From: Pseudomonadota bacterium
GTDB lineage: Bacteria; Pseudomonadota; Gammaproteobacteria; Burkholderiales; Burkholderiaceae_C
Assembly (NCBI GenBank): GCA_021847345.1
Contig: JAJZTW010000001.1
Location: 124,001-188,000 of the forward strand
Direction of reading: 5' to 3'
DNA: 64,000 bases
The notes under the pieces were generated by a model that had not been told where the DNA came from, did no database searches, and was given only the letters and a program-made list of their open reading frames with translations. The position numbers and the translations under genes were made by a program. Within the stretch, counting starts at the first letter, position 1; the number at the start of each line of letters is the position of its first letter. Positions 1 through 64,000 of the stretch are shown in pieces.

Positions 1-2237
1 CGGAGCTCGCGCACAGCTTCCTGCACCAGCACGCGCCGGCCGTGGTGGTCTACGCCACCGACGACCAGGGCCGTCTCGACCACCTGGTCGTGAGCACCGC
101 GGTGCCGCGCGACCTGCACTGGGCCGGCCCCGACCACCGCCCGGCGCAGGAGCCTTCGCGCCTGCTCGAGCAGCTCGCCAGCACCAGGCTGCGCACCGTC
201 TACAGCCTGCCCTACCACCTGCCCCAGCTCGGCTGGGTGGTCGAGTCGGCAACGCCCGTGCTGCTGGGCGCGCGCTTCGCCGGCACGGTCGGTGCGGTCT
301 ACTCGATCGACGGACTGCTGCGCGGCACCACGGTGCAGGAACTCAGCAGCCATTACGCGGTGGCGCTGGTCGACCGCGTCACCCAGCGCGTGCTGGCCAA
401 TACCGCCACGGGCGACTTCGAGCGCAAGCCCCTGCAGTATCTGGTGGCGTTGCACCCCTTCGATGCCGGGCTGGCCATGCGCGTGAGCAGCTACCACTCC
501 AGCCCGGGCTGGACCGTGCGTGGCCTGTACTGGGCGGTGTTCGTGCTGTCGGCGTTGATGCTGTGGATGCAGTGGGGCAGCTGGCGCCAGATGCGCGAAC
601 GCCTGCAAACCCAGCTCAGCCTGACTCGGGAAACCGCCTTTCGGCGCGCCATGGAGAACTCGCTGTCGACCGGAATGCAGGCCATCGACCTGAAGGGACG
701 CATCACCTACGTCAACATGGCCTTCTGCAAGATGACCGGCTTTTCCGAACACGACCTGGTCGGCCAGGGGCCGCCTCATCCATACTGGCCGGCGCGACGC
801 TCGGCCGAAATGGCGCTGGCGCTGCAGCAGACCCTGGACGGGCTCGCGCCACCGTCGGGATTCGCGCTCAAGCTGGCGCGAAAGGACGGCAGCGAATTCG
901 ACGCCCGCGTGTACGTGTCGGCGCTGATCGACAACCGCGACCGGCAGACGGGCTGGGTCACGTCGGTCACCGACATCACCGAGCCCACGCGCATCCGCCA
1001 GGAGCTCGCGGCATCGCACGAGCGCTTCGTCGCCGTGCTCGAGGGGCTCGACGCGGCCGTGTCGGTGCTGGCCATCGACCGCGACGAGCAGCTCTACGCC
1101 AACAAGCTGTACCGCCAGTGGTTCGGCGCATCGGCCCATGGGCACCACCTGCTCAGCGGCCAGGAGCCTCCGCCGGGCGCCGGAGTCGACGGCGACGACG
1201 CAGTCGACAGCTTCGCCGGGCTGCCGGCCGACGAGTTCCTGCACAGCCAGGCCCAGGTGCACGAGATCCACGTGGCGTCGCTGGACCGCTGGTTCGACGT
1301 GCGCCAGCGCTACATCCAGTGGGTCGACGCCCGCGTGGTGCAGATGCTCATCGCGACGGACGTCACGGCGCGCCATCAGGCCGAGGAAGTCGCGCGCAAC
1401 CAGGAGGAGAAGGCGCAGATCACATCGCGCCTGATTTCCATGGGCGAGATGGCGTCGTCGCTCGCGCACGAGCTCAATCAGCCGCTGACGGCCATCAACA
1501 ACTACTGCTCCGGCATGATCGCGCGCCTGCGCAACCACTCCATGCCCCCCGAGGAACTGCAGCCGGCGCTGGAAAAGACCGCGCGCCAGGCCCAGCGCGC
1601 GGCGGCGGTGATCCGCCGCGTGCGCGATTTCGTGAAAAAGAACGAGCCGCATCGCGTGGCCTGCCGCGTGCAGGACATCGTGCAGAACACCCTCGAGCTG
1701 GCCGAGATCGAGATGCGACGTCGCAACGTGCGCCTGTTCACCCACATCGCGCCCGGCATCGCGTCGCTGCACGCCGACCCCATCCTGATCGAGCAGGTGC
1801 TGCTCAACCTGCTGCGCAATGCGGCGGAAGCTGTGGACAAGGCCGCGCGCAGCGGCGTGCTGCGCAGCGTCGACCTCGACATCCGCCAGGAGGGCGACCA
1901 GGTTCGCTTCAACGTGCGCGACAACGGCACCGGGGTTTCCGATGAAGTCATGAGCCATTTGTTCGAAGCCTTCTACACCACCAAAAGCGAGGGCCTGGGT
2001 ATCGGCTTGAATATCTGCCGTTCGATCGTCGAGTTCCACGAAGGTCGTCTGTGGGCCGAGAATCAATACAATGGGGAGGACCTTTGCGGCAGCATGTTCT
2101 GCTTCACGCTGCCCATGGAACCCACGCCCCGCAACAGCGCCGCTTTGCCGGCGCCGCGTGGCACGGTCCTTTCCGCCGCACCGGCCGATCGGTCCGCATC
2201 GAACGCTGCTTCCGCCATTGACCAGACGAGCCCATGA
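1..2237 (+). CDS. PAS-domain sensor histidine kinase, FixL-like (5' end outside window)
   Basis: Membrane sensor kinase that should phosphorylate the FixJ-type regulator encoded next to it. The reading frame is open to the left edge, so the N-terminus is missing; numbering below is from the GTG at 42. An extracytoplasmic sensor part (residues 1-158) is followed by a membrane segment (about 160-178) and two PAS domains (about 200-315 and 325-445). The dimerisation domain has phospho-acceptor His476 in LAHELNQPL, and the ATPase domain has N-box LLNLLRNAAEA and G-boxes DNGTGVSDE and GLGIGLNICRSI. The HELNQPL signature is that of the FixL/DctB group. The stop overlaps the next start as ATGA, indicating translational coupling. 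There is no haem-PAS signature I can identify, so oxygen sensing is not implied and the stimulus is unknown. Confidence 0.9.
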   Translation, partial: ELAHSFLHQHAPAVVVYATDDQGRLDHLVVSTAVPRDLHWAGPDHRPAQEPSRLLEQLASTRLRTVYSLPYHLPQLGWVVESATPVLLGARFAGTVGAVYSIDGLLRGTTVQELSSHYAVALVDRVTQRVLANTATGDFERKPLQYLVALHPFDAGLAMRVSSYHSSPGWTVRGLYWAVFVLSALMLWMQWGSWRQMRERLQTQLSLTRETAFRRAMENSLSTGMQAIDLKGRITYVNMAFCKMTGFSEHDLVGQGPPHPYWPARRSAEMALALQQTLDGLAPPSGFALKLARKDGSEFDARVYVSALIDNRDRQTGWVTSVTDITEPTRIRQELAASHERFVAVLEGLDAAVSVLAIDRDEQLYANKLYRQWFGASAHGHHLLSGQEPPPGAGVDGDDAVDSFAGLPADEFLHSQAQVHEIHVASLDRWFDVRQRYIQWVDARVVQMLIATDVTARHQAEEVARNQEEKAQITSRLISMGEMASSLAHELNQPLTAINNYCSGMIARLRNHSMPPEELQPALEKTARQAQRAAAVIRRVRDFVKKNEPHRVACRVQDIVQNTLELAEIEMRRRNVRLFTHIAPGIASLHADPILIEQVLLNLLRNAAEAVDKAARSGVLRSVDLDIRQEGDQVRFNVRDNGTGVSDEVMSHLFEAFYTTKSEGLGIGLNICRSIVEFHEGRLWAENQYNGEDLCGSMFCFTLPMEPTPRNSAALPAPRGTVLSAAPADRSASNAASAIDQTSP

Positions 2238-2848
2238 AACCAGCGAACAAAGGTACCGTATACGTTATCGACGACGATGAAGCCGTACGCGATTCGCTGC
2301 AATGGCTGCTCGAAGGCAACGATTACCGGGTACGCTGCTTTGATTCGGCCGAGGCCTTCCTGTCGCGCTTCGATCCGCGCGAGGTGGCCTGCCTGATCGT
2401 CGACGTGCGCATGCCGGGCATGAGCGGCCTGGAACTGCAGGAACGCCTGCTGCAGCGCGGCCAGGGCATTCCGCTGGCCTTCATCACCGGCCACGGCGAC
2501 GTGCCGATGGCGGTGGCGACGATGAAAAAGGGCGCGGTCGATTTCATCGAGAAGCCCTTCAACGAGAACCTGCTGCGCGACCTGGTCGACCGCATGCTGC
2601 AGAAGGCCCGCGTGGACCTCGAGGAGCACGCGCAAAGCGCCAGCCGCGAGGCCCTGCTTTCCAAGCTCACCAGCCGTGAATCCCAGGTGCTCGAACGCAT
2701 CGTCGCCGGGCGCCTGAACAAGCAGATCGCCGACGACCTCAACATCAGCATCAAGACGGTCGAGGCGCACCGCGCCAACATCATGGAAAAGCTCGGCGCC
2801 AACACCGTGGCCGACCTGCTCAAGATCGCGCTTGGCGCGAACAAATGA
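2234..2848 (+). CDS. FixJ/TodT-family response regulator
   Basis: Transcription factor of 204 residues, the output partner of the upstream kinase. The receiver domain (about 7-120) shows the acidic pocket VIDDDE, phospho-acceptor Asp57 in [11 protein letters not shown], the switch region FITGHGD and the Lys in EKPF. A LuxR/GerE-type helix-turn-helix occupies about 140-200 ([12 protein letters not shown], then [19 protein letters not shown]). The start ATG overlaps the kinase stop by 4 bp. The FixJ family usually controls respiration or aromatic catabolism, but no such target lies nearby; the following folD and prlC are housekeeping genes. Its regulon is therefore unassigned. Confidence 0.92.
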
Positions 2849-2852
2849 CGCC

Positions 2853-3701
2853 ATGACAGCCCGACTCATCGACGGCAAGGCACTGGCCGAGCAGGTGCGC
2901 GCAGGCGTGGCCGAGCGCGTGACACGACTGCGCGCGGCGTCGCGCCAGCCCGCGCTGGCGGTGATCCTGGTCGGCGCCGACCCGGCGAGCCAGGTCTACG
3001 TGCGCAACAAGATCGCCGCCTGCGAAAAGGCCGGAATCCGCTCGCTGCACGAGACCTTCGGCGCCGATCTGCGCGAGGCTGAACTGCTGGCGCGCATCCA
3101 CGCGCTGAACCACGACGACACCGTCCACGGCATCCTGGTGCAGCTGCCGCTGCCTGCGCACATCGACGCCCAGCGCGTGATCGAGGCCATCTCCCCGCGC
3201 AAGGACGTCGACGGATTCCACGTCGCCAGCGCCGGCGCGCTGATGGTCGGCCAGCCCGGCTTTCGGCCCTGCACGCCGCTGGGCTGCGTGCGCATGCTCG
3301 AGCACATCGGCATGGGCGACCTGCGCGGCAAGCACGCGGTGGTCGTCGGCCGCTCGAACATCGTCGGCAAGCCGATGGCGATGATGCTGCTGGGCATGAA
3401 CGCCACCGTGACCATCGCCCATAGCGGCACCCCCGACCTGGCCGAGACCTGCCGTCGCGCCGACGTGCTGGTGGCAGCGGTCGGGCGCCCGCGCATGATC
3501 GGGGCCGACATGATCAAGCCCGGCGCGGTGGTGATCGACGTCGGCATCAACCGCCTTGCCGACGGCAGCCTGTGCGGCGACGTGGATTTCGCCGCAGCCC
3601 GCGAGCGGGCAGGCTGGATCACCCCTGTGCCCGGCGGAGTCGGCCCGATGACCATCGCGATGCTGTTGTCCAACACCGTCCAGGCCTGCGAGCAGGCCTG
3701 A
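2853..3701 (+). CDS. folD: Methylenetetrahydrofolate dehydrogenase / methenyltetrahydrofolate cyclohydrolase
   Basis: Bifunctional one-carbon enzyme interconverting 5,10-methylene-, methenyl- and 10-formyl-tetrahydrofolate in the cytoplasm, supplying purine synthesis (purF lies in the same window). The protein has 282 residues, the usual length. The catalytic Tyr49-x3-Lys53 pair lies in [14 protein letters not shown]. The substrate signature VQLPLP, the cofactor loop [14 protein letters not shown] and the C-terminal [10 protein letters not shown] are all present. I chose the ATG at 2853 over an upstream in-frame TTG at 2832, because the shorter form begins exactly where the family does ([12 protein letters not shown]). 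It starts 4 bp after the response regulator stop. Confidence 0.97.
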
Positions 3702-3753
3702 AAGGCCCCCCGCGGACCCGCGTGGGTCGTCGCGGGCCGCGCCTGCACGAATC

Positions 3754-3777
3754 GCGCGCATGGTGCACCATGCGCGC
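3754..3777. promoter_or_regulatory. Perfect 24-bp palindrome between folD and prlC
   Basis: A perfect dyad of 12+12 bp centred between 3765 and 3766, with core ATGGTGCACCAT and GC-alternating arms. It is followed at 3780-3797 by a second hairpin (ACGCGCC, 4-nt loop, GGCGCGT). No T-run follows either, so this is not a classical intrinsic terminator. It lies 47 bp upstream of prlC and could be an operator or a transcript-end hairpin for folD. Confidence 0.4.
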
Positions 3778-3823
3778 AGACGCGCCCTCCGGCGCGTGAC
3801 TCAACGGTTGCATCAGGCCAGAC

Positions 3824-5905
3824 ATGTCCCTGCCCCCCGCCTCACCCACCTTCGACGCCACCCCCACCTCCCCGGACAATCCGCTGCTGTGGGCCGGCGA
3901 GCTCCCGCCCTTCGCGGCGCTGCGCCCGCAGCATGTGGAGCCGGCGATGCGCGAGCTGGTCGCGCGCGTGCGGCGGGTGCTCGAACAGGTCTGCGCCGAG
4001 CCCGGCCCGCCCACCTGGGACAACGTCGTCGAGCCGCTGCAACTGGCCAGCGAGGCGCTGGCGCGCGCCTGGGGCATGGTCGGGCACCTGCACGCCGTGC
4101 TCGACACCCCGGAGCTGCGCCGCGCCTACAACGACATGCTGCCGCTGGTGACCGAGCTGTGGACCGACCTGGGAGCCGACCCGCGCCTGTACGCGCGCTA
4201 CCGCGCCTTGCGCGAAGGCCCCGGATTCGACGCCCTCGACACGCTGCGCCAGCGCATCGTCGAGCACGCGCTGCGCGACTTCCGTCTCGGCGGGGCGCAA
4301 CTGCAGGGCCAGGCCCATGCACGCTTCGCGCACATCGAGCAGCGCAGCGCCGAACTCGAGCAGGCGTTCTCCGAGCACCTGCTCGACGCCACCGACGCCT
4401 TCTCCCTGCGTGCCGGCGCGCAGCAACTGGAGGGCCTGCCCGACGATGTCGTGCAGGCCGCGCGCGAGGCCGCGGGCGAGGCCGGCGGCCACCTGCTCAC
4501 GCTGCACCAGCCCAGTTACGTGCCGGTGATGCAGCACGCCCGCGACCGCGAACTGCGCCAGGCCATGTACCGAGCCTACGTGACGCGTGCCAGCGATCTC
4601 GGTGATGCTCGCCTGGACAACTCGGCCGTCATGGCCGAGCTGCTGGCATTGCGCCACGAACAGGCGCGCCTGCTGGGCTTCGAGAACTTCGCCGAGCTGT
4701 CCCTGCAGCCCAAGATGGCCGACAGCCCGGCGCAGGTGGAGCACTTCCTGCTCGACCTGGCTCGCCGGGCCCGCCCCCACGCCGAACGCGACCTGCGGGA
4801 GCTGCGCGCCTTCGCCGCAGCCGAACTCGACCTGCCCCAGCTGCAGGCCTGGGACATGGCCTTCGCCTCCGAGCGTCTGCGGGAGCGACGCTATGCCTAT
4901 TCGGAACAGAAGCTGCGCGAGTACTTCACCGAGCCGCAGGTCCTGCAGGGCCTGTTCGACCTCGTGCAGCGCCTGTTCGCGGTGCGCGTGGTCGAGCAGG
5001 CCGCCCCCGATGCCTGGCACCCCGATGTGCGACTGTGGCGCGTCGAACACGCCGACGGCAGCCTGGCCGGCCATTTCTACACCGACCTGTACGCGCGCCC
5101 GGGCAAGCGCGGCGGCGCGTGGATGGACGACGCGCGTGGTCGCTGGCGGCGCCCCGACGGCCGGCTGCAGACCCCGGTGGCACTGCTGACCTGCAATTTC
5201 GCCAAGGGCATGGGCGGCCGTCCGGCGCTGCTCAGCCACGACGACGTGCAGACCCTGTTCCACGAATTCGGCCATGGCCTGCACCACTTGCTGACGCAGG
5301 TCGACGAGCTCGCGGTGTCGGGCCTGTCGGGGGTCGAGTGGGACGCGGTGGAACTTCCCAGCCAGTTTCTCGAGAACTATTGTTGGGAATGGGAAGTGCT
5401 GCAGCGAATCGGGCGCCATGTCGACACCGGTGAGGCGCTGCCGACGGAGATGTTCGAGCGCATGCTCGCGGCGCGCAACTTCCAGGCCGGGATGCAGACC
5501 CTGCGCCAGGTCGAGTTCGCGCTGTTCGACCTGCGGGTTCACCAGGGCCTGGCGCAATACACGCCGCAAGCCGTGGCCGAGGTCGCGGCCCGGGTACGCG
5601 ACGAGGTGGCCGTGGTGTTCCCGCCCGACTTCGCCCGGTTTCAGCACAGCTTCTCCCACATCTTCGCAGGCGGCTATGCTGCGGGCTATTACAGTTACAA
5701 GTGGGCCGAGGTGCTGTCGGCGGACGCCTTCGCGCAGTTCGAGGAGCATGGAGTGCTGGACCCCGAGACCGGAGCGCGCTTTCGAGACGAGATCCTGGCC
5801 CGCGGCGGAAGTCGTGATGCGATCGAGTCCTTCCGCGCGTTTCGGGGTCGGGACCCCAGCATCGATGCGCTGTTGCGCCATCAAGGCATGAGCGGCGGCG
5901 CCTGA
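3824..5905 (+). CDS. prlC: Oligopeptidase A, M3-family zinc metallopeptidase
   Basis: Cytoplasmic oligopeptidase (thimet oligopeptidase/oligopeptidase A family) that degrades short peptides, including cleaved signal peptides and products of ATP-dependent proteases. The 693 residues match the family length. The zinc site is HEFGH at residues 480-484, followed by the family Glu region (GVEWDAVELPSQFLEN). The C-terminal substrate-binding tyrosine cluster (GGYAAGYYSYKWAE) is intact. The gene stands alone in a plus-strand run after folD, with a 122-bp gap holding the palindrome described separately. The ATG at 3824 gives the conserved short N-terminus before NPLLW. Confidence 0.95.
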   Translation: MSLPPASPTFDATPTSPDNPLLWAGELPPFAALRPQHVEPAMRELVARVRRVLEQVCAEPGPPTWDNVVEPLQLASEALARAWGMVGHLHAVLDTPELRRAYNDMLPLVTELWTDLGADPRLYARYRALREGPGFDALDTLRQRIVEHALRDFRLGGAQLQGQAHARFAHIEQRSAELEQAFSEHLLDATDAFSLRAGAQQLEGLPDDVVQAAREAAGEAGGHLLTLHQPSYVPVMQHARDRELRQAMYRAYVTRASDLGDARLDNSAVMAELLALRHEQARLLGFENFAELSLQPKMADSPAQVEHFLLDLARRARPHAERDLRELRAFAAAELDLPQLQAWDMAFASERLRERRYAYSEQKLREYFTEPQVLQGLFDLVQRLFAVRVVEQAAPDAWHPDVRLWRVEHADGSLAGHFYTDLYARPGKRGGAWMDDARGRWRRPDGRLQTPVALLTCNFAKGMGGRPALLSHDDVQTLFHEFGHGLHHLLTQVDELAVSGLSGVEWDAVELPSQFLENYCWEWEVLQRIGRHVDTGEALPTEMFERMLAARNFQAGMQTLRQVEFALFDLRVHQGLAQYTPQAVAEVAARVRDEVAVVFPPDFARFQHSFSHIFAGGYAAGYYSYKWAEVLSADAFAQFEEHGVLDPETGARFRDEILARGGSRDAIESFRAFRGRDPSIDALLRHQGMSGGA

Positions 5906-5943
5906 CCGAGGCGGCCGGCGGCCGCGAGCAGGAGGAACGGGCG

Positions 5944-6600
5944 ATGGAACCAGACATGAGCCGAGGCGCCTTGCGGCTCGGCATGCGCGCGCTGATGGGG
6001 CTGGCCCTGGCCGCGGCGGCCGCGTCGCCGGCATGGGCCGTCTACAAGGTGGTCGGTCCGAACGGCCAGGTCACCTTCACCGACGTGCCGCCAGCCGGCG
6101 CGACGGCGACACCGCTCAGCGGGCTGGGCGACACGCCCGCGCAAGCCCCCGAGCAGCTGCCCAGGCACCTGCGCGAACTGCAGAGCAACGCGCCGGTGGT
6201 GATCTATACCACGCCGAACTGCTCCGCCTGCGAGGACGGCTTGCACATGCTGCAGCAGCGGGGAATTCCCTACGCTCGCAAGACCATCACGTCGCCACGG
6301 GACGCGCAGGCCTTCAAGGCGCTCGATCCCGGCCTGCGCGTGCCGCTGCTGAGCGTGGCAGGGGTGCAGTTGGCTCCCGGCTTCGACTCCGCGGCCTGGA
6401 ACCAGGCGCTCAATGCAGCGGGCTACCCGCCCAGATCCGAGCTGCCCCCCGGCTACCATTTCGCGCCGGGACAGCCGCTGGTGCCGGCACCGGCAGCGCC
6501 GGCCGGCACGGCCGGTCCCGGCCGTGGCGCTGCTTCGTCCGGACAACCCCCGGTCGTGCCGCCGCCGAACCCGAACGCGCCACCGGGGTTCAAGTTCTGA
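5944..6600 (+). CDS. Exported DUF4124-glutaredoxin fusion protein
   Basis: A 218-residue exported protein. A signal peptide (about 1-32, ending SPAWA) leads into a DUF4124 region (VYKVVGPNGQVTFTDVPP). A glutaredoxin/thioredoxin-like domain follows at about 84-160, with redox pair Cys93 and Cys96 in TPNCSACEDG and the cis-Pro region RVPLLSV. The C-terminal 50 residues are Pro/Ala/Gly-rich. A good AGGAGG ribosome site about 8 nt upstream supports the ATG at 5944. By family it should act on thiols or disulfides in the periplasm. Its substrate is unknown, and the neighbours (prlC upstream, a convergent lipoprotein gene downstream) give no clue. Fusion of DUF4124 to a CxxC domain recurs in Betaproteobacteria. 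Confidence 0.82.
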   Translation: MEPDMSRGALRLGMRALMGLALAAAAASPAWAVYKVVGPNGQVTFTDVPPAGATATPLSGLGDTPAQAPEQLPRHLRELQSNAPVVIYTTPNCSACEDGLHMLQQRGIPYARKTITSPRDAQAFKALDPGLRVPLLSVAGVQLAPGFDSAAWNQALNAAGYPPRSELPPGYHFAPGQPLVPAPAAPAGTAGPGRGAASSGQPPVVPPPNPNAPPGFKF

Positions 6601-6601
6601 A

Positions 6602-6622
6602 GCCTGCCCCCAGGGGCAGGGC
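6602..6622. terminator. GC-rich hairpin between convergent genes
   Basis: CCTGCCC pairs with GGGCAGG around a short loop, placed exactly between the ends of two convergent genes (stops at 6600 and 6631). There is no T-tract on either side, so intrinsic termination is plausible but unproven; it could serve both strands. Confidence 0.45.
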
Positions 6623-6630
6623 CTAGTGTC

Positions 6631-8832
6631 CTAGCGTGCGACGATGCCCCAGGTCCCGCTGCCGGCGCCTACCGCTGCCGTGGCCAGCGGCGCAAGCGCC
6701 CCATCGCTGCCGATGGCGTATTGCCAGACCGAGCCACTGGTGTAGTTGGTCACGTACAGGAAGCCGCCTGAAGGCGCCACCGCGAGATAGCGCGGCCCTG
6801 TTCCCGTGGCGGCCGTCGACGGGGTCATCGGTGTGAGCGCGCCGTTGCTGCCGACGGTGTATTGGGACACGGTGTTGTCGCCGTAGTTCGCGACATAGAC
6901 ATGGCGACCCGAGGGGTCGACGACGATGCCCTCGGGTTCCTGGCCGGTGCCCAACGTCGGCGGCGACATCGGCACCAGGGCCCCGCCGCTGCCCACGCTG
7001 TACTGGGACAGCGTGTTGTCCCCGGTGTTGGTCACGTACACATAATGACCGGTGGGATCGATCGCGATGCCGACGGGCATTGCGCCGGTCGTCACGCTGG
7101 GCGGGGACAACGGGGTGAGTGCTCCGCCGGCGCCCAGCAGATATTGCGACAGCGTGGCGTCGCCGTCGTTGACCACGTAGGCGTAATGACCGGTGGGATC
7201 GACCGCGATGCTGTACGGGGCGTTGCCGGTGCCAACCTGCGGCTGCGGCATCGACGCGAGCGCGCCGTTGCTGCCGATGGAGTATTGGGACACCGTGTTG
7301 CCCGTGTTGTTCGTCGCGTACGCGAATTGGCCCGTCGGATCGACGACGATGGCGTAGGGGCTGGCGCCAGTCGTCGCCGTCGCGGGGGAGATCGCGCCCA
7401 GCGCTCCGGTGGATCCGACGGCGTACTGGGAGATCGTCGAACTCGTCGTGTTGACGGCGTAGACATGGCGTCCGCCGGGGTCGAGCGCCAGACCCTCGGG
7501 GTTCGTTCCGGCGCCGACGCTGGACGGCGACATCGCCGCCAGCATGCCCGAACTGTCCATCACGTACTGCGACAGGGTGCCGGATTGCAGGTTGGATGCG
7601 TATACCGAGTGCGCCGCACACACCACGTCGAGGTTGCCGACGTCGGCGCTCACCGCGGAGCCGCTGGCGTTGCCCACGCTGCAGATCTGCGCAACCGGCT
7701 GCGTGCCCACACTCACCGCGTAGCTGCCGCCATAGGCCACGCCGTTCGGGAACTGGAAGGAGCCGTTGGCGGTGAGGGTCAGCGGGTTGCCCCCGTTGTC
7801 CAGCAGGGTCAGTTGCTGACCAGCCTCGAGGCCGCTGAGCGTGCCGCCGAGCGTGTACATGTCGGTCGAGCACGCCACGTTCACGTTGCTCACGTCACCG
7901 GCCGCTCCGGTGCCACTGCCATTGGCGACACTGCACACCTGGCCCGCCGGCTGCGAGCCGACCGTGACCAGGTAGCGCGATCCATCGGCGACCGGCGAAT
8001 CGAAGCGGAAACTTCCATTGGCCGCCAGTACCAGCGGGTCGCCCCCGTTGTCGAGCAGGGTCAGCTGCTGCCCGGGGTTGAGCCCGCTGAGCGTGCCGCC
8101 CACCACGTAGGTCTGCGTGGAGCAGGTCACGCTGACATTGCCCACGTCGGCCATCACCCCGGCCCCGCTGCCGAAGGTCACGCTGCACACCTGCCCGGCC
8201 GGCTGGCTGGCGACCGTGACCGCGTAGGATCCACCCCTTGCGATCGGCTCGCGGAAACGAAACGCTCCGTTCGCCGCCAGCACCAGCGGGTCGGCGGCAT
8301 TGTTGAGCAGGCTCAGCTGCTGCCCGGCCGCCAGCCCGGCCAGCGTGCCCCCGACCGTGTAGACCGTCGACGAGCAGGCCACGCGCACATCGCTGACGTC
8401 GTGGGTGATCGCATGCCCCTGGGCGTTGCCCACCGTGCAGACCTCGCCGGCCGGCTGGCTGTCCACGAGGATCGTGTACGAGCCGCCGTGCGCCACCGGC
8501 GCAGGGAACGTGAAGGGGCCGTTGCTGGCCAGGGTCAGCACGTCCGGGGGAGCCACGGCGGGCTGCTCGACGGCCGCGGGCCCGGCATGGAGGCCAGCCG
8601 TGTGCAACCCGACGGCGCCGAGCATGCGCAATGTGACCTGCTGGCCGCTGCTCAGCCCGCTGAGCGTTCCCCCGACGCTGTGCGGGCCGGCAGGCGGCCC
8701 GCCATCGGTGTCCCACAGCAGGTCGCAGCCCGCCAGGCAGGACACGAGCACGCAGGCGAGCAAACGTGGCAAAAACCCCGATAGGCCGGACAGCCAGGAT
8801 AGCCCGGACAAGGGAAAGGTTATGACGGACAT
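6631..8832 (-). CDS. Repeat lipoprotein: four GGTLSGL modules plus seven-bladed YVTN-type beta-propeller
   Basis: A 733-residue predicted lipoprotein. The signal ends in lipobox LAGC (Cys36), and the next residue is Asp, which in enterobacteria favours inner-membrane retention. After it come four imperfect modules of about 75 residues, each opening with (V/L)GGTL(S/A)GL-x2-GQQ and closing with a QPAG(Q/E)VCSV-like cysteine segment and a conserved (A/T)CS. The C-terminal half contains seven units with the pattern (V/A/L)Y(V/A)(T/V/S)N...(L/V/I)SQY, which I read as one complete seven-bladed propeller of the YVTN/lactonase-like type. I started at the ATG at 8832, because the longer reading from a TTG at 8907 would put 25 extra residues before the signal peptide. 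The function is unknown; cell-surface binding is possible. The upstream 265 bp is clearly more AT-rich than its surroundings. Confidence 0.8.
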
Positions 8833-9097
8833 CGCTTCGGACCGGAAATCGTTGAATCGTGGTGATTCTCGGATTTCTTTTCCGGAGGCTTTCGCCGGGC
8901 TCGACAAAACCCTTTTTGCAAAACACCGATTAGCGCCAATGGGTTATCGGAGCGCCATATTCACTTCATTCGGGAGCAGTGAAAAGCCGCAAATGATTGT
9001 TTTGGATCAGCTCCCGCCGAGGGTTGGAATCACGTCCGTCGACTCGCAGCCGCGGCGCCACGTCGCGCAGCCAAGCGCGGCCGGCGCAGCATGCGGA
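8833..9097. other. AT-richer intergenic region upstream of the propeller lipoprotein
   Basis: 265 bp between the lipoprotein start and the rpiA stop, both on the minus strand. It contains A/T runs (for example around 8905-8935 and 8985-9005) that are rare elsewhere in this window. I see no RNA gene and no convincing -35/-10 pair. It presumably holds the lipoprotein promoter and the end of the rpiA transcript. Confidence 0.4.
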
Positions 9098-9760
9098 TCA
9101 GTCGAATTCGCGCTGCGAGACGCCATCGGCGCCACCGACCAGCGCAAGGTCGGCGCCACGGCGCGCGAACAATCCGACCGTGACCACGCCGGGGATCTGG
9201 TTCAGACGGCTTTCCAGTTCCGCCGGATGCTCGATGCGCAGGCCATGCACGTCGAGAATCTGGTTGCCGTTATCGGTCACGAAGCCTTCACGCAGACGCG
9301 GGTCGCCGCCGAAGTCGCGCAGGCGCCGACGCACCAGCTCGCGCGCCATGGGAACGACTTCCACCGGCAGCGGGAAGGCGCCCAGCACCGGCACCAACTT
9401 GCTGGAGTCGACGATGCAAACGAAGCGCTCGGCCGCCTCGGCCAGGATTTTCTCGCGCGTGAGCGCACCGCCACCGCCCTTGATCATCGCGCCGGCAGGG
9501 TCGATCTCGTCGGCGCCGTCGACATAGACGGGAATGTGCTCGACCTGGTTCAGGTCCAGCACCTCGATGCCGTGGGCACGCAAGCGCTCGGTGCTGCGTT
9601 CGGAGCTCGACACCGCCGCGCGTACCTTGCCGCGCATGCCGGCCAGGGCATCGATGAAGAAATTCACCGTGGAGCCGGTTCCGACACCGATCACGGCGCC
9701 CTCCACCACATGGCGCAATGCTGCCTGGGCCACCGCCTGCTTGAGTTCGTCCTGGGTCAT
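9098..9760 (-). CDS. rpiA: Ribose-5-phosphate isomerase A
   Basis: Interconverts ribose 5-phosphate and ribulose 5-phosphate in the non-oxidative pentose phosphate pathway, feeding PRPP and therefore the purine, pyrimidine and tryptophan genes nearby. At 220 residues it has the family length. The phosphate loop [12 protein letters not shown], the catalytic region YVDGADEID and [13 protein letters not shown] are all intact. The ATG at 9760 gives MTQDELKQA, the typical N-terminus. It is divergent from pyrD, with 87 bp between the two starts. Confidence 0.97.
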
Positions 9761-9804
9761 CGAAGCCTGTCTCGGGAAAGGCCGCAACCGGCGGCCGCGG
9801 CACG

Positions 9805-9827
9805 CAAAGGCCGTATTATCGCCTTTG
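9805..9827. promoter_or_regulatory. Shared divergent promoter region of rpiA and pyrD with inverted repeat
   Basis: TATTAT at 9814-9819 is a good -10 candidate for pyrD, and its complement (GATAAT-like) could serve rpiA. It sits in the centre of a 7-bp inverted repeat, CAAAGGC (9805-9811) and GCCTTTG (9821-9827), separated by 9 bp. A bound protein or competing polymerases there would affect both genes. No good -35 element is visible for either direction. Confidence 0.4.
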
Positions 9828-9847
9828 GCCTTCCCCTCCAGACATTC

Positions 9848-10900
9848 ATGCCCCTGCCGTATGCGCTGATCCGCCCGCTGTTGTTCCGGCTGGATCCCGA
9901 AGTCGCCCACAAGCTCAGCCTGCGCGCGTTGCGAACCGTGCACCAATGCGGGCTGAGCCTGCTGATGGCCCAGCCGCGGGTGATCGACCCCGTGCGCCTG
10001 ATGGGCCTGGAGTTTCCCAACCGCGTGGGGCTGGCCGCCGGGCTGGACAAGGACGGCGAGGTCATCGACGCACTGGCCGCGCTGGGTTTCGGCTTTGTCG
10101 AAGTCGGCACGGTGACGCCGCTGGCGCAGGGCGGCAATCCGCGTCCGCGCATGTTCCGTCTCACTCGCGCGCGGGCCCTGATCAACCGCATGGGTTTCAA
10201 CAACCACGGGCTCGACGCCTTCCTGCGCAACGTGCGGCGCAGCCGCCGCGAGGTTCCGCTGGGCCTGAACATCGGCAAGAACGCCGCCACGCCGATCGAC
10301 GCGGCGGCCCGGGACTACTGCGCCTGCCTGCGCGCGGTGCACGAGCACGCCGACTACGTCACGGTCAACGTGTCGTCTCCGAACACCGCCGGCCTGCGCA
10401 AGCTGCAGGGCGATGACGCGCTGGAATCCCTGCTGCGAGCCTTGGCCGATGAACGCGAGGCGCTGGCGCAGCAGCAGGGCCGGCGCGTGCCGATGCTTCT
10501 CAAGGTGGCGCCCGACCTGGAACCGGCGCAGGTCCATGCGCTGGCCGATGCGCTGGCACGCCATGGCATGGACGGGGTGATCGCCACCAACACCACGGTG
10601 TCACGCCACGGCGTCGAAGGCATGGCGCATGCCGACCAGGCCGGCGGGCTCAGCGGAGCCCCGCTGCGCGAGATGTCGAACCACGTCATCTCGCTGCTGC
10701 GCGAACGCATGGGCCCGTCCTTCCCCATCATCGGGGTCGGCGGCGTCATGAGCGGGCAGGACGCACTGGAAAAGCGCCGCTGCGGCGCCGATCTGGTGCA
10801 GATCTATACCGGCCTGATCTACCAGGGTCCGCGCCTGGTGCACGAATGCGCCCAGGCACTTGCGCTCGGCGATGCCGCCGGCACCGCCCGGGCGGCCTGA
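9848..10900 (+). CDS. pyrD: Dihydroorotate dehydrogenase (quinone), class 2
   Basis: Oxidises dihydroorotate to orotate with FMN and passes electrons to the quinone pool; fourth step of pyrimidine synthesis, at the inner membrane. It has 350 residues, including the N-terminal membrane-association helices typical of class 2 ([20 protein letters not shown]). FMN and substrate motifs are present: [28 protein letters not shown], the catalytic-serine segment [12 protein letters not shown], and [11 protein letters not shown]. The ATG at 9848 is the first start after the divergent promoter region. No pyr operon partner lies beside it. Confidence 0.97.
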
Positions 10901-10901
10901 A

Positions 10902-11165
10902 TCACTTCTGCTTCAGGCGGGTCTTGTTCGCGGTGATGTGTTCGTAGATCTCGCGCGAACGCTGCGACAGCGGGCGACCGAATCCCTCGCGCCAAGGCGA
11001 GGACACCTTCACCTGGGGCCGCTTGCGGAAGGTCGATGCGACCTCGGCGGCGTTTTCCATCATCAGGTCCCAGGGGTTGGGCTGCTTGGACGCCTGGGTC
11101 TTGGTGGCCACCGTATCAGTGTCGAGATCCCCGGATTTGCGCGTAGTAGTCGTCGTTTTCGCCAC
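10902..11165 (-). CDS. Small conserved-looking protein of unknown function
   Basis: An 87-residue product starting at a GTG (11165) with a weak AAAGGG ribosome site upstream. Its stop lies 1 bp beyond the pyrD stop, tail to tail. Composition: a Thr/Lys-rich N-terminus (AKTTTTTRKSGD), a segment around NPWDLMMENAAEVASTF, and a basic C-terminus ending NKTRLKQK. There is no signal peptide and no membrane segment. I do not recognise a family. The central half reads like a folded helix rather than chance translation, and the exact tail-to-tail fit with pyrD supports a real gene. Confidence 0.55.
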   Translation of the reverse strand: MAKTTTTTRKSGDLDTDTVATKTQASKQPNPWDLMMENAAEVASTFRKRPQVKVSSPWREGFGRPLSQRSREIYEHITANKTRLKQK

Positions 11166-11717
11166 GGCTCGCCCTTTTCAATTGCAAGACAACATCTTCG
11201 GTCCGCACCCGCGCGACACGGCGCGCGAACCTCTTCCAGCACCCGCGGCAATGACGGGATCCGATCCGCGGGACGGCTCCGGTCGGCTGGCTGCCCGACA
11301 TCGGTCGGGCCCATGGCCCACCGGTCCCGCGCAGTCCGCACCGCGTCCCTACCGGCTGCGAGGTATGGACAACCCGCCGCATCCGGGTACACTGGCTCGC
11401 CTCGGCCTTCCGCATGTCCTGCGCGCAGGACATTCGATTGGTCCGAAGCCATCGGCGGACCGCGCCTGCCAGCGGTTGCGTTCACGACACCATTTCGGTA
11501 CCGCTACGCTACCGCGGGCCACAAACCGCAGCCCCGCCGGAGCTCGTGTCGGCATCGGACCCTCGGGAAACCGCCACGACCTGGAGCTATCGGGCACACC
11601 CACCAGCGGCGTGCCTGGACCAGGCTTTGGCGGCGCCAGCTCCGGCAAAGCTCTCAGCTCTGTCAAAGCTCTCAACTCCCTCGGGCGCACTCAGTAATTG
11701 TAACCCGAAACGTCGCA
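11166..11717. other. 552-bp stretch without a recognisable gene
   Basis: The gap lies downstream of gltX and upstream of the 87-residue gene, both on the minus strand. All six frames give only composition-driven Arg/Pro/Ala-rich readings. I find no tRNA, RNase P, SRP or tmRNA signature. Two local structures stand out: a perfect 20-bp palindrome at 11414-11433 (ATGTCCTGCGCGCAGGACAT), and a direct repeat CAAAGCTCTCA at 11646-11656 and 11664-11674 (18-bp period) just past the gltX stop. It may carry a long untranslated region, a decayed gene or an unannotated RNA. Confidence 0.5.
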
Positions 11718-13121
11718 TCAACGCCACAGGCCGGCGCGCAGGCGCTCCAGCACGACCGCGCGCGGGAACAGCGCCAGCACGGCGTCCACCGACGGGGTCT
11801 GCGCGCGCCCGGTGACCAGATGCCGCAGCGGCATCGCCAGCTGGGGCATTTTCAGCTTGTGCTCGCCGAGCACCTGCTTGAGTGCCGCGGCGATCGACGC
11901 GGTGTCCCACGAAACCAGCTCCTGCAGGCGCTGCGCGAAATCCTGCAGCGCAGCGCGCACCTCGGCGGTGAGCAGCCCGGCCAGGGCCTGCGCGTCGGGG
12001 ATCGGCTCGGCATAGAACATGTCGCACAGTTCCGCGATCTCGAGCAGCGTGCTGGCGCGCTCGCGAAGCAGCGCCGCGGCTGCCGCCAGGTCGACTCCCT
12101 GCTCACGCAGGCCGCGACGCTCGACGAAAGGACGCAGCAGTTCGGCCAGGCGAGCCGGCTCCAGCGCGCGCAGGTACTGGGCGTTGAGCCACTTGAGCTT
12201 GTCGGCGTCGAACTGCGCCGCCGAACGCCCGAGGTGATCGAGGTCGAACCACTTCACGAACTGCTCGCGTCCGAACACCTCGTCGTCTCCGTGGGACCAC
12301 CCGAGGCGCGCAAGGTAGTTGACCATCGCATCGGGCAGGTAGCCCTCGTCGCGGTAGTCGAGCACGCTCTTGGCACCATTGCGCTTGGACAGCTTGTCAC
12401 CCTGCTCGTTGAGCACGGTGGGCAGGTGTGCGTACACCGGCGGCTCGCCGCCCAGCGCCCGGAAAATGTGGATCTGCCGCGGGGTGTTGTTGACGTGGTC
12501 GTCGCCGCGGATCACGTGGGTGATGCGCATGTCCAGGTCGTCGACCACCACGCAGAAGTTGTAGGTGGGCGTTCCGTCCGGGCGCGCGATGACCAGGTCG
12601 TCGAGCTCGGCGTTGGCGAAGCTGACCGTCCCCTTGACCTGGTCGTTCCAGCTGACGTGGCCGTCGACCGGAGTACGAAAGCGCAGCACCGGCTGCACGC
12701 CGGCCGGCACCGCGGGCAGGATCTTGCCGGGCTCGGGGCGCCAGGTGCCGTCATAGCGCGGCTTGAGCCCCGCGGCCATCTGGCGCTCGCGCAGCGCATC
12801 GAGTTCGGCGGCGCTCATGTAGCAGGGATAGGCATGCCCGGCGTCGAGCAGCTTGCGCAGCACCTCGCGATAGCGGTCCATGCGCTGCATCTGGTAGACG
12901 GGGCCTTCGTCGTAATCCAGGCCCATCCAGCGCATCGACTCCAGGATCACGTCCACCGCGGCCTGCGTCGAGCGCTCGGTGTCGGTGTCCTCGATGCGCA
13001 GGATGAACTGGCCGCCGTGGTGGCGTGCGAAGGCCCACGGATAGAGGGCCGAGCGGATGTTGCCCAGATGGATGAAACCGGTCGGGCTGGGAGCGAAGCG
13101 GGTACGTACGGGGGTCGACAT
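11718..13121 (-). CDS. gltX: Glutamyl-tRNA synthetase
   Basis: Charges tRNA-Glu with glutamate in the cytoplasm. The class I signature appears as HLGN in [16 protein letters not shown] near the N-terminus, and the second ATP motif as DKLSKRNGA, typical of bacterial GluRS. The 467 residues include the C-terminal helical anticodon-binding domain. The start ATG at 13121 gives [15 protein letters not shown]. It stands 69 bp downstream of metZ on the same strand, and the gap contains a small GCGCC/GGCGC hairpin (13158-13171). Confidence 0.97.
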
Positions 13122-13190
13122 GATGGCGAACTGGGACTGCGCGCCGGACGGCGCGGGATGGGCGCGGACCGTAACGCCTGGATGTTGAAC

Positions 13191-14423
13191 TCAGGCCAGC
13201 GGGGCCAGGCCGCGCGACAGGTCGGCCCGCAGGTCGGCGGGATGCTCCAGCCCCACGCCGATGCGGATCAGGCCCTGGCCGATGCCGGCCGCCGCGCGCT
13301 GCTGTTCGCTCAGACGCCCGTGCGAGGTGCTGGCGGGGTGGGTGATGGTGCTGCGGGTATCGCCGAAGTTGGCGGTGATCGAGCAAAGCCGCGTGGCGTC
13401 GATCAGCGCGAACGCGCGCTCGCGCGCCTGCGCCGGGCCGTCGGCGGCGAGGTCGAAGGACAACACGGCTCCGCCCTGCCCCGACTGCTGGCGCATGGCC
13501 AGTGCATGCTGCGGATGCTGCTCCAGCCCCGGATAGTGCACGCGCGCCACCGCCGGCTGCTGCTGCAGCCAGCGCGCCAGCTCCAGTGCGCGCTCGCTTT
13601 GCGCCTGCATGCGCAGGCTCAGCGTCTCCAGCCCCTTGAGCACGACCCATGCGTTGAACGGCGACAGGCTGATGCCGGCGCTGCGCTGAACCGGCAGCAG
13701 GCGGGACTCGATGATCTCGCGGCTGCCGCACAGCGCGCCGGCCAGCGTGCGCCCCTGGCCGTCGAGGAACTTGGTTCCCGAATGCATGACCAGGTCGGCG
13801 CCGAATTCGGTCGGGCGCTGCAGCGCCGGCGAGCAGAAGCAGTTGTCCACCACCAGCAGCGCATCGCAGTCATGGGCCAGCCCGGCCAGCGCGGCGATAT
13901 CGCACACCTCGGCGAGCGGGTTGCTCGGGGTCTCGGCGAACAGCAGACGGGTACGACCAGGGCGAATCGCCGCCTTCCAGTCCTCGACGTCGGTCTGGGA
14001 CACGAAGCTGGTCTCGACCCCGAACCTTGCGAAGATCTCGCCGATGAGCTTGACGGTCGCGCCGAACACCGAGCGCGAGCACACCACGTGGTCGCCGCCG
14101 CGCAGCAGTCCGAGCATCAGCAGGGTGATCGCGCCCATGCCGCTGGACGTGGCCAGCGCGCATTCGGTGCCTTCCAGCGCCGCCAGGCGCTGCTCCATCG
14201 ACGCCACCGTGGGGTTGGAAAAGCGCGAGTAGATGAAGCCCTCCTCGTCGCCGGCGAAACGCGCGGCGGCGCTTTGCGCGTCGGGCTGCACGAAGCTGCT
14301 GGTCAGGAACAGCGCCTCGCTGTGCTCACCGTAGGGGGTACGCGGCACGGCGGTACGCACCGCGACCGTGTCCGGGTGCCAGGATTCGTCGAGAGCGCCC
14401 ACCGGCGCCTGCCGCTCGCTCAT
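13191..14423 (-). CDS. metZ: O-succinylhomoserine sulfhydrylase
   Basis: PLP enzyme of the Cys/Met metabolism family, making homocysteine from O-succinylhomoserine and sulfide (direct sulfhydrylation) for methionine synthesis. The 410 residues carry the family pattern SRFSNPTV, SSGMGAI, the PLP aspartate in LLVVDNCF, the Schiff-base Lys in MHSGTKFLDGQGR, and the C-terminal THPASTSHGRLS. The sequence cannot by itself separate the succinyl from the acetyl substrate; the assignment rests on the purF-metZ neighbourhood typical of this order. The start overlaps the purF stop by 4 bp (ATGA), so the two are likely cotranslated. Confidence 0.9.
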   Translation of the reverse strand: MSERQAPVGALDESWHPDTVAVRTAVPRTPYGEHSEALFLTSSFVQPDAQSAAARFAGDEEGFIYSRFSNPTVASMEQRLAALEGTECALATSSGMGAITLLMLGLLRGGDHVVCSRSVFGATVKLIGEIFARFGVETSFVSQTDVEDWKAAIRPGRTRLLFAETPSNPLAEVCDIAALAGLAHDCDALLVVDNCFCSPALQRPTEFGADLVMHSGTKFLDGQGRTLAGALCGSREIIESRLLPVQRSAGISLSPFNAWVVLKGLETLSLRMQAQSERALELARWLQQQPAVARVHYPGLEQHPQHALAMRQQSGQGGAVLSFDLAADGPAQARERAFALIDATRLCSITANFGDTRSTITHPASTSHGRLSEQQRAAAGIGQGLIRIGVGLEHPADLRADLSRGLAPLA

Positions 14424-15919
14424 GACTGCGCCTCCTCGCGGGTCTGGCCCTGCAGCGACAGCATGCCGCCCCCCGGCCCCCCGGCTGCGTCGCGCGCACC
14501 GCGCAGCGCGGCGTCGACGTCCCCGGTGACGTAGCAGCCGTCGAAGCACGAGGCCTCGAAGGTGTCGATGTCCTCGCGCACGCGGCGCACGGCGCGCTTC
14601 ATGGCTTCCAGGTCCTGGTAGATCAGCGCGTCGGCGCCGATGATGGCGCGCACCTGCTCGATGTCCCGCCCGTGCGCGACCAGTTCGGCCGCGGTCGGCA
14701 TGTCGATTCCGTACACGTTGGGATAGCGCACCGGCGGCGCCGCCGACGCCAGGTAGACCTTGCGCGCTCCAGCCTCGCGCGCCATCTGCACGATCTCGCG
14801 CGACGTCGTTCCGCGCACGATGGAATCGTCGACCAGCAGCACGTTGCGCCCCTCGAACTCCTGCGCGATGGCGTTGAGCTTCTGGCGCACCGAGCGCTTG
14901 CGCACGGCCTGTCCGGGCATGATGAAGGTGCGCCCCACGTAGCGGTTCTTGACAAAGCCCTCGCGGTAGGGTCGACCGAGCTTCCATGCCAGCTGCATGG
15001 CCGCCGGGCGGCTGGATTCGGGCACCGGAATGACCACGTCGATCTCGCTGGGGGGCATCACCGAGATCACGCGCTGCGCCAGGGTCTCGCCCATGTTCAG
15101 CCGGGCCTGGTACACGGAAATCCCGTCCAGCACGGAATCGGGCCGCGCCAGGTAGACGAACTCGAAAATGCAGGGGTTCAGGCGCGGCGCCTCGGCGCAC
15201 TGCTCGAAGCGCATCGCGCCTTGCAGGTCGACGAACACCGCCTCCCCGGGGGCGATGTCGCGCAGCAGGCGAAAGCCGTTGCCCTCGAGCGCCACCGACT
15301 CGCTGGCGACCATGATGCCGTCCGACTCGCTGCTGCCGATGCACAGCGGCCGGATGCCGAAGGGGTCGCGGAACGCGAGCAGGCCGTGGCCGGCGATCAG
15401 CACCACCACGGCATAGGAGCCGCGCACCCGGCGGTGCACTCCGCGCACCGCGCGGAACAGGTCCTCGGCCTTCAGCGGCAGGCCGTCGGAGGCCAGGTCG
15501 AGCTCGCGCGCCAGCACGTTGAGCAGCACCTCGGAGTCGGAGCCGGTGTTGATGTGGCGGTGATCCGCCCCGCTGAGCTCGCTGCGCAGCGCGTCGGTGT
15601 TGGTCAGGTTGCCGTTGTGCGCCAGCGCGAGGCCGAACGGCGCGTTGACATAGAAGGGCTGCGCCTCCTCCTCGCTGTCGGCGCTGCCGGCCGTCGGGTA
15701 GCGAACCTGGCCGAGGCCGTAGTCACCGGGCAGCGCGCGCATGTTGCGGGTGCGGAACACGTCGCGCACCATTCCGCGGGCCTTCTGCATGTACAGCTTG
15801 CCACCCTGGCCGGTGACGATGCCGGCGGCATCCTGCCCGCGGTGCTGCAACAACAGCAGCGCGTCGTAAATCATCTGATTCACGGGCTGCTTCGAGACCA
15901 CGCCGACGACTCCACACAT
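14420..15919 (-). CDS. purF: Amidophosphoribosyltransferase
   Basis: First committed step of purine synthesis: PRPP plus glutamine to phosphoribosylamine. After removal of Met1, Cys2 (MCGVVGVV) becomes the N-terminal nucleophile of the glutaminase domain (about 1-230). The phosphoribosyltransferase domain shows the PRPP loop VLLVDDSIVRGTT and the flexible-loop region YVGRTFIMPGQ. The 499 residues are the normal length. Upstream cvpA, 66 bp away with a short CCGGAC/GTCCGG hairpin between (15955-15968), makes the familiar cvpA-purF pair. Confidence 0.97.
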   Translation of the reverse strand: MCGVVGVVSKQPVNQMIYDALLLLQHRGQDAAGIVTGQGGKLYMQKARGMVRDVFRTRNMRALPGDYGLGQVRYPTAGSADSEEEAQPFYVNAPFGLALAHNGNLTNTDALRSELSGADHRHINTGSDSEVLLNVLARELDLASDGLPLKAEDLFRAVRGVHRRVRGSYAVVVLIAGHGLLAFRDPFGIRPLCIGSSESDGIMVASESVALEGNGFRLLRDIAPGEAVFVDLQGAMRFEQCAEAPRLNPCIFEFVYLARPDSVLDGISVYQARLNMGETLAQRVISVMPPSEIDVVIPVPESSRPAAMQLAWKLGRPYREGFVKNRYVGRTFIMPGQAVRKRSVRQKLNAIAQEFEGRNVLLVDDSIVRGTTSREIVQMAREAGARKVYLASAAPPVRYPNVYGIDMPTAAELVAHGRDIEQVRAIIGADALIYQDLEAMKRAVRRVREDIDTFEASCFDGCYVTGDVDAALRGARDAAGGPGGGMLSLQGQTREEAQS

Positions 15920-15985
15920 GATTCGGGTACTCCAGGGACAAGCGAAAAATAGGGCCGGACAAGTCCGGGTTGCGCGACGGCCCGC

Positions 15986-16489
15986 TCAGCGCGAAAGCGC
16001 CATCGGCACGCCCGCGGGAATGGCGCGCAATGGCAACATCGGGGCGACGCGGGCAGCGGCGGCCGATGCCAGCGGCGCCAGCAGGGAACTTCTCCAGACA
16101 CTGCTGGAGGGCAACTCGGTATAGCCCGCCGCGAGGGCGACCAGCACGATGACCAGCGCGCCCCGCAGGACTCCGAACACGGCACCCAGGCTGCGGTCGA
16201 CCATGCCGAGCCCCGACGAGCGAAGCACCAGGCGGGCCAGCGTGGCCAGCACGCCGGCGGCCAGCAGCACCAGCAGGAAGCAGGCGATCCATGCCAACGC
16301 GGTGCGCAACTGCGGTTGCGCGACCATGCCCAGCAGGTGCTCGCCCAGCCACGCCGCGTACAGGCGCGCCAGCACGAAGGCCGCGACCCAGCCTCCGAGC
16401 GCGATCACCTCGTAGGCCGCGCCGCGCAGCAGGCCCACCAGGGCCGACAACAGCAGTCCCGCGAGCGCCAGCCAGTCGAGAATGTTCAC
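15986..16489 (-). CDS. cvpA: CvpA family membrane protein
   Basis: A 167-residue inner-membrane protein with four hydrophobic segments (about 5-25, 28-48, 65-88, 103-125), matching the CvpA fold named for colicin V production and genetically linked to purF. The exact role is unsettled; envelope homeostasis is one proposal. The GTG start at 16489 overlaps the stop of the upstream SPOR gene by 4 bp (GTGA), and the first residues (VNILDWLALAGLL) match the family. Confidence 0.9.
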   Translation of the reverse strand: MNILDWLALAGLLLSALVGLLRGAAYEVIALGGWVAAFVLARLYAAWLGEHLLGMVAQPQLRTALAWIACFLLVLLAAGVLATLARLVLRSSGLGMVDRSLGAVFGVLRGALVIVLVALAAGYTELPSSSVWRSSLLAPLASAAAARVAPMLPLRAIPAGVPMALSR

Positions 16490-17328
16490 AGGTCGAGCAC
16501 GGCGGCGGCGATGCCCAGCGCCTGGATGCGCCTGAGCGCATGCTCGGCCTGGCTGCGTGAAGCAAAGGGCCCGACGCGCACCCGAACGCGCTTTCCGGCA
16601 TGGGTGTCGACCACCTGCGTGTAGGCGACAAGCCCGGTGGCCGCGATGCGCCGACGCACCTCCTGCGCGGTCTGCGTGTCGGCGTACGCACCGGCCTGCA
16701 CCACGTAGCGCTGGTTCGCCGACGCCGTCGGCGTCTCCGGGGCGCGTGCCGCCTGCTCCGCCTGCGCCGCGGGAACCTGCGCCGGGTGCTTGTCCTCGAG
16801 CGCGGCGAGCGCGCGACGCGCCGCGGCCACGTCGCGCGACGGTGCGGGCTTCGAGGGCGCGGGGACCACGGCCGGTGCAGGCTGCGGGCGCGGCTGGGTC
16901 TGCGGCTGGGCCTGCGCTTCGACGCGCGGCTGCGGCATCGCCTGCGGGCGGACTTGCGCCGGCGCCTGCGGCTGGGCCTGGGCCTGGGCCTCGACGCGCG
17001 GCTGCGGCTGGACCCTTGCCGGGGCCTGCTGCCCTGGCGCCGCGGCGCCGGCCGGGCCGACCCCCGCTGCCGATGGCGCCACCGCCGGCCGAAGCACCGA
17101 GCTGGCCTGGTCCTGCGGCGGAATGATCAGCGCGATGTTCGACGCCACGGGCTTGGGCTGGGTCTCGAAGATCAGCGGGAACACGACGACCCCGGTGAGC
17201 ACCAGCGCGACCGCACCGATCAGGCGTCGGCGCGCGCGCACGCGCAACACTTCCTCGCTTTGCGCCTGTTGCGTCGCCGAACCGGCGCCTCGGGAGCCCT
17301 CCTTGGCGCGCTTTCCAGGCAATTTCAT
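16486..17328 (-). CDS. SPOR-domain cell-division protein, DedD-like
   Basis: A 280-residue bitopic inner-membrane protein. It has a short basic cytoplasmic part, one membrane segment at about 36-54 (LIGAVALVLTGVVVFPLIF), and a long Gln/Pro/Ala-rich periplasmic linker built from repeats such as QPQPRVEAQAQ and QPRVEAQAQPQ. A C-terminal SPOR domain lies at about 203-278 (YVVQAGAYADTQTAQEVRRR to VRVGPFASRSQAEHAL). SPOR domains bind denuded glycan strands at the division septum. The position between folC and cvpA is that of dedD. I chose the ATG at 17328 (MKLPGKRAKEG), since the upstream frame reads as non-coding. Confidence 0.9.
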   Translation of the reverse strand: MKLPGKRAKEGSRGAGSATQQAQSEEVLRVRARRRLIGAVALVLTGVVVFPLIFETQPKPVASNIALIIPPQDQASSVLRPAVAPSAAGVGPAGAAAPGQQAPARVQPQPRVEAQAQAQPQAPAQVRPQAMPQPRVEAQAQPQTQPRPQPAPAVVPAPSKPAPSRDVAAARRALAALEDKHPAQVPAAQAEQAARAPETPTASANQRYVVQAGAYADTQTAQEVRRRIAATGLVAYTQVVDTHAGKRVRVRVGPFASRSQAEHALRRIQALGIAAAVLDL

Positions 17329-17386
17329 GGCTTTCGACAATGGAGTGGCTCGGCTGCCGGCTCGCCGGGGCGGCCGGCATCGGCAC

Positions 17387-18710
17387 TCAACCCGCGCGGA
17401 CGGGCGCTTCCGGGGAGGATGGGTCCCGGGCGCCGGACGCACGATGCGCGAGTATGTCGCCGACCGTGAAGAAGGAGCCGAAAACCACAATTCTATCGGC
17501 CGGCTCGACCTGCGACAGCGCGTCGGCCAGCGCGGCCTGCGGCGACGGGTGGCAGCTCGCCACGGCCCCTGCCGGCAGCAAGGCGCGAAGCGCCTGCGCC
17601 GACGCCGCGCGCGGCGTCGGCAGATCGCACAGATGCCAGGCCTGCACCAATGGCGCCATCGCCGCGATCATGCCCGCCAGGTCCTTGTCGGCCATGGCGC
17701 CGAACACGGCGTGGGTGCGCGGCGCATAGCCCATGGCGTCGAGGCTCTCGGCCAGCACCGCGGCGGCCTCCGGGTTGTGGGCCACGTCGAGCACCACCGT
17801 CGGCTGGCCCGGCAGCACCTGGAAGCGCCCCGGCAGCTCGGCCAGGGCCAGGCCCGTTCGCACGGCCTGCGCGCTGACCGGAAGTCGCTCGCGCAGGGCC
17901 TCGATGGCGGCAAGCGCGGCGCTGGCGTTGCGAAGCTGGCGCACGCCGCGCATGGTCGGGTAGGCCAGGCCGTGCAGGCGGCGCGTGACGCCGAGATAGT
18001 CCCATTGCTGACGGTCGGCGCTGCTCCAGCCGAACTCGCGACCGACGAGCCAGACCTGCGCGCCGATGTTGCCGGCATGTTCGATCAGGCTGCGCGGCGG
18101 ATCGGGATCGGCCACCACCGCGATGCGGCCGGCGCGCAGGATGCCGGCCTTCTCGAAGCCGATGGACTCGCGGTCCCCGCCGAGGAACTCGACGTGATCC
18201 AGCGCGACTCCGGTGACCACCGCGCAGTCGGCGTCGATCAGGTTGACCGCGTCGAGTCGCCCGCCCATGCCGACCTCCAGCACGACGGCGTCCAGGCGCG
18301 ACGCGGCCAGCAGGCGCAGGATGGCCAGCGTGGTGAATTCGAAATAGGTCAACGGCACCGGCGGCTGCAGGCTGCGGCGCGCAAGCTCCACGGCCAGCAT
18401 GTGCTCGGGCAGCAGCGAGGCATCCACCGCGTTGCCGCCGATGCGGCAGCGCTCCTCGAAGTGCACCAGATGGGGCGAGCTGTACACGCCGACGCGGTAG
18501 CCCGCGGCCAGCAGCACATGCTCGATGAACGCGCAGGTCGACCCCTTGCCGTTGGTTCCGCCGACCGTGAACACCGCGCACTGCAGCTCGAGCCCCATCG
18601 CCTCGCGCACGCGCTGCACGCGCGCAAGCCCGAGCTCGATGGCCTGCTCGTGCAGGCGCTGCGCGTGTTGCAGCCACTGCTCGAGCCCCCAGTGCCGCAT
18701 CGCGGCGGGA

Positions 18711-18727
<17 letters not shown>
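17387..18727 (-). CDS. folC: Folylpolyglutamate synthase / dihydrofolate synthase
   Basis: Adds glutamate to dihydropteroate and then to folates in the cytoplasm. It has 446 residues. The P-loop [16 protein letters not shown], the omega-loop region [12 protein letters not shown] and the Mur-ligase-type motif [15 protein letters not shown] are all present, followed by the central domain with DVAHNPEAA. Two starts are possible: ATG 18727, which overlaps the accD stop by 17 bp, or ATG 18700 ([10 protein letters not shown]), just after it. The alignment core begins after both, so neither is excluded. The gene follows accD as usual in this order. Confidence 0.95.
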
Positions 18728-19586
<859 letters not shown>

Positions 19587-19623
19587 CGTGCGTTCTCCTC
19601 GAATGCTCTGGGATGGCGCCGTC

Positions 19624-20454
19624 TCAGGCGCCGACGGGGCTGCCGGCTGCGGCGCCCGCGTGGTCCATCGCCTGGCGCACGCCGCGCAGGAACGCCCCGG
19701 CGGCGGCGACGGCCTGCTCGGCGGGCTGGCCTTCCATCAACTCGATGATGCGCGAGCCGATGATCACGGCGTCGGCGCAACCCGCGACCGCGGCCGCACC
19801 GGCGGCGTCGCGGATGCCGAAGCCCACCGCCAGCGGAAGGTGCACATGGCCGCGCAGGTCCTGCACGCGCCGGCTGACCTCGGCCACGTCCAGGTGCGCC
19901 GCTCCGGTGACTCCCTTGAGCGATACGTAGTACACGTAGCCGCCGGCGATTCGATCGACCTGCGCCATGCGCTCGGTCGTCGACGTCGGCGCCAGCAGGA
20001 AGATCGGATCGATTCCGGCTCCGCGCAGTTGCTGCGCGAAGGAGGCCGACTCCTCCGGCGGATAGTCGACCACCAGCACGCCGTCGACCCCGGCGCGCGC
20101 GCATTCCTGCACGAACGCGTCGACGCCGAAGCGCTCGACGGGGTTGGCGTACCCCATCAGCACCAGCGGCGTATCGGGGTCGCCGGCGCGGAACTGGCGC
20201 GCCCAGTCGAGCACCTGGCGCAGGCTCACGCCCTTGGCCAGCGCACGCTCGTTGGCGCGCTGGATCACCGGGCCGTCGGCCATCGGGTCGGAAAACGGCA
20301 CCCCCAGCTCGAGCATGTCGGCACCGGCGTCGACCAGCGCGTGCAGCAGCGCCACCGTGGTGTCCGGCGCCGGGTCGCCGGCGGTGACGTAGGGAATGAG
20401 GGCCTTGCGCCCCTCGGAGGCGAGGCGCGAGAAGGTGGCGGCGATGCGGCTCAT
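19624..20454 (-). CDS. trpA: Tryptophan synthase alpha subunit
   Basis: Cleaves indole-3-glycerol phosphate to indole and glyceraldehyde 3-phosphate, channelling indole to TrpB. A TIM barrel of 276 residues. The catalytic Glu lies in [18 protein letters not shown], the catalytic Asp in VVDYPPEES, and the phosphate site in VGFGIRD and IIGSRIIE. It begins 5 bp after the trpB stop (trpB ends at 20460), consistent with coupled expression of the alpha-2-beta-2 complex. Confidence 0.98.
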
Positions 20455-20459
20455 CGGAT

Positions 20460-21701
20460 TCAGGCTCCCTGCGCGTCGCGGCCGCGACACGACGGCCGGC
20501 AGAAGAACTCGGCGCGGGTCAGGTCGGCGATGTTGCCGATGTCCTTGTCCCCACGCCCCGAAAGATTCACCAGCAGAACCTGGTCGCTGCGCATGCCGGG
20601 CGCCATCGCGATGGCCTGCGCCAGCGCGTGGCTGGACTCGAGCGCGGGGATGATGCCCTCGGTGCGGCACAGGCGGTGAAAGGCCTCCAGCGCCTGGGAA
20701 TCGGTCACCGCGACGTACTCGGCGCGCCCGCTGTCCTTGAGCCACGCGTGCTCGGGGCCCACGCCGGGGTAGTCCAGCCCGGCCGACACCGAATGGGTCT
20801 CGGCGATCTGCCCCGCCGCGTCCTGCAGCACGTAGGTGCGGTTGCCGTGCAGCACGCCCGGCACGCCGGCGCCCAGCGACGCGGCATGGCGCCCGCTGGC
20901 GATGCCCTCGCCGCCGGCCTCGATGCCGATCAGTCGCACCTCGGGGTGGTCGATGTAGGGATAGAAGATGCCCATCGCGTTGGAGCCGCCGCCGACGCAG
21001 GCCAGCACCGCGTCGGGCTGGCGCCCGACCATCTCGGGCATCTGCACCAGGCACTCGTCGCCGATCACGCGCTGGAAATCGCGCACCATCATCGGGTACG
21101 GATGCGGGCCGGCCACGGTGCCGATGATGTAGAAGGTGTCCTCGACATGGGTGACCCAGTCGCGCAGGGCCTCGTTGAGCGCGTCCTTCAGGGTCTTCGA
21201 GCCGCTGTGCACCGGCACCACCTCGGCGCCGAGCAGGTGCATGCGGTAGACGTTGGGCGACTGGCGCTTGACGTCCTCGGCTCCCATGTACACCACGCAC
21301 TGCATGCCGTAGCGCGCAGCGATGGTGGCGCTGGCCACGCCGTGCTGGCCGGCGCCGGTCTCGGCGATCACGCGCTTCTTGCCCATCCGCCGGGCGAGCA
21401 TGGCCTGGCCGATGGTGTTGTTGATCTTGTGCGCGCCGGTGTGGTTGAGATCCTCGCGCTTGAGGTAGATCTGCGCTCCGCCGAGCTCGCGGCTCAGGCG
21501 CGCGGCGTGGTAGACGGGCGTCGGGCGGCCGACGAAGTGCTTGAGCTCGTTGCGGAACTCGGCCTGGAACTCCGGGTCCACGCGGTAGCGCGCGTAGGCG
21601 TCCTTGAGCTCGTCGAGGGCCTTGAACAGGGTCTCGGCGACGAAGGTTCCGCCATAGGGGCCGAAGTGGCCCCGGGCGTCGGGTAGGTCGTACGGGGACA
21701 T
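20460..21701 (-). CDS. trpB: Tryptophan synthase beta subunit
   Basis: PLP enzyme condensing indole and serine to tryptophan. The 413 residues start at ATG 21701 ([18 protein letters not shown]); a longer reading upstream has no family similarity. The PLP lysine is in [12 protein letters not shown], the glycine-rich phosphate loop is [10 protein letters not shown], and the monovalent-cation/COMM region ([13 protein letters not shown]) is intact. It lies between trpF and trpA. trpE, trpG, trpD and trpC are absent here, the split arrangement usual in Betaproteobacteria. Confidence 0.98.
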
Positions 21702-21747
21702 GGTGTCGGGACAGTGCTGGAGGATCGGTCTGCGGCGACGCCCGGCG

Positions 21748-22410
21748 TCAGCCGGCTTCGCCCTGGCTGGCGAGCTCGGCGCTCGCCTCGGCATCGGCGG
21801 CGCGCACCGCGGCGCAGAATGCGCGCATCGCGGCCGCGTCCTTCACGCCCTTGGCGCGCTCGACGCCCGAGGAGACGTCAACCGCCCACGGGCGTACGCG
21901 CCGTATGGCCTGCGCCACATTTGCGGCATGCAACCCACCAGACAAAACGATGGGACTGCCGACGTTTGTTGGAATGAGTGACCAATCGAAGGTTTCTCCG
22001 CCGCCGCCGAAGCCTTCGACGAAGGCGTCCAGCAACAAGCCGCGCGCATGCGCGTAACGAGATTTGAAGTCTAGCAAATCCAGCCCCGCGCGCATGCGCG
22101 CGGCGCGCAGGTACGGATGCCCATGGGCTTCGCACTGCTCGGGGGTTTCGTCGCCGTGGAACTGCAGCAGGCCCGGTCGAACGACATCGAGCACCTCGCG
22201 CACCCGCGACGCCTCGGCGTTGACGAACAGCGCGACCACGCCCACCAGCGGAGGCAGCTCGCGCACGATCTCGCGCGCGAGCTCGACGCTGACCGCGCGC
22301 GGGCTGGGCGCGTAGAACACCAGGCCGATGGCATCGGCGCCGGCCTGCGCCGCCGCCAGCGCGTCGGCGACGCGGGTGATGCCGCAGATCTTGATACGGG
22401 TTCGGTGCAT
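21748..22410 (-). CDS. trpF: Phosphoribosylanthranilate isomerase
   Basis: Amadori rearrangement of phosphoribosylanthranilate, third step of the tryptophan branch. A 220-residue TIM barrel with catalytic Cys in TRIKICGIT and catalytic Asp in VDVSSGVE. The motifs LQFHGDET and [10 protein letters not shown] are present. The start ATG at 22410 gives [11 protein letters not shown] 10-bp stem hairpin (22435-22462) lies in the leader just upstream, in the gap to truA. Confidence 0.96.
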
Positions 22411-22434
22411 GCCGGGACGTGTCGGGGGGAGCGC

Positions 22435-22462
22435 GGCGGCAGCGACCGCCGCCGCTGCCGCC
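22435..22462 (-). other. Hairpin in the trpF leader
   Basis: GGCGGCAGCG and CGCTGCCGCC form a perfect 10-bp stem around an 8-nt loop, 25-52 nt upstream of the trpF start and 18 bp after the truA stop. There is no U-tract and no Trp-rich leader peptide, so it is not a classical trp attenuator. It may slow read-through from truA. Confidence 0.35.
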
Positions 22463-22480
22463 ATACCAGCGCTCGGGCGC

Positions 22481-23272
22481 TCAGGCGAGCAGCACGGGCA
22501 GCTCCAGCGCGGGCTCCGGAATGCACCATTGTGCCGCATAGCAGGGGCCGGCGAAATACAGCCCGTCGGGCATGAAGGTCGGCGCCGCCAGGCTGCGCTG
22601 GCGCGAGCGCAGCACCTGCCCCATCCACGACGGCGCGCGGCTGCCGCTGCCCACCGCGACCAGGCATCCCATGATGTTGCGCACCATGTGGTGCAGGAAG
22701 GCGTTGGCGTGGAAATCGAAAGTCCAGGTGCGCGCGTCGGGCGCGCGCGAGATGTCGATGGCGTGCAGGGTCTTGTGCGGGCTGCGCGCCTGGCAGGAGC
22801 TGGCGCGCAGCGCCGAGAAGTCGTGGCTGCCCACGAGCTGCGACGCAGCTTCTCGCATGGCCTGCAGGTCCAGCGCGTGATGGGTCCAGCCGACCAGCCC
22901 GTGCAGCAGCGCCGGGCGCACCGGGTGCTGCACCAGCACGTAGCGGTAGCGCCGGGACTGCGCGCTCTTTTGCGCGTGGAAACCCTCCGCGGGCTCGCGC
23001 GACCAGGCCACCGAGATGTCGGGTGGCAGGAAGGTGTTCAGGCCGCGCACCCACGACTGCGCCGAACGACTCACCGGAGAGTCGAAATGCACCACCTGCT
23101 GCAGCGCATGCACGCCGGCGTCGGTACGCCCGGCGCAGACCACGCGTATCGCGCTGCCCGTGAACTCCTGCAGCGCGCGCTCCAGGCAGTCCTGGACCGT
23201 GGCGCCGCCGGGCTGGCTCTGCCAGCCACGGTAGGCGCAACCACGGTAACTCAGGCCGAGCGCTACGCGCAT
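22481..23272 (-). CDS. truA: tRNA pseudouridine(38-40) synthase
   Basis: Converts U38-U40 in the anticodon stem-loop of many tRNAs to pseudouridine. The 263 residues include the catalytic Asp in [11 protein letters not shown] and the family ends [26 protein letters not shown] and PDGLYFAGP. The ATG at 23272 gives MRVALGLSY. It lies in the normal fimV-truA-trpF order, but the 169-bp gap to fimV is almost entirely a duplicated repeat. Confidence 0.96.
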
Positions 23273-23279
23273 TCCCGGG

Positions 23280-23441
23280 TCTCAAGCAATCGCTGGGCCG
23301 CCCCAAGATTGCTTGACCCCCACGGGGGGCGGGCCGGGCACAGCCCGGACCTGGGGGCGCTCTCAAGCAATCGCTGGGCCGCCCCAAGATTGCTTGACCC
23401 CCACGGGGGGCGGGCCGGGCACAGCCCGGACCTGGGGGCGC
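23280..23441. repeat. Exact tandem duplication of an 81-bp unit
   Basis: Two copies (23280-23360 and 23361-23441) appear identical at every position. Each contains a perfect 10-bp inverted repeat, TCAAGCAATC and GATTGCTTGA, around a 15-nt GC-rich spacer (23282-23316 in copy 1, 23363-23397 in copy 2), followed by CCCCC-AC-GGGGG and CCGGGCACAGCCCGG hairpins. The second copy ends on the base before the fimV stop codon. A stub resembling the unit start (TCAAG) overlaps that stop. It fills the fimV-truA gap and looks like an intergenic repeat family rather than coding DNA. Confidence 0.9.
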
Positions 23442-25949
23442 TCAAGAGCCTCCACCCAGTTCAGAGAGCAGCTTCTCGGCCTGCGCGCGCGTTTCGCCTT
23501 CGCTCTCGGCGAGGATCTCGTGCAGCAGGTTGCGCGCCGTCTCCAGGTCTCCCATGGCGCGGCATTCCTCGACCAGGGCCAGGCGCGTATCCAGCCCCTG
23601 GGCCGGGCCGGCGGTGTCGGGCGCGACCGCGGGGGCCGCCGGGAGCTCGGGTTCGTGCTCGGGCGGCGTGTGCAGGCTCAGGCTTCCCAGGTCGAACTCG
23701 AGCGGCGCCGGCTCGGCGGAGGGGGATTCGGAGCCATGCTCCGGCGCCTGTTCAACGGCATGTTGCGCCGGCTGCGGGCTCGGAGCCGACAACGACGACA
23801 GGTCGAAGTCCAGGCCCATGTCCTGCGGCTCGGCGTCGGGTGCCTCGCGGGTCGGCTCGAGCGTAGCTCCACCGCCACCCAGGTCGAGGTCAAGGTCGAG
23901 GTGGCCACTGCCCGGCTCGCCGGCGTCATCCAGGCCCGGCAGCGTGGGCAGGCCCGCCAGAAGCTCGGTCGGCGGCACCGTCGGTCCGGGATCCGAGGAC
24001 AGCGGCTGGCTGGCGTCGAAATCCGGCCCGGCCATCGTGGTCGGCGCGGTGCCCAGGCTCGGCGGCTGGGTGTTGTGGTACAGGGGGTTGCCCGCATCCA
24101 GGTCGCGCCCGAGCTCCTGCGCCTTCTTCCAGTCTTCCCCGGCGCCATCGGTGCGCGTGAACAACTCGGCGGCCATCAGCTCGAAGGAACGGGCGTCCTT
24201 GCGCTTGGCATAGATCTCGAGCAGCTTGAGTCGCGCCGCGTTGCGCTCGGGGTGGTTCTTCAGCGCTTCCTTGAGGATTTCCTCGGCCTGCAGGTCGCGC
24301 CCGTAGGCCAGGTACACGTCGGCTTCGGCCACCGGATCGACGTCCAGGCTCTCGACCTGGCTGGGCGAGTACTGCATCGACGAACCCAGCGTGCTGTTGT
24401 GGGTGTCGACCCGCTCTCCGCCGCTGGCGCCGAAGAAACTGTCGGTGCCGCCCATGCGGCTGTCGAACACCGACGCGTGGCCGTCGCCGCCGCCGCGCCG
24501 CCGGCGCAGCAGCGCCCAGCCGGCCAGCAACAGGCCGATCAGCAGCCCGGCCGGAGCCAGCAGCGGGTTGGCGAGCAGCCCGCCGAGCAGTCCGCGGCCG
24601 GCGCCCTCGCCATGCGACTGCGGCTTGGGCGCGGGCGCCGGATGCGCCGCGGCGGCCTCCACATGCGGCTTGGCGCCCGCCGAAGCCGCGGGCGCCGGCG
24701 AGCTGGCCGGGCGTACGGCGGACGCGGCCGGCGCAGCAGCCGACGAAGCCGCGGCCGACGAAGCCGCGGCCGACGACGCGGCGACCACCGCCGGCGGCTT
24801 CGAAGCGACAGCCGCTGGCGCGGCTGCGGATGCCGTGGCGGCGGCAGGCGCCGAAGCCAGCGCGGCTCCAGGGCGCATCGCCTTCGCCGCGGCGCTTGCG
24901 CGCGCGGCCAGTTGGGCCAGTGCGGCGACGTCGGCACGCGCAGCGGCCAGCTGGGCCGCCAGCGCCTGCGCCTGCTTCTGCGCGGCGATCCAGTTCGCCT
25001 CGCCGGGCTGCCCCGGCACGGCCACGCCCGCCTGGCTGAGCTTGAGCTGGGACTGCGGCGCCGAGGCGCCGTTGCCGGGTCCGCTCACCCGGGCCTGCAC
25101 GGTGCCGTGCATGCTGCGCGAGCCGCCCCCGGACAGGGTCGGGCTGAGCTGCGCCAGGCGCCGGCGATAGGCGCCGAAGTCCCCGCTGTGGGCGACGATG
25201 AGCCGATGCGCCTGACGCGCGTCGAACTGCTCGGCATCGTGCGCCGACGGCACCTTCAGCACCGAGCCGGCGCGCAGGCGGTTGATGTCACCGTCGATGA
25301 ACGCGCTCGAATTGGCGCTGTAGATGGCGGCCAGCATCTGGTCCAGCGAGACCTGGCCTCCCGAGTAGGAGCGGGCGATCGAGAACAGGGTGTCGCCGCG
25401 CTGAACGGTGTAACTGGACGCCGCCCCCGCACCGCGCTGCACCGGCGGCGGCAGCGTGCGCTGCACGGCTTGCGCCAGCGGGGCCGGCTCCTGCGGCACG
25501 ATCGGCGCGACTCCGGGCTCGTGGAAGCCCGGCGGATTGACCAGCAGCGTGTAGTTGCGGGTGATCTCGCCATGCGGCCAGTAGGCGCGCAGCAGCACGT
25601 CGACGAATGGCTCCTGCACCGGGCGCGTGCCGCTCAGGTGCAGGTAGGCGTGCCCGCGCGCGTCCTGGTGCAGCGACACCGTGGCGCCGTCCAGCGAGGA
25701 GCTGTAGCTGAGATTGCGAGCCTGGTACAGCGACCCGGGCGCGATGCCCACCTTGAGCGACTGCGCTTCGTCCGGGGTGATCTGGGTGATCTCGATGTCC
25801 GCGCTCAGCGGCTGGCCGAGCGCCGAAAGCACGATCACGTGCCCGAGCCCGAAGGCCGAGGCGACCGGCGCGGCGCCCGGTAGCGCCGCCAGACAAGCCA
25901 CTCCCACCGCTTGACGCCATTTCGCCACGTTGATTCCCCTGATCTGCAT
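23442..25949 (-). CDS. fimV: FimV-like LysM/TPR pilus-assembly hub protein
   Basis: An 835-residue inner-membrane protein of the FimV/HubP family, which organises cell poles and supports type IV pilus secretin assembly and twitching. In order: a signal peptide (about 1-32); the FimV N-terminal domain (GLGHVIVLSALGQPLSADIEI); a LysM peptidoglycan-binding domain at about 182-233 (SYTVQRGDTLFSIA to SVLKVPS); and a helical Ala-rich linker with SSAAA tandem repeats (encoded by 15-bp DNA repeats near 24733-24775). One membrane segment near 463-483 (LLAPAGLLIGLLLAGWALL) leads to a long acidic cytoplasmic part, then a C-terminal FimV motif (ALVEECRAMGDLETARNLLHEI). The pilT/pilU genes of the same system are at 56935-59866. 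Confidence 0.93.
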   Translation of the reverse strand: MQIRGINVAKWRQAVGVACLAALPGAAPVASAFGLGHVIVLSALGQPLSADIEITQITPDEAQSLKVGIAPGSLYQARNLSYSSSLDGATVSLHQDARGHAYLHLSGTRPVQEPFVDVLLRAYWPHGEITRNYTLLVNPPGFHEPGVAPIVPQEPAPLAQAVQRTLPPPVQRGAGAASSYTVQRGDTLFSIARSYSGGQVSLDQMLAAIYSANSSAFIDGDINRLRAGSVLKVPSAHDAEQFDARQAHRLIVAHSGDFGAYRRRLAQLSPTLSGGGSRSMHGTVQARVSGPGNGASAPQSQLKLSQAGVAVPGQPGEANWIAAQKQAQALAAQLAAARADVAALAQLAARASAAAKAMRPGAALASAPAAATASAAAPAAVASKPPAVVAASSAAASSAAASSAAAPAASAVRPASSPAPAASAGAKPHVEAAAAHPAPAPKPQSHGEGAGRGLLGGLLANPLLAPAGLLIGLLLAGWALLRRRRGGGDGHASVFDSRMGGTDSFFGASGGERVDTHNSTLGSSMQYSPSQVESLDVDPVAEADVYLAYGRDLQAEEILKEALKNHPERNAARLKLLEIYAKRKDARSFELMAAELFTRTDGAGEDWKKAQELGRDLDAGNPLYHNTQPPSLGTAPTTMAGPDFDASQPLSSDPGPTVPPTELLAGLPTLPGLDDAGEPGSGHLDLDLDLGGGGATLEPTREAPDAEPQDMGLDFDLSSLSAPSPQPAQHAVEQAPEHGSESPSAEPAPLEFDLGSLSLHTPPEHEPELPAAPAVAPDTAGPAQGLDTRLALVEECRAMGDLETARNLLHEILAESEGETRAQAEKLLSELGGGS

Positions 25950-26103
25950 GGTCTTTTGCCCCCGCCTGCCGCCAGGCCTTCGGGCTCATCCATGGCTTGA
26001 ATTCACGCCCCCATCCCGTTGATTGCTCGAATCTTGACGGGGCTTCGCATGCGATAGTAACCAATCGTCCCGCAGAAACCGGCAGGATTTGGCGTCACAC
26101 CCC

Positions 26104-26128
26104 GTTTGCGCGTGGCGTGCGCGCAAAC
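26104..26128. promoter_or_regulatory. 9-bp stem hairpin upstream of fimV
   Basis: GTTTGCGCG (26104-26112) and CGCGCAAAC (26120-26128) form a perfect stem around 7 nt. Its right arm shares CGCAAAC with the larger palindrome at 26122-26153, so the two structures cannot form together in one transcript. Confidence 0.5.
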
Positions 26129-26153
26129 CGCCCCCGCGCGGGGGCGGTTTGCG
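26122..26153. terminator. 32-bp perfect palindrome after asd
   Basis: A 16+16 bp uninterrupted dyad (arms contain CAAACCGCCCCCGC and its complement), 14 bp past the asd stop at 26167. No U-run follows on the minus strand, so it is either a weak GC-only terminator, an mRNA 3'-end stabiliser, or part of a switch with the overlapping hairpin. Confidence 0.5.
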
Positions 26154-26166
26154 GCGCTTTGGAGCG

Positions 26167-27273
26167 TCAGGCCTGCAGCACGATGCGCAGCATGCGCCGA
26201 AGCGGCTCGGCGGCCCCCCACAGCAACTGGTCGCCGACGGTGAAGGCGCTGAGATATTGCGCTCCCATCGCCAGCTTGCGCAGCCGACCCACGGGGATGC
26301 CGAGCGTGCCGGTGACGGCCACCGGCGTGAGTTCGCGCATGCTGGCATCGCGGGTGTTCGGGACCACCTTCACCCATTCGTTGTCGGCGGCGATCATGGC
26401 CTCGATCTCGGTCAGCGGCACGTCGCGTCGCAGCTTGAAGGTCAGCGCCTGGCTGTGGCAGCGCATCGCGCCGATTCGCACGCACAGCCCGTCGACCGGC
26501 ACTGGCTGGGCGTTGCCGAGGATCTTGTTGGTCTCCGCGCCGCCCTTCCACTCCTCGCGCGACACGCCGTTGCCGAGGTCCTTGTCGATCCAGGGGATCA
26601 GGCTGCCGCCAAGCGGAACCTCGAATTGGCGCGTGTCGGCGGCGGGAAGCGCGCGCTGGGTATCGATGACCCCGCGGTCGATGTCCAGGATCGCCGATGC
26701 GGGATCGTCGAGCAAGGGACGCACCGCCGCGTTGAGCGTGCCGAACTGCGTCAGCAGTTCGCGCATGTGCTGCGCCCCGCCACCCGAGGCGGCCTGGTAG
26801 GTCATGCTGGTCATCCACTCGACCAGGCCGGCCTTGAACAGCGCGCCCACGCCCATCAGCATGCAGCTGACCGTGCAATTGCCGCCGATCCAGTTGCGCA
26901 CTCCGCGCCCCAGCGCGGCGTCGATCACCGGCCGGTTCACCGGGTCCAGCACGATCACCGCGTCGTCGCGCATGCGCAGGGTCGACGCGGCGTCGATCCA
27001 GTGCCCCTTCCAGCCGCTGAAGCGCAGCGGCTCGAACGTGGCGCCGGTGTAGTCGCCGCCCTGCGCCGTGACGATGATGTCGCAGGAGCGCAGCGCATCC
27101 AGGTCGCCGGCGTCGAGCAGGGTCGACCCGTCGGGTGCCTTGCCCCCGGCATTGCTGGTGGAGAAGTACACGGCCTCGATGAGATCGAGGTCCCCCTCGG
27201 CGCGCATGCGCTGCATGAGCACCGACCCCACCATGCCACGCCAGCCCACGAGGCCGACCCGCTGCTTCGCCAT
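26167..27273 (-). CDS. asd: Aspartate-semialdehyde dehydrogenase
   Basis: Reduces aspartyl phosphate to the semialdehyde that feeds lysine/diaminopimelate, methionine and threonine. It has 368 residues. The NADP loop is [11 protein letters not shown], the active-site Cys lies in [12 protein letters not shown], and the acyl-binding regions [12 protein letters not shown] and [16 protein letters not shown] place it in the proteobacterial Asd subgroup. The start ATG at 27273 gives [13 protein letters not shown]. The gene follows leuB by 49 bp. Confidence 0.97.
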
Positions 27274-27322
27274 GTTCAGCTACCCGAAGTATGTTCCAGA
27301 GAGAAATCCGCTGCGCCGGGAT

Positions 27323-28417
<1,095 letters not shown>

Positions 28418-28448
28418 GCGCTTGCTGGGTGTGGAGGGTTGCCGGGGG

Positions 28449-29096
28449 TCAGACGATGCGGTGCGCGAGCCAGGGCATGCGCGCGATGCGCTCGGCCTCG
28501 AAGGCCCGCACCTTGTCGGCCTTGCGCAAGGTCAGCCCGATCTCGTCGAGTCCGCCGACCAGGCATTGCTTGCGGAACTCGGTGATCTCGAACGGCAGCT
28601 CGCTGCCATCGGGCTTGATCACCCGCTGGCGCGGAAGGTCGATGGTCAGGCTGTAGCCGACGAAAGCGGCCACCTCGTCGAACATGCGGGCCACCTCGTG
28701 CTCGGGCAGCACGATGGGCAGCAGCCCGGTCTTGTAGCAGTTGTTGTAGAAGATGTCGGCGAAGGACGGCGCGATCAGCGCGCGCACGCCCCATTGCTCG
28801 ATCGCCCACGGGGCATGCTCGCGCGACGAGCCGCAGCCGAAGTTCTTGCGCGCCAGCATGACGCTGGCGCCCTGGTAGCGAGCCTGGTTGAGCACGAACT
28901 CCGGGTTCGGCTTGCGCGACGCCGGATCCTGCCCCGGCTCGCCGTGGTCGAGGTAGCGCCATTCGTCGAACAGGTTCGGCCCGAAGCCGCTGCGACGGAT
29001 GGACTTGAGGAACTGCTTCGGAATGATGGCATCGGTGTCGACGTTCTCACGATCGATCGGCACCACCACGCCCTTGTGGACGGTGAAGGCTTGCAT
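28449..29096 (-). CDS. leuD: 3-isopropylmalate dehydratase small subunit
   Basis: Swivel domain of isopropylmalate isomerase, working with LeuC. The 215 residues begin [30 protein letters not shown]. The loop [13 protein letters not shown] and [16 protein letters not shown] are diagnostic. The gap to leuC is only 51 bp; the entericidin-like gene often found there in this order is not present. Confidence 0.97.
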
Positions 29097-29147
29097 GTCG
29101 GCTCCGTGCGGCGCTGGACGGGTTCGGGTTGTGCGGATGCGGTGCGC

Positions 29148-30548
29148 TCAAAGGGCGCGCACGTCGACGAAATGGCCGGCCACCGCGGCGGCTGCGGCCA
29201 TCGCCGGGCTGAGCAGGTGGGTGCGCCCGCCCTGCCCCTGGCGGCCCTCGAAATTGCGGTTCGACGTCGACGCGCAGCGCTCCCCGGGCTCCAGGCGATC
29301 GGCGTTCATCGCCAGGCACATCGAGCAGCCAGGCTCGCGCCATTCGAAGCCCGCGGCGACGAAGATCTTGTCCAGTCCCTCGCGCTCGGCCTGCGCCTTG
29401 ACCAGGCCGGAGCCAGGCACCGCCAGGGCCAGGCGCACGTTCGAGGCGATTCGCTTGCCGGCCAGCACGCGGGCGGCGTCGCGCAGATCCTCGATTCGCG
29501 AGTTGGTGCAGGAGCCGATGAACACCTTGTCGATGCGGATGTCCGACATCGGCTTGCCGGGCTGCAGGTTCATGTATTCCAGCGCACGCTCCATCGCGGC
29601 GCGCTTGACCGGATCGGGCTGCTTTTCCGGGTCGGGAACGCGCTCGTCGATGGCCACGACCATTTCCGGCGACGTGCCCCAGGTGACCTGGGGACGGATA
29701 CGCGAGGCGTCGATCTCCACGCGCAGGTCGAAAGTCGCGTCGGGGTCGCTGTGCAGCCCGCGCCAGTAGCGCACGGCCTGGTCCCACTCCACGCCGGTCG
29801 GCGCGAAGGGACGGCCCTGGATATAGCGCAGCGTGGTCTCGTCCACCGCCACCAGGCCGGCGCGCGCGCCTGCCTCGATGGCCATGTTGCACAGGGTCAT
29901 GCGCCCTTCCATGCTCAGGGCCCGCACGCCGGGGCCGGCGAACTCGATGGTGCAGCCGGTGCCGCCGGCGGTGCCGATGCTGCCGATCACGGCCAGCGCC
30001 AGGTCCTTCGCGGTGCACGACGGCGCGAGCTGCCCGGACACCCAGACCAGCATGTTCTTCATCTTGCGCGCCGACAGGGTCTGCGTGGCCAGCACATGCT
30101 CGACCTCGCTGGTGCCGATGCCGAAGGCCAGCGCGCCGAAGGCGCCATGGGTGCTGGTGTGCGAGTCGCCGCACACCACGGTCATGCCCGGCAGCGTGGC
30201 CCCCTGCTCCGGGCCGATCACGTGCACGATGCCCTGGCGGCGGTCGTTCATCTTGAACTGCGTGATGCCCTGGGCGTCGCAGTTGCGGTCGAGCGTCTCG
30301 ACCTGCAGGCGCGAGATCGGGTCGGCGATTCCCTGCACGCGCTGCGTGGTGGGCACGTTGTGGTCGGACACCGCCAGGTTGGCGCTGATGCGCCAGACCT
30401 TGCGCCCGGCCAGCTCCAGGCCTTCGAACGCCTGCGGGCTGGTGACCTCGTGCACCAGGTGGCGATCGATGTAGAGCAGCGCGGTGCCGTCGGATTCGAC
30501 GTCCACCACATGCTCGTCCCAGAGTTTGTCGTACAGCGTGCGTGCCAT
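29148..30548 (-). CDS. leuC: 3-isopropylmalate dehydratase large subunit
   Basis: Fe-S catalytic subunit of isopropylmalate isomerase, aconitase superfamily. It has 466 residues. The cluster cysteines lie in [12 protein letters not shown] and in GCSMCLAMN; the typical [23 protein letters not shown] is intact. The start ATG at 30548 gives [15 protein letters not shown]. It heads the leuCDB-asd run. The leader (30549-30663) contains a strong hairpin at 30594-30616 that may form part of its control or mark the end of gltA transcripts. Confidence 0.97.
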
Positions 30549-30593
30549 CGCGGTCGGGCCGGTTCGCGGCTCTGAAAAGGACAAAAAGGACCC

Positions 30594-30656
30594 GTCGCGC
30601 CGCAATGCGGCGCGACAAAGACCCTTGATTTTAACGGTGCACGGCCGAAACCGTGC
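30594..30656 (-). terminator. Two hairpins between gltA and leuC
   Basis: The hairpin next to gltA is GCACGG-CCGAAA-CCGTGC (30639-30656), 7 bp past the gltA stop. The second is GTCGCGCCGC-AAT-GCGGCGCGAC (30594-30616), a perfect 10-bp stem with a 3-nt loop. On the minus strand the second is followed within a few bases by a CCTTTTTGTCCTTTT stretch. Together they probably end the sdh-gltA transcript before leuC. Confidence 0.55.
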
Positions 30657-30663
30657 CCTTGCT

Positions 30664-31977
30664 TCAGCCGCGTTGCGCCAGAGGCAGCACCTGGCGGCTC
30701 TGCGCGCCGGTGAACAGCTGGCGCGGGCGCCCGATCTTGTACTCCGGATCGGAAATCATCTCGTTGAGCTGGGCGATCCAGCCGACGGTGCGCGCCAGCG
30801 CGAAAATGGCGGTGAACAACGAGACCGGCACGCCGATCGCCTTCTGCACGATTCCCGAATAGAAGTCCACGTTCGGGTAGAGCTTGCGCTGGATGAAATA
30901 GTCGTCCTCGAGGGCGATCTTCTCCAGGGTCATGGCCAGCTTGAACAGCGGATCGTCGTGCAGGCCCAGCGCATCGAGCACCTCGTGGCAGGTCTCGCGC
31001 ATCAGCTTGGCGCGCGGGTCGTAGTTCTTGTAGACGCGGTGCCCGAAGCCCATCAGGCGCACCGAGGAGTTCTTGTCCTTGACCTTCTCGATGAAATCAC
31101 CGATCTTCGCCACGCCGCCGTTGGCCTGGATGTCGTAGAGCATGTTCAGGCAGGCCTCGTTGGCGCCGCCGTGCGCCGGGCCCCACAGACAGGCCACGCC
31201 GGCGGCGATCGCCGCGAACGGATTCGTGCCGCTCGACGCGCACAAGCGCACGGTGGAGGTGGAGGCGTTCTGCTCGTGGTCGGCGTGCAGGATGAAAATT
31301 CGGTCCAGGGCGCGCTCGATCACCGGATTGGGCACGTACTCCTCGCAAGGCGTGGCCCACATCATGCGCATGAAGTTCCCGGCGTAACTCAGGTTGTTCT
31401 GCGGATACATGTACGGCTGGCCCATGTTGTACTTGTAGGCCATCGCCACCAGCGTGGGCATCTTGGCGATCAGGCGAATCGCCGAGATGTCGCGCTGCGC
31501 CTCGTCGTTCAGGTTGATCGAGTCCGGGTAGAACGCCGACATCGCGCCCACCAGGCCGGTCATCACCGCCATCGGATGGGCGTCGCGGCGAAAACCGCGC
31601 AGGAAGAACTGCATCTGCTCGTTGACCATCGTGTGCTGGGTCACGCGGCGCACGAAGGCCTCCTTCTGCGCGGCGTTGGGCAGCTCGCCGTACAGGATCA
31701 GGTAGCAGGTCTCCATGTAGTCGCACTCGACGGCCAGCTGGTCGATCGGGTAGCCGCGATACAGCAGCTCGCCCTTGTCGCCGTCGATGTAGGTGATGGC
31801 CGAGTTGCACGAAGCCGTCGACAGGAAGCCCGGGTCGTAGGTGAACTTGCCGGTCTGGCCGTACAGCTTGCGGATGTCGATCACGTCCGGACCGACGGAG
31901 CCCTGGTAGATCGGCAGCTCGATGCTCGGGGAGCCGTCCGAGAAGGACAGCGTGGCTTTGACGTCGGAAGGCTTCAT
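30664..31977 (-). CDS. gltA: Citrate synthase, type II
   Basis: Condenses oxaloacetate and acetyl-CoA at the entry to the TCA cycle. The 437 residues match the NADH-sensitive Gram-negative hexameric type. The catalytic histidines lie in [14 protein letters not shown] and [11 protein letters not shown], and the [15 protein letters not shown] motif is intact. It is the last gene of the sdhC-sdhD-sdhA-sdhB-sdhE-gltA unit, with 51 bp to sdhE and no terminator between them. Confidence 0.98.
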
Positions 31978-32028
31978 GGTGGACTCCGGAAGGGGAAGGG
32001 GCCGCGCCGGAGCACGGCCGGCGGCAAA

Positions 32029-32313
32029 TCAGTCGGCGCGCAGCATGTCCAGCAGGCCCAGGCGCTGCGCCGCCTGCGCTTGCGCGGGCGGCTCGATGTG
32101 CCCGAGCAGCAGCGCCAGCAGGGTGTTGTCGTCGAGCTCCAGCAGCTCGCTCAGCGCGGCGACCTGTTGCGCGTCGAGCGAATCCGCGTGGCGTGAAAAG
32201 AAACGCGTGAACAACAGGTCGTTTTCCAGCAGCCCGCGGCGCGCGCGCCAGCGCAGCCGGCGCAGCGCGGCGGCGTCGGCGTCGCCGGGCGGCTCGGAGT
32301 GCGCTTGCTGCAT
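32029..32313 (-). CDS. sdhE: FAD assembly factor SdhE (DUF339/YgfY)
   Basis: A 94-residue cytoplasmic chaperone that promotes covalent flavinylation of SdhA. The family motif RGLLENDLL (RGxxE) is at residues 26-34, followed by FTRF and the C-terminal LLELDDNTLLALLLG. It starts 6 bp after the sdhB stop and sits inside the sdh operon next to its client, which supports the call. Confidence 0.94.
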   Translation of the reverse strand: MQQAHSEPPGDADAAALRRLRWRARRGLLENDLLFTRFFSRHADSLDAQQVAALSELLELDDNTLLALLLGHIEPPAQAQAAQRLGLLDMLRAD

Positions 32314-32319
32314 GCTGGC

Positions 32320-33030
32320 TCAGACCGCCCGACGCAGCATCAGGTCCTTGATGCTGCCGATGGCCCGCGTCGGATTGAGCTCCTTCGGGCACACGTCGAC
32401 ACAGTTCATGATGGTGTGGCAGCGGAACAGGCGGTACGGATCCTCGAGGTTGTCCAGGCGCTCGGCGGTGGCCTCGTCGCGGCTGTCGGCGATGAAGCGA
32501 TAGGCCTGCAGCAGCCCGGCCGGGCCGACGAACTTGTCCGGGTTCCACCAGAAGCTCGGGCACGAGGTCGAGCAGCTCGCGCACAGGATGCACTCGTACA
32601 GGCCGTTGAGCACCTCGCGCTGCTCGGGGGTCTGCAGGCGCTCGCGCTCGGGCGGCGGCGTGTCGTTGATCAGGTACGGCTTGACCGAGTGGTACTGCTT
32701 GAAAAACTGGGTCATGTCGACGATCAGGTCGCGGATCACCGGCAGCCCGGGCAGCGGCTTGAGCACCACCGGCTCGGTCAGCGTGAGCAGGTTGGTCGTA
32801 CAGGTCAGGCCGTTCTTGCCGTTGATGTTCATGCCGTCGGAGCCACACACCCCTTCGCGGCAGGAGCGGCGGAACGCCAGGGTCTCGTCGACGTCGGCCT
32901 TGATGCGCATCAGCGCATCGAGCAGCATCTTGTCGTTGTGCTGCAGCTCGACTTCATAGTCCTGCATGTACGGCCGGGCGTCGCGGTCCGGGTCGTAGCG
33001 GTAGATCGAAAACTTCATCTTGCGAGTCAT
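32320..33030 (-). CDS. sdhB: Succinate dehydrogenase iron-sulfur subunit
   Basis: Carries electrons from SdhA to the membrane quinone site. It has 236 residues. The [2Fe-2S] site is CREGVCGSDGMNI with a later Cys; the [4Fe-4S]/[3Fe-4S] cysteines are in CILCASCSTSCP and CHTIMNCVDVCPKELNP. Two adjacent starts exist (GTG 33033 and ATG 33030). The GGAGA ribosome site lies 5 nt before the ATG, so I prefer 33030. sdhA is 83 bp upstream. Confidence 0.97.
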   Translation of the reverse strand: MTRKMKFSIYRYDPDRDARPYMQDYEVELQHNDKMLLDALMRIKADVDETLAFRRSCREGVCGSDGMNINGKNGLTCTTNLLTLTEPVVLKPLPGLPVIRDLIVDMTQFFKQYHSVKPYLINDTPPPERERLQTPEQREVLNGLYECILCASCSTSCPSFWWNPDKFVGPAGLLQAYRFIADSRDEATAERLDNLEDPYRLFRCHTIMNCVDVCPKELNPTRAIGSIKDLMLRRAV

Positions 33031-33113
33031 CACGCTCTCCGTGTGCGCTGGGCCGGCTCATCAAGCCGGCTGCGGCAGGGTTCGTCGCGGGGCCCCGGGC
33101 CCCGCGGCTCCGT

Positions 33114-34877
33114 TCAGAAGGTCCGCGCCTTGGGCTTGAAGCTGTCCACCGTCAGCGGCTTGAGCTGCACCTCGCGGTACGACAGGCGGTTGCCGTCGCG
33201 GAACCACAAGGTGTGCTTGAGCCAGTTGGCGTCGTCGCGCTCCTCGAAATCGCGGTGCGAGTGCGCGCCGCGGCTTTCCTTGCGCGCCTCGGCCGAGACG
33301 ATGGTCGCCTTGGCCGTCTCGATCAGGTTCTCCACCTCGAGCGCCTCGACCCGCGCGGTGTTGAACACCTTCGACTTGTCCTTCAGGTGGATGCGCTGCA
33401 CGCGCTGCTCGATCTCGCCGATCTGTTCCACGCCTTCCTTGAGCAGCTCGGAGGTGCGGAACACGCCGCAATGCTTCTGCATGCTGGCGCGAATCGAATT
33501 GGCCACGTCCTGGATGTTCTCGCCGTCGCGCGACGACTCCAGGCGCGCCAGGCGCGCCAGCGACGCGTCGGCGACATCGGCCGGCAGCTCCTTGTGGCTG
33601 CTGCGCACCAGATCGCTCTGCACCACGTGGGTGCCCGACGAGCGCCCGAACACGACCAGGTCGAGCAGCGAGTTGGTGCCCAGGCGGTTCGCGCCGTGCA
33701 CGCTGACGCAGGAGCACTCGCCGACCGCGTACAGGCCGCGAACCACCTGCTCGGATCCGTCGGCGGCGACGGTCAGGACCTGGCTGTGGATATTGGTCGG
33801 AATGCCGCCCATCTGGTAGTGGATGGTCGGCACCACCGGGATCGGCTCCTTGGTGCAGTCGACGTTGGCGAACTTGCGCGCGATCTCGGCGATCGACGGC
33901 AGGCGCTTGTGGATGGTCTCGGCCCCGAGGTGGTCGAGCTTGAGCAGCACGTGGTCCTTGTGCGGACCGACGCCACGGCCTTCCTTGATCTCCTGGTCCA
34001 TCGAGCGCGAGACGAAGTCGCGCGGCGCCAGGTCCTTGTAGGTCGGCGCGTAGCGCTCCATGAAGCGCTCGCCGTTGGCGTTGAGCAGGATGCCGCCCTC
34101 GCCGCGCACGCCTTCGGTGATCAGCACGCCGGCGCCAGCCACCCCGGTGGGGTGGAACTGCCAGAACTCCATGTCCTGCAGCGGAATGCCCGCGCGCGCG
34201 GCCATGCCCATGCCGTCGCCGGTGTTGATGTAGGCGTTGGTCGACGCCGCGAAAATGCGCCCGGCGCCGCCGGTGGCCAGCACCGTGGCCTTGGCCTGCA
34301 GCACGCTGACCTCGCCGGTTTCCATTTCCATCGCGACCACGCCGACCACGTCGCCGTCGGCGTCGCGGATCAGGTCCAGCGCCATCCACTCGACAAAAAA
34401 GTGGGTGCGCGCGGCGACGTTCTGCTGGTACAGCGTGTGCAGAAGCGCGTGCCCGGTGCGGTCGGCCGCCGCGCAGGCGCGCTGAACCGGCTTCTCGCCG
34501 AGGTTGGCGGTGTGGCCGCCGAACGGACGCTGGTAGATCGTTCCGTCCGGATTGCGGTCGAAGGGCATGCCCATGTGCTCGAGCTCATACACGGCGCTCG
34601 GCGCCTCGCGGCACATGAACTCGATGGCGTCCTGGTCGCCCAGGTAGTCCGAACCCTTCACGGTGTCGAACATGTGCCAGTGCCAGTTGTCCTCGCTCAT
34701 GTTGCCCAGCGACGCGGAAATGCCGCCTTGCGCGGCGACCGTGTGCGAGCGGGTCGGGAACACCTTGGACAGCACCGCCACGTCCAGCCCGGCACGCGCG
34801 ATCTGCAGCGCGCAGCGCAGCCCGGAGCCGCCGGCGCCGACGACCACGACGTCGAATTTGCGTTTGTTCAGTTGCAC
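33114..34877 (-). CDS. sdhA: Succinate dehydrogenase flavoprotein subunit
   Basis: Oxidises succinate to fumarate using covalent FAD. It has 587 residues. The dinucleotide fold VVVVGAGGSGLR is N-terminal, and the FAD-attached His is in TRSHTVAAQGG. Active-site segments include HPTGVAGAGVLITEGVRGEGG and MGGIPTN. Translation starts at a GTG (34877) preceded by GAGGAG at good spacing. It begins 3 bp after the sdhD stop. Confidence 0.97.
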   Translation of the reverse strand: MQLNKRKFDVVVVGAGGSGLRCALQIARAGLDVAVLSKVFPTRSHTVAAQGGISASLGNMSEDNWHWHMFDTVKGSDYLGDQDAIEFMCREAPSAVYELEHMGMPFDRNPDGTIYQRPFGGHTANLGEKPVQRACAAADRTGHALLHTLYQQNVAARTHFFVEWMALDLIRDADGDVVGVVAMEMETGEVSVLQAKATVLATGGAGRIFAASTNAYINTGDGMGMAARAGIPLQDMEFWQFHPTGVAGAGVLITEGVRGEGGILLNANGERFMERYAPTYKDLAPRDFVSRSMDQEIKEGRGVGPHKDHVLLKLDHLGAETIHKRLPSIAEIARKFANVDCTKEPIPVVPTIHYQMGGIPTNIHSQVLTVAADGSEQVVRGLYAVGECSCVSVHGANRLGTNSLLDLVVFGRSSGTHVVQSDLVRSSHKELPADVADASLARLARLESSRDGENIQDVANSIRASMQKHCGVFRTSELLKEGVEQIGEIEQRVQRIHLKDKSKVFNTARVEALEVENLIETAKATIVSAEARKESRGAHSHRDFEERDDANWLKHTLWFRDGNRLSYREVQLKPLTVDSFKPKARTF

Positions 34878-34880
34878 GGC

Positions 34881-35246
34881 TCAGCTCCTCCACAGAACCT
34901 GCACGGCGCCGCCCACGCAGGCCAGCAGCCACACGATGGTCACGACGTGCAGGCTCACGCGCAGTCCGACCGGTTTGACATAATCCATCCAGATGTCGCG
35001 AACACCCACCCAGACGTGGTAGAGCAGCGCGACAAAGGCGACCAGGCTGAACAGCTTCATCGCCTGGTTGGCGAACAGTGCATGCCAGCGCGCGTAGTCC
35101 AGCGCGCCGGGCGACAGCACGAAGCCCAGCATGAACACCACGTACAGCGCCAGCACCACCGCGGTGGCGCGCTGGGCCATCCAGTCGCGCAGGCCGTAGT
35201 GCGCGCCCACCACCAGGCGGTGCGAACCATAGTCGGTTGGAGACAT
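34881..35246 (-). CDS. sdhD: Succinate dehydrogenase membrane anchor subunit
   Basis: A 121-residue hydrophobic anchor of complex II with three membrane segments (about 29-48, 59-80, 95-117). Haem/quinone-site residues are in HHRL-type context: SHRLVVGAHYGLRDWMAQR and the haem His in LLYHVWVGVRDIWMDYV. It sits 1 bp after sdhC. Confidence 0.94.
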   Translation of the reverse strand: MSPTDYGSHRLVVGAHYGLRDWMAQRATAVVLALYVVFMLGFVLSPGALDYARWHALFANQAMKLFSLVAFVALLYHVWVGVRDIWMDYVKPVGLRVSLHVVTIVWLLACVGGAVQVLWRS

Positions 35247-35247
35247 C

Positions 35248-35661
35248 TCAGGCTCCCGAGAACAGGTAGACGGCGAACACCACGGTCGCCAGCAACGAAA
35301 TGACCAGCACCGATGCTGCGCTGCGGCGGCCGCCCTGCTTGGTCACCGCACGCGGGCAGACGTCGGACACCAGATGCCGGATTCCGGCGCAGAAGTGGTG
35401 AGCGAGCCCCCAGAACAGCACCAGCCCGAGCAGCTTGAACGGCCACGAACCCAGCACCGAGGCAACCTCGGCGAATCCCTGCGCGGACCGCAGGCTGAGC
35501 TCGAAGGCCCACAGCACGACGGGCAGCAGCAGGAACATCAACGCACCGCTGATGCGGTGCAGGATCGACACGATCGCAGCCAAGGGCATGCGATAGCGCA
35601 CGATGTCGCCGATTCCGATGTTGCGGAACTCGGGTCTTGCGGTTTTCGTTACGGGTGGCAT
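35248..35661 (-). CDS. sdhC: Succinate dehydrogenase cytochrome b556 subunit
   Basis: A 137-residue membrane anchor with three hydrophobic segments. Family motifs RPEFRNIGIGDIVRYRMPLAAIVSILHRISG (family pattern RP-x-SPHL-x-IYR...S-x-xHR-x-SG, diverged at the start) and the haem ligand region FWGLAHHFCAGIRHL are visible. ATG 35661 is preceded by GAGGT at 8 nt, so I prefer it to an ATG further upstream. It is the first gene of the sdhCDAB-sdhE-gltA operon. The 117-bp gap to gntR has a GGCCCC/GGGGCC hairpin (35741-35756). Confidence 0.94.
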   Translation of the reverse strand: MPPVTKTARPEFRNIGIGDIVRYRMPLAAIVSILHRISGALMFLLLPVVLWAFELSLRSAQGFAEVASVLGSWPFKLLGLVLFWGLAHHFCAGIRHLVSDVCPRAVTKQGGRRSAASVLVISLLATVVFAVYLFSGA

Positions 35662-35778
35662 GTTGGTGACCTCGCTTGGAATCACGTTGCGAGTTTATTG
35701 CGTGGGATCAACATCGGCATGACGACTTGCGCGGGCGCCGGGCCCCTTCCGGGGCCGGCCGCGGGCGCGGCTTCGACT

Positions 35779-36552
35779 TCAACTCAATTCGTTTCGGTAG
35801 TAGTGATGCGCCGTCGAATACAGCCCGCGGCGCAACTCGACCGGCTGGTCGCCGTAGCTGAAGGCCAGGCGCTCCACCGACAGCAGCGCCTGCCCCTCCG
35901 GCACGCGCAGCAATTCGGCTTCCTGCGCAGATGCGTTGACGGCCCGGATCTTTTCCTCGGCACGCACCATGCGGGTGCCGAACTCGGATTCGAACATCGC
36001 GTACAGGGGGCCGCGGTAACGCTCCAGGCGCTCGGCGGTGAGTCCGCGGAACGGCCCCGCCGGCAGGTAGATGTCCTCGTAGACCACCGGCTCGCCGGCG
36101 ATGCGCAGGATGCGCCGGACTTCCAGGACCATGTCCCCGGCGCGGATCCCCAGCGCGCGCACCACGTCGGCCGGAGCGCGCACCCGATGGCATTCGAGGA
36201 ACTCGCGCTCCATGCGCAGGCCCTGCGCGGTCTCGGTGTCGGGCACCAGGCGCAGGAAGCGGAACTTCACCTGCGCTTCGTGATGGGTCGACACGAAAGT
36301 GCCCCGACCCTGCCGCCGGATCAGCAGGTTCTCGGCGGCCAGTTCGTCGATGGCCTTGCGCACGGTGCCCTGGCTGACCCCGAAGCGCGAGGCCAGCTCG
36401 GCCTCGCTGGGAATGAGGTCGCCGGGCTTCCACTCGCCTTCCTGCAGCGCGCGGGTGATCAGCGCCTTGATCTGCTGGTACAGCGGACTGAACACCGGCG
36501 CCGCCGCGGCTGTGCCGGTGGCGCTGGGTGTCGCAGACGGAGGTGTGGCCAT
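35779..36552 (-). CDS. GntR/HutC-family transcriptional regulator of the TCA genes
   Basis: A 257-residue repressor-type regulator. The winged helix-turn-helix is at about 23-90 (PLYQQIKALI to QGTVRKAIDELAAENLLIRRQGRGTF), and a UTRA ligand-binding domain occupies about 105-250. ATG at 36552 is used; an alternative ATG 9 bp upstream is equally possible, and no good ribosome site separates them. It lies between sdhC (same strand) and mdh (divergent), and the palindrome at 36603-36620 is its likely operator. By position it should control mdh and sdh, perhaps in response to a dicarboxylate; that part is inference. Confidence 0.88.
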   Translation of the reverse strand: MATPPSATPSATGTAAAAPVFSPLYQQIKALITRALQEGEWKPGDLIPSEAELASRFGVSQGTVRKAIDELAAENLLIRRQGRGTFVSTHHEAQVKFRFLRLVPDTETAQGLRMEREFLECHRVRAPADVVRALGIRAGDMVLEVRRILRIAGEPVVYEDIYLPAGPFRGLTAERLERYRGPLYAMFESEFGTRMVRAEEKIRAVNASAQEAELLRVPEGQALLSVERLAFSYGDQPVELRRGLYSTAHHYYRNELS

Positions 36553-36602
36553 GCGTTGCATTGCAGCACAGGCGGCCAAGCTTGTCCAGTATGTCCTAAT
36601 AG

Positions 36603-36620
36603 ATGTCTTATATAAGACAT
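36603..36620. promoter_or_regulatory. Perfect 18-bp palindrome, likely GntR operator
   Basis: ATGTCTTATATAAGACAT is an exact dyad in the gntR-mdh intergenic space, AT-rich in a GC-rich genome. HutC-type regulators bind such spaced inverted repeats. It ends 7 bp before the mdh -35 element and lies about 50 bp before the gntR start, so one site could govern both directions. Confidence 0.7.
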
Positions 36621-36627
36621 AAGTGCA

Positions 36628-36656
36628 TTGACGCGGCGGGGCTTGCCGCCTACACT
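36628..36656 (+). promoter_or_regulatory. Sigma-70 promoter of mdh
   Basis: TTGACG (36628-36633), a 17-bp spacer, then TACACT (36651-36656). This is one of the best sigma-70 matches in the window. Transcription would start near 36663, giving a leader of about 105 nt before mdh. Confidence 0.7.
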
Positions 36657-36768
36657 GCGCCTTGCAATGCAACATGGGGGCGTCGCGCGCGCCGCTCCCA
36701 TCCGCCCGGATCCGCTCCGCCCAGGAACGGTCTGGCCCGGCCTCCTCTCGCCCCCATCGGAGTTCACC

Positions 36769-37755
36769 ATGACCAAAGCCCCCATGCGCGTCGCCGTGAC
36801 CGGCGCCGCCGGCCAGATCGGTTACGCCCTGCTGTTCCGCATCGCCTCCGGCGAAATGCTCGGCAAGGACCAGCCGGTGATTCTGCAGTTGCTGGAGATC
36901 CCGGACGAGAAGGCCCAGAAGGCGCTCAAGGGCGTGATGATGGAACTCGACGACTGCGCCTTCCCGCTGCTGGCGGGAATGAGCGGCCACTCCGACCCGA
37001 ACACCGCGTTCAAGGACATCGACTGCGCGCTGCTGGTGGGCGCGCGCCCGCGCGGCCCCGGCATGGAGCGCCGCGACCTGCTGTCGGCCAACGCGCAGAT
37101 CTTCACCGCCCAGGGCAAGGCGCTGAACGCGGTGGCCAAGCGCGACGTGCGCGTGCTGGTGGTGGGCAACCCCGCCAACACCAACGCCTACATCGCGATG
37201 AAGTCGGCCCCCGACCTGGCCAAGGGCAATTTCACCGCGATGCTGCGCCTGGACCACAACCGCGGGCTGTCGCAACTGGCCACCAAGATGGGCAAGCCGG
37301 TGTCGTCCATCGAGAAATTCTGCGTCTGGGGCAACCACTCGCCGACCATGTACGCCGATTGGCGCTTCGCCACCGTCGACGGCAAGCCGGTGAAGGACCT
37401 CATCGGCGACGACGACTGGAACCGCAACACCTTCCTGCCGACGGTGGGCAAGCGCGGCGCCGCGATCATCGAGGCGCGCGGGCTCAGCTCGGCCGCGTCG
37501 GCGGCCAACGCGGCGATCGACCACATGCGCGACTGGGTGCTGGGCACCAACGGCCGCTGGGTGACCATGGGCATCCCGTCGGACGGCTCCTACGGCGTGC
37601 CCGAGGACATCGTGTTCGGCGTGCCGGTGACCTGTGCCGGCGGCCAGTACCAGCGGGTGCAGGGCCTGCCCATCGACGCCTTCTCGCAGGGCTGCCTGGA
37701 CAAGACCCTGGGCGAACTGCTGGAGGAGCGCGACGGCGTCCAGCACCTGCTCTGA
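36769..37755 (+). CDS. mdh: Malate dehydrogenase
   Basis: NAD-dependent oxidation of malate to oxaloacetate in the TCA cycle. It has 328 residues. The Rossmann motif is [19 protein letters not shown]; substrate arginines lie in [13 protein letters not shown] and the catalytic His is in [13 protein letters not shown]. This is the cytosolic-type (MDH1-like) group used by Betaproteobacteria. ATG 36769 begins [12 protein letters not shown]; the longer upstream reading spans the promoter and is rejected. Confidence 0.97.
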
Positions 37756-37959
37756 GCGGGTGTGCGCACGCCGCAGGCTGCCGCGGGTGTTGCATCCTGG
37801 GCAAAGGGTGACGCAAATCACGATTCCTTCGCGGGACAGGGAAGGTTTTGGCAACTCCGGGGACTTACACTCGGCAGCTACCCTACGTCCCCCTGTCCCG
37901 GCGGCGGCGATGATCCGAGCATCGACCGCCGCAGGAGCCTTCCGCCGCGGAGTCCGATC

Positions 37960-38367
37960 ATGATCAAGTCGTCCCTGCCCGTCGTCCTTGCGGTGCGCCT
38001 GCTGGGTGCCGCCACGCTGTGCCTGTGCGCGCCCCTGGCCCATGCCGCTTCGGCGGGCGCCGGCAACGACCCGCTTCCCAGCTACAAGATGAAGGACGGG
38101 CACATGCTGTGCGGCTCGCACATGAGCATGGACGTGAAGGCCGAGGGCAAGGCGGACCAGGAAATCCGCCTGACCTGGAAGGGCCGTCACTACCTGCTGA
38201 TGCGCAAGCCCACGACCACCGGTGCCTATCACTTCGACGACGACAAGGCCGGGCTGGTGATGATCCAGATCCCCGCCAAGAGCATGTTGTTCGACAACAA
38301 GAACATGACCCGACTCGCCGACGACTGCAATCCCGTCGCCGGCGCGAGGGTGATAGCCAGCAAATAA
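37960..38367 (+). CDS. Small exported protein, MliC-like (tentative)
   Basis: A 135-residue protein with a signal peptide (about 1-26, ending PLAHA). The mature part has a single pair of cysteines (MLCGS and DDCNP). Its central pattern (RLTWKGRHYLLMRKPTTTGAYHF...GLVMIQIPAKSMLF) resembles the MliC/lysozyme-inhibitor fold (G-x-x-Y-x-L, then SGA-x-Y, then a last Cys strand). The similarity is by eye only, so the family name is tentative. It sits alone between mdh and the PrpD gene, 204 bp from mdh. Confidence 0.6.
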   Translation: MIKSSLPVVLAVRLLGAATLCLCAPLAHAASAGAGNDPLPSYKMKDGHMLCGSHMSMDVKAEGKADQEIRLTWKGRHYLLMRKPTTTGAYHFDDDKAGLVMIQIPAKSMLFDNKNMTRLADDCNPVAGARVIASK

Positions 38368-38415
38368 GTCCGCCGCCCGTCAGCGCGGCGGCATGTCCCT
38401 GCTCGTCTTGCCACG

Positions 38416-39873
38416 ATGTCCGCCGCACTGCCCGATCGAGAACACCAGGCCCCCGACCAGGTCCTGGTGGACATCGCCGACTACGTGCTCGGCCGCCGGC
38501 AGTTCCACGGACTGGCGTTCGAGACCGCCCGCCTGTGCCTGATCGACTCGCTCGGCTGCGCCCTTGAGGCGCTGCAGTACCCGGAGTGCACCAAGCTGCT
38601 CGGTCCGCTGGTGCCCGGCACCGTGGTACCCCATGGCGCCCGGCTGCCGGCCACCCCGCACCAGCTCGACCCGGTGTGCGCGGCGTTCAACCTCGGGGCG
38701 ATGATCCGCTGGCTGGATTTCAACGACACCTGGCTGGCCGCCGAATGGGGACACCCTTCGGACAACATCGGCGCCATCCTGATGACCGCCGACTGGCTCA
38801 GCCGCCGCGCCGCGGCCGCCGGCGGCACGCCGCTGGCCATGCGCGACGTGCTCAACGCGATGGTCCAGGCCTACGAGATCCAGGGAGTCATCGCGCTGGA
38901 GAACTCCTTTCACGACGCGGGCCTGGACCACGTGCTGCTGGTCAAGGTGGCCAGCACCGCGGTGGTGGCAAGGCTGCTGGGTCTGGATCGCGACCCGATC
39001 ATCAACGCGATCTCGCTGGCCTGGGTCGACGGCCACGCGCTTCGTACCTATCGGCATGCTCCGAACACCGGCAGCCGCAAGAGCTGGGCCGCCGGAGATG
39101 CCGCCAGCCGTGCCGTGCGCCTGGCCCTGATGGCCCGCAGCGGCGAAATGGGCTGCCCCTCGGCACTGAGCGCCCCCACCTGGGGTTTCCAGGACGCGTG
39201 CTTCGGCGGCCGCCCCTTGCGCATTTCGCGCCCCTACGGGTCCTACGTGATCGAGAACGTCCTGTTCAAGGTCCGCTTCCCTGCCGAATTCCACGGCCAG
39301 ACCGCGGTGGAAGCCGCGCTGGCGCTGCACGAGCAACTGGCCGCCACGGGGCGCAGCGCTGCCGACATCGAGCGCATCACGCTGCGCACCCAGCAGGCGG
39401 CGATGCGCATCATCGACAACAAGGGCCCGCTGCGCACCCCGCCCGAGCGCGACCACTGCATCCAGTACATGGTGGCGGTGGCCCTGCTGCACGGGCGCCT
39501 GACGGCGCCCGACTACGAGGATGCGGTGGCGCTCGACCCCCGCATCGATGCGCTGCGCCAGCGCATCGACTGCGTGGAGGACCCAGGCTTCACCGCCGAC
39601 TACCACGATCCGGACAAGCGCTCCATCGCCAATGCGCTGGGCGCGCTGCTGCGCGACGGCACCCGCTGGCCCGAAGTGGTGGTGGAATATCCCATCGGCC
39701 ACAGGCTGCGCCGGGCCGAGGCCACCCCGCTGCTCGAGGCCAAGTTCCGTTCCAACCTGGCACGAAGCTTCGCGCCGCGGCAGCAACAGGCCATCCTGCA
39801 CGCGTCGATGGACTCGGCGCGAATGGCCCAGATGCCCGTTCACGAATACGTCGACCTGTATTGCCCGCAATGA
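38416..39873 (+). CDS. prpD: MmgE/PrpD-family 2-methylcitrate dehydratase
   Basis: A 485-residue cofactor-free dehydratase acting on 2-methylcitrate or citrate-like substrates. Family signatures: the N-terminal [38 protein letters not shown], the [21 protein letters not shown] segment and KFRSNLAR near the end. No prpB or prpC genes are beside it. Its partner here is acnA, 64 bp downstream, so it may serve both the methylcitrate and citric cycles; PrpD proteins are known to have some aconitase activity. The start ATG is 48 bp after the MliC-like gene. Confidence 0.9.
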
Positions 39874-39937
39874 CACCGACGACATCGCGTCACACCCTTC
39901 CGAACCCGACCCCCTGACCCCCCTCACGGAGCCTGCC

Positions 39938-42679
<2,742 letters not shown>

Positions 42680-42697
42680 CGCTGCCCGGCAGAAAGG

Positions 42698-42731
42698 GCC
42701 CTGAGACCGTGCAACTATCGCGGCTCAGGGC
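42698..42731. terminator. Hairpin between convergent acnA and oxidoreductase genes
   Basis: GCCCTGAG (42698-42705) and CTCAGGGC (42724-42731) pair perfectly around an 18-nt loop. The right arm overlaps the stop codon of the minus-strand gene. There is no T-run; this is possibly a bidirectional transcript end. Confidence 0.35.
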
Positions 42732-43645
42732 TCGGTGGGCGCCGGCGGATGTTCCAGTACACGCAGCAGCGAGCTGGTGTCCTCGCGCCCCCAGCCATGG
42801 CGCATGAGCTGCTGCAATTGCTCGTGCACCACGCGCAGCGCCGGCAAGTCCAGCCCGGCATCCGCCGCTGCCTGCGCGGCCAGCCCGAAGTCCTTCGCGT
42901 GCAGCCGGGCCTCGATGCCGGCGCTGAAATCCCGCGCAGCCATTTTCGGCCCCATCAGGTCGAGCATGCGGCTGCCGGCGAAGCCGGCCGCCAGCGCCTT
43001 GAGCACCCGCGGCAGGTCGGCCCCCTCGGCGGCGGCCAGGCGCATCGCCTCGGCGATTCCCTGGATGGTCACCACCTGGATCAGCTGGTTGCACAGCTTG
43101 GCCACCTGCCCGCTCCCGCTGGGGCCCATGTGGTGCACGCTGCTGCCGAGCAGACGCAGCAGCGGCAGCGCGCGCCCGAAATCTGCCTCGCTGCCTCCGG
43201 CCATGATCGACAGGGATGCGTCCTGCGCTCCGCGCGCGCCCCCGGACACCGGAGCGTCGACAAAGCCCACGCCGTGACGCGCCAGCTCGGCGGCGATGCG
43301 CCGCGCGCCCTGCGGGGCGATGGTGCTGTGGTCGATGCACAGCAGCCCGCGCGCGGCGCCATGCACCACGCCATGCTCGCCGAGCAGCACCTGCTCGACA
43401 TCGTCGGTGCTGGTCACGTTCGTGAACACCACGTCGACGCCCGCCGCCAGTTGCGCCGGGCTGGCCGCGCAGGGGATCCCGACCTGCTCGATGGCCGCTG
43501 CGCGTTGCGGATTGCGTGCCCAGCCCCGCACGAGGTGCCCGGCTCGTCGCAGGTGGCCCGCCATCGGCAGTCCCATGGTGCCGAGGCCGATGAAGCCGAT
43601 GCGCAGGACATCGGAGGGGGACGACGTGGAAACGGGGGTCGACAT
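42725..43645 (-). CDS. NAD(P)-dependent beta-hydroxyacid dehydrogenase (HIBADH/GlxR family)
   Basis: A 306-residue reductase of the 3-hydroxyisobutyrate/tartronate-semialdehyde family. The N-terminal Rossmann motif is IGFIGLGTMGLPMAGHL; the substrate signature is DAPVSGGARGAQDASLSIMAGG; the catalytic Lys lies in GSGQVAKLCNQLI. Sequence does not settle whether tartronate semialdehyde, 3-hydroxyisobutyrate or another substrate is used. It stands alone, convergent with acnA and divergent from rubrerythrin. The start ATG at 43645 is the one nearest the conserved core. Confidence 0.88.
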   Translation of the reverse strand: MSTPVSTSSPSDVLRIGFIGLGTMGLPMAGHLRRAGHLVRGWARNPQRAAAIEQVGIPCAASPAQLAAGVDVVFTNVTSTDDVEQVLLGEHGVVHGAARGLLCIDHSTIAPQGARRIAAELARHGVGFVDAPVSGGARGAQDASLSIMAGGSEADFGRALPLLRLLGSSVHHMGPSGSGQVAKLCNQLIQVVTIQGIAEAMRLAAAEGADLPRVLKALAAGFAGSRMLDLMGPKMAARDFSAGIEARLHAKDFGLAAQAAADAGLDLPALRVVHEQLQQLMRHGWGREDTSSLLRVLEHPPAPTEP

Positions 43646-43727
43646 GGCGTGCGAGGGGCTCGGGAAGCAAGGCAGGACGGGCCACGGTGCATAGCCTGCG
43701 GCTATGGGCGGCATTGACAGACTGCAT

Positions 43728-43756
43728 TAGACACTGCCACCGTCGAGGTCTAGAGT
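43728..43756 (+). promoter_or_regulatory. Candidate promoter of the rubrerythrin cluster
   Basis: TAGACA (43728-43733), 17-bp spacer, TAGAGT (43751-43756), about 65 bp before the rubrerythrin start. A TTGACA at 43714-43719 is better as a -35 but has no -10 at the right distance. No peroxide-regulator site is obvious. Confidence 0.4.
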
Positions 43757-43820
43757 TGGCCGAGCCCTGTCGGGCGGTGCCCCGCAGGCTTCGCAGTCGT
43801 GCCGAACCGAGGAGACATCG

Positions 43821-44243
43821 ATGAGCAGCCTCAAAGGCTCGAAGACCGAGCAGAACCTGAAGGACGCCTTCGCCGGCGAGTCCATGGCCAACCGGCGCTA
43901 CCTGTATTTCGCCAACAAGGCCGACATCGAGGGACAGAACGACGTCGCCGCGCTGTTTCGCTCCACCGCGGAAGGCGAGACCGGGCACGCCCACGGCCAC
44001 CTCGAATTCCTGGAGACGGTCGGAGACCCGGCCACCGGGCTGCCCATCGGCGCCACGCGCGACAACCTGAAGGCCGCGGTGGCCGGTGAGACCCACGAAT
44101 ACACCGATATGTACCCGGGGATGGCCAAGACCGCGCGCGACGAGGGTTTCGACGAGATCGCCGACTGGTTTTCCACGCTGGCCAAGGCGGAGCGCTCGCA
44201 CGCCAACCGCTACCAGAAGGCGCTCGACGCGCTGACCGACTGA
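43821..44243 (+). CDS. Rubrerythrin-family diiron protein (no rubredoxin domain)
   Basis: A 140-residue four-helix bundle. Diiron ligands are expected in [38 protein letters not shown] and [10 protein letters not shown]. The usual C-terminal rubredoxin [Fe(SCys)4] domain is missing; there is no cysteine at all in the protein. Rubrerythrins reduce hydrogen peroxide, so an external electron donor is needed, and the Fe-S protein encoded next is the obvious candidate. A GAGGAG ribosome site lies before ATG 43821. This is the first gene of a three-gene set with the Fe-S protein and DUF3501. Confidence 0.92.
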
Positions 44244-44418
44244 TCCGCTGTGAACACGACCGTCGCGGCCTCGCGGCCCTGACGGTTGCCGGATGCGTGT
44301 CGCGCCGGGGCGGACCCGCCCCTGTCGCGACGCGGCATGGCCCCGCGGCGGCCTGCCCGTGCGGCGCCATGCTCCCCGTGGACGACGGGCGCTTGCGCCC
44401 GCGCTGGAGGCTTGCACG

Positions 44419-45768
44419 ATGAGCACGCGCGAAGGCAACCTGGAAGCCCCGACCCGGCACCCGCTGGACTGGCTCAGCGACGAGTTCCACGACGAGGCGG
44501 CCTGCCTGCGGGAGCTCGAGCGGGTGTTCGACATCTGCCACGGTTGCAGGCGCTGCGTGTCGCTGTGCCGGGCCTTTCCCACGCTGTTCGACCTGATCGA
44601 CGAGGGCAGCAGCGGGGAGCTGGACGCGGTGGACAAGGCCGATTACTGGAAGGTGGTCGACCAGTGCTACATCTGCGACCTGTGCTACATGACCAAGTGC
44701 CCCTACGTGCCGCCGCATGCGTGGAACGTCGACTTCCCGCACACCATGCTGCGCGCCAAGGCGATCCAGTTCCGCCAGGGCAAGGTGTCGCGCGCCAGCC
44801 GGCTGCTGGCGGCCACCGACGTGCACGGCAAGCTGGCCGGCATCCCCATCGTGGTGCAGGCGGTCAACGCGGTGAATCGCCAGCCGGCCGCGCGCGCCGT
44901 GCTGGAAAAGGCCGTGGGCGTCGACCGTCGCGCCTGGATCCCCGAGCTCGCCGCGCGCACCCTGCGCGCCAGCGCGCCGGCGTCGCGGGTGACGCAGCCG
45001 GTCGACGGCGAGCGAACTCCGGGTCGGGTCGCGGTGTTCTCCACCTGTTTCATCAACTACAACGAGCCCGGCATCGGGCTCGACCTGCTCAAGGTGCTCG
45101 AGCACAACGACGTGGCCTGGGAGCTGGTGCACAAGGAGCGCTGCTGCGGCATGCCCCAGCTCGAGCTCGGCGACCTGCAGGGCGTCGAGCGGGCGATGCG
45201 CGCCAACATCCCGGTGCTGGCGCGCCATGCGCGCGAAGGTCGCGCGATCCTCGCCGGGGTTCCGTCGTGCACCCTGATGTTCAAGCAGGAGCTGCCGCTG
45301 CTTTTCCCCGACGACCCCGACGTGCTGGCGGTACGCGACGCCATGTGGGATCCCTTCGAGTACCTCGTGGCACGCCACCGCGACGGGCTGCTGAAGACGG
45401 ATTTCCGGCATTCGCTGGGCCGCGTGGCCTACCAGATACCCTGCCACGCCCGGGTGCAGAACATCGGCCGCAAGACCGAGGAGATGTTCAAGCTGGTCGC
45501 CGCTGCCACCGAGCTGGAGTTCACGACCATCGAGCGCTGTTCGGGACACGCCGGCACCTACGGCGTGAAGAAGGCCCACCATGCCGACGCGATGAGCATC
45601 GGCAAGCCGGTGTTCAAGGCGATGGCCGCAGCGCAACCCGACTACATCGGATCCGACTGCCCGCTGGGCGGGCACCACATCGCGCAGGGCGTGGCCGAGC
45701 TCGGCGGCGAGCGCCAGCCGCGGCTGGCACACCCGCTGAGCCTGCTGCGCATGGCCTACGGGCTGTGA
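44419..45768 (+). CDS. GlpC/HdrD-like iron-sulfur oxidoreductase subunit
   Basis: A 449-residue soluble Fe-S protein. Two N-terminal 4Fe-4S sites are seen: CHGCRRCVSLC (about 40-50) and CYICDLCYMTKCP (about 81-93). Two CCG-type regions follow. The first is canonical (STCFINYNE, then ERCCGMPQLELGD). The second is altered: CHARVQN, then ERCSGHAGTYG, where CCG would be expected, and DCPLGGHH. No membrane segment is present. It probably passes electrons to the adjacent rubrerythrin. A 175-bp gap separates it from that gene and 25 bp from DUF3501. Related proteins are often called heterodisulfide reductase-related. Confidence 0.85.
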   Translation: MSTREGNLEAPTRHPLDWLSDEFHDEAACLRELERVFDICHGCRRCVSLCRAFPTLFDLIDEGSSGELDAVDKADYWKVVDQCYICDLCYMTKCPYVPPHAWNVDFPHTMLRAKAIQFRQGKVSRASRLLAATDVHGKLAGIPIVVQAVNAVNRQPAARAVLEKAVGVDRRAWIPELAARTLRASAPASRVTQPVDGERTPGRVAVFSTCFINYNEPGIGLDLLKVLEHNDVAWELVHKERCCGMPQLELGDLQGVERAMRANIPVLARHAREGRAILAGVPSCTLMFKQELPLLFPDDPDVLAVRDAMWDPFEYLVARHRDGLLKTDFRHSLGRVAYQIPCHARVQNIGRKTEEMFKLVAAATELEFTTIERCSGHAGTYGVKKAHHADAMSIGKPVFKAMAAAQPDYIGSDCPLGGHHIAQGVAELGGERQPRLAHPLSLLRMAYGL

Positions 45769-45793
45769 ACCGCACGGCCAAGGGAGCGTCGAC

Positions 45794-46381
45794 ATGAACA
45801 AACCCACCCCCGACACCCTGCTGGGCCTGGAGGCCTATGCGCGCCAGCGCGCCGCGCTGCGCGCTGCGATCATCCCGCACCGCAGGCTGCGCAGCGTGCA
45901 CCTGGGCGAGCACATCACGCTGCAATTCGAGGACGAAGCCACCATCCGCTACCAGATCCAGGAGATGCTTCGCATCGAGAAGATCTTCGAGCCGCAGGGC
46001 ATCCAGGACGAGATCGACGCCTACGCGCCGTTGATCCCGGATGGCGCCAACTGGAAGGCGACCATGCTGCTGGAGTACCCCGACGTCGAGCAGCGCAGAC
46101 GCGAACTGGCGCGCCTGGTGGGCATCGAGGACCACGTGTACGTGGACGTCGACGCCTGCCCCCGCACGCTTGCGAAGGCCGACGAGGACCTGGAGCGCGA
46201 AACCCCGGACAAGACCTCGGCGGTGCATTTCCTGCGCTTCGATTTCGCGCCGGCGACCATCCGCGCCATGCGCGCCGGCGCCGCGATCCACATCGGTTGC
46301 GAACATCCCCACTACACTTCCCGCGAGGCCGTCGGCGCGGCGACCCGCGACGCCCTGCTGCGCGACCTCGACCCGCAATGA
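45794..46381 (+). CDS. DUF3501 family protein
   Basis: A 195-residue soluble protein of unknown function. The family starts LxLExYxxxRxxxRxxIIxHRxxR (here GLEAYARQRAALRAAIIPHRRLR) and contains GEHITLQFEDEATIRYQIQEMLRIEKIF. A YVDVDAC and a late IHIGCEHPHY segment offer possible Cys/His metal ligands. It occurs together with rubrerythrin and the CCG-type Fe-S protein in this order, suggesting a third component of the same peroxide- or iron-related system. It is followed by yaaA after 21 bp. Confidence 0.85.
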   Translation: MNKPTPDTLLGLEAYARQRAALRAAIIPHRRLRSVHLGEHITLQFEDEATIRYQIQEMLRIEKIFEPQGIQDEIDAYAPLIPDGANWKATMLLEYPDVEQRRRELARLVGIEDHVYVDVDACPRTLAKADEDLERETPDKTSAVHFLRFDFAPATIRAMRAGAAIHIGCEHPHYTSREAVGAATRDALLRDLDPQ

Positions 46382-46402
46382 CCCCCTGACGAGGACGCCC
46401 CG

Positions 46403-47182
46403 ATGCTGCTGGCCCTGTCTCCGGCCAAGACCCTGGACATGGAGGCGGCGACCCCGCCGCTACCCACCACCCTGCCCCGCTTCATCCCCGATTCCGCGCG
46501 CCTGATCGCCATCCTGCGCGAGCTGGCCCCGCCACGCCTGAGCAGCCTGATGGGCATTTCCGACCGACTCGCCGTGCTCAACGCGCAGCGCTACGCGGCC
46601 TGGTCGGAACATTTCGACGCGGCCAACAGCCGCCCGGCGATTCTCGCGTTCGCCGGCGATGTCTACACCGGACTCGACGCCGCGCACCTGGCTCCCGCGG
46701 ACCTGCGCTGGGCGCAGGACCACGTGGTCATGCTCAGCGGCCTGTACGGCGTGCTGCGCCCGCTGGACCTGATGCAGGCCTACCGCCTCGAAATGGGAAC
46801 GCGCCTGGACAACCCGGCGGGGCGTGACCTGTACGCGTTCTGGGGTTCGCGCATCGCCGACGCGCTGCGCGAGCAACTGGGCTCGCATCGACACAAGGTG
46901 CTGCTGAACCTGGCGTCCGAGGAGTATTTCCGCGCAGTCGACCGCAGCGCGCTGGGCCTGCCGGTGATCGACGTCGTGTTCCAGGAGGGCGATGGCGGGC
47001 GCTGGCGCATCGTCGGCGTGCACGCCAAGCGCGCGCGCGGCCTGATGGCGCGCTGGATCATCCAGCAGCGCGCCGACCAGCCCGAGCAGATCCAGGGCTT
47101 CGACTCCGAAGGCTATGCCTGGGCCCCGCAGGCCTCGGACGCCACGCGCTGGGTGTTCCGGCGCGAGCGCCGCAGCGCCTGA
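46403..47182 (+). CDS. yaaA: Peroxide stress protein YaaA (DUF328)
   Basis: A 259-residue DNA-binding-fold protein that in E. coli lowers free iron and protects DNA during hydrogen peroxide stress. Family features are LLALSPAKTLD at the N-terminus, AFAGDVYTGLDA, LSGLYGVLRPLDLMQAYRLEMG and NLASEEYF. It is 21 bp after the DUF3501 gene and probably cotranscribed, which adds a second peroxide-linked function to this cluster. Confidence 0.94.
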   Translation: MLLALSPAKTLDMEAATPPLPTTLPRFIPDSARLIAILRELAPPRLSSLMGISDRLAVLNAQRYAAWSEHFDAANSRPAILAFAGDVYTGLDAAHLAPADLRWAQDHVVMLSGLYGVLRPLDLMQAYRLEMGTRLDNPAGRDLYAFWGSRIADALREQLGSHRHKVLLNLASEEYFRAVDRSALGLPVIDVVFQEGDGGRWRIVGVHAKRARGLMARWIIQQRADQPEQIQGFDSEGYAWAPQASDATRWVFRRERRSA

Positions 47183-47217
47183 GCGCGGGCCTCTTCCACT
47201 GGCGCCATCGGCTGTTG

Positions 47218-47223
47218 TATGAT
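47218..47223 (+). promoter_or_regulatory. -10 element of the tRNA-Ala gene
   Basis: TATGAT 13 bp before the mature tRNA 5' end. A matching -35 is weak (TTCCAC at 47194-47199, 18-bp spacing). Confidence 0.45.
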
Positions 47224-47235
47224 TTCGCTTCTTTC

Positions 47236-47311
<76 letters not shown>

Positions 47312-47320
47312 CCGATTCGG

Positions 47321-47360
47321 AAAGCCAGGCCGTCGTGCCAACGACGGCCTGGCTTTTTTT
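47321..47360 (+). terminator. Intrinsic terminator of the tRNA-Ala gene
   Basis: A 12-bp stem GCCAGGCCGTCG/CGACGGCCTGGC with a 6-nt loop, extended to 15 bp by A-T pairs and followed by TTTTTTT. This is a textbook factor-independent terminator. Confidence 0.95.
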
Positions 47361-47498
47361 CGTTCCGGGAAATCGTGGGAGACGTCACCCACAAAGGTTA
47401 CCCATACAAAACATGTGGGATTAACGCTTGTGCCGCGCCAGCGCGTCCGACTGGCTAGCATTCGTCGGGCCTTTCACCCCCCACTCGGAGACAAGCTC

Positions 47499-47999
47499 AT
47501 GGCACAGGTCACGCTGCGCGGCACCCCCATCGACGTCCACGGCACGCTGCCCGTACCCGGTTCCGCGGCGCCATCCCTGCGCCTGACCGACAAGACACTG
47601 GCCGACGTCGGGCTCGACGCCTGGGCCGGCAAGCGCAAGGTGCTCAACATCGTGCCGTCGCTGGACACTCCGACCTGCGCGCAATCCACCCGGCATTTCA
47701 ACCAGCAGGCGTCGAGCCTGGACAACACCGTGGTGCTGGTGGTTTCGGCGGACCTGCCCTTCGGCGCCAGCCGTTTCTGCAGTGTCGAGGGCCTGGACAA
47801 CGTGGTCACCCTGTCGACCTTCCGCAATCCGGAATTCCTGTCCACCTGGGGCGTGCAGATGACCAGCGGCCCGCTGCGCGGACTGACGGCGCGCGCCGTC
47901 GTGGTGCTGGATACCGACAATCGCGTGCTGCACAGCGAACTCGTGCCGGAAATCGCGCAGGAGCCCGATTACGCGGCGGCCATCGCGTCACTGCGCTGA
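47499..47999 (+). CDS. tpx: Thiol peroxidase Tpx
   Basis: A 166-residue atypical 2-Cys peroxiredoxin reducing hydrogen and organic peroxides with thioredoxin. The peroxidatic Cys lies in [15 protein letters not shown] and the resolving Cys in [12 protein letters not shown]. The N-terminus [18 protein letters not shown] is typical. It has its own start region after the tRNA terminator. Near it lie an upstream GTGGG-N8-CCCAC dyad (47374-47391) and a short AT-rich stretch, which may be its control region. It extends the oxidative-stress character of the segment from 43821. Confidence 0.96.
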
Positions 48000-48151
48000 A
48001 TGCCTCGCTCGCGCCTGCCAGGCCGCGCCCCGCGCGGGGCAGGCGCGCGGACGCAGGCATTACATTGTGGGCTGAACCGGAATCCCGCGACACCGCAGCG
48101 CCATCGCTGCCGCCGTCGGCGAGCCGCTCCCCTCGACCCTCCCGTGCTCCC

Positions 48152-49105
48152 ATGTCCTGCCTGATCTGCGGCTCCCTCGCCTTCGACTCCATCGCCAACT
48201 TCGAAGGCCGCTTCGCCGAACACATCCTGCCCGACAAGATCCACGTGCTCAACGTGGCGTTCCTGGTTCCCAGCCTGCGTCGCGATTTCGGCGGCTGCGC
48301 CGGCAACATCGCCTACACGGTCAAGGCGCTGGGTGGCGAACCGGTGGTGCTGGCGGCTCTCGGCGCGGACGGCGGCGACTACGAGCAGCGCCTGGACGCG
48401 CTGGGCATTTCGCGCGACCACGTGCGCGTGGTGCCGGGCAGCCACACGGCGCAGGCGCACATCATCACCGACCTGGACAACAACCAGATCACCTCCTTCC
48501 ACCCGGGGGCCATGCAGTTCGCGCACACCCAGCCGGCTCCGTCGCTGCCGCAGCTGCGCCTGGGGATCATCGCTCCCGACGGACGCCAGGGCATGATCGA
48601 GCATGCCGAGCAGATGGCCGCCGCCGGCGTGCCCTTCGTGTTCGACCCGGGGCAGGGGCTGCCCATGTTCGGCCGTCCCGAACTGCGCCGCTTCGTCGAG
48701 CTCGCGTCCTGGGTGGTGGTCAACGACTACGAAGCCGCGATGCTGTCGGAGCGCTGCGAGTGGAGCCTGGAACACATCGCATCGCAGGTGCGCGGCCTGG
48801 TGGTCACGCGCGGCGCCCACGGCTGCGACGTCTACGAGAACGGTGCCAGCACCCGCGTGGCGGCACGCCCGGCGCAGCAGGTCGTCGACCCCACCGGCTG
48901 CGGCGACGCGTTCCGTGGCGCGCTGCTGTGGGCGCTCGAGGCCGAATGGCCGCTGCTCGACGCCTGTCGCCTGGGCAATGTGCTGGGCGCGCGCAAGGTC
49001 GCCTGCAGCGGCCCGCAGAACCACCTGGTCACGCTGGAACAGGCGCTCGAGGATTTCCACGCGGCCTACGGCGCGGCACCGGCGAAGACCCAGCGCGCGG
49101 CCTGA
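48152..49105 (+). CDS. PfkB-family carbohydrate/nucleoside kinase
   Basis: A 317-residue ribokinase-superfamily enzyme. The N-terminal GSLAFDSIANFEGRF and the glycine pair FGGCAGNIAYT bind substrate; the C-terminal catalytic signature VDPTGCGDAFRGALL holds the base Asp. The N-terminal form matches the group annotated as adenosine-kinase-like in Betaproteobacteria, but adenosine versus a sugar cannot be decided here. The preceding 150 bp is non-coding. The gene is followed by a separate MFS gene 154 bp downstream. Confidence 0.85.
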   Translation: MSCLICGSLAFDSIANFEGRFAEHILPDKIHVLNVAFLVPSLRRDFGGCAGNIAYTVKALGGEPVVLAALGADGGDYEQRLDALGISRDHVRVVPGSHTAQAHIITDLDNNQITSFHPGAMQFAHTQPAPSLPQLRLGIIAPDGRQGMIEHAEQMAAAGVPFVFDPGQGLPMFGRPELRRFVELASWVVVNDYEAAMLSERCEWSLEHIASQVRGLVVTRGAHGCDVYENGASTRVAARPAQQVVDPTGCGDAFRGALLWALEAEWPLLDACRLGNVLGARKVACSGPQNHLVTLEQALEDFHAAYGAAPAKTQRAA

Positions 49106-49259
49106 GGCACAACAGGCGCGGCCCGCCCGGGCTCGGGCGGCACTGCAAGCGCCGCCACGGCGCGGCGGGCAGAAAAACCCGACGCGTCGTACAGTGACTG
49201 TTTCGCCGTGCGCGCGCCAGCCCGCGTGCCGCACGGTCGCCAACCAGCACCCGTCACGC

Positions 49260-50495
49260 ATGTCCCAGACCGCCACCGCAGGCGCCGTCCCGCGCACCCA
49301 GTTCCCGGTGCTCGGCGCCATCAGTCTCTCGCACCTGATCAACGACATGATGCAGTCGTTGATGCTGGCCATCTACCCGCTGCTCAAGGGCAACCTGCAC
49401 CTGAGTTTCGGGCAGATCGGGCTGATCACCCTGACCTACCAGATCACCGCGTCGATCCTGCAACCTCTGGTCGGGCTGTACACGGACCGCAAGCCGCGCC
49501 CCTACTCCCTTTCGCTCGGCATGGGCTTCACCTTCGTCGGACTGCTGCTGCTGTCGCGTGCCGACAGCTTCGGCCATGTGCTGATGGCCGCGTCCTGCGT
49601 CGGCATGGGTTCGTCGATCTTCCACCCCGAATCGTCGCGCGTGGCGCGCATGGCGTCGGGCGGACGCCATGGCCTGGCACAGTCGATCTTCCAGGTCGGA
49701 GGCAACGCCGGAACGGCGCTCGGCCCGCTGCTCGCCGCGGCGATCATCGTCAGTCACGGCCAGCGCTCGGTGGCGTGGTTCTCCGCCGCCGCGCTGGTGG
49801 GCATGGTGCTGCTCGCGCTGGTCGGGCGCTGGGCCGCGCATCATCTCGTGGCGGCTCGCAAGCGCGCCGCCGCGCGCCCGGCCCAGGCACACCCGCCAGC
49901 CCTTGTGCGGCGCACCATGGGCGTACTGCTGGCGCTGGTGTTCTCCAAGTTCTTCTACCTGGCCTCGATCAACTCCTACCTGATCTTTTTCCTGCAGCAG
50001 CGCTTTGCCATCTCGGTGCGCGACGCGCAGCTGCACCTGTTCATCTTCCTGGCGTCGGTGGCTGCCGGCACGCTGCTCGGCGGCCCGATCGGCGACCGCA
50101 TCGGGCGCAAGCGCGTGATCTGGGTGTCGATCCTCGGCGTGGCGCCGTTCACGCTGGCCCTGCCGTACGCGAGCCTCGACATGTCGGCGGCATTGACGGC
50201 GGTGATCGGCTTCGTGCTGGCGTCCGCGTTCCCCGCCATGGTCGTGTACGCCCAGGAGCTCATGCCGGGCAAGGTCGGCGCGGTGTCCGGACTGTTCTTC
50301 GGGCTGGCCTTCGGGCTCGGCGGCATCGGCGCGGCCGCGCTGGGGCAGCTCGCCGACCTGATCGGCATCGTCGGCGTGTACAAGGTGTGCTCGTTCCTGC
50401 CGCTCATCGGCCTGCTGGCGGCCTTGCTTCCCGACCTGCACGCACCCGCCAGGCCGGCTGTCGCGCAAGGCGCGGGAGCGCAGGGCGCGGCGTAG
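49260..50495 (+). CDS. Fosmidomycin-resistance-like MFS exporter
   Basis: A 411-residue major facilitator with 12 predicted membrane segments split by a basic loop near residues 195-220. Family features of Fsr: SLSHLINDMMQSLMLAIYPLLK at helix 1, YQITASILQPLVGLYTDRKPRPYSL, GMGSSIFHPESSRVARMASGGRHGLAQSIFQVGGN, and ELMPGKVGAVSGLFFGLAFGLGGIGAA. In E. coli, Fsr exports fosmidomycin; the native substrate is unknown. It is convergent with the SIMPL gene. Confidence 0.9.
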   Translation: MSQTATAGAVPRTQFPVLGAISLSHLINDMMQSLMLAIYPLLKGNLHLSFGQIGLITLTYQITASILQPLVGLYTDRKPRPYSLSLGMGFTFVGLLLLSRADSFGHVLMAASCVGMGSSIFHPESSRVARMASGGRHGLAQSIFQVGGNAGTALGPLLAAAIIVSHGQRSVAWFSAAALVGMVLLALVGRWAAHHLVAARKRAAARPAQAHPPALVRRTMGVLLALVFSKFFYLASINSYLIFFLQQRFAISVRDAQLHLFIFLASVAAGTLLGGPIGDRIGRKRVIWVSILGVAPFTLALPYASLDMSAALTAVIGFVLASAFPAMVVYAQELMPGKVGAVSGLFFGLAFGLGGIGAAALGQLADLIGIVGVYKVCSFLPLIGLLAALLPDLHAPARPAVAQGAGAQGAA

Positions 50496-50540
50496 CCGGC
50501 ACCGGCGGCAGCGCTGCGTAGGGCGCATGCTTGCTCCTTC

Positions 50541-51287
50541 TCAGTGCAGCAGGCGTACGCTGCCGTCCACGCTGACGCTGAGTTCACGCGCACCGGGTTG
50601 CACGGCCATCGGCGGCGGCGCACCGGGGCCCGAGCGCATGGCCATCAGCAACGGCCGGGGCTGCGGCTCGGCGCCCTGCAGATCCCCGAGGTGCACGCTG
50701 CCCAGCGTGTACGAGCTGTAGCCGAAGTCCCGCGCCGCCGATTGCACGCGAGCACGAAACGCGGCGATCGCGAGCGCGCTCAGATGCTCGAGCTCCCGTT
50801 CGCGCAGCTGCGCCGACAAATCGCTGGAAACCGACTCCACCTGCAGCGTGGCACCGAGCTGCCCGAGCAGGCGCGCCAGGGCATCGGCGTCGGCGGTGCG
50901 CAGGCGCAGCTCGGCCCGCACCGTCCAGCCGTCCTGGCGAGCCGTGCCGCCGGTGTCGACCCAGCGCGGCTGCGTGGTGATGCCGCCGGTGCTGGCCTGC
51001 ACACCCTGCACGGCGCCGGCGCGGCGCAACGCCGCGTCGATACGCGACGCCACGTCGGCATTGAGCGCTGCCAGGTCGCTGCCCTGCGCAACCGCGGCGA
51101 GCAGCGCGACCGTGCGATCGGGCACCACCTCGACGCTGGCCCGGGCCTCGAGCTGCAGCACTCCGGCAGGTGGCGCATCGGCGGCGAAGGCCGGTGCGGC
51201 GGCGAAGGTCTGCGCGGCTGCGAACAGGCAAAGGGCCGTGGACAGCGCGCGGCGCGCAGGCAGGGGCAATCTCGGGGTCGGGCGCAT
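50541..51287 (-). CDS. SIMPL-domain (DUF541) exported protein
   Basis: A 248-residue protein with a signal peptide (about 1-36, ending AFAA) and a SIMPL/DUF541 domain over the rest (LQLEARASVEVVPDRTVALLAAVAQG; DLSAQLRERELEHLSALAIAAFRARVQSAARDFGYS). Family members such as E. coli YggE reduce oxidative stress by an unknown route. It is divergent from the DegQ-type protease with 211 bp between, so both could share an envelope-stress control region. Confidence 0.88.
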   Translation of the reverse strand: MRPTPRLPLPARRALSTALCLFAAAQTFAAAPAFAADAPPAGVLQLEARASVEVVPDRTVALLAAVAQGSDLAALNADVASRIDAALRRAGAVQGVQASTGGITTQPRWVDTGGTARQDGWTVRAELRLRTADADALARLLGQLGATLQVESVSSDLSAQLRERELEHLSALAIAAFRARVQSAARDFGYSSYTLGSVHLGDLQGAEPQPRPLLMAMRSGPGAPPPMAVQPGARELSVSVDGSVRLLH

Positions 51288-51498
51288 CGGGAACTCCTCG
51301 GGTGAAGGCTCGGGAACAGGCTGTGCGCCACACCGTACGCCGGCGCCGCTCCGCGCTCAAGGGTTCGCCCATGCGCAGTGGGGTCGTCACGCGCGGTCGC
51401 CCGGGTCGGGCACCCTTAAGGTCCCCCTAAGAAGCGCCCGGCATCATTTGCACCATCGGATCGACATGCCTGGATTGCAGATCAGGAGCTTTGCCATC
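51288..51498. other. Divergent regulatory region, SIMPL gene and protease
   Basis: 211 bp between two divergent envelope genes. It contains CCCTTAAGG and CCCCCTAAG elements near 51413-51430 and an AGGAG ribosome site at 51484-51488 for the protease. I cannot assign a sigma factor. Confidence 0.35.
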
Positions 51499-52983
51499 AT
51501 GACCACCAAGAACTCCCGAATCCTGACCGCCGTCGCCCTGTGCACGGCCATCGCCACCGGCGGCTTCGCGATGTACCAGACCAGCTACGCCGGCAGCACG
51601 CCTGCCGTGCGCCTGGACAACAAGTCGCTGCCTCTGTTCAACAACCCGCCGGCGGCCGTGGGCCAGGCGGCGGCCGTGGGCGGCCCGAACTTCTCGGCCA
51701 TCGTCAAGCGCTTCGGCCCCACCGTGGTGCACATCAACGTGCGTGGCGAGACGATGGCCACCGGCGGCCCCGACATGTCGCAGGTGCCGCCGCAACTGCG
51801 CAATTCGCCGTTCTTCCAGTTCTTCCAGCAGTTCCAGAACCAACCGGCTCACCAGGTGCCCACCGAAGGCCTGGGCTCGGGGTTCATCATCAGCTCGGAC
51901 GGGCTGGTGCTGACCAACGCGCACGTGGTCAAGGGCGCGAAGTCGGTCACCGTGACCCTGACCGACCATCGCAGCTACAAGGCCAAGGTGCTGGGCGCGG
52001 ACACCAAGACCGACATCGCCGTGATCAAGATCGACGCGCACAACCTGCCCACGGTGCGCATCGGCGATCCGTCGAAGCTCGACGCGGGCGACTGGGTGCT
52101 GGCCATCGGCTCGCCGTACGGCTTCTACAACACGGTCACCGCCGGCATCGTCAGCGCCAAGAGCCGCGCGCTGCCCGACGACAGCATGGTGCCGTTCATC
52201 CAGACCGACGTCGCCGTCAACCCGGGCAACTCCGGCGGGCCGCTGTTCAATACCCAGGGCGAAGTAGTGGGTATCAATTCCCAGATCTTCACCCAGACCG
52301 GCGCCTTCGAGGGACTGTCGTTCGCGATCCCGATCAACGTGGCCGAGAAGGTCGCGCGCCAGATCATCGAGCACGGCCATGTCGAGCATGCCCGACTGGG
52401 CATCGCGGTGCAGACGGTGACCCAGCAGCTGGCCAACTCCTTCGGGCTGCAGACCCCGCGCGGCGCGCTGGTGGCCCAGGTGACCGACGGCAGCCCGGCG
52501 GCGAAGGCCGGACTCAAGGCCGGGGACATCATCCTCAGCGTCAACGGGCAGCCGGTGAATGACTCGTCCGACCTGCCGATGATGATCGGGCTCATGCGCC
52601 CGGGCCAGAAGGTCCAGCTCGGGGTGTGGACCAACCATCGCCAGACCACCGTCGACGCCACGCTGGGCAACTTCAACGAGGGCTCGATCGTCGCCGATGC
52701 GGGCCAGGGTGCGACCGGCCACGGCCTGGGACTGCAGGTTCGACCGCTGAATCCGAACGAGCTGGCGCAGGCCCAGGTCTCGGGCGGCCTGCTGGTGCAG
52801 GGCGTGTCGGGTCCTGCCGAGGCGGCGGGCGTGCAGCCGGGCGACATCCTGCTGGCCATCGACGGCAAGCCGGTGCGCAGCGTGGCACAGGTGCGCGCCA
52901 TGCTCAAGGGCGCCGGCAACACGGTGGCGCTGCTGATCCAGCGCGGCAGCAATCGCATCTTCGTGCCGGTGGACATGGGGTGA
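51499..52983 (+). CDS. DegP/DegQ-family periplasmic serine protease (Do-like)
   Basis: A 494-residue HtrA protease/chaperone for misfolded envelope proteins. An N-terminal signal or anchor segment (about 8-31) is followed by the trypsin-like domain with catalytic His142 (TNAHVVKGA), Asp172 (KTDIAVIK) and Ser245 (NPGNSGGPLF). Two PDZ domains lie at about 290-375 and 400-490 (AGLKAGDIILSVNGQPV and AGVQPGDILLAIDGKPV). AGGAG 10 nt before ATG 51499 decides the start over an in-frame ATG at 51466. It could equally be named MucD or DegQ. It ends at a strong terminator. Confidence 0.93.
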   Translation: MTTKNSRILTAVALCTAIATGGFAMYQTSYAGSTPAVRLDNKSLPLFNNPPAAVGQAAAVGGPNFSAIVKRFGPTVVHINVRGETMATGGPDMSQVPPQLRNSPFFQFFQQFQNQPAHQVPTEGLGSGFIISSDGLVLTNAHVVKGAKSVTVTLTDHRSYKAKVLGADTKTDIAVIKIDAHNLPTVRIGDPSKLDAGDWVLAIGSPYGFYNTVTAGIVSAKSRALPDDSMVPFIQTDVAVNPGNSGGPLFNTQGEVVGINSQIFTQTGAFEGLSFAIPINVAEKVARQIIEHGHVEHARLGIAVQTVTQQLANSFGLQTPRGALVAQVTDGSPAAKAGLKAGDIILSVNGQPVNDSSDLPMMIGLMRPGQKVQLGVWTNHRQTTVDATLGNFNEGSIVADAGQGATGHGLGLQVRPLNPNELAQAQVSGGLLVQGVSGPAEAAGVQPGDILLAIDGKPVRSVAQVRAMLKGAGNTVALLIQRGSNRIFVPVDMG

Positions 52984-53106
52984 CCCCGGTTCAGCAGCAC
53001 CAGCCCGCGCAGGCGGGCAAGAATCCCCGGACGGCGCCGGCAACGCCGCCCGGGACCTCCTGACCGGGGCTTCCCGGCCAGGCCTCAAGCGAGCGGCAAG
53101 CGATTA

Positions 53107-53136
53107 CGGCGGGGAGATCTCCCCGCCGCTTTTTTT
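53107..53136 (+). terminator. Intrinsic terminator of the protease gene
   Basis: CGGCGGGGAGA and its exact complement form a 22-bp uninterrupted palindrome (53107-53128), followed by TTTTTTT (53130-53136). Confidence 0.9.
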
Positions 53137-53198
53137 GCCCCATGCCGCAGCTACCATGACGCCTGCCCCTTCGTCGCCGGTTCCCGGAGCCATATCGC

Positions 53199-53795
53199 GT
53201 GTCCGTGCTCGAATTCGACCCCGTCAAGCGCCACATACGCACGTCGCGGCTGCTGCTGCGTCCACTGGCGGCAGACGACGCCGCCGGCCTGCTCGGCATC
53301 TACGGCCAGCCGCAGGTGACCGAGCACTACGAGCTCGACACCCTCGGCGAACTGGCGCAGGCGCAGCGCGTGCTCGACTTCTTCCTGCAGCATCACGACC
53401 GCTTCGCGCTGATCGATCCCGACTCCGGCAGCATGATCGGCACCTGTGGCCTGTTCTTCTGGGACCAGACCACCAACATGGCCTCCTTCGGCTACGACAT
53501 GCGTCACGAGTACTGGGGCCGCGGGCTGATGCGCGAGGCGGCCGCCGCGGTGCTGGGCCAGGGCTTCGCGTACAAGAAGCTCAACCGGGTCAACGCCCTC
53601 ACGGCCATGGACAACCAGCGCTCGATGGGCGTGCTGCGCGCGCTGGGATTCGAGCAGGAAGCCGTGCTGCGCCAGTTCGCATTCTGGAAAGGCGCCTACC
53701 ATGACATGCGCATGTTCGCGCTGCTGCGCCAGGAGCTCGCCGCGGGCCCGCTGCTGCAGGCGATCCAGGCCTTCGGCGGGCCTGCCAGCCCCTGA
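53199..53795 (+). CDS. GNAT-family N-acetyltransferase, RimJ/RimL-like
   Basis: A 198-residue acetyltransferase. The RimJ/RimL pattern is visible: TSRLLLRPLAADDA at the start; FGYDMRHEYWGRGLMREAAAAVLGQGF (acetyl-CoA loop); and NRVNALTAMDNQRSMGVLRALGFEQEAVLRQ. The start is a GTG at 53199. The substrate, whether a ribosomal-protein N-terminus or a small molecule, is unknown. It stands between the protease terminator and ettA. Confidence 0.88.
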   Translation: MSVLEFDPVKRHIRTSRLLLRPLAADDAAGLLGIYGQPQVTEHYELDTLGELAQAQRVLDFFLQHHDRFALIDPDSGSMIGTCGLFFWDQTTNMASFGYDMRHEYWGRGLMREAAAAVLGQGFAYKKLNRVNALTAMDNQRSMGVLRALGFEQEAVLRQFAFWKGAYHDMRMFALLRQELAAGPLLQAIQAFGGPASP

Positions 53796-53896
53796 TACAG
53801 TGCCTGCCTGACATCGCTTGCCGCCGGGAGTCCGGGCGGCGCCGATGTCCCCTTCGGCGGGCCAGTTCCGTTTTCCGAATTCCTTCTGGCAATTTC

Positions 53897-55561
<1,665 letters not shown>

Positions 55562-55567
55562 TCCGCC

Positions 55568-55975
55568 GTGAGCGCCGACACCGCTGTCGTCCGCGGCGCG
55601 CCCGCGGCAGGCGACGAAACCTGGATCGTCGCCTGCCTGTGCGCGCAGTGGTGCGGCATCTGCCGCGCCTGGCACGATGCCTTCCGGGCCCTGGCCGCCG
55701 AGGGCCTGCTGCCGGGAGCTCGCTGGTTGTGGGTGGACATCGAGCAGCAGGCCGACGCGCTCGGCGACTTCGAGCCCGAGAACTTCCCGGTGCTGGCCGT
55801 GCAGCGCGGCGAGCGCCTGCTGTACTGCGCCACCCTTCCCCAGCAGTCGGCGAACTGGCGTCGCATGATCGAGGCCGTGGGCGCGCTCGACGAGGCGCAG
55901 GCCCGGCGCTGGGCGCAGACTCTGGGCGAGCACGCGCCGGACCTGCGCGAACTGCGCGACGACCTGCCCGATTGA
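55568..55975 (+). CDS. Thioredoxin-like protein with WCGIC motif
   Basis: A 135-residue cytoplasmic thioredoxin-fold protein with active site CAQWCGICRAW (Cys pair about 29 and 32) and the cis-Pro segment NFPVLAVQRG. Ile replaces the Pro of classical WCGPC, which usually changes redox potential. A GTG start at 55568, 6 bp after ettA, implies coupling to ettA. The C-terminus is helical and acidic. The substrate is unknown. Confidence 0.82.
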   Translation: MSADTAVVRGAPAAGDETWIVACLCAQWCGICRAWHDAFRALAAEGLLPGARWLWVDIEQQADALGDFEPENFPVLAVQRGERLLYCATLPQQSANWRRMIEAVGALDEAQARRWAQTLGEHAPDLRELRDDLPD

Positions 55976-56009
55976 AGGGCCGGGTGTCGCGCCCCGCCGC
56001 GGCGCCCGC

Positions 56010-56756
56010 TCAGGCGTCGGGCCGACGCCGCGAGCGCTCGCCGAACAGCGCGCTGCCCACGCGCACGATCGTGGCGCCCTCGAGCACGGCCGCCTCCAGG
56101 TCGGCGCTCATGCCCATGGACAGCGTGTCGAGTGGCAGGCCCTGTGCCACCAGCGCCTGCTGCAGTTCGCGCAGACGCGCGAACGGCTCGCGCTGCGCCT
56201 GCAGCGTGTGCGCCGGCGCCGGAATGCACATCAGTCCCCGCAGCCGCAGGCCTTGCAGCCCGGCGACCTCGTGCGCAAGCTCGGGCAGGTCGCGGGCAGC
56301 GACTCCGCTCTTGCTCGGCTCGTCGCTGATGTTGACCTGAAGGCACACCTGCAGCGGCGCCAGCGCCTTCCCGTCGCGCTCGCCCGGACGCTGGGCCGCC
56401 AGGCGCCGCGCCACCGACAGCCGGTCGATGCCGTGCACCCAGTCGAAGCAGCGGGCCACGTCGCGCGTCTTGTTGCTTTGCAGCGGGCCGATGAAATGCC
56501 AGCACAGGTCCGGCCATCGCGAACGCAGCGCGTCGACCTTGGCCACGCCCTCCTGCACATAGTTCTCGCCGAACTCTCGCTGGCCGCAGCGCGCCATCGC
56601 CGCCACCGCGTCGGCATCGAAGGTCTTGGACACGGCCAGCAGGCTGACCGCGGAGGCGTCGCGGCCGGCGGCTCGCGCGGCCTGCGCGATGCGCTCTCGC
56701 ACCTGCCGCAGGCGGGTGGCGCTGGTTGCGTCGATGTCGTCGCTGGGGGAATTCAC
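56010..56756 (-). CDS. YggS/PROSC-family PLP homeostasis protein
   Basis: A 248-residue single-domain PLP-binding protein that buffers intracellular pyridoxal phosphate. The PLP lysine is Lys44 in LLAVSKTF; HFIGPLQSNKTRDVA, LQVNISDEPSKSG and LSMGMSADLEAAV are diagnostic. The start is a GTG at 56756. It is divergent from pilT, the same arrangement seen across many proteobacteria. Confidence 0.95.
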   Translation of the reverse strand: MNSPSDDIDATSATRLRQVRERIAQAARAAGRDASAVSLLAVSKTFDADAVAAMARCGQREFGENYVQEGVAKVDALRSRWPDLCWHFIGPLQSNKTRDVARCFDWVHGIDRLSVARRLAAQRPGERDGKALAPLQVCLQVNISDEPSKSGVAARDLPELAHEVAGLQGLRLRGLMCIPAPAHTLQAQREPFARLRELQQALVAQGLPLDTLSMGMSADLEAAVLEGATIVRVGSALFGERSRRRPDA

Positions 56757-56934
56757 GGCAAGCAGTCAGGGGGGAGGTCGGCGGCACCGCAACGCGCAAC
56801 GCGGGCGCATGTCGCCGAAACAACACGCAACATGGGGGTCGCTCGGCAGGAATGAAAGGGTCATGACGGACGCCATGCGTCGAGCCTTTACTATAAAGTC
56901 TGTCTCGACTCGCCAGAATCTCAGGGGGATTGCA

Positions 56935-57981
56935 GTGGACATCACGCAATTGTTGGCGTTCAGTGTCAAAAACAACGCTTCGGACCTGCACCTGTCGGCC
57001 GGACTGCCACCGATGATCCGGGTTCACGGAGATGTGCGCCGCATCAATGTCGAGCCCCTGGACCACAAAATGGTGCATGCGATGGTCTACGACATCATGA
57101 GCGATGTCCAGCGCAAGCACTACGAGGAATATTTCGAAGTCGATTTTTCCTTCGAGATCAGCGGCCTGGCTCGTTTCCGGGTCAACGCGTTCAATCACCA
57201 GCGCGGAGCCGGCGCGGTATTTCGCACCATTCCCAGCAAGATCCTTTCCCTGGACGACCTGAACGCGCCCAAGATCTTCGGTGACCTCGCGCTCAAGCCC
57301 CGCGGCCTGGTGCTGGTGACCGGCCCCACCGGTTCGGGCAAGTCGACGACGCTGGCGGCGATGGTCAACCATCTGAACGAAAACGAGTACGGGCACATTC
57401 TCACCATCGAGGACCCGATCGAGTTCGTGCACGAGTCCAAGAAATGCCTGATCAACCAGCGCGAGGTGGGTCCGCACACCCTGAGTTTCGCAAATGCGCT
57501 GCGCTCGGCACTGCGCGAGGACCCGGATTCGATCCTGGTGGGCGAAATGCGCGACCTGGAAACCATCCGCCTGGCGCTGACGGCTTCCGAAACCGGGCAC
57601 CTGGTTTTCGGCACCCTGCACACCTCGTCGGCGCCGAAGACCATCGACCGCATCATCGACGTGTTCCCGGCGGCGGAAAAGGACATGGTGCGCGCGATGC
57701 TGTCCGAGGCCCTGGTGGCCGTGGTGTCGCAGACCCTGTGCAAGCTCAAGGACGGCAGCGGCCGAGTGGCGGCTCACGAGATCATGATCGGCACCCCGGC
57801 GATCCGCAACCTGATCCGCGAGAACAAGGTCGCGCAGATGTATTCGATGATCCAGACCAGCCAGGCGCATGGCATGCAGACCCTGGACCAGAACCTGGCC
57901 GACCTGGTTCGCCGCAACCTCATCTCGCCTGCCGAGGCGCGCTCGAAGGCCAAGCAGCCGGAGAACTTCCCCGGCGCCTGA
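56935..57981 (+). CDS. pilT: Type IV pilus retraction ATPase PilT
   Basis: Hexameric ATPase driving pilus depolymerisation, giving twitching, DNA uptake and surface sensing. It has 348 residues from a GTG start at 56935, preceded by CAGGGGGA. Signatures: SDLHLSAGLPPMIRVHG, Walker A GPTGSGKSTT, the Asp box region ILTIEDPIEFVH, Walker B LVGEMRDLETIRLAL, His box GHLVFGTLHTSS, and the retraction-specific AIRNLIRE near the C-terminus. It is 57 bp before the cyclic-nucleotide protein. Confidence 0.97.
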   Translation: MDITQLLAFSVKNNASDLHLSAGLPPMIRVHGDVRRINVEPLDHKMVHAMVYDIMSDVQRKHYEEYFEVDFSFEISGLARFRVNAFNHQRGAGAVFRTIPSKILSLDDLNAPKIFGDLALKPRGLVLVTGPTGSGKSTTLAAMVNHLNENEYGHILTIEDPIEFVHESKKCLINQREVGPHTLSFANALRSALREDPDSILVGEMRDLETIRLALTASETGHLVFGTLHTSSAPKTIDRIIDVFPAAEKDMVRAMLSEALVAVVSQTLCKLKDGSGRVAAHEIMIGTPAIRNLIRENKVAQMYSMIQTSQAHGMQTLDQNLADLVRRNLISPAEARSKAKQPENFPGA

Positions 57982-58038
57982 CGCCGCCGCACGACGGCCT
58001 GCTCGCCCTCCCCCAATTTTGGTGCCGAATCGCCTGCC

Positions 58039-58683
58039 ATGAAGAAGGTCCTGGAATTCCTGCGCGTGGGGCGCCCGAACCACGACGCCGACGCCGAGCG
58101 CGACCCGCCCCCGGAGTCGCAGTTCTTCATCACCGGGTTCCAGGATGCCGTAGCCGAGCCTGCCACCCGGGCCACGTGGGCGGAGCGCGCGCGCGCGATG
58201 GGCGCGCGCCGCCTGGCGCACGAACCGGCGGCCAGGCGCCTGAAGGAATTGTGGACCCAGGACCGGTTCATGGCCGGCCTGTCGTCGCAGGACCTCGAGA
58301 ACTGCGCGCGCCACTTCGAATTCTGGGCCGTCGACGCCGACCGCGACGTCATCGAGCAGAACGAGCCCGGCAGCTTCATGCTGGTGGTCCTGCATGGGGT
58401 CATCGCCGTCGACCGCCAGCAGCCCTGGGGCGAACGCGTGCGCCTGACCGAGTCGCGCGCGGGCAGCGTGCTGGGCGAGATGTCCCTGCTCGACGCAGGC
58501 CCGCGAGCGTCGTACTGCACCACGCTGCGCCCATGCGAGGTCGCGGTGCTCGAGGCGAGCATGCTGGATGCGCTGATCGAGCGCGATCCGGCGTCGGCCG
58601 TACGCATCGTCGGCTCGCTGGCGCGCCGCCTGTCGCTGCGCCTGCGCAAACTCGGCGCGCCGTCGATCGGGCCGTCGGCCTGA
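58039..58683 (+). CDS. Cyclic-nucleotide-binding-domain protein between pilT and pilU
   Basis: A 214-residue protein. The first 75 residues are unassigned. A cNMP-binding beta-roll covers about 80-190, with a recognisable phosphate-binding cassette GEMSLLDAGPRAS that retains the Gly-Glu and the Arg-x-Ser positions used to bind cAMP or cGMP in CRP-like folds. There is no helix-turn-helix, so it is not a transcription factor. Encoded between the two retraction ATPases, it is a likely ligand-controlled modulator of retraction. This arrangement is common in Burkholderiales. Confidence 0.88.
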   Translation: MKKVLEFLRVGRPNHDADAERDPPPESQFFITGFQDAVAEPATRATWAERARAMGARRLAHEPAARRLKELWTQDRFMAGLSSQDLENCARHFEFWAVDADRDVIEQNEPGSFMLVVLHGVIAVDRQQPWGERVRLTESRAGSVLGEMSLLDAGPRASYCTTLRPCEVAVLEASMLDALIERDPASAVRIVGSLARRLSLRLRKLGAPSIGPSA

Positions 58684-58729
58684 CGCGGCGCACCGACGTG
58701 GCCGGATCTCCAAGCTTGTTCGAGGATCG

Positions 58730-59866
58730 ATGATGGAACGCGACCAGGCCTCCAAGTTCGTCCAGGATCTGCTGCGCAGCCTGCTGCAGCGCGGTGGCTC
58801 GGACCTGTTCCTGACGGCCGATTTCCCCCCGGCGATGAAAATCGACGGCGAGGTGCACAGGCTGTCGGCGCAGGCGCTGAGCCCCCACCACACCCAGGCG
58901 CTGGCGCGCGCGCTGATGAACGACCGCCAGGCCGCCGAATTCGAGAACACCAAGGAGTGCAATTTCGCGATCGCCCCGGGGGGAATCGGGCGCTTCCGGG
59001 TCAACGCCTTCGTCCAGCAGGGTCGCATCGGCCTGGTGCTGCGCATGATCCCGCAGCAGCTTCCCACGCTGTCCGGCCTGGGCTTGCCGCGCGTGCTCGA
59101 GGACCTGGCGATGAGCAAGCGCGGGCTGATCGTGCTGGTCGGCGCCACCGGCAGCGGCAAGAGCACGTCGATGGCGGCGATGCTCGACTGGCGCAACGAG
59201 CACAGCCGCGGGCACATCGTGACCATCGAGGACCCGATCGAGTTCGTGCATGCGCACAAGAACTGCATCATCACCCAGCGCGAGGTCGGGCTCGACACCG
59301 AGAGCTGGGAGGCCGCGCTGAAAAACAGCATGCGCCAGGCTCCCGACGTGATCCTGATGGGCGAGATCCGTGATCGCCAGGCCATGGAGCACGCGGTGGC
59401 GTTCTCGGAAACCGGGCATCTGGTGCTGGCCACGCTGCACGCCAACAACGCCAACCAGGCGCTCGACCGGGTGATCAACTTTTTCCCCGAGGAACGCCGC
59501 GCGCAATTGCTGATGGACCTGTCGCTGAACCTGCGCGCGACGATCTCGCAACGCCTGGTGCCGCGCCAGGACGGCCGCGGGCGCATCGCGGCGGTGGAGG
59601 TGATGATCAACTCGCCACTGATCTCGGACCATGTCTTCAAGGGCGAGATCGGCGAGATCAGGGAAGTCATGCGGCGCTCGCGAGAACTGGGCATGCAGAC
59701 CTTCGACCAGGCGCTGTTCGACCTCTACGAGCAGGGAACCATCACCTACGAGGATGCGCTGCGCAACGCCGACTCGGTCAACGACCTGCGCCTGCGCATC
59801 AAGCTCGACAGCAAGCGCGATCAGTCCGACCCCAGCGGCGGAACCGAGTACCTCGCCATCGTCTGA
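58730..59866 (+). CDS. pilU: PilU, PilT-paralogous retraction ATPase
   Basis: A 378-residue accessory retraction ATPase that works only with PilT. Walker A is GATGSGKSTS, the Asp box region is TIEDPIEFVHA, Walker B is ILMGEIRDRQAMEHAV, and the His box is GHLVLATLHANN. The PilT AIRNLIRE motif is replaced (NSPLISDHVFKGEI), which marks PilU. Two ATG codons in tandem (58730 and 58733) make the exact start uncertain by one residue. Confidence 0.96.
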   Translation: MMERDQASKFVQDLLRSLLQRGGSDLFLTADFPPAMKIDGEVHRLSAQALSPHHTQALARALMNDRQAAEFENTKECNFAIAPGGIGRFRVNAFVQQGRIGLVLRMIPQQLPTLSGLGLPRVLEDLAMSKRGLIVLVGATGSGKSTSMAAMLDWRNEHSRGHIVTIEDPIEFVHAHKNCIITQREVGLDTESWEAALKNSMRQAPDVILMGEIRDRQAMEHAVAFSETGHLVLATLHANNANQALDRVINFFPEERRAQLLMDLSLNLRATISQRLVPRQDGRGRIAAVEVMINSPLISDHVFKGEIGEIREVMRRSRELGMQTFDQALFDLYEQGTITYEDALRNADSVNDLRLRIKLDSKRDQSDPSGGTEYLAIV

Positions 59867-59879
59867 GCGCCCCCAGGGC

Positions 59880-59897
59880 CGGGCTGCGCCCAGCCCG
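59880..59897. terminator. GC hairpin between convergent pilU and Gate-domain gene
   Basis: CGGGCTG and CAGCCCG pair around a 4-nt loop, 14 bp after the pilU stop and 42 bp before the other stop. There is no T-tract. Confidence 0.4.
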
Positions 59898-59939
59898 TTC
59901 CACCTCGCAGCTCGCAGGCTGCCTGGATTCGGCCGGCGC

Positions 59940-61175
59940 TCAGCGGGCGCCGAAAAACCAGTAGCACACGGCGATCGACGCCAGCACGCCGGCGAGGTCG
60001 GCGAGCAGCGCGCAGGCCACGGCGTGGCGCACTCGCCGGATTCCCACCGCACCGAAATACACGGCCAGCACGTAGAAGGTGGTCTCGGTGCTGCCCTGCA
60101 TGGTGGCAGCGGTCAGCGCCGGGAAACTGTCCACGCCGTCGTGGTGCATGGTCTCGATGAGCATGGCGCGAGCCGCGCTGCCCGAGAAGGGCTTGACCAG
60201 CGCCGTGGGCAGGGCGTCGACGAAGCGCGTGTCCAGCCCCAGTCCATGCACGGCCCAGCGCACCGCCTGCAGCGCCATGTCCAGCGCCCCGGAAGCGCGC
60301 AGCACGCCCACCGCGCACAACATCGCCACCAGGTACGGCAGCAGATCGCGCGCCACCGCGAAACCCTGGCGCGCGCCGTCGATGAAGGCCTCGTACACCG
60401 GCACGCGGCGCCAGGCGCCCGCCAGCAGGAAGGCGATGATCACCCCGAACAGCATGAGGTTGCCGGCGAGATCGGACATGCGCGCCAGCGCCGCCGCAGA
60501 CAGCGAGGCCAACCCGGCGAGCAGGGCCGCGTACACCAGCAGCCCGGCGGCCATCCAGGCCAGCGCACGCGCGTCGCGCAACGGCAGGCGCTGCACCAGC
60601 GCCACGCTGAGCAGGCCGACCAGCGTCGACGCGCTGGTGGCCAGCAGGATGGGCAGGAACACCACGGTCGGGTCGGGCGCTCCCTGCTGGGCGCGATACA
60701 TGAAAATACTCACCGGCAGCAAGGTGAGCGACGATGCATTGAGCACCAGGAACAGGATCTGCGCGTTGCTCGCCGTGTCCGCGCTCGGGTTGAGGCTCTG
60801 CAGTTCGCGCATCGCCTTGAGCCCGATGGGCGTGGCGGCGTTGTCCAGGCCGAGCATGTTGGCGGCCATGTTCAGGGTGATCAGGCCCAGCGCCGGGTGC
60901 CCGCGCGGCACCTCCGGCATCAGGCGCGCGAACACCGGTGCCAGCGCCCGCGCCATGGCCTGCACGAGTTGCGCGCGCTCGGCGATGGCCAGCAAGCCCA
61001 GCCAGAGCGTGAGGGTGCCGAACAACAGCACCATCACGTCCACCGACAGCCGGGCCATCGCGAACAGGCTGCTCACCAGCGCCGCGAACACGGCCTGGTC
61101 GCCGCCCAGCAGCCAGCGCGCCATCGCGGCGAGCGCCGCGGTCAGGAACAGGCCGACCCACAGGCGGTCGAGCAT
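59940..61175 (-). CDS. Nucleoside-recognition (Gate) domain membrane protein, SpmA-SpmB fusion type
   Basis: A 411-residue inner-membrane protein with about ten hydrophobic segments. The N-terminal half contains LNMAANMLGLDNAATPIGLKAM, the SpmA-type Gate signature. The C-terminal half contains LPTALVKPFSGSAARAML and TMQGSTETTFYVLAVYFG, the SpmB-type. Bacillus SpmA and SpmB are separate spore-core proteins; here they are joined in a non-sporulating organism. The transported ligand, if any, is unknown. It lies 16 bp after the helicase stop... on the same strand, so it is read before that gene's 3' neighbour ends and follows the DEAD-box gene as a second cistron only if transcription runs from 63087. 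Confidence 0.85.
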   Translation of the reverse strand: MLDRLWVGLFLTAALAAMARWLLGGDQAVFAALVSSLFAMARLSVDVMVLLFGTLTLWLGLLAIAERAQLVQAMARALAPVFARLMPEVPRGHPALGLITLNMAANMLGLDNAATPIGLKAMRELQSLNPSADTASNAQILFLVLNASSLTLLPVSIFMYRAQQGAPDPTVVFLPILLATSASTLVGLLSVALVQRLPLRDARALAWMAAGLLVYAALLAGLASLSAAALARMSDLAGNLMLFGVIIAFLLAGAWRRVPVYEAFIDGARQGFAVARDLLPYLVAMLCAVGVLRASGALDMALQAVRWAVHGLGLDTRFVDALPTALVKPFSGSAARAMLIETMHHDGVDSFPALTAATMQGSTETTFYVLAVYFGAVGIRRVRHAVACALLADLAGVLASIAVCYWFFGAR

Positions 61176-61191
61176 GGGCGCGCGCGGCGCG

Positions 61192-63087
61192 TCAGCGTGC
61201 CGGCTTGCGCCGCGGCGGCGCGGCGGATGGGCGCGCGCCGGACGGGCGTGCGGCGGGCCTGCGCGCCGGCGCGTCGCCGCGCCGCGGCGGCGTCGCGTCC
61301 TGCTCGGCAGGCGTCAGGTGCAGGGGTCGCCCCAGCACGCGCAGGCGCTGCAGCATGCGCAGCACGTCGCGCGGCAGGTCTGCCGGCAGTTCCACCAGGC
61401 TGTAGCTGCCGCGGATGGCGATGTTGCCGATTCGCCGGTTGTCCAGCCCGGTCTCGTTGGCGATGGCGCCCACCAGGTGCCGCACCTCGACTCCGTGCTC
61501 GCGGCCGATGTCGACGCGGTAGGTCTGCAGCGCGGCGGGAGTGGCCCGGGCACGCGAGTGTTCCAGATCGGCAAAGGCCCGTTCGGCGATCTGCTCCAGG
61601 CTGCGATGCGCGGTGGGCGCGTCGCGCTGCGCGGGCTCCGACCGCGGCTCGCGCGGGGTTCGCGCTGCGCGCTCCGGCCTCTCGAAGCGTTCCGCCCGCT
61701 CGGCGCGCGCTGCCGGCGCCGCGCCGGGCTCGAGCAGCAAGGGCTTGCCGCCTTGCAGCAGGCTGGCCAGCGCGGCGGCGATCTCCTGCGCCGGCACGTC
61801 ATGCTCACGCTCGTAGCGCTCGACCAGCTCGACGAACGGGCGCAGCGCCTCCTGCTGCTCGCGCGCCTCGCTGATGCGCTCGAAAAAGCGCGCGGTGCGT
61901 CGGTCGTTGACGGCCTCCACGCTGGGCAGCTGCATGGCCTCGATGCGCTGGCGCGTGGCACGCTCGATGGCCTGCAGCAGGTAGCGCTCGCGCGGGGTGA
62001 CGAAAAGAATGGCCTCGCCACTGCGCCCGGCACGGCCCGTGCGCCCGATGCGGTGCACATAGGCTTCGGTATCGGTGGGAATGTCGTAGTTGACCACGTG
62101 GCTGATGCGGTCCACGTCGAGTCCGCGCGCCGCCACGTCGGTGGCCACCAGGATGTCTACCGCTCCGTCCTTCAGGCGCTGCACCGTGCGTTCGCGTTGC
62201 GACTGCTGGATGTCGCCGTTGAGCGCCGCGGTCGAGAAACCGCGCGCGGCCAGCTTCTCGGCCAGTTCCTCGGTCGCCAGCTTGGTGCGCGCGAACACGA
62301 TCATCGCGTCGAAGGACTCGACCTCGAGAATGCGCGTGAGTGCGTCGAGCTTGTGCATGCCGCTGACCATCCAGTAGCGCTGGTGAACGCCGCTGGCGGT
62401 GCGCGTCGGGGACTTGATGGTGATCTGCGCCGGCTCGCGCAGGTGCCGCTGCGCGATGCTGCGGATGGCAGCCGGCATGGTGGCGGAGAACAACGCCACC
62501 TGGCGCTGCGGCGGCGTGCTGGCGAGGATGCGTTCGACATCGTCGACGAAACCCATGCGCAGCATCTCGTCGGCCTCGTCGAGCACCAGCTGGCGCAACG
62601 CGTCGAGCTTGAGCGTGCCGCGCTCCAGGTGATCGATCACTCGCCCCGGCGTGCCGACCACGACGTGCACGCCACGGCGCAGCGCCGCCAGTTGCGGGGT
62701 GTAGCTCTGGCCGCCGTACACCGGCAGCACGTGAAAACCCGGCAGGTGCGAGGCGTAGCGCGAAAGTGCCTCGGCGACCTGGATGGCCAACTCACGCGTG
62801 GGCGCCAGCACCAGGGCCTGGGTATCGCGGCTCGACACGTCGACGCGCGCCAGGATGGGCAGCGCGAAGGCCGCCGTCTTGCCGGTACCGGTCTGCGCCT
62901 GGCCGAGCACGTCGCGTCCCTCGAGCAGCGGCGGGATGGTCGCCGCCTGGATCGGCGACGGCGTCTCGTAGCCGACGTCGCGCAAGGCCTGCAGCAAGGC
63001 AGCGGGAAGACCCAGGTCGGCAAAGCTGCGCTCGGCGGGTGGCGTCTGGTCGTCGGGCAAGGAAGGGGGGGTATCGGCAGAAGACAT
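61192..63087 (-). CDS. DEAD-box ATP-dependent RNA helicase (DeaD/CsdA-like)
   Basis: A 631-residue RNA helicase. The Q-motif F...GLPAALLQALRDVGYETPSPIQ, Walker A AQTGTGKTA, motif II DEAD (LVLDEADEML), motif III SAT and motif VI HRIGRTGRAGRSG are intact. A C-terminal DbpA-like RNA-binding domain is at about 530-605 (YRVDIGREHGVEVRHLVGAI to GSYSLVELP), then a basic Arg/Pro/Ala tail. Such proteins remodel ribosomal and mRNA structure, often in the cold. ATG 63087 (MSSADTPPS) is preferred to an upstream start whose 52 residues look non-coding. The gene is read before the Gate-domain gene, 16 bp apart. Confidence 0.94.
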   Translation of the reverse strand: MSSADTPPSLPDDQTPPAERSFADLGLPAALLQALRDVGYETPSPIQAATIPPLLEGRDVLGQAQTGTGKTAAFALPILARVDVSSRDTQALVLAPTRELAIQVAEALSRYASHLPGFHVLPVYGGQSYTPQLAALRRGVHVVVGTPGRVIDHLERGTLKLDALRQLVLDEADEMLRMGFVDDVERILASTPPQRQVALFSATMPAAIRSIAQRHLREPAQITIKSPTRTASGVHQRYWMVSGMHKLDALTRILEVESFDAMIVFARTKLATEELAEKLAARGFSTAALNGDIQQSQRERTVQRLKDGAVDILVATDVAARGLDVDRISHVVNYDIPTDTEAYVHRIGRTGRAGRSGEAILFVTPRERYLLQAIERATRQRIEAMQLPSVEAVNDRRTARFFERISEAREQQEALRPFVELVERYEREHDVPAQEIAAALASLLQGGKPLLLEPGAAPAARAERAERFERPERAARTPREPRSEPAQRDAPTAHRSLEQIAERAFADLEHSRARATPAALQTYRVDIGREHGVEVRHLVGAIANETGLDNRRIGNIAIRGSYSLVELPADLPRDVLRMLQRLRVLGRPLHLTPAEQDATPPRRGDAPARRPAARPSGARPSAAPPRRKPAR

Positions 63088-63177
63088 GGCTGGTTCGATC
63101 GCGACGGGCCCGGGGGCCCAGCCTGACATTGTGCGCCACGCACGCCGCGACTGGCGGCGGCGTGCGCTCCGGGGCCC

Positions 63178-63206
63178 AAAAAAAATGCCAAGCACGCGGC
63201 TTGGCC
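63178..63206 (-). terminator. Intrinsic terminator of the sigma-54 transcription unit
   Basis: On the minus strand GCCAAGC, a 5-nt loop and GCTTGGC are followed by A and then a run of nine T (plus-strand A at 63178-63186). It lies 53 bp past the stop of the 93-residue reading frame and before the helicase gene. It shows that a minus-strand transcript ends here. Confidence 0.9.
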
Positions 63207-63258
63207 AAGGGGGGATCGAGAGCCTCGCGTGCGTCGTTGGCACGCGGGCGGTGAAGGG

Positions 63259-63540
63259 TCAGTGGCGCTGCACGGCGGCCGTGGTGTCGGCGCGGGAGAC
63301 GGCCGCGGCGCCTGCATGCCGGGCGCCCGCAGACGAAGCGCCCGCCGACGCAGCCTCGGTCGACAGGGCGTCCTCGGTCGCCGGGTTGGTCGTCACACCC
63401 TGCGCTTGCAGCGTGCTCGTGGCCTCGGCCTGCGCGGCGGTCTCCGGCGGCATGCCGGCGGCCTGCGCGACGGTCCATGCGCCGCAGCAGGCGATGCATG
63501 CGGCCCATGCGCTCAGACGGTTCGGACGGACTCGGTTCAT
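63259..63540 (-). CDS. Small exported Ala/Thr-rich protein in a sigma-54 transcription unit
   Basis: A 93-residue reading frame. It has a plausible signal peptide (RLSAWAACIACCGAWTVAQAAG, two adjacent Cys, cleavage after AQA) and a mature part of about 65 residues that is disordered-looking and rich in Ala, Thr, Ser and Glu. There is no known family. ATG 63540 has no strong ribosome site. A longer reading from ATG 63609 is possible, since the predicted transcript starts near 63634. The sigma-54 promoter and terminator on either side support an expressed unit. Whether its product is this peptide or an RNA is open. Confidence 0.55.
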   Translation of the reverse strand: MNRVRPNRLSAWAACIACCGAWTVAQAAGMPPETAAQAEATSTLQAQGVTTNPATEDALSTEAASAGASSAGARHAGAAAVSRADTTAAVQRH

Positions 63541-63644
63541 GATCGACGCGTTGCCTGGATACGCAAAAGGATGCGGGATGCTCTTGGTGGCGGAGATGAA
63601 CTTCGGCATGCCGCCGACGCTGCGCCGCTCGTCCACAGCCGATA

Positions 63645-63660
63645 TGCAATGCCCGTGCCA
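63645..63660 (-). promoter_or_regulatory. Sigma-54 (RpoN) -24/-12 promoter
   Basis: Read on the minus strand: TGGCACG-GGCA-TTGCA, a full match to the RpoN consensus TGGCACG-N4-TTGCW. The GG (63659-63658) and GC (63647-63646) are correctly phased. Transcription should begin near 63634. No other exact match with correct spacing was found in the window by eye. Confidence 0.88.
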
Positions 63661-63756
63661 ACGCGCGCAACCCACTGTTTATCCTGGGTTTGTCGACGCG
63701 CATCGGCCGCGCTGGCGGCGCGGCTGGAAGCGCCGGGCCGCGGCGGCGCCCGATTC

Positions 63757-63774
63757 TGTCGCCGCGCTCCGACA
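63757..63774. promoter_or_regulatory. GlrR-type upstream activator site 1
   Basis: TGTC, ten bases, GACA. Its centre lies about 131 bp upstream of the predicted sigma-54 start. It matches the TGTC-N10-GACA pattern described for GlrR (QseF) sites before glmY in enterobacteria (from memory). Confidence 0.75.
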
Positions 63775-63819
63775 CTTTGCAGCCCCCGTGGCCAAACCCT
63801 TGTTCCAGCGAGGCTTTTT

Positions 63820-63837
63820 TGTCGCCGCATGGCGACA
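63820..63837. promoter_or_regulatory. GlrR-type upstream activator site 2
   Basis: A second TGTC-N10-GACA. The inner bases also pair (TTGTCGCC-GCAT-GGCGACAA), giving a strong dyad at 63819-63838. Its centre is 63 bp from site 1, six helical turns, so both sites face the same side of the DNA. It lies 8 bp after the glrR stop. Confidence 0.75.
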
Positions 63838-63845
63838 AGGGCAGA

Positions 63846-64000
63846 TCAGTCCGACTGCTTGAACAGCGCGGCCGACAACCCGTGCTTCTGCAGCAGGCGG
63901 TAGAACTCCGTGCGGTTGCGTTGCGCGAGCCGCGCGGCCTCGGCGACTTGCCCGGCCGTGATCTTCATCAGCTGGATCAGGTAGTCGCGCTCGAAGCGGT
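63846..64000 (-). CDS. glrR: GlrR/QseF-type sigma-54 response regulator (C-terminal end only)
   Basis: The last 51 codons of a gene that continues beyond the window. The visible end (FERDYLIQLMKITAGQVAEA, ARLAQRNRTEFYRLLQKHGL, then ALFKQSD) is the Fis-type DNA-binding domain of an NtrC-family activator. The RNRTEFYRLL helix and the FK-containing tail match GlrR/QseF specifically, not NtrC or PilR. GlrR works with sensor GlrK. The sites and the sigma-54 promoter just downstream suggest that it controls the adjacent unit. Confidence 0.85.
   Translation of the reverse strand, partial: RFERDYLIQLMKITAGQVAEAARLAQRNRTEFYRLLQKHGLSAALFKQSD

Follow-up and report, generated by a model that had tools for sequence, protein, structure and literature searches.

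What does the envelope-stress regulator GlrR switch on outside the enterobacteria, and is the unit placed beside it here a message, a small RNA or both? Most of what is known of the GlrKR (QseEF) system comes from enterobacteria and concerns glmY and rpoE. At the present locus glrR, an envelope-stress regulator gene, adjoins what the initial annotation described as a self-contained GlrR/sigma-54 switch for an undescribed small transcription unit. The window, that is, the whole stretch of 64,000 nucleotides that was analysed (G000:C89:124001-188000), comes from a draft genome of 3.66 Mb, on a contig that runs on for 15 kb. The source genome is Thiomonas-like, and Thiomonas sp. FB-6 and T. delicata DSM 16361 are among the named relatives of its GlrR. 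On the minus strand, a histidine kinase gene, a lipobox-bearing ORF, glrR, two GlrR sites, a sigma-54 element, a small ORF, a terminator and a DEAD-box RNA helicase gene follow one another; the helicase gene (61192-63087, minus strand; reading frame and family match) is a downstream neighbour outside the unit. The glrR end, both sites, the sigma-54 element and the terminator all lie where they had been placed before.

The window holds the 3' end of glrR (qseF; 63846-64000, minus strand; reading frame plus NCBIfam and Pfam matches), and the gene, which encodes 450 amino acids, extends about 1.2 kb past the window (L005 3847-5199). The top NCBIfam match of the regulator is the GlrR model NF011695, at 558.9 bits and below its equivalog cut-off of 763; this model is probably tuned to enterobacteria. 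REC, sigma-54 AAA+ and lid domains are present, together with a Fis-type HTH that reaches just 13.8 bits with HTH_8 (cut-off 22), and this architecture, with GlrR as the best-matching family, agrees with the earlier naming of a GlrR-type activator. Upstream of glrR lie the histidine kinase gene and then the lipobox-bearing ORF, which occupies the qseG position and matched no family in Pfam or NCBIfam. What appears to be the same three-gene order is described for the qseEGF loci of Pseudomonadota in PMC12691602, according to which such clusters occur in Betaproteobacteria; the subject of that report is given as the QseG-QseE complex, whereas the Thiomonas case concerns target promoters 3' of qseF.

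Two predicted GlrR sites, TGTCGCCATGCGGCGACA at 63820-63837 and TGTCGGAGCGCGGCGACA at 63757-63774 (both as read on the minus strand), are exact copies of TGTC-N10-GACA and lie 63 bp apart, as had been reported. The site pattern given in the initial annotation agrees with the QseF/GlrR consensus TGTCN10GACA given in PMC8745638. Downstream of this pair stands the -24/-12 element TGGCACGGGCATTGCA (63645-63660, minus strand), whose exact match to TGGCACG-N4-TTGCA confirms the predicted RpoN promoter element, and the spacing from the -12 position predicts a transcription start near 63634. The window has five copies of TGTC-N10-GACA where 0.72 would be expected, a number reached in 0 of 100 shuffles, and its sole close pair is the one adjoining glrR; for the sigma-54 string there is one copy, with 0.02 expected. 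Three more sites, at 916-933, 11415-11432 and 55119-55136, are single and without partner.

Conservation is a stronger test than such chance counts in the window. The C-terminal 60 amino acids of GlrR were matched in 27 of the 28 genus genomes, and beside the glrR end of all 27 loci lie two sites with GTCG/CGAC half-sites (GTCG-N8-CGAC), spaced by 63 bp in 23 loci and by 64 bp in 4, with a -24/-12 element 75-97 bp past the second site in every locus. The initial annotation had made its reading depend on both sites and the promoter being kept beside glrR in relatives, and kept they are. The one genus genome lacking a GlrR match also lacks the site pair and the 3' module described below; because this genome is 91% complete, the absence of GlrR from it is weak evidence. 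A relaxed paired-site pattern was found in 27 of the 28 genomes, and its total of 58 places does not exceed the 69 of the reversed control, so that what gives the pair its meaning is solely the constant position and the promoter that goes with it. When a single site was combined with the promoter, 21 places were obtained in 20 of the 28 genomes, 19 of them beside glrR, against none in the reversed control. The stricter string TGTCG-N8-CGACA occurs at 28 places in the whole genome under study (14 in the reversed control) and forms only two pairs within 70 bp, namely the glrR pair and a pair on contig C107. With a second paired-site promoter elsewhere in the genome, 'self-contained' was too strong a word.

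Between the predicted start near 63634 and the T-run, the unit in the window measures about 456 nt. It stands as a predicted transcription unit, to which the initial annotation's description of a merely small and undescribed one does not do justice: a 93-aa ORF had been missed, and so had a 3' end far more conserved than the rest. The ORF (63259-63540, minus strand; from the frame listing and conservation in the genus) begins with MNRVRPNRLSAWAACIACCGAWTVAQAAGMPPET and has a signal-peptide-like N-terminus, from which export of the protein may be inferred; its product matched no Pfam or NCBIfam family. Because sequence searches with it are too low in complexity to be of use, its relatives were traced by synteny. 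An open frame with the motif AAGMP is present in 21 of the 27 genus loci, 20 of which have an ATG before the signal-like start and share AAGMP(P/A)(E/D). In the other one, L108, the frame is open and contains the motif, with no ATG before the signal-like stretch; it was counted as ORF-bearing, and the count of ORF losses ignores non-ATG starts. The dN/dS values of the ORF range from 0.07 to 0.73 and are below 1 in all 14 pairs computed, which were hand-picked among close relatives; the small ORF is under purifying selection. The remaining six loci (L109, L110, L111, L112, L116 and L123) have no closed ATG frame, and their predicted RNAs are 70-144 nt long. Mapped on the GlrR tree, this ORF-loss label requires three changes, at least two of them forced by well-supported branches, and the 3' module is identical in all six loci.

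This module, which resembles a small RNA (sRNA), consists of three parts on the minus strand. A hairpin at 63222-63249, with the core CGCGTGC-N7-GCACGCG at 63226-63246, is predicted by folding; it is followed by the unpaired C-rich stretch UCCCCCCUU (63207-63215), our proposed sRNA seed, of which CCCCCCTT is identical in 27/27 loci; and the unit closes with the hairpin GCCAAGC-N5-GCTTGGC and a T-run (63178-63205, the hairpin itself spanning 63187-63205), the terminator already recognized in the initial annotation. The stem sequence of this terminator is invariant in 27/27 loci and its loop is variable. All 27 genus units end in CCCCCCTTGGCCAAGC-N4/5-GCTTGGC-N-TTTTTTT (at least seven T), and the 30 invariant columns of the 91-column genus alignment lie in this end without exception, none being upstream of it. 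The pattern of hairpin plus T-run occurs exactly once in each of 27 of the 28 genomes, on the same contig and beside the glrR place, with no occurrence in the reversed control; because there is one copy per genome, the hairpin is not among the terminators that the genus uses routinely, and the idea that the module is a dispersed terminator or an uptake-type repeat was ruled out on the same ground.

The fold predicted for the window has a hairpin on either side of the C-rich stretch, which itself stays unpaired (z -3.55 for the last 73 nt, 63178-63250). Support for the upstream hairpin over the 27 loci is modest (mean z -1.4, with 18 of 27 below -1 and 5 below -2); individual folds of the other genus loci predict differently sequenced hairpins upstream of the C-stretch, likewise with modest support, and the short RNA of L109 folds less clearly (z -1.76). 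RNAalifold found no covariation in the module because the module does not vary, and the upstream hairpin does not align, so that no covariation could be demonstrated for it. A conserved stretch predicted to be unpaired and a terminator that is independent of the coding frame, both of which are expected of a trans-acting sRNA, are found together in the module.

We consider it probable that the unit yields a GlrR/sigma-54-driven dual RNA, at once the mRNA of a small exported protein and an sRNA with a C-rich seed. An envelope signal would act through GlrK to give phosphorylated GlrR, which would bind the two sites and activate sigma-54 polymerase at the promoter, with transcription starting near 63634. 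The RNA of about 456 nt would be translated into the 93-aa exported protein, and its 3' end, composed of the hairpin, the single-stranded UCCCCCCUU and the terminator hairpin, would serve as the sRNA module and, perhaps once processed to a short form, would base-pair in trans with ribosome-binding sites rich in G. Since such sites are complementary to the C-rich seed, repression of translation would be the simplest mode of action. The RNA end would be the constant output within the genus, because several sister species lose the protein frame and keep only a predicted short RNA; comparing these natural variants, which lack the frame, with the other species could tell apart what the RNA and the protein each do. 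In the Thiomonas module we have a candidate sRNA common to 27 genomes, one per species.

Could the unit instead be only the mRNA of a small exported protein, with an ordinary terminator as its 3' hairpin, retained by chance or because it is strong? In favour of this reading, the ORF is under purifying selection, the hairpin is a good intrinsic terminator, and C-rich stretches precede terminators behind ordinary genes elsewhere in the order. However, any paired stem would terminate, whereas the letters of this stem are invariant in 27/27 loci; the invariance reaches into the unpaired CCCCCCTT, six of the 27 loci retain the module without a closed ATG frame, and the hairpin with its T-run is found once per genome. 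We therefore regard an mRNA without an RNA function as unlikely. The invariance might also belong to the helicase gene, with the module acting as its leader or attenuator, and the helicase coding sequence is indeed reached within about 240 nt of the module in 15 of the 27 loci, the window included, and 0.8-1.9 kb further on in six more (L121, L122, L123, L126, L127 and L132; distances read from the loci or from more extended versions of these contigs). In the other six, however, the helicase is absent from the sequence stretch examined, and the module is unchanged in all 12 loci in which the helicase is not next; where ORFs were listed for these loci, long opposite-strand ORFs mostly adjoin the module. 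We rejected the helicase leader on these 12 loci and hold it to be very improbable. As the module is kept where the helicase is not adjacent (12/27) and where the ORF is lost (6/27), it follows the GlrR unit rather than either of them.

The third alternative, which places the module in the Betaproteobacteria toxic sRNA family RF02278 (bdhR1/S17) as a diverged member, takes up a likeness in form: in both, a C/U-rich, anti-Shine-Dalgarno-like single strand precedes an intrinsic terminator, and the long form of S17 has, according to PMC11722255, a small ORF upstream and a processed 3' sRNA, much as the Thiomonas unit has its ORF upstream. Matches to RF02278 fall on the module in five genus genomes, and eight loci (L124-L131) have the box TGTCTCCTCC in common. 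The best of these matches, at 24.6 bits, nevertheless stays far under the gathering score of 50 bits, by which the module was excluded from the family; sub-threshold matches also occur in 6 of 14 control genomes, the module lacks the family's first hairpin and lies behind a GlrR/sigma-54 promoter, and all 28 genus genomes already have an above-cut-off copy elsewhere. Membership is accordingly improbable in our view. The true RF02278 copy of the genome studied here lies at G000:C13:23713-23776 (L275; 70.7 bits).

Further Rfam matches on the module were sub-threshold only (ncr1241 and SorX). SorX (RF02784) is an sRNA cut from an mRNA 3' end, and it resembles the module in its C-rich stretch and terminator hairpin, but the module scores 17.5-20.3 bits against a cut-off of 46.6, and its processing is hypothetical. 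The Rfam scan of the window gave only a tRNA above the gathering threshold and no GlmY up to E 10 in 63150-63700, in line with the initial annotation, which saw no sequence relation to glmY. The wiring is nevertheless familiar: in E. coli, QseF drives glmY and rpoE (PMC6075780), and the Enterobacteriaceae circuit shares with ours a GlrR-type activator, TGTCN10GACA sites, a sigma-54 promoter and an adjacent small transcript, here a predicted one, with the lipobox-bearing ORF in the position of qseG. In contrast, the output lies here 3' of glrR and glmY lies 5' of the kinase gene, and the Thiomonas output holds a protein frame and an unrelated C-rich module. The unit is thus wired like glmY and shaped like S17/bdhR1, and belongs to neither; we file it as a variant of the GlrR/sigma-54/small-RNA circuit, outside the known RNA families. 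The listed titles and abstract openings from the open-licence literature searched contain no description of these outputs.

The shape of the module has look-alikes. A search of 399 genomes of the order with model R1 matched 76 genomes at E <= 0.01, the copy of the unit itself scoring 67.9 bits and the next best 39. Among 13 other R1 loci viewed, the pattern caught a stretch in 11, of which 9 resemble the R1 match (L250 and L251 differ); in none of them is a sigma-54 element accompanied by a pair of GlrR sites, and several follow an apparently ordinary gene. The R1 loci viewed were treated as unrelated C-rich terminators. At L245 and L253-L257, behind other genes of other Burkholderiales, a C- or CT-rich stretch with TTGGCC lies directly before an intrinsic terminator, and such TTGGCC/C-rich ends may represent a broader class of 3' ends. 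Because ends of this kind precede the terminators of ordinary genes, the form of the module is not unique to the unit; its invariance within the genus is striking despite this.

A scan of the 28 genomes for possible targets, with CAAGGGGGG-N2..12-ATG, found 78 places against 13 with the reversed pattern, a difference to be read with G-rich ribosome-binding sites being expected before ATG in any case, and at least two of the places (G007:C127 and G019:C236) are the module's own antisense. No target gene recurring across the genus was seen among the 30 of these 78 loci that were read. In three related genomes (L292, L293 and L303), CAAGGGGGGCTTTTCATG, which is complementary to the invariant C-rich stretch, stands before a gene that we take to be YbjQ-like.

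Is the switch confined to this genus? We examined 56 loci of other Betaproteobacteria (L050-L105), drawn, after L026-L049, from the best 80 of at least 500 confirmed GlrR matches, with L049 serving as an outgroup outside this count, and required a GlrR site with at most one mismatch and a sigma-54 element 60-150 bp further on, in a zone from 60 bp before to 700 bp after the glrR end. Site and promoter lie beside glrR in 52 of the 56 loci, compared with 1/56 for the reverse complement, 0/50 for a window further upstream and a mean of 0.05/56 over 20 dinucleotide shuffles; a pair of sites 60-70 bp apart is present in 38/56, and in none of the shuffles. Lineages differ in the gene that comes first after the promoter (opgG, opgH-like, BON, EF-hand). 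Among 50 first-gene proteins scanned, MdoG (OpgG) was matched by 24, glycosyltransferase family 2, presumably OpgH by its appearance, by 7, BON by 11 and EF-hand by 8, the L050 protein matching both BON and EF-hand; one, by elimination L068, gave no match. Alignment A1 consists of these 50 out of 57 picked frames; because picking the longest frame went wrong at loci with two units, it omits the first unit at L052, L055, L063, L079 and L099, also the second one at L063, and at L089 the second frame. With the promoter layout kept and the first gene varying, the switch is therefore constant, and what varies is its output, for the most part among proteins that are exported or belong to the envelope. 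The earlier expectation of a similar circuit with a different output holds in outline, but the circuit is not local: it recurs across Betaproteobacteria with changing outputs.

We tentatively propose, as an idea that may well need revision, that in Betaproteobacteria GlrR acts as a constant switch whose output slot, directly 3' of glrR, can be refilled, and where it would drive, at the same place, envelope genes such as opgG/opgH and those for BON, EF-hand, DUF1328 and small exported proteins; in Thiomonas the slot would be filled by a dual-function RNA, and its invariant anti-Shine-Dalgarno sRNA end would be the conserved output that persists when the protein is lost, paralleling GlmY without being related to it in sequence. 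The conserved, position-fixed promoter would offer a direct readout of GlrKR control in Betaproteobacteria, including that of osmoregulated periplasmic glucans.

Some variants of the layout deserve mention. The Thiobacillus-type loci L050, L052, L055, L063, L079 and L099 have two tandem sigma-54 elements behind glrR, with a DUF1328-like protein first (assigned by Pfam on one sequence only) and then an EF-hand or BON protein; at L050, the first tandem promoter is without a GlrR site at up to one mismatch. The outgroup L049 has the site pair, the promoter and a small exported-looking protein with AAAGLP, and its similarity to the RNA module is limited to the hairpin (17.5 bits), with neither C-run nor T-run.

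Paired sites are also found away from glrR within Thiomonas. The second pair of the genome (G000:C107:35922-36131; L169 2923-3132) has its sites 68 bp apart, followed by TGGCACGGGCCTTGCA and a 63-aa ORF (MTTNSRPGR...), just 3' of a gene that we take to be pyrE. Paired sites with a sigma-54-like element before a small gene beside pyrE recur in other genus genomes, and T. delicata (L215) has a BON-domain protein at the equivalent place. A third class of paired-site units (L217, L218 and L219-L223) precedes a small exported-looking protein (MTASRK...SPMIANAA...HH). In all, 31 secondary places were taken (L199-L229), the C107 pair among them, and some, such as L227, are probably chance pairs inside genes. 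As far as sequence can tell, these units support a putative GlrR regulon in Thiomonas that consists of small envelope proteins. At G012:C8:236223-236342 (L170), again away from glrR, a site pair with one half-site mismatch and a sigma-54 element stand before a secreted-looking small protein.
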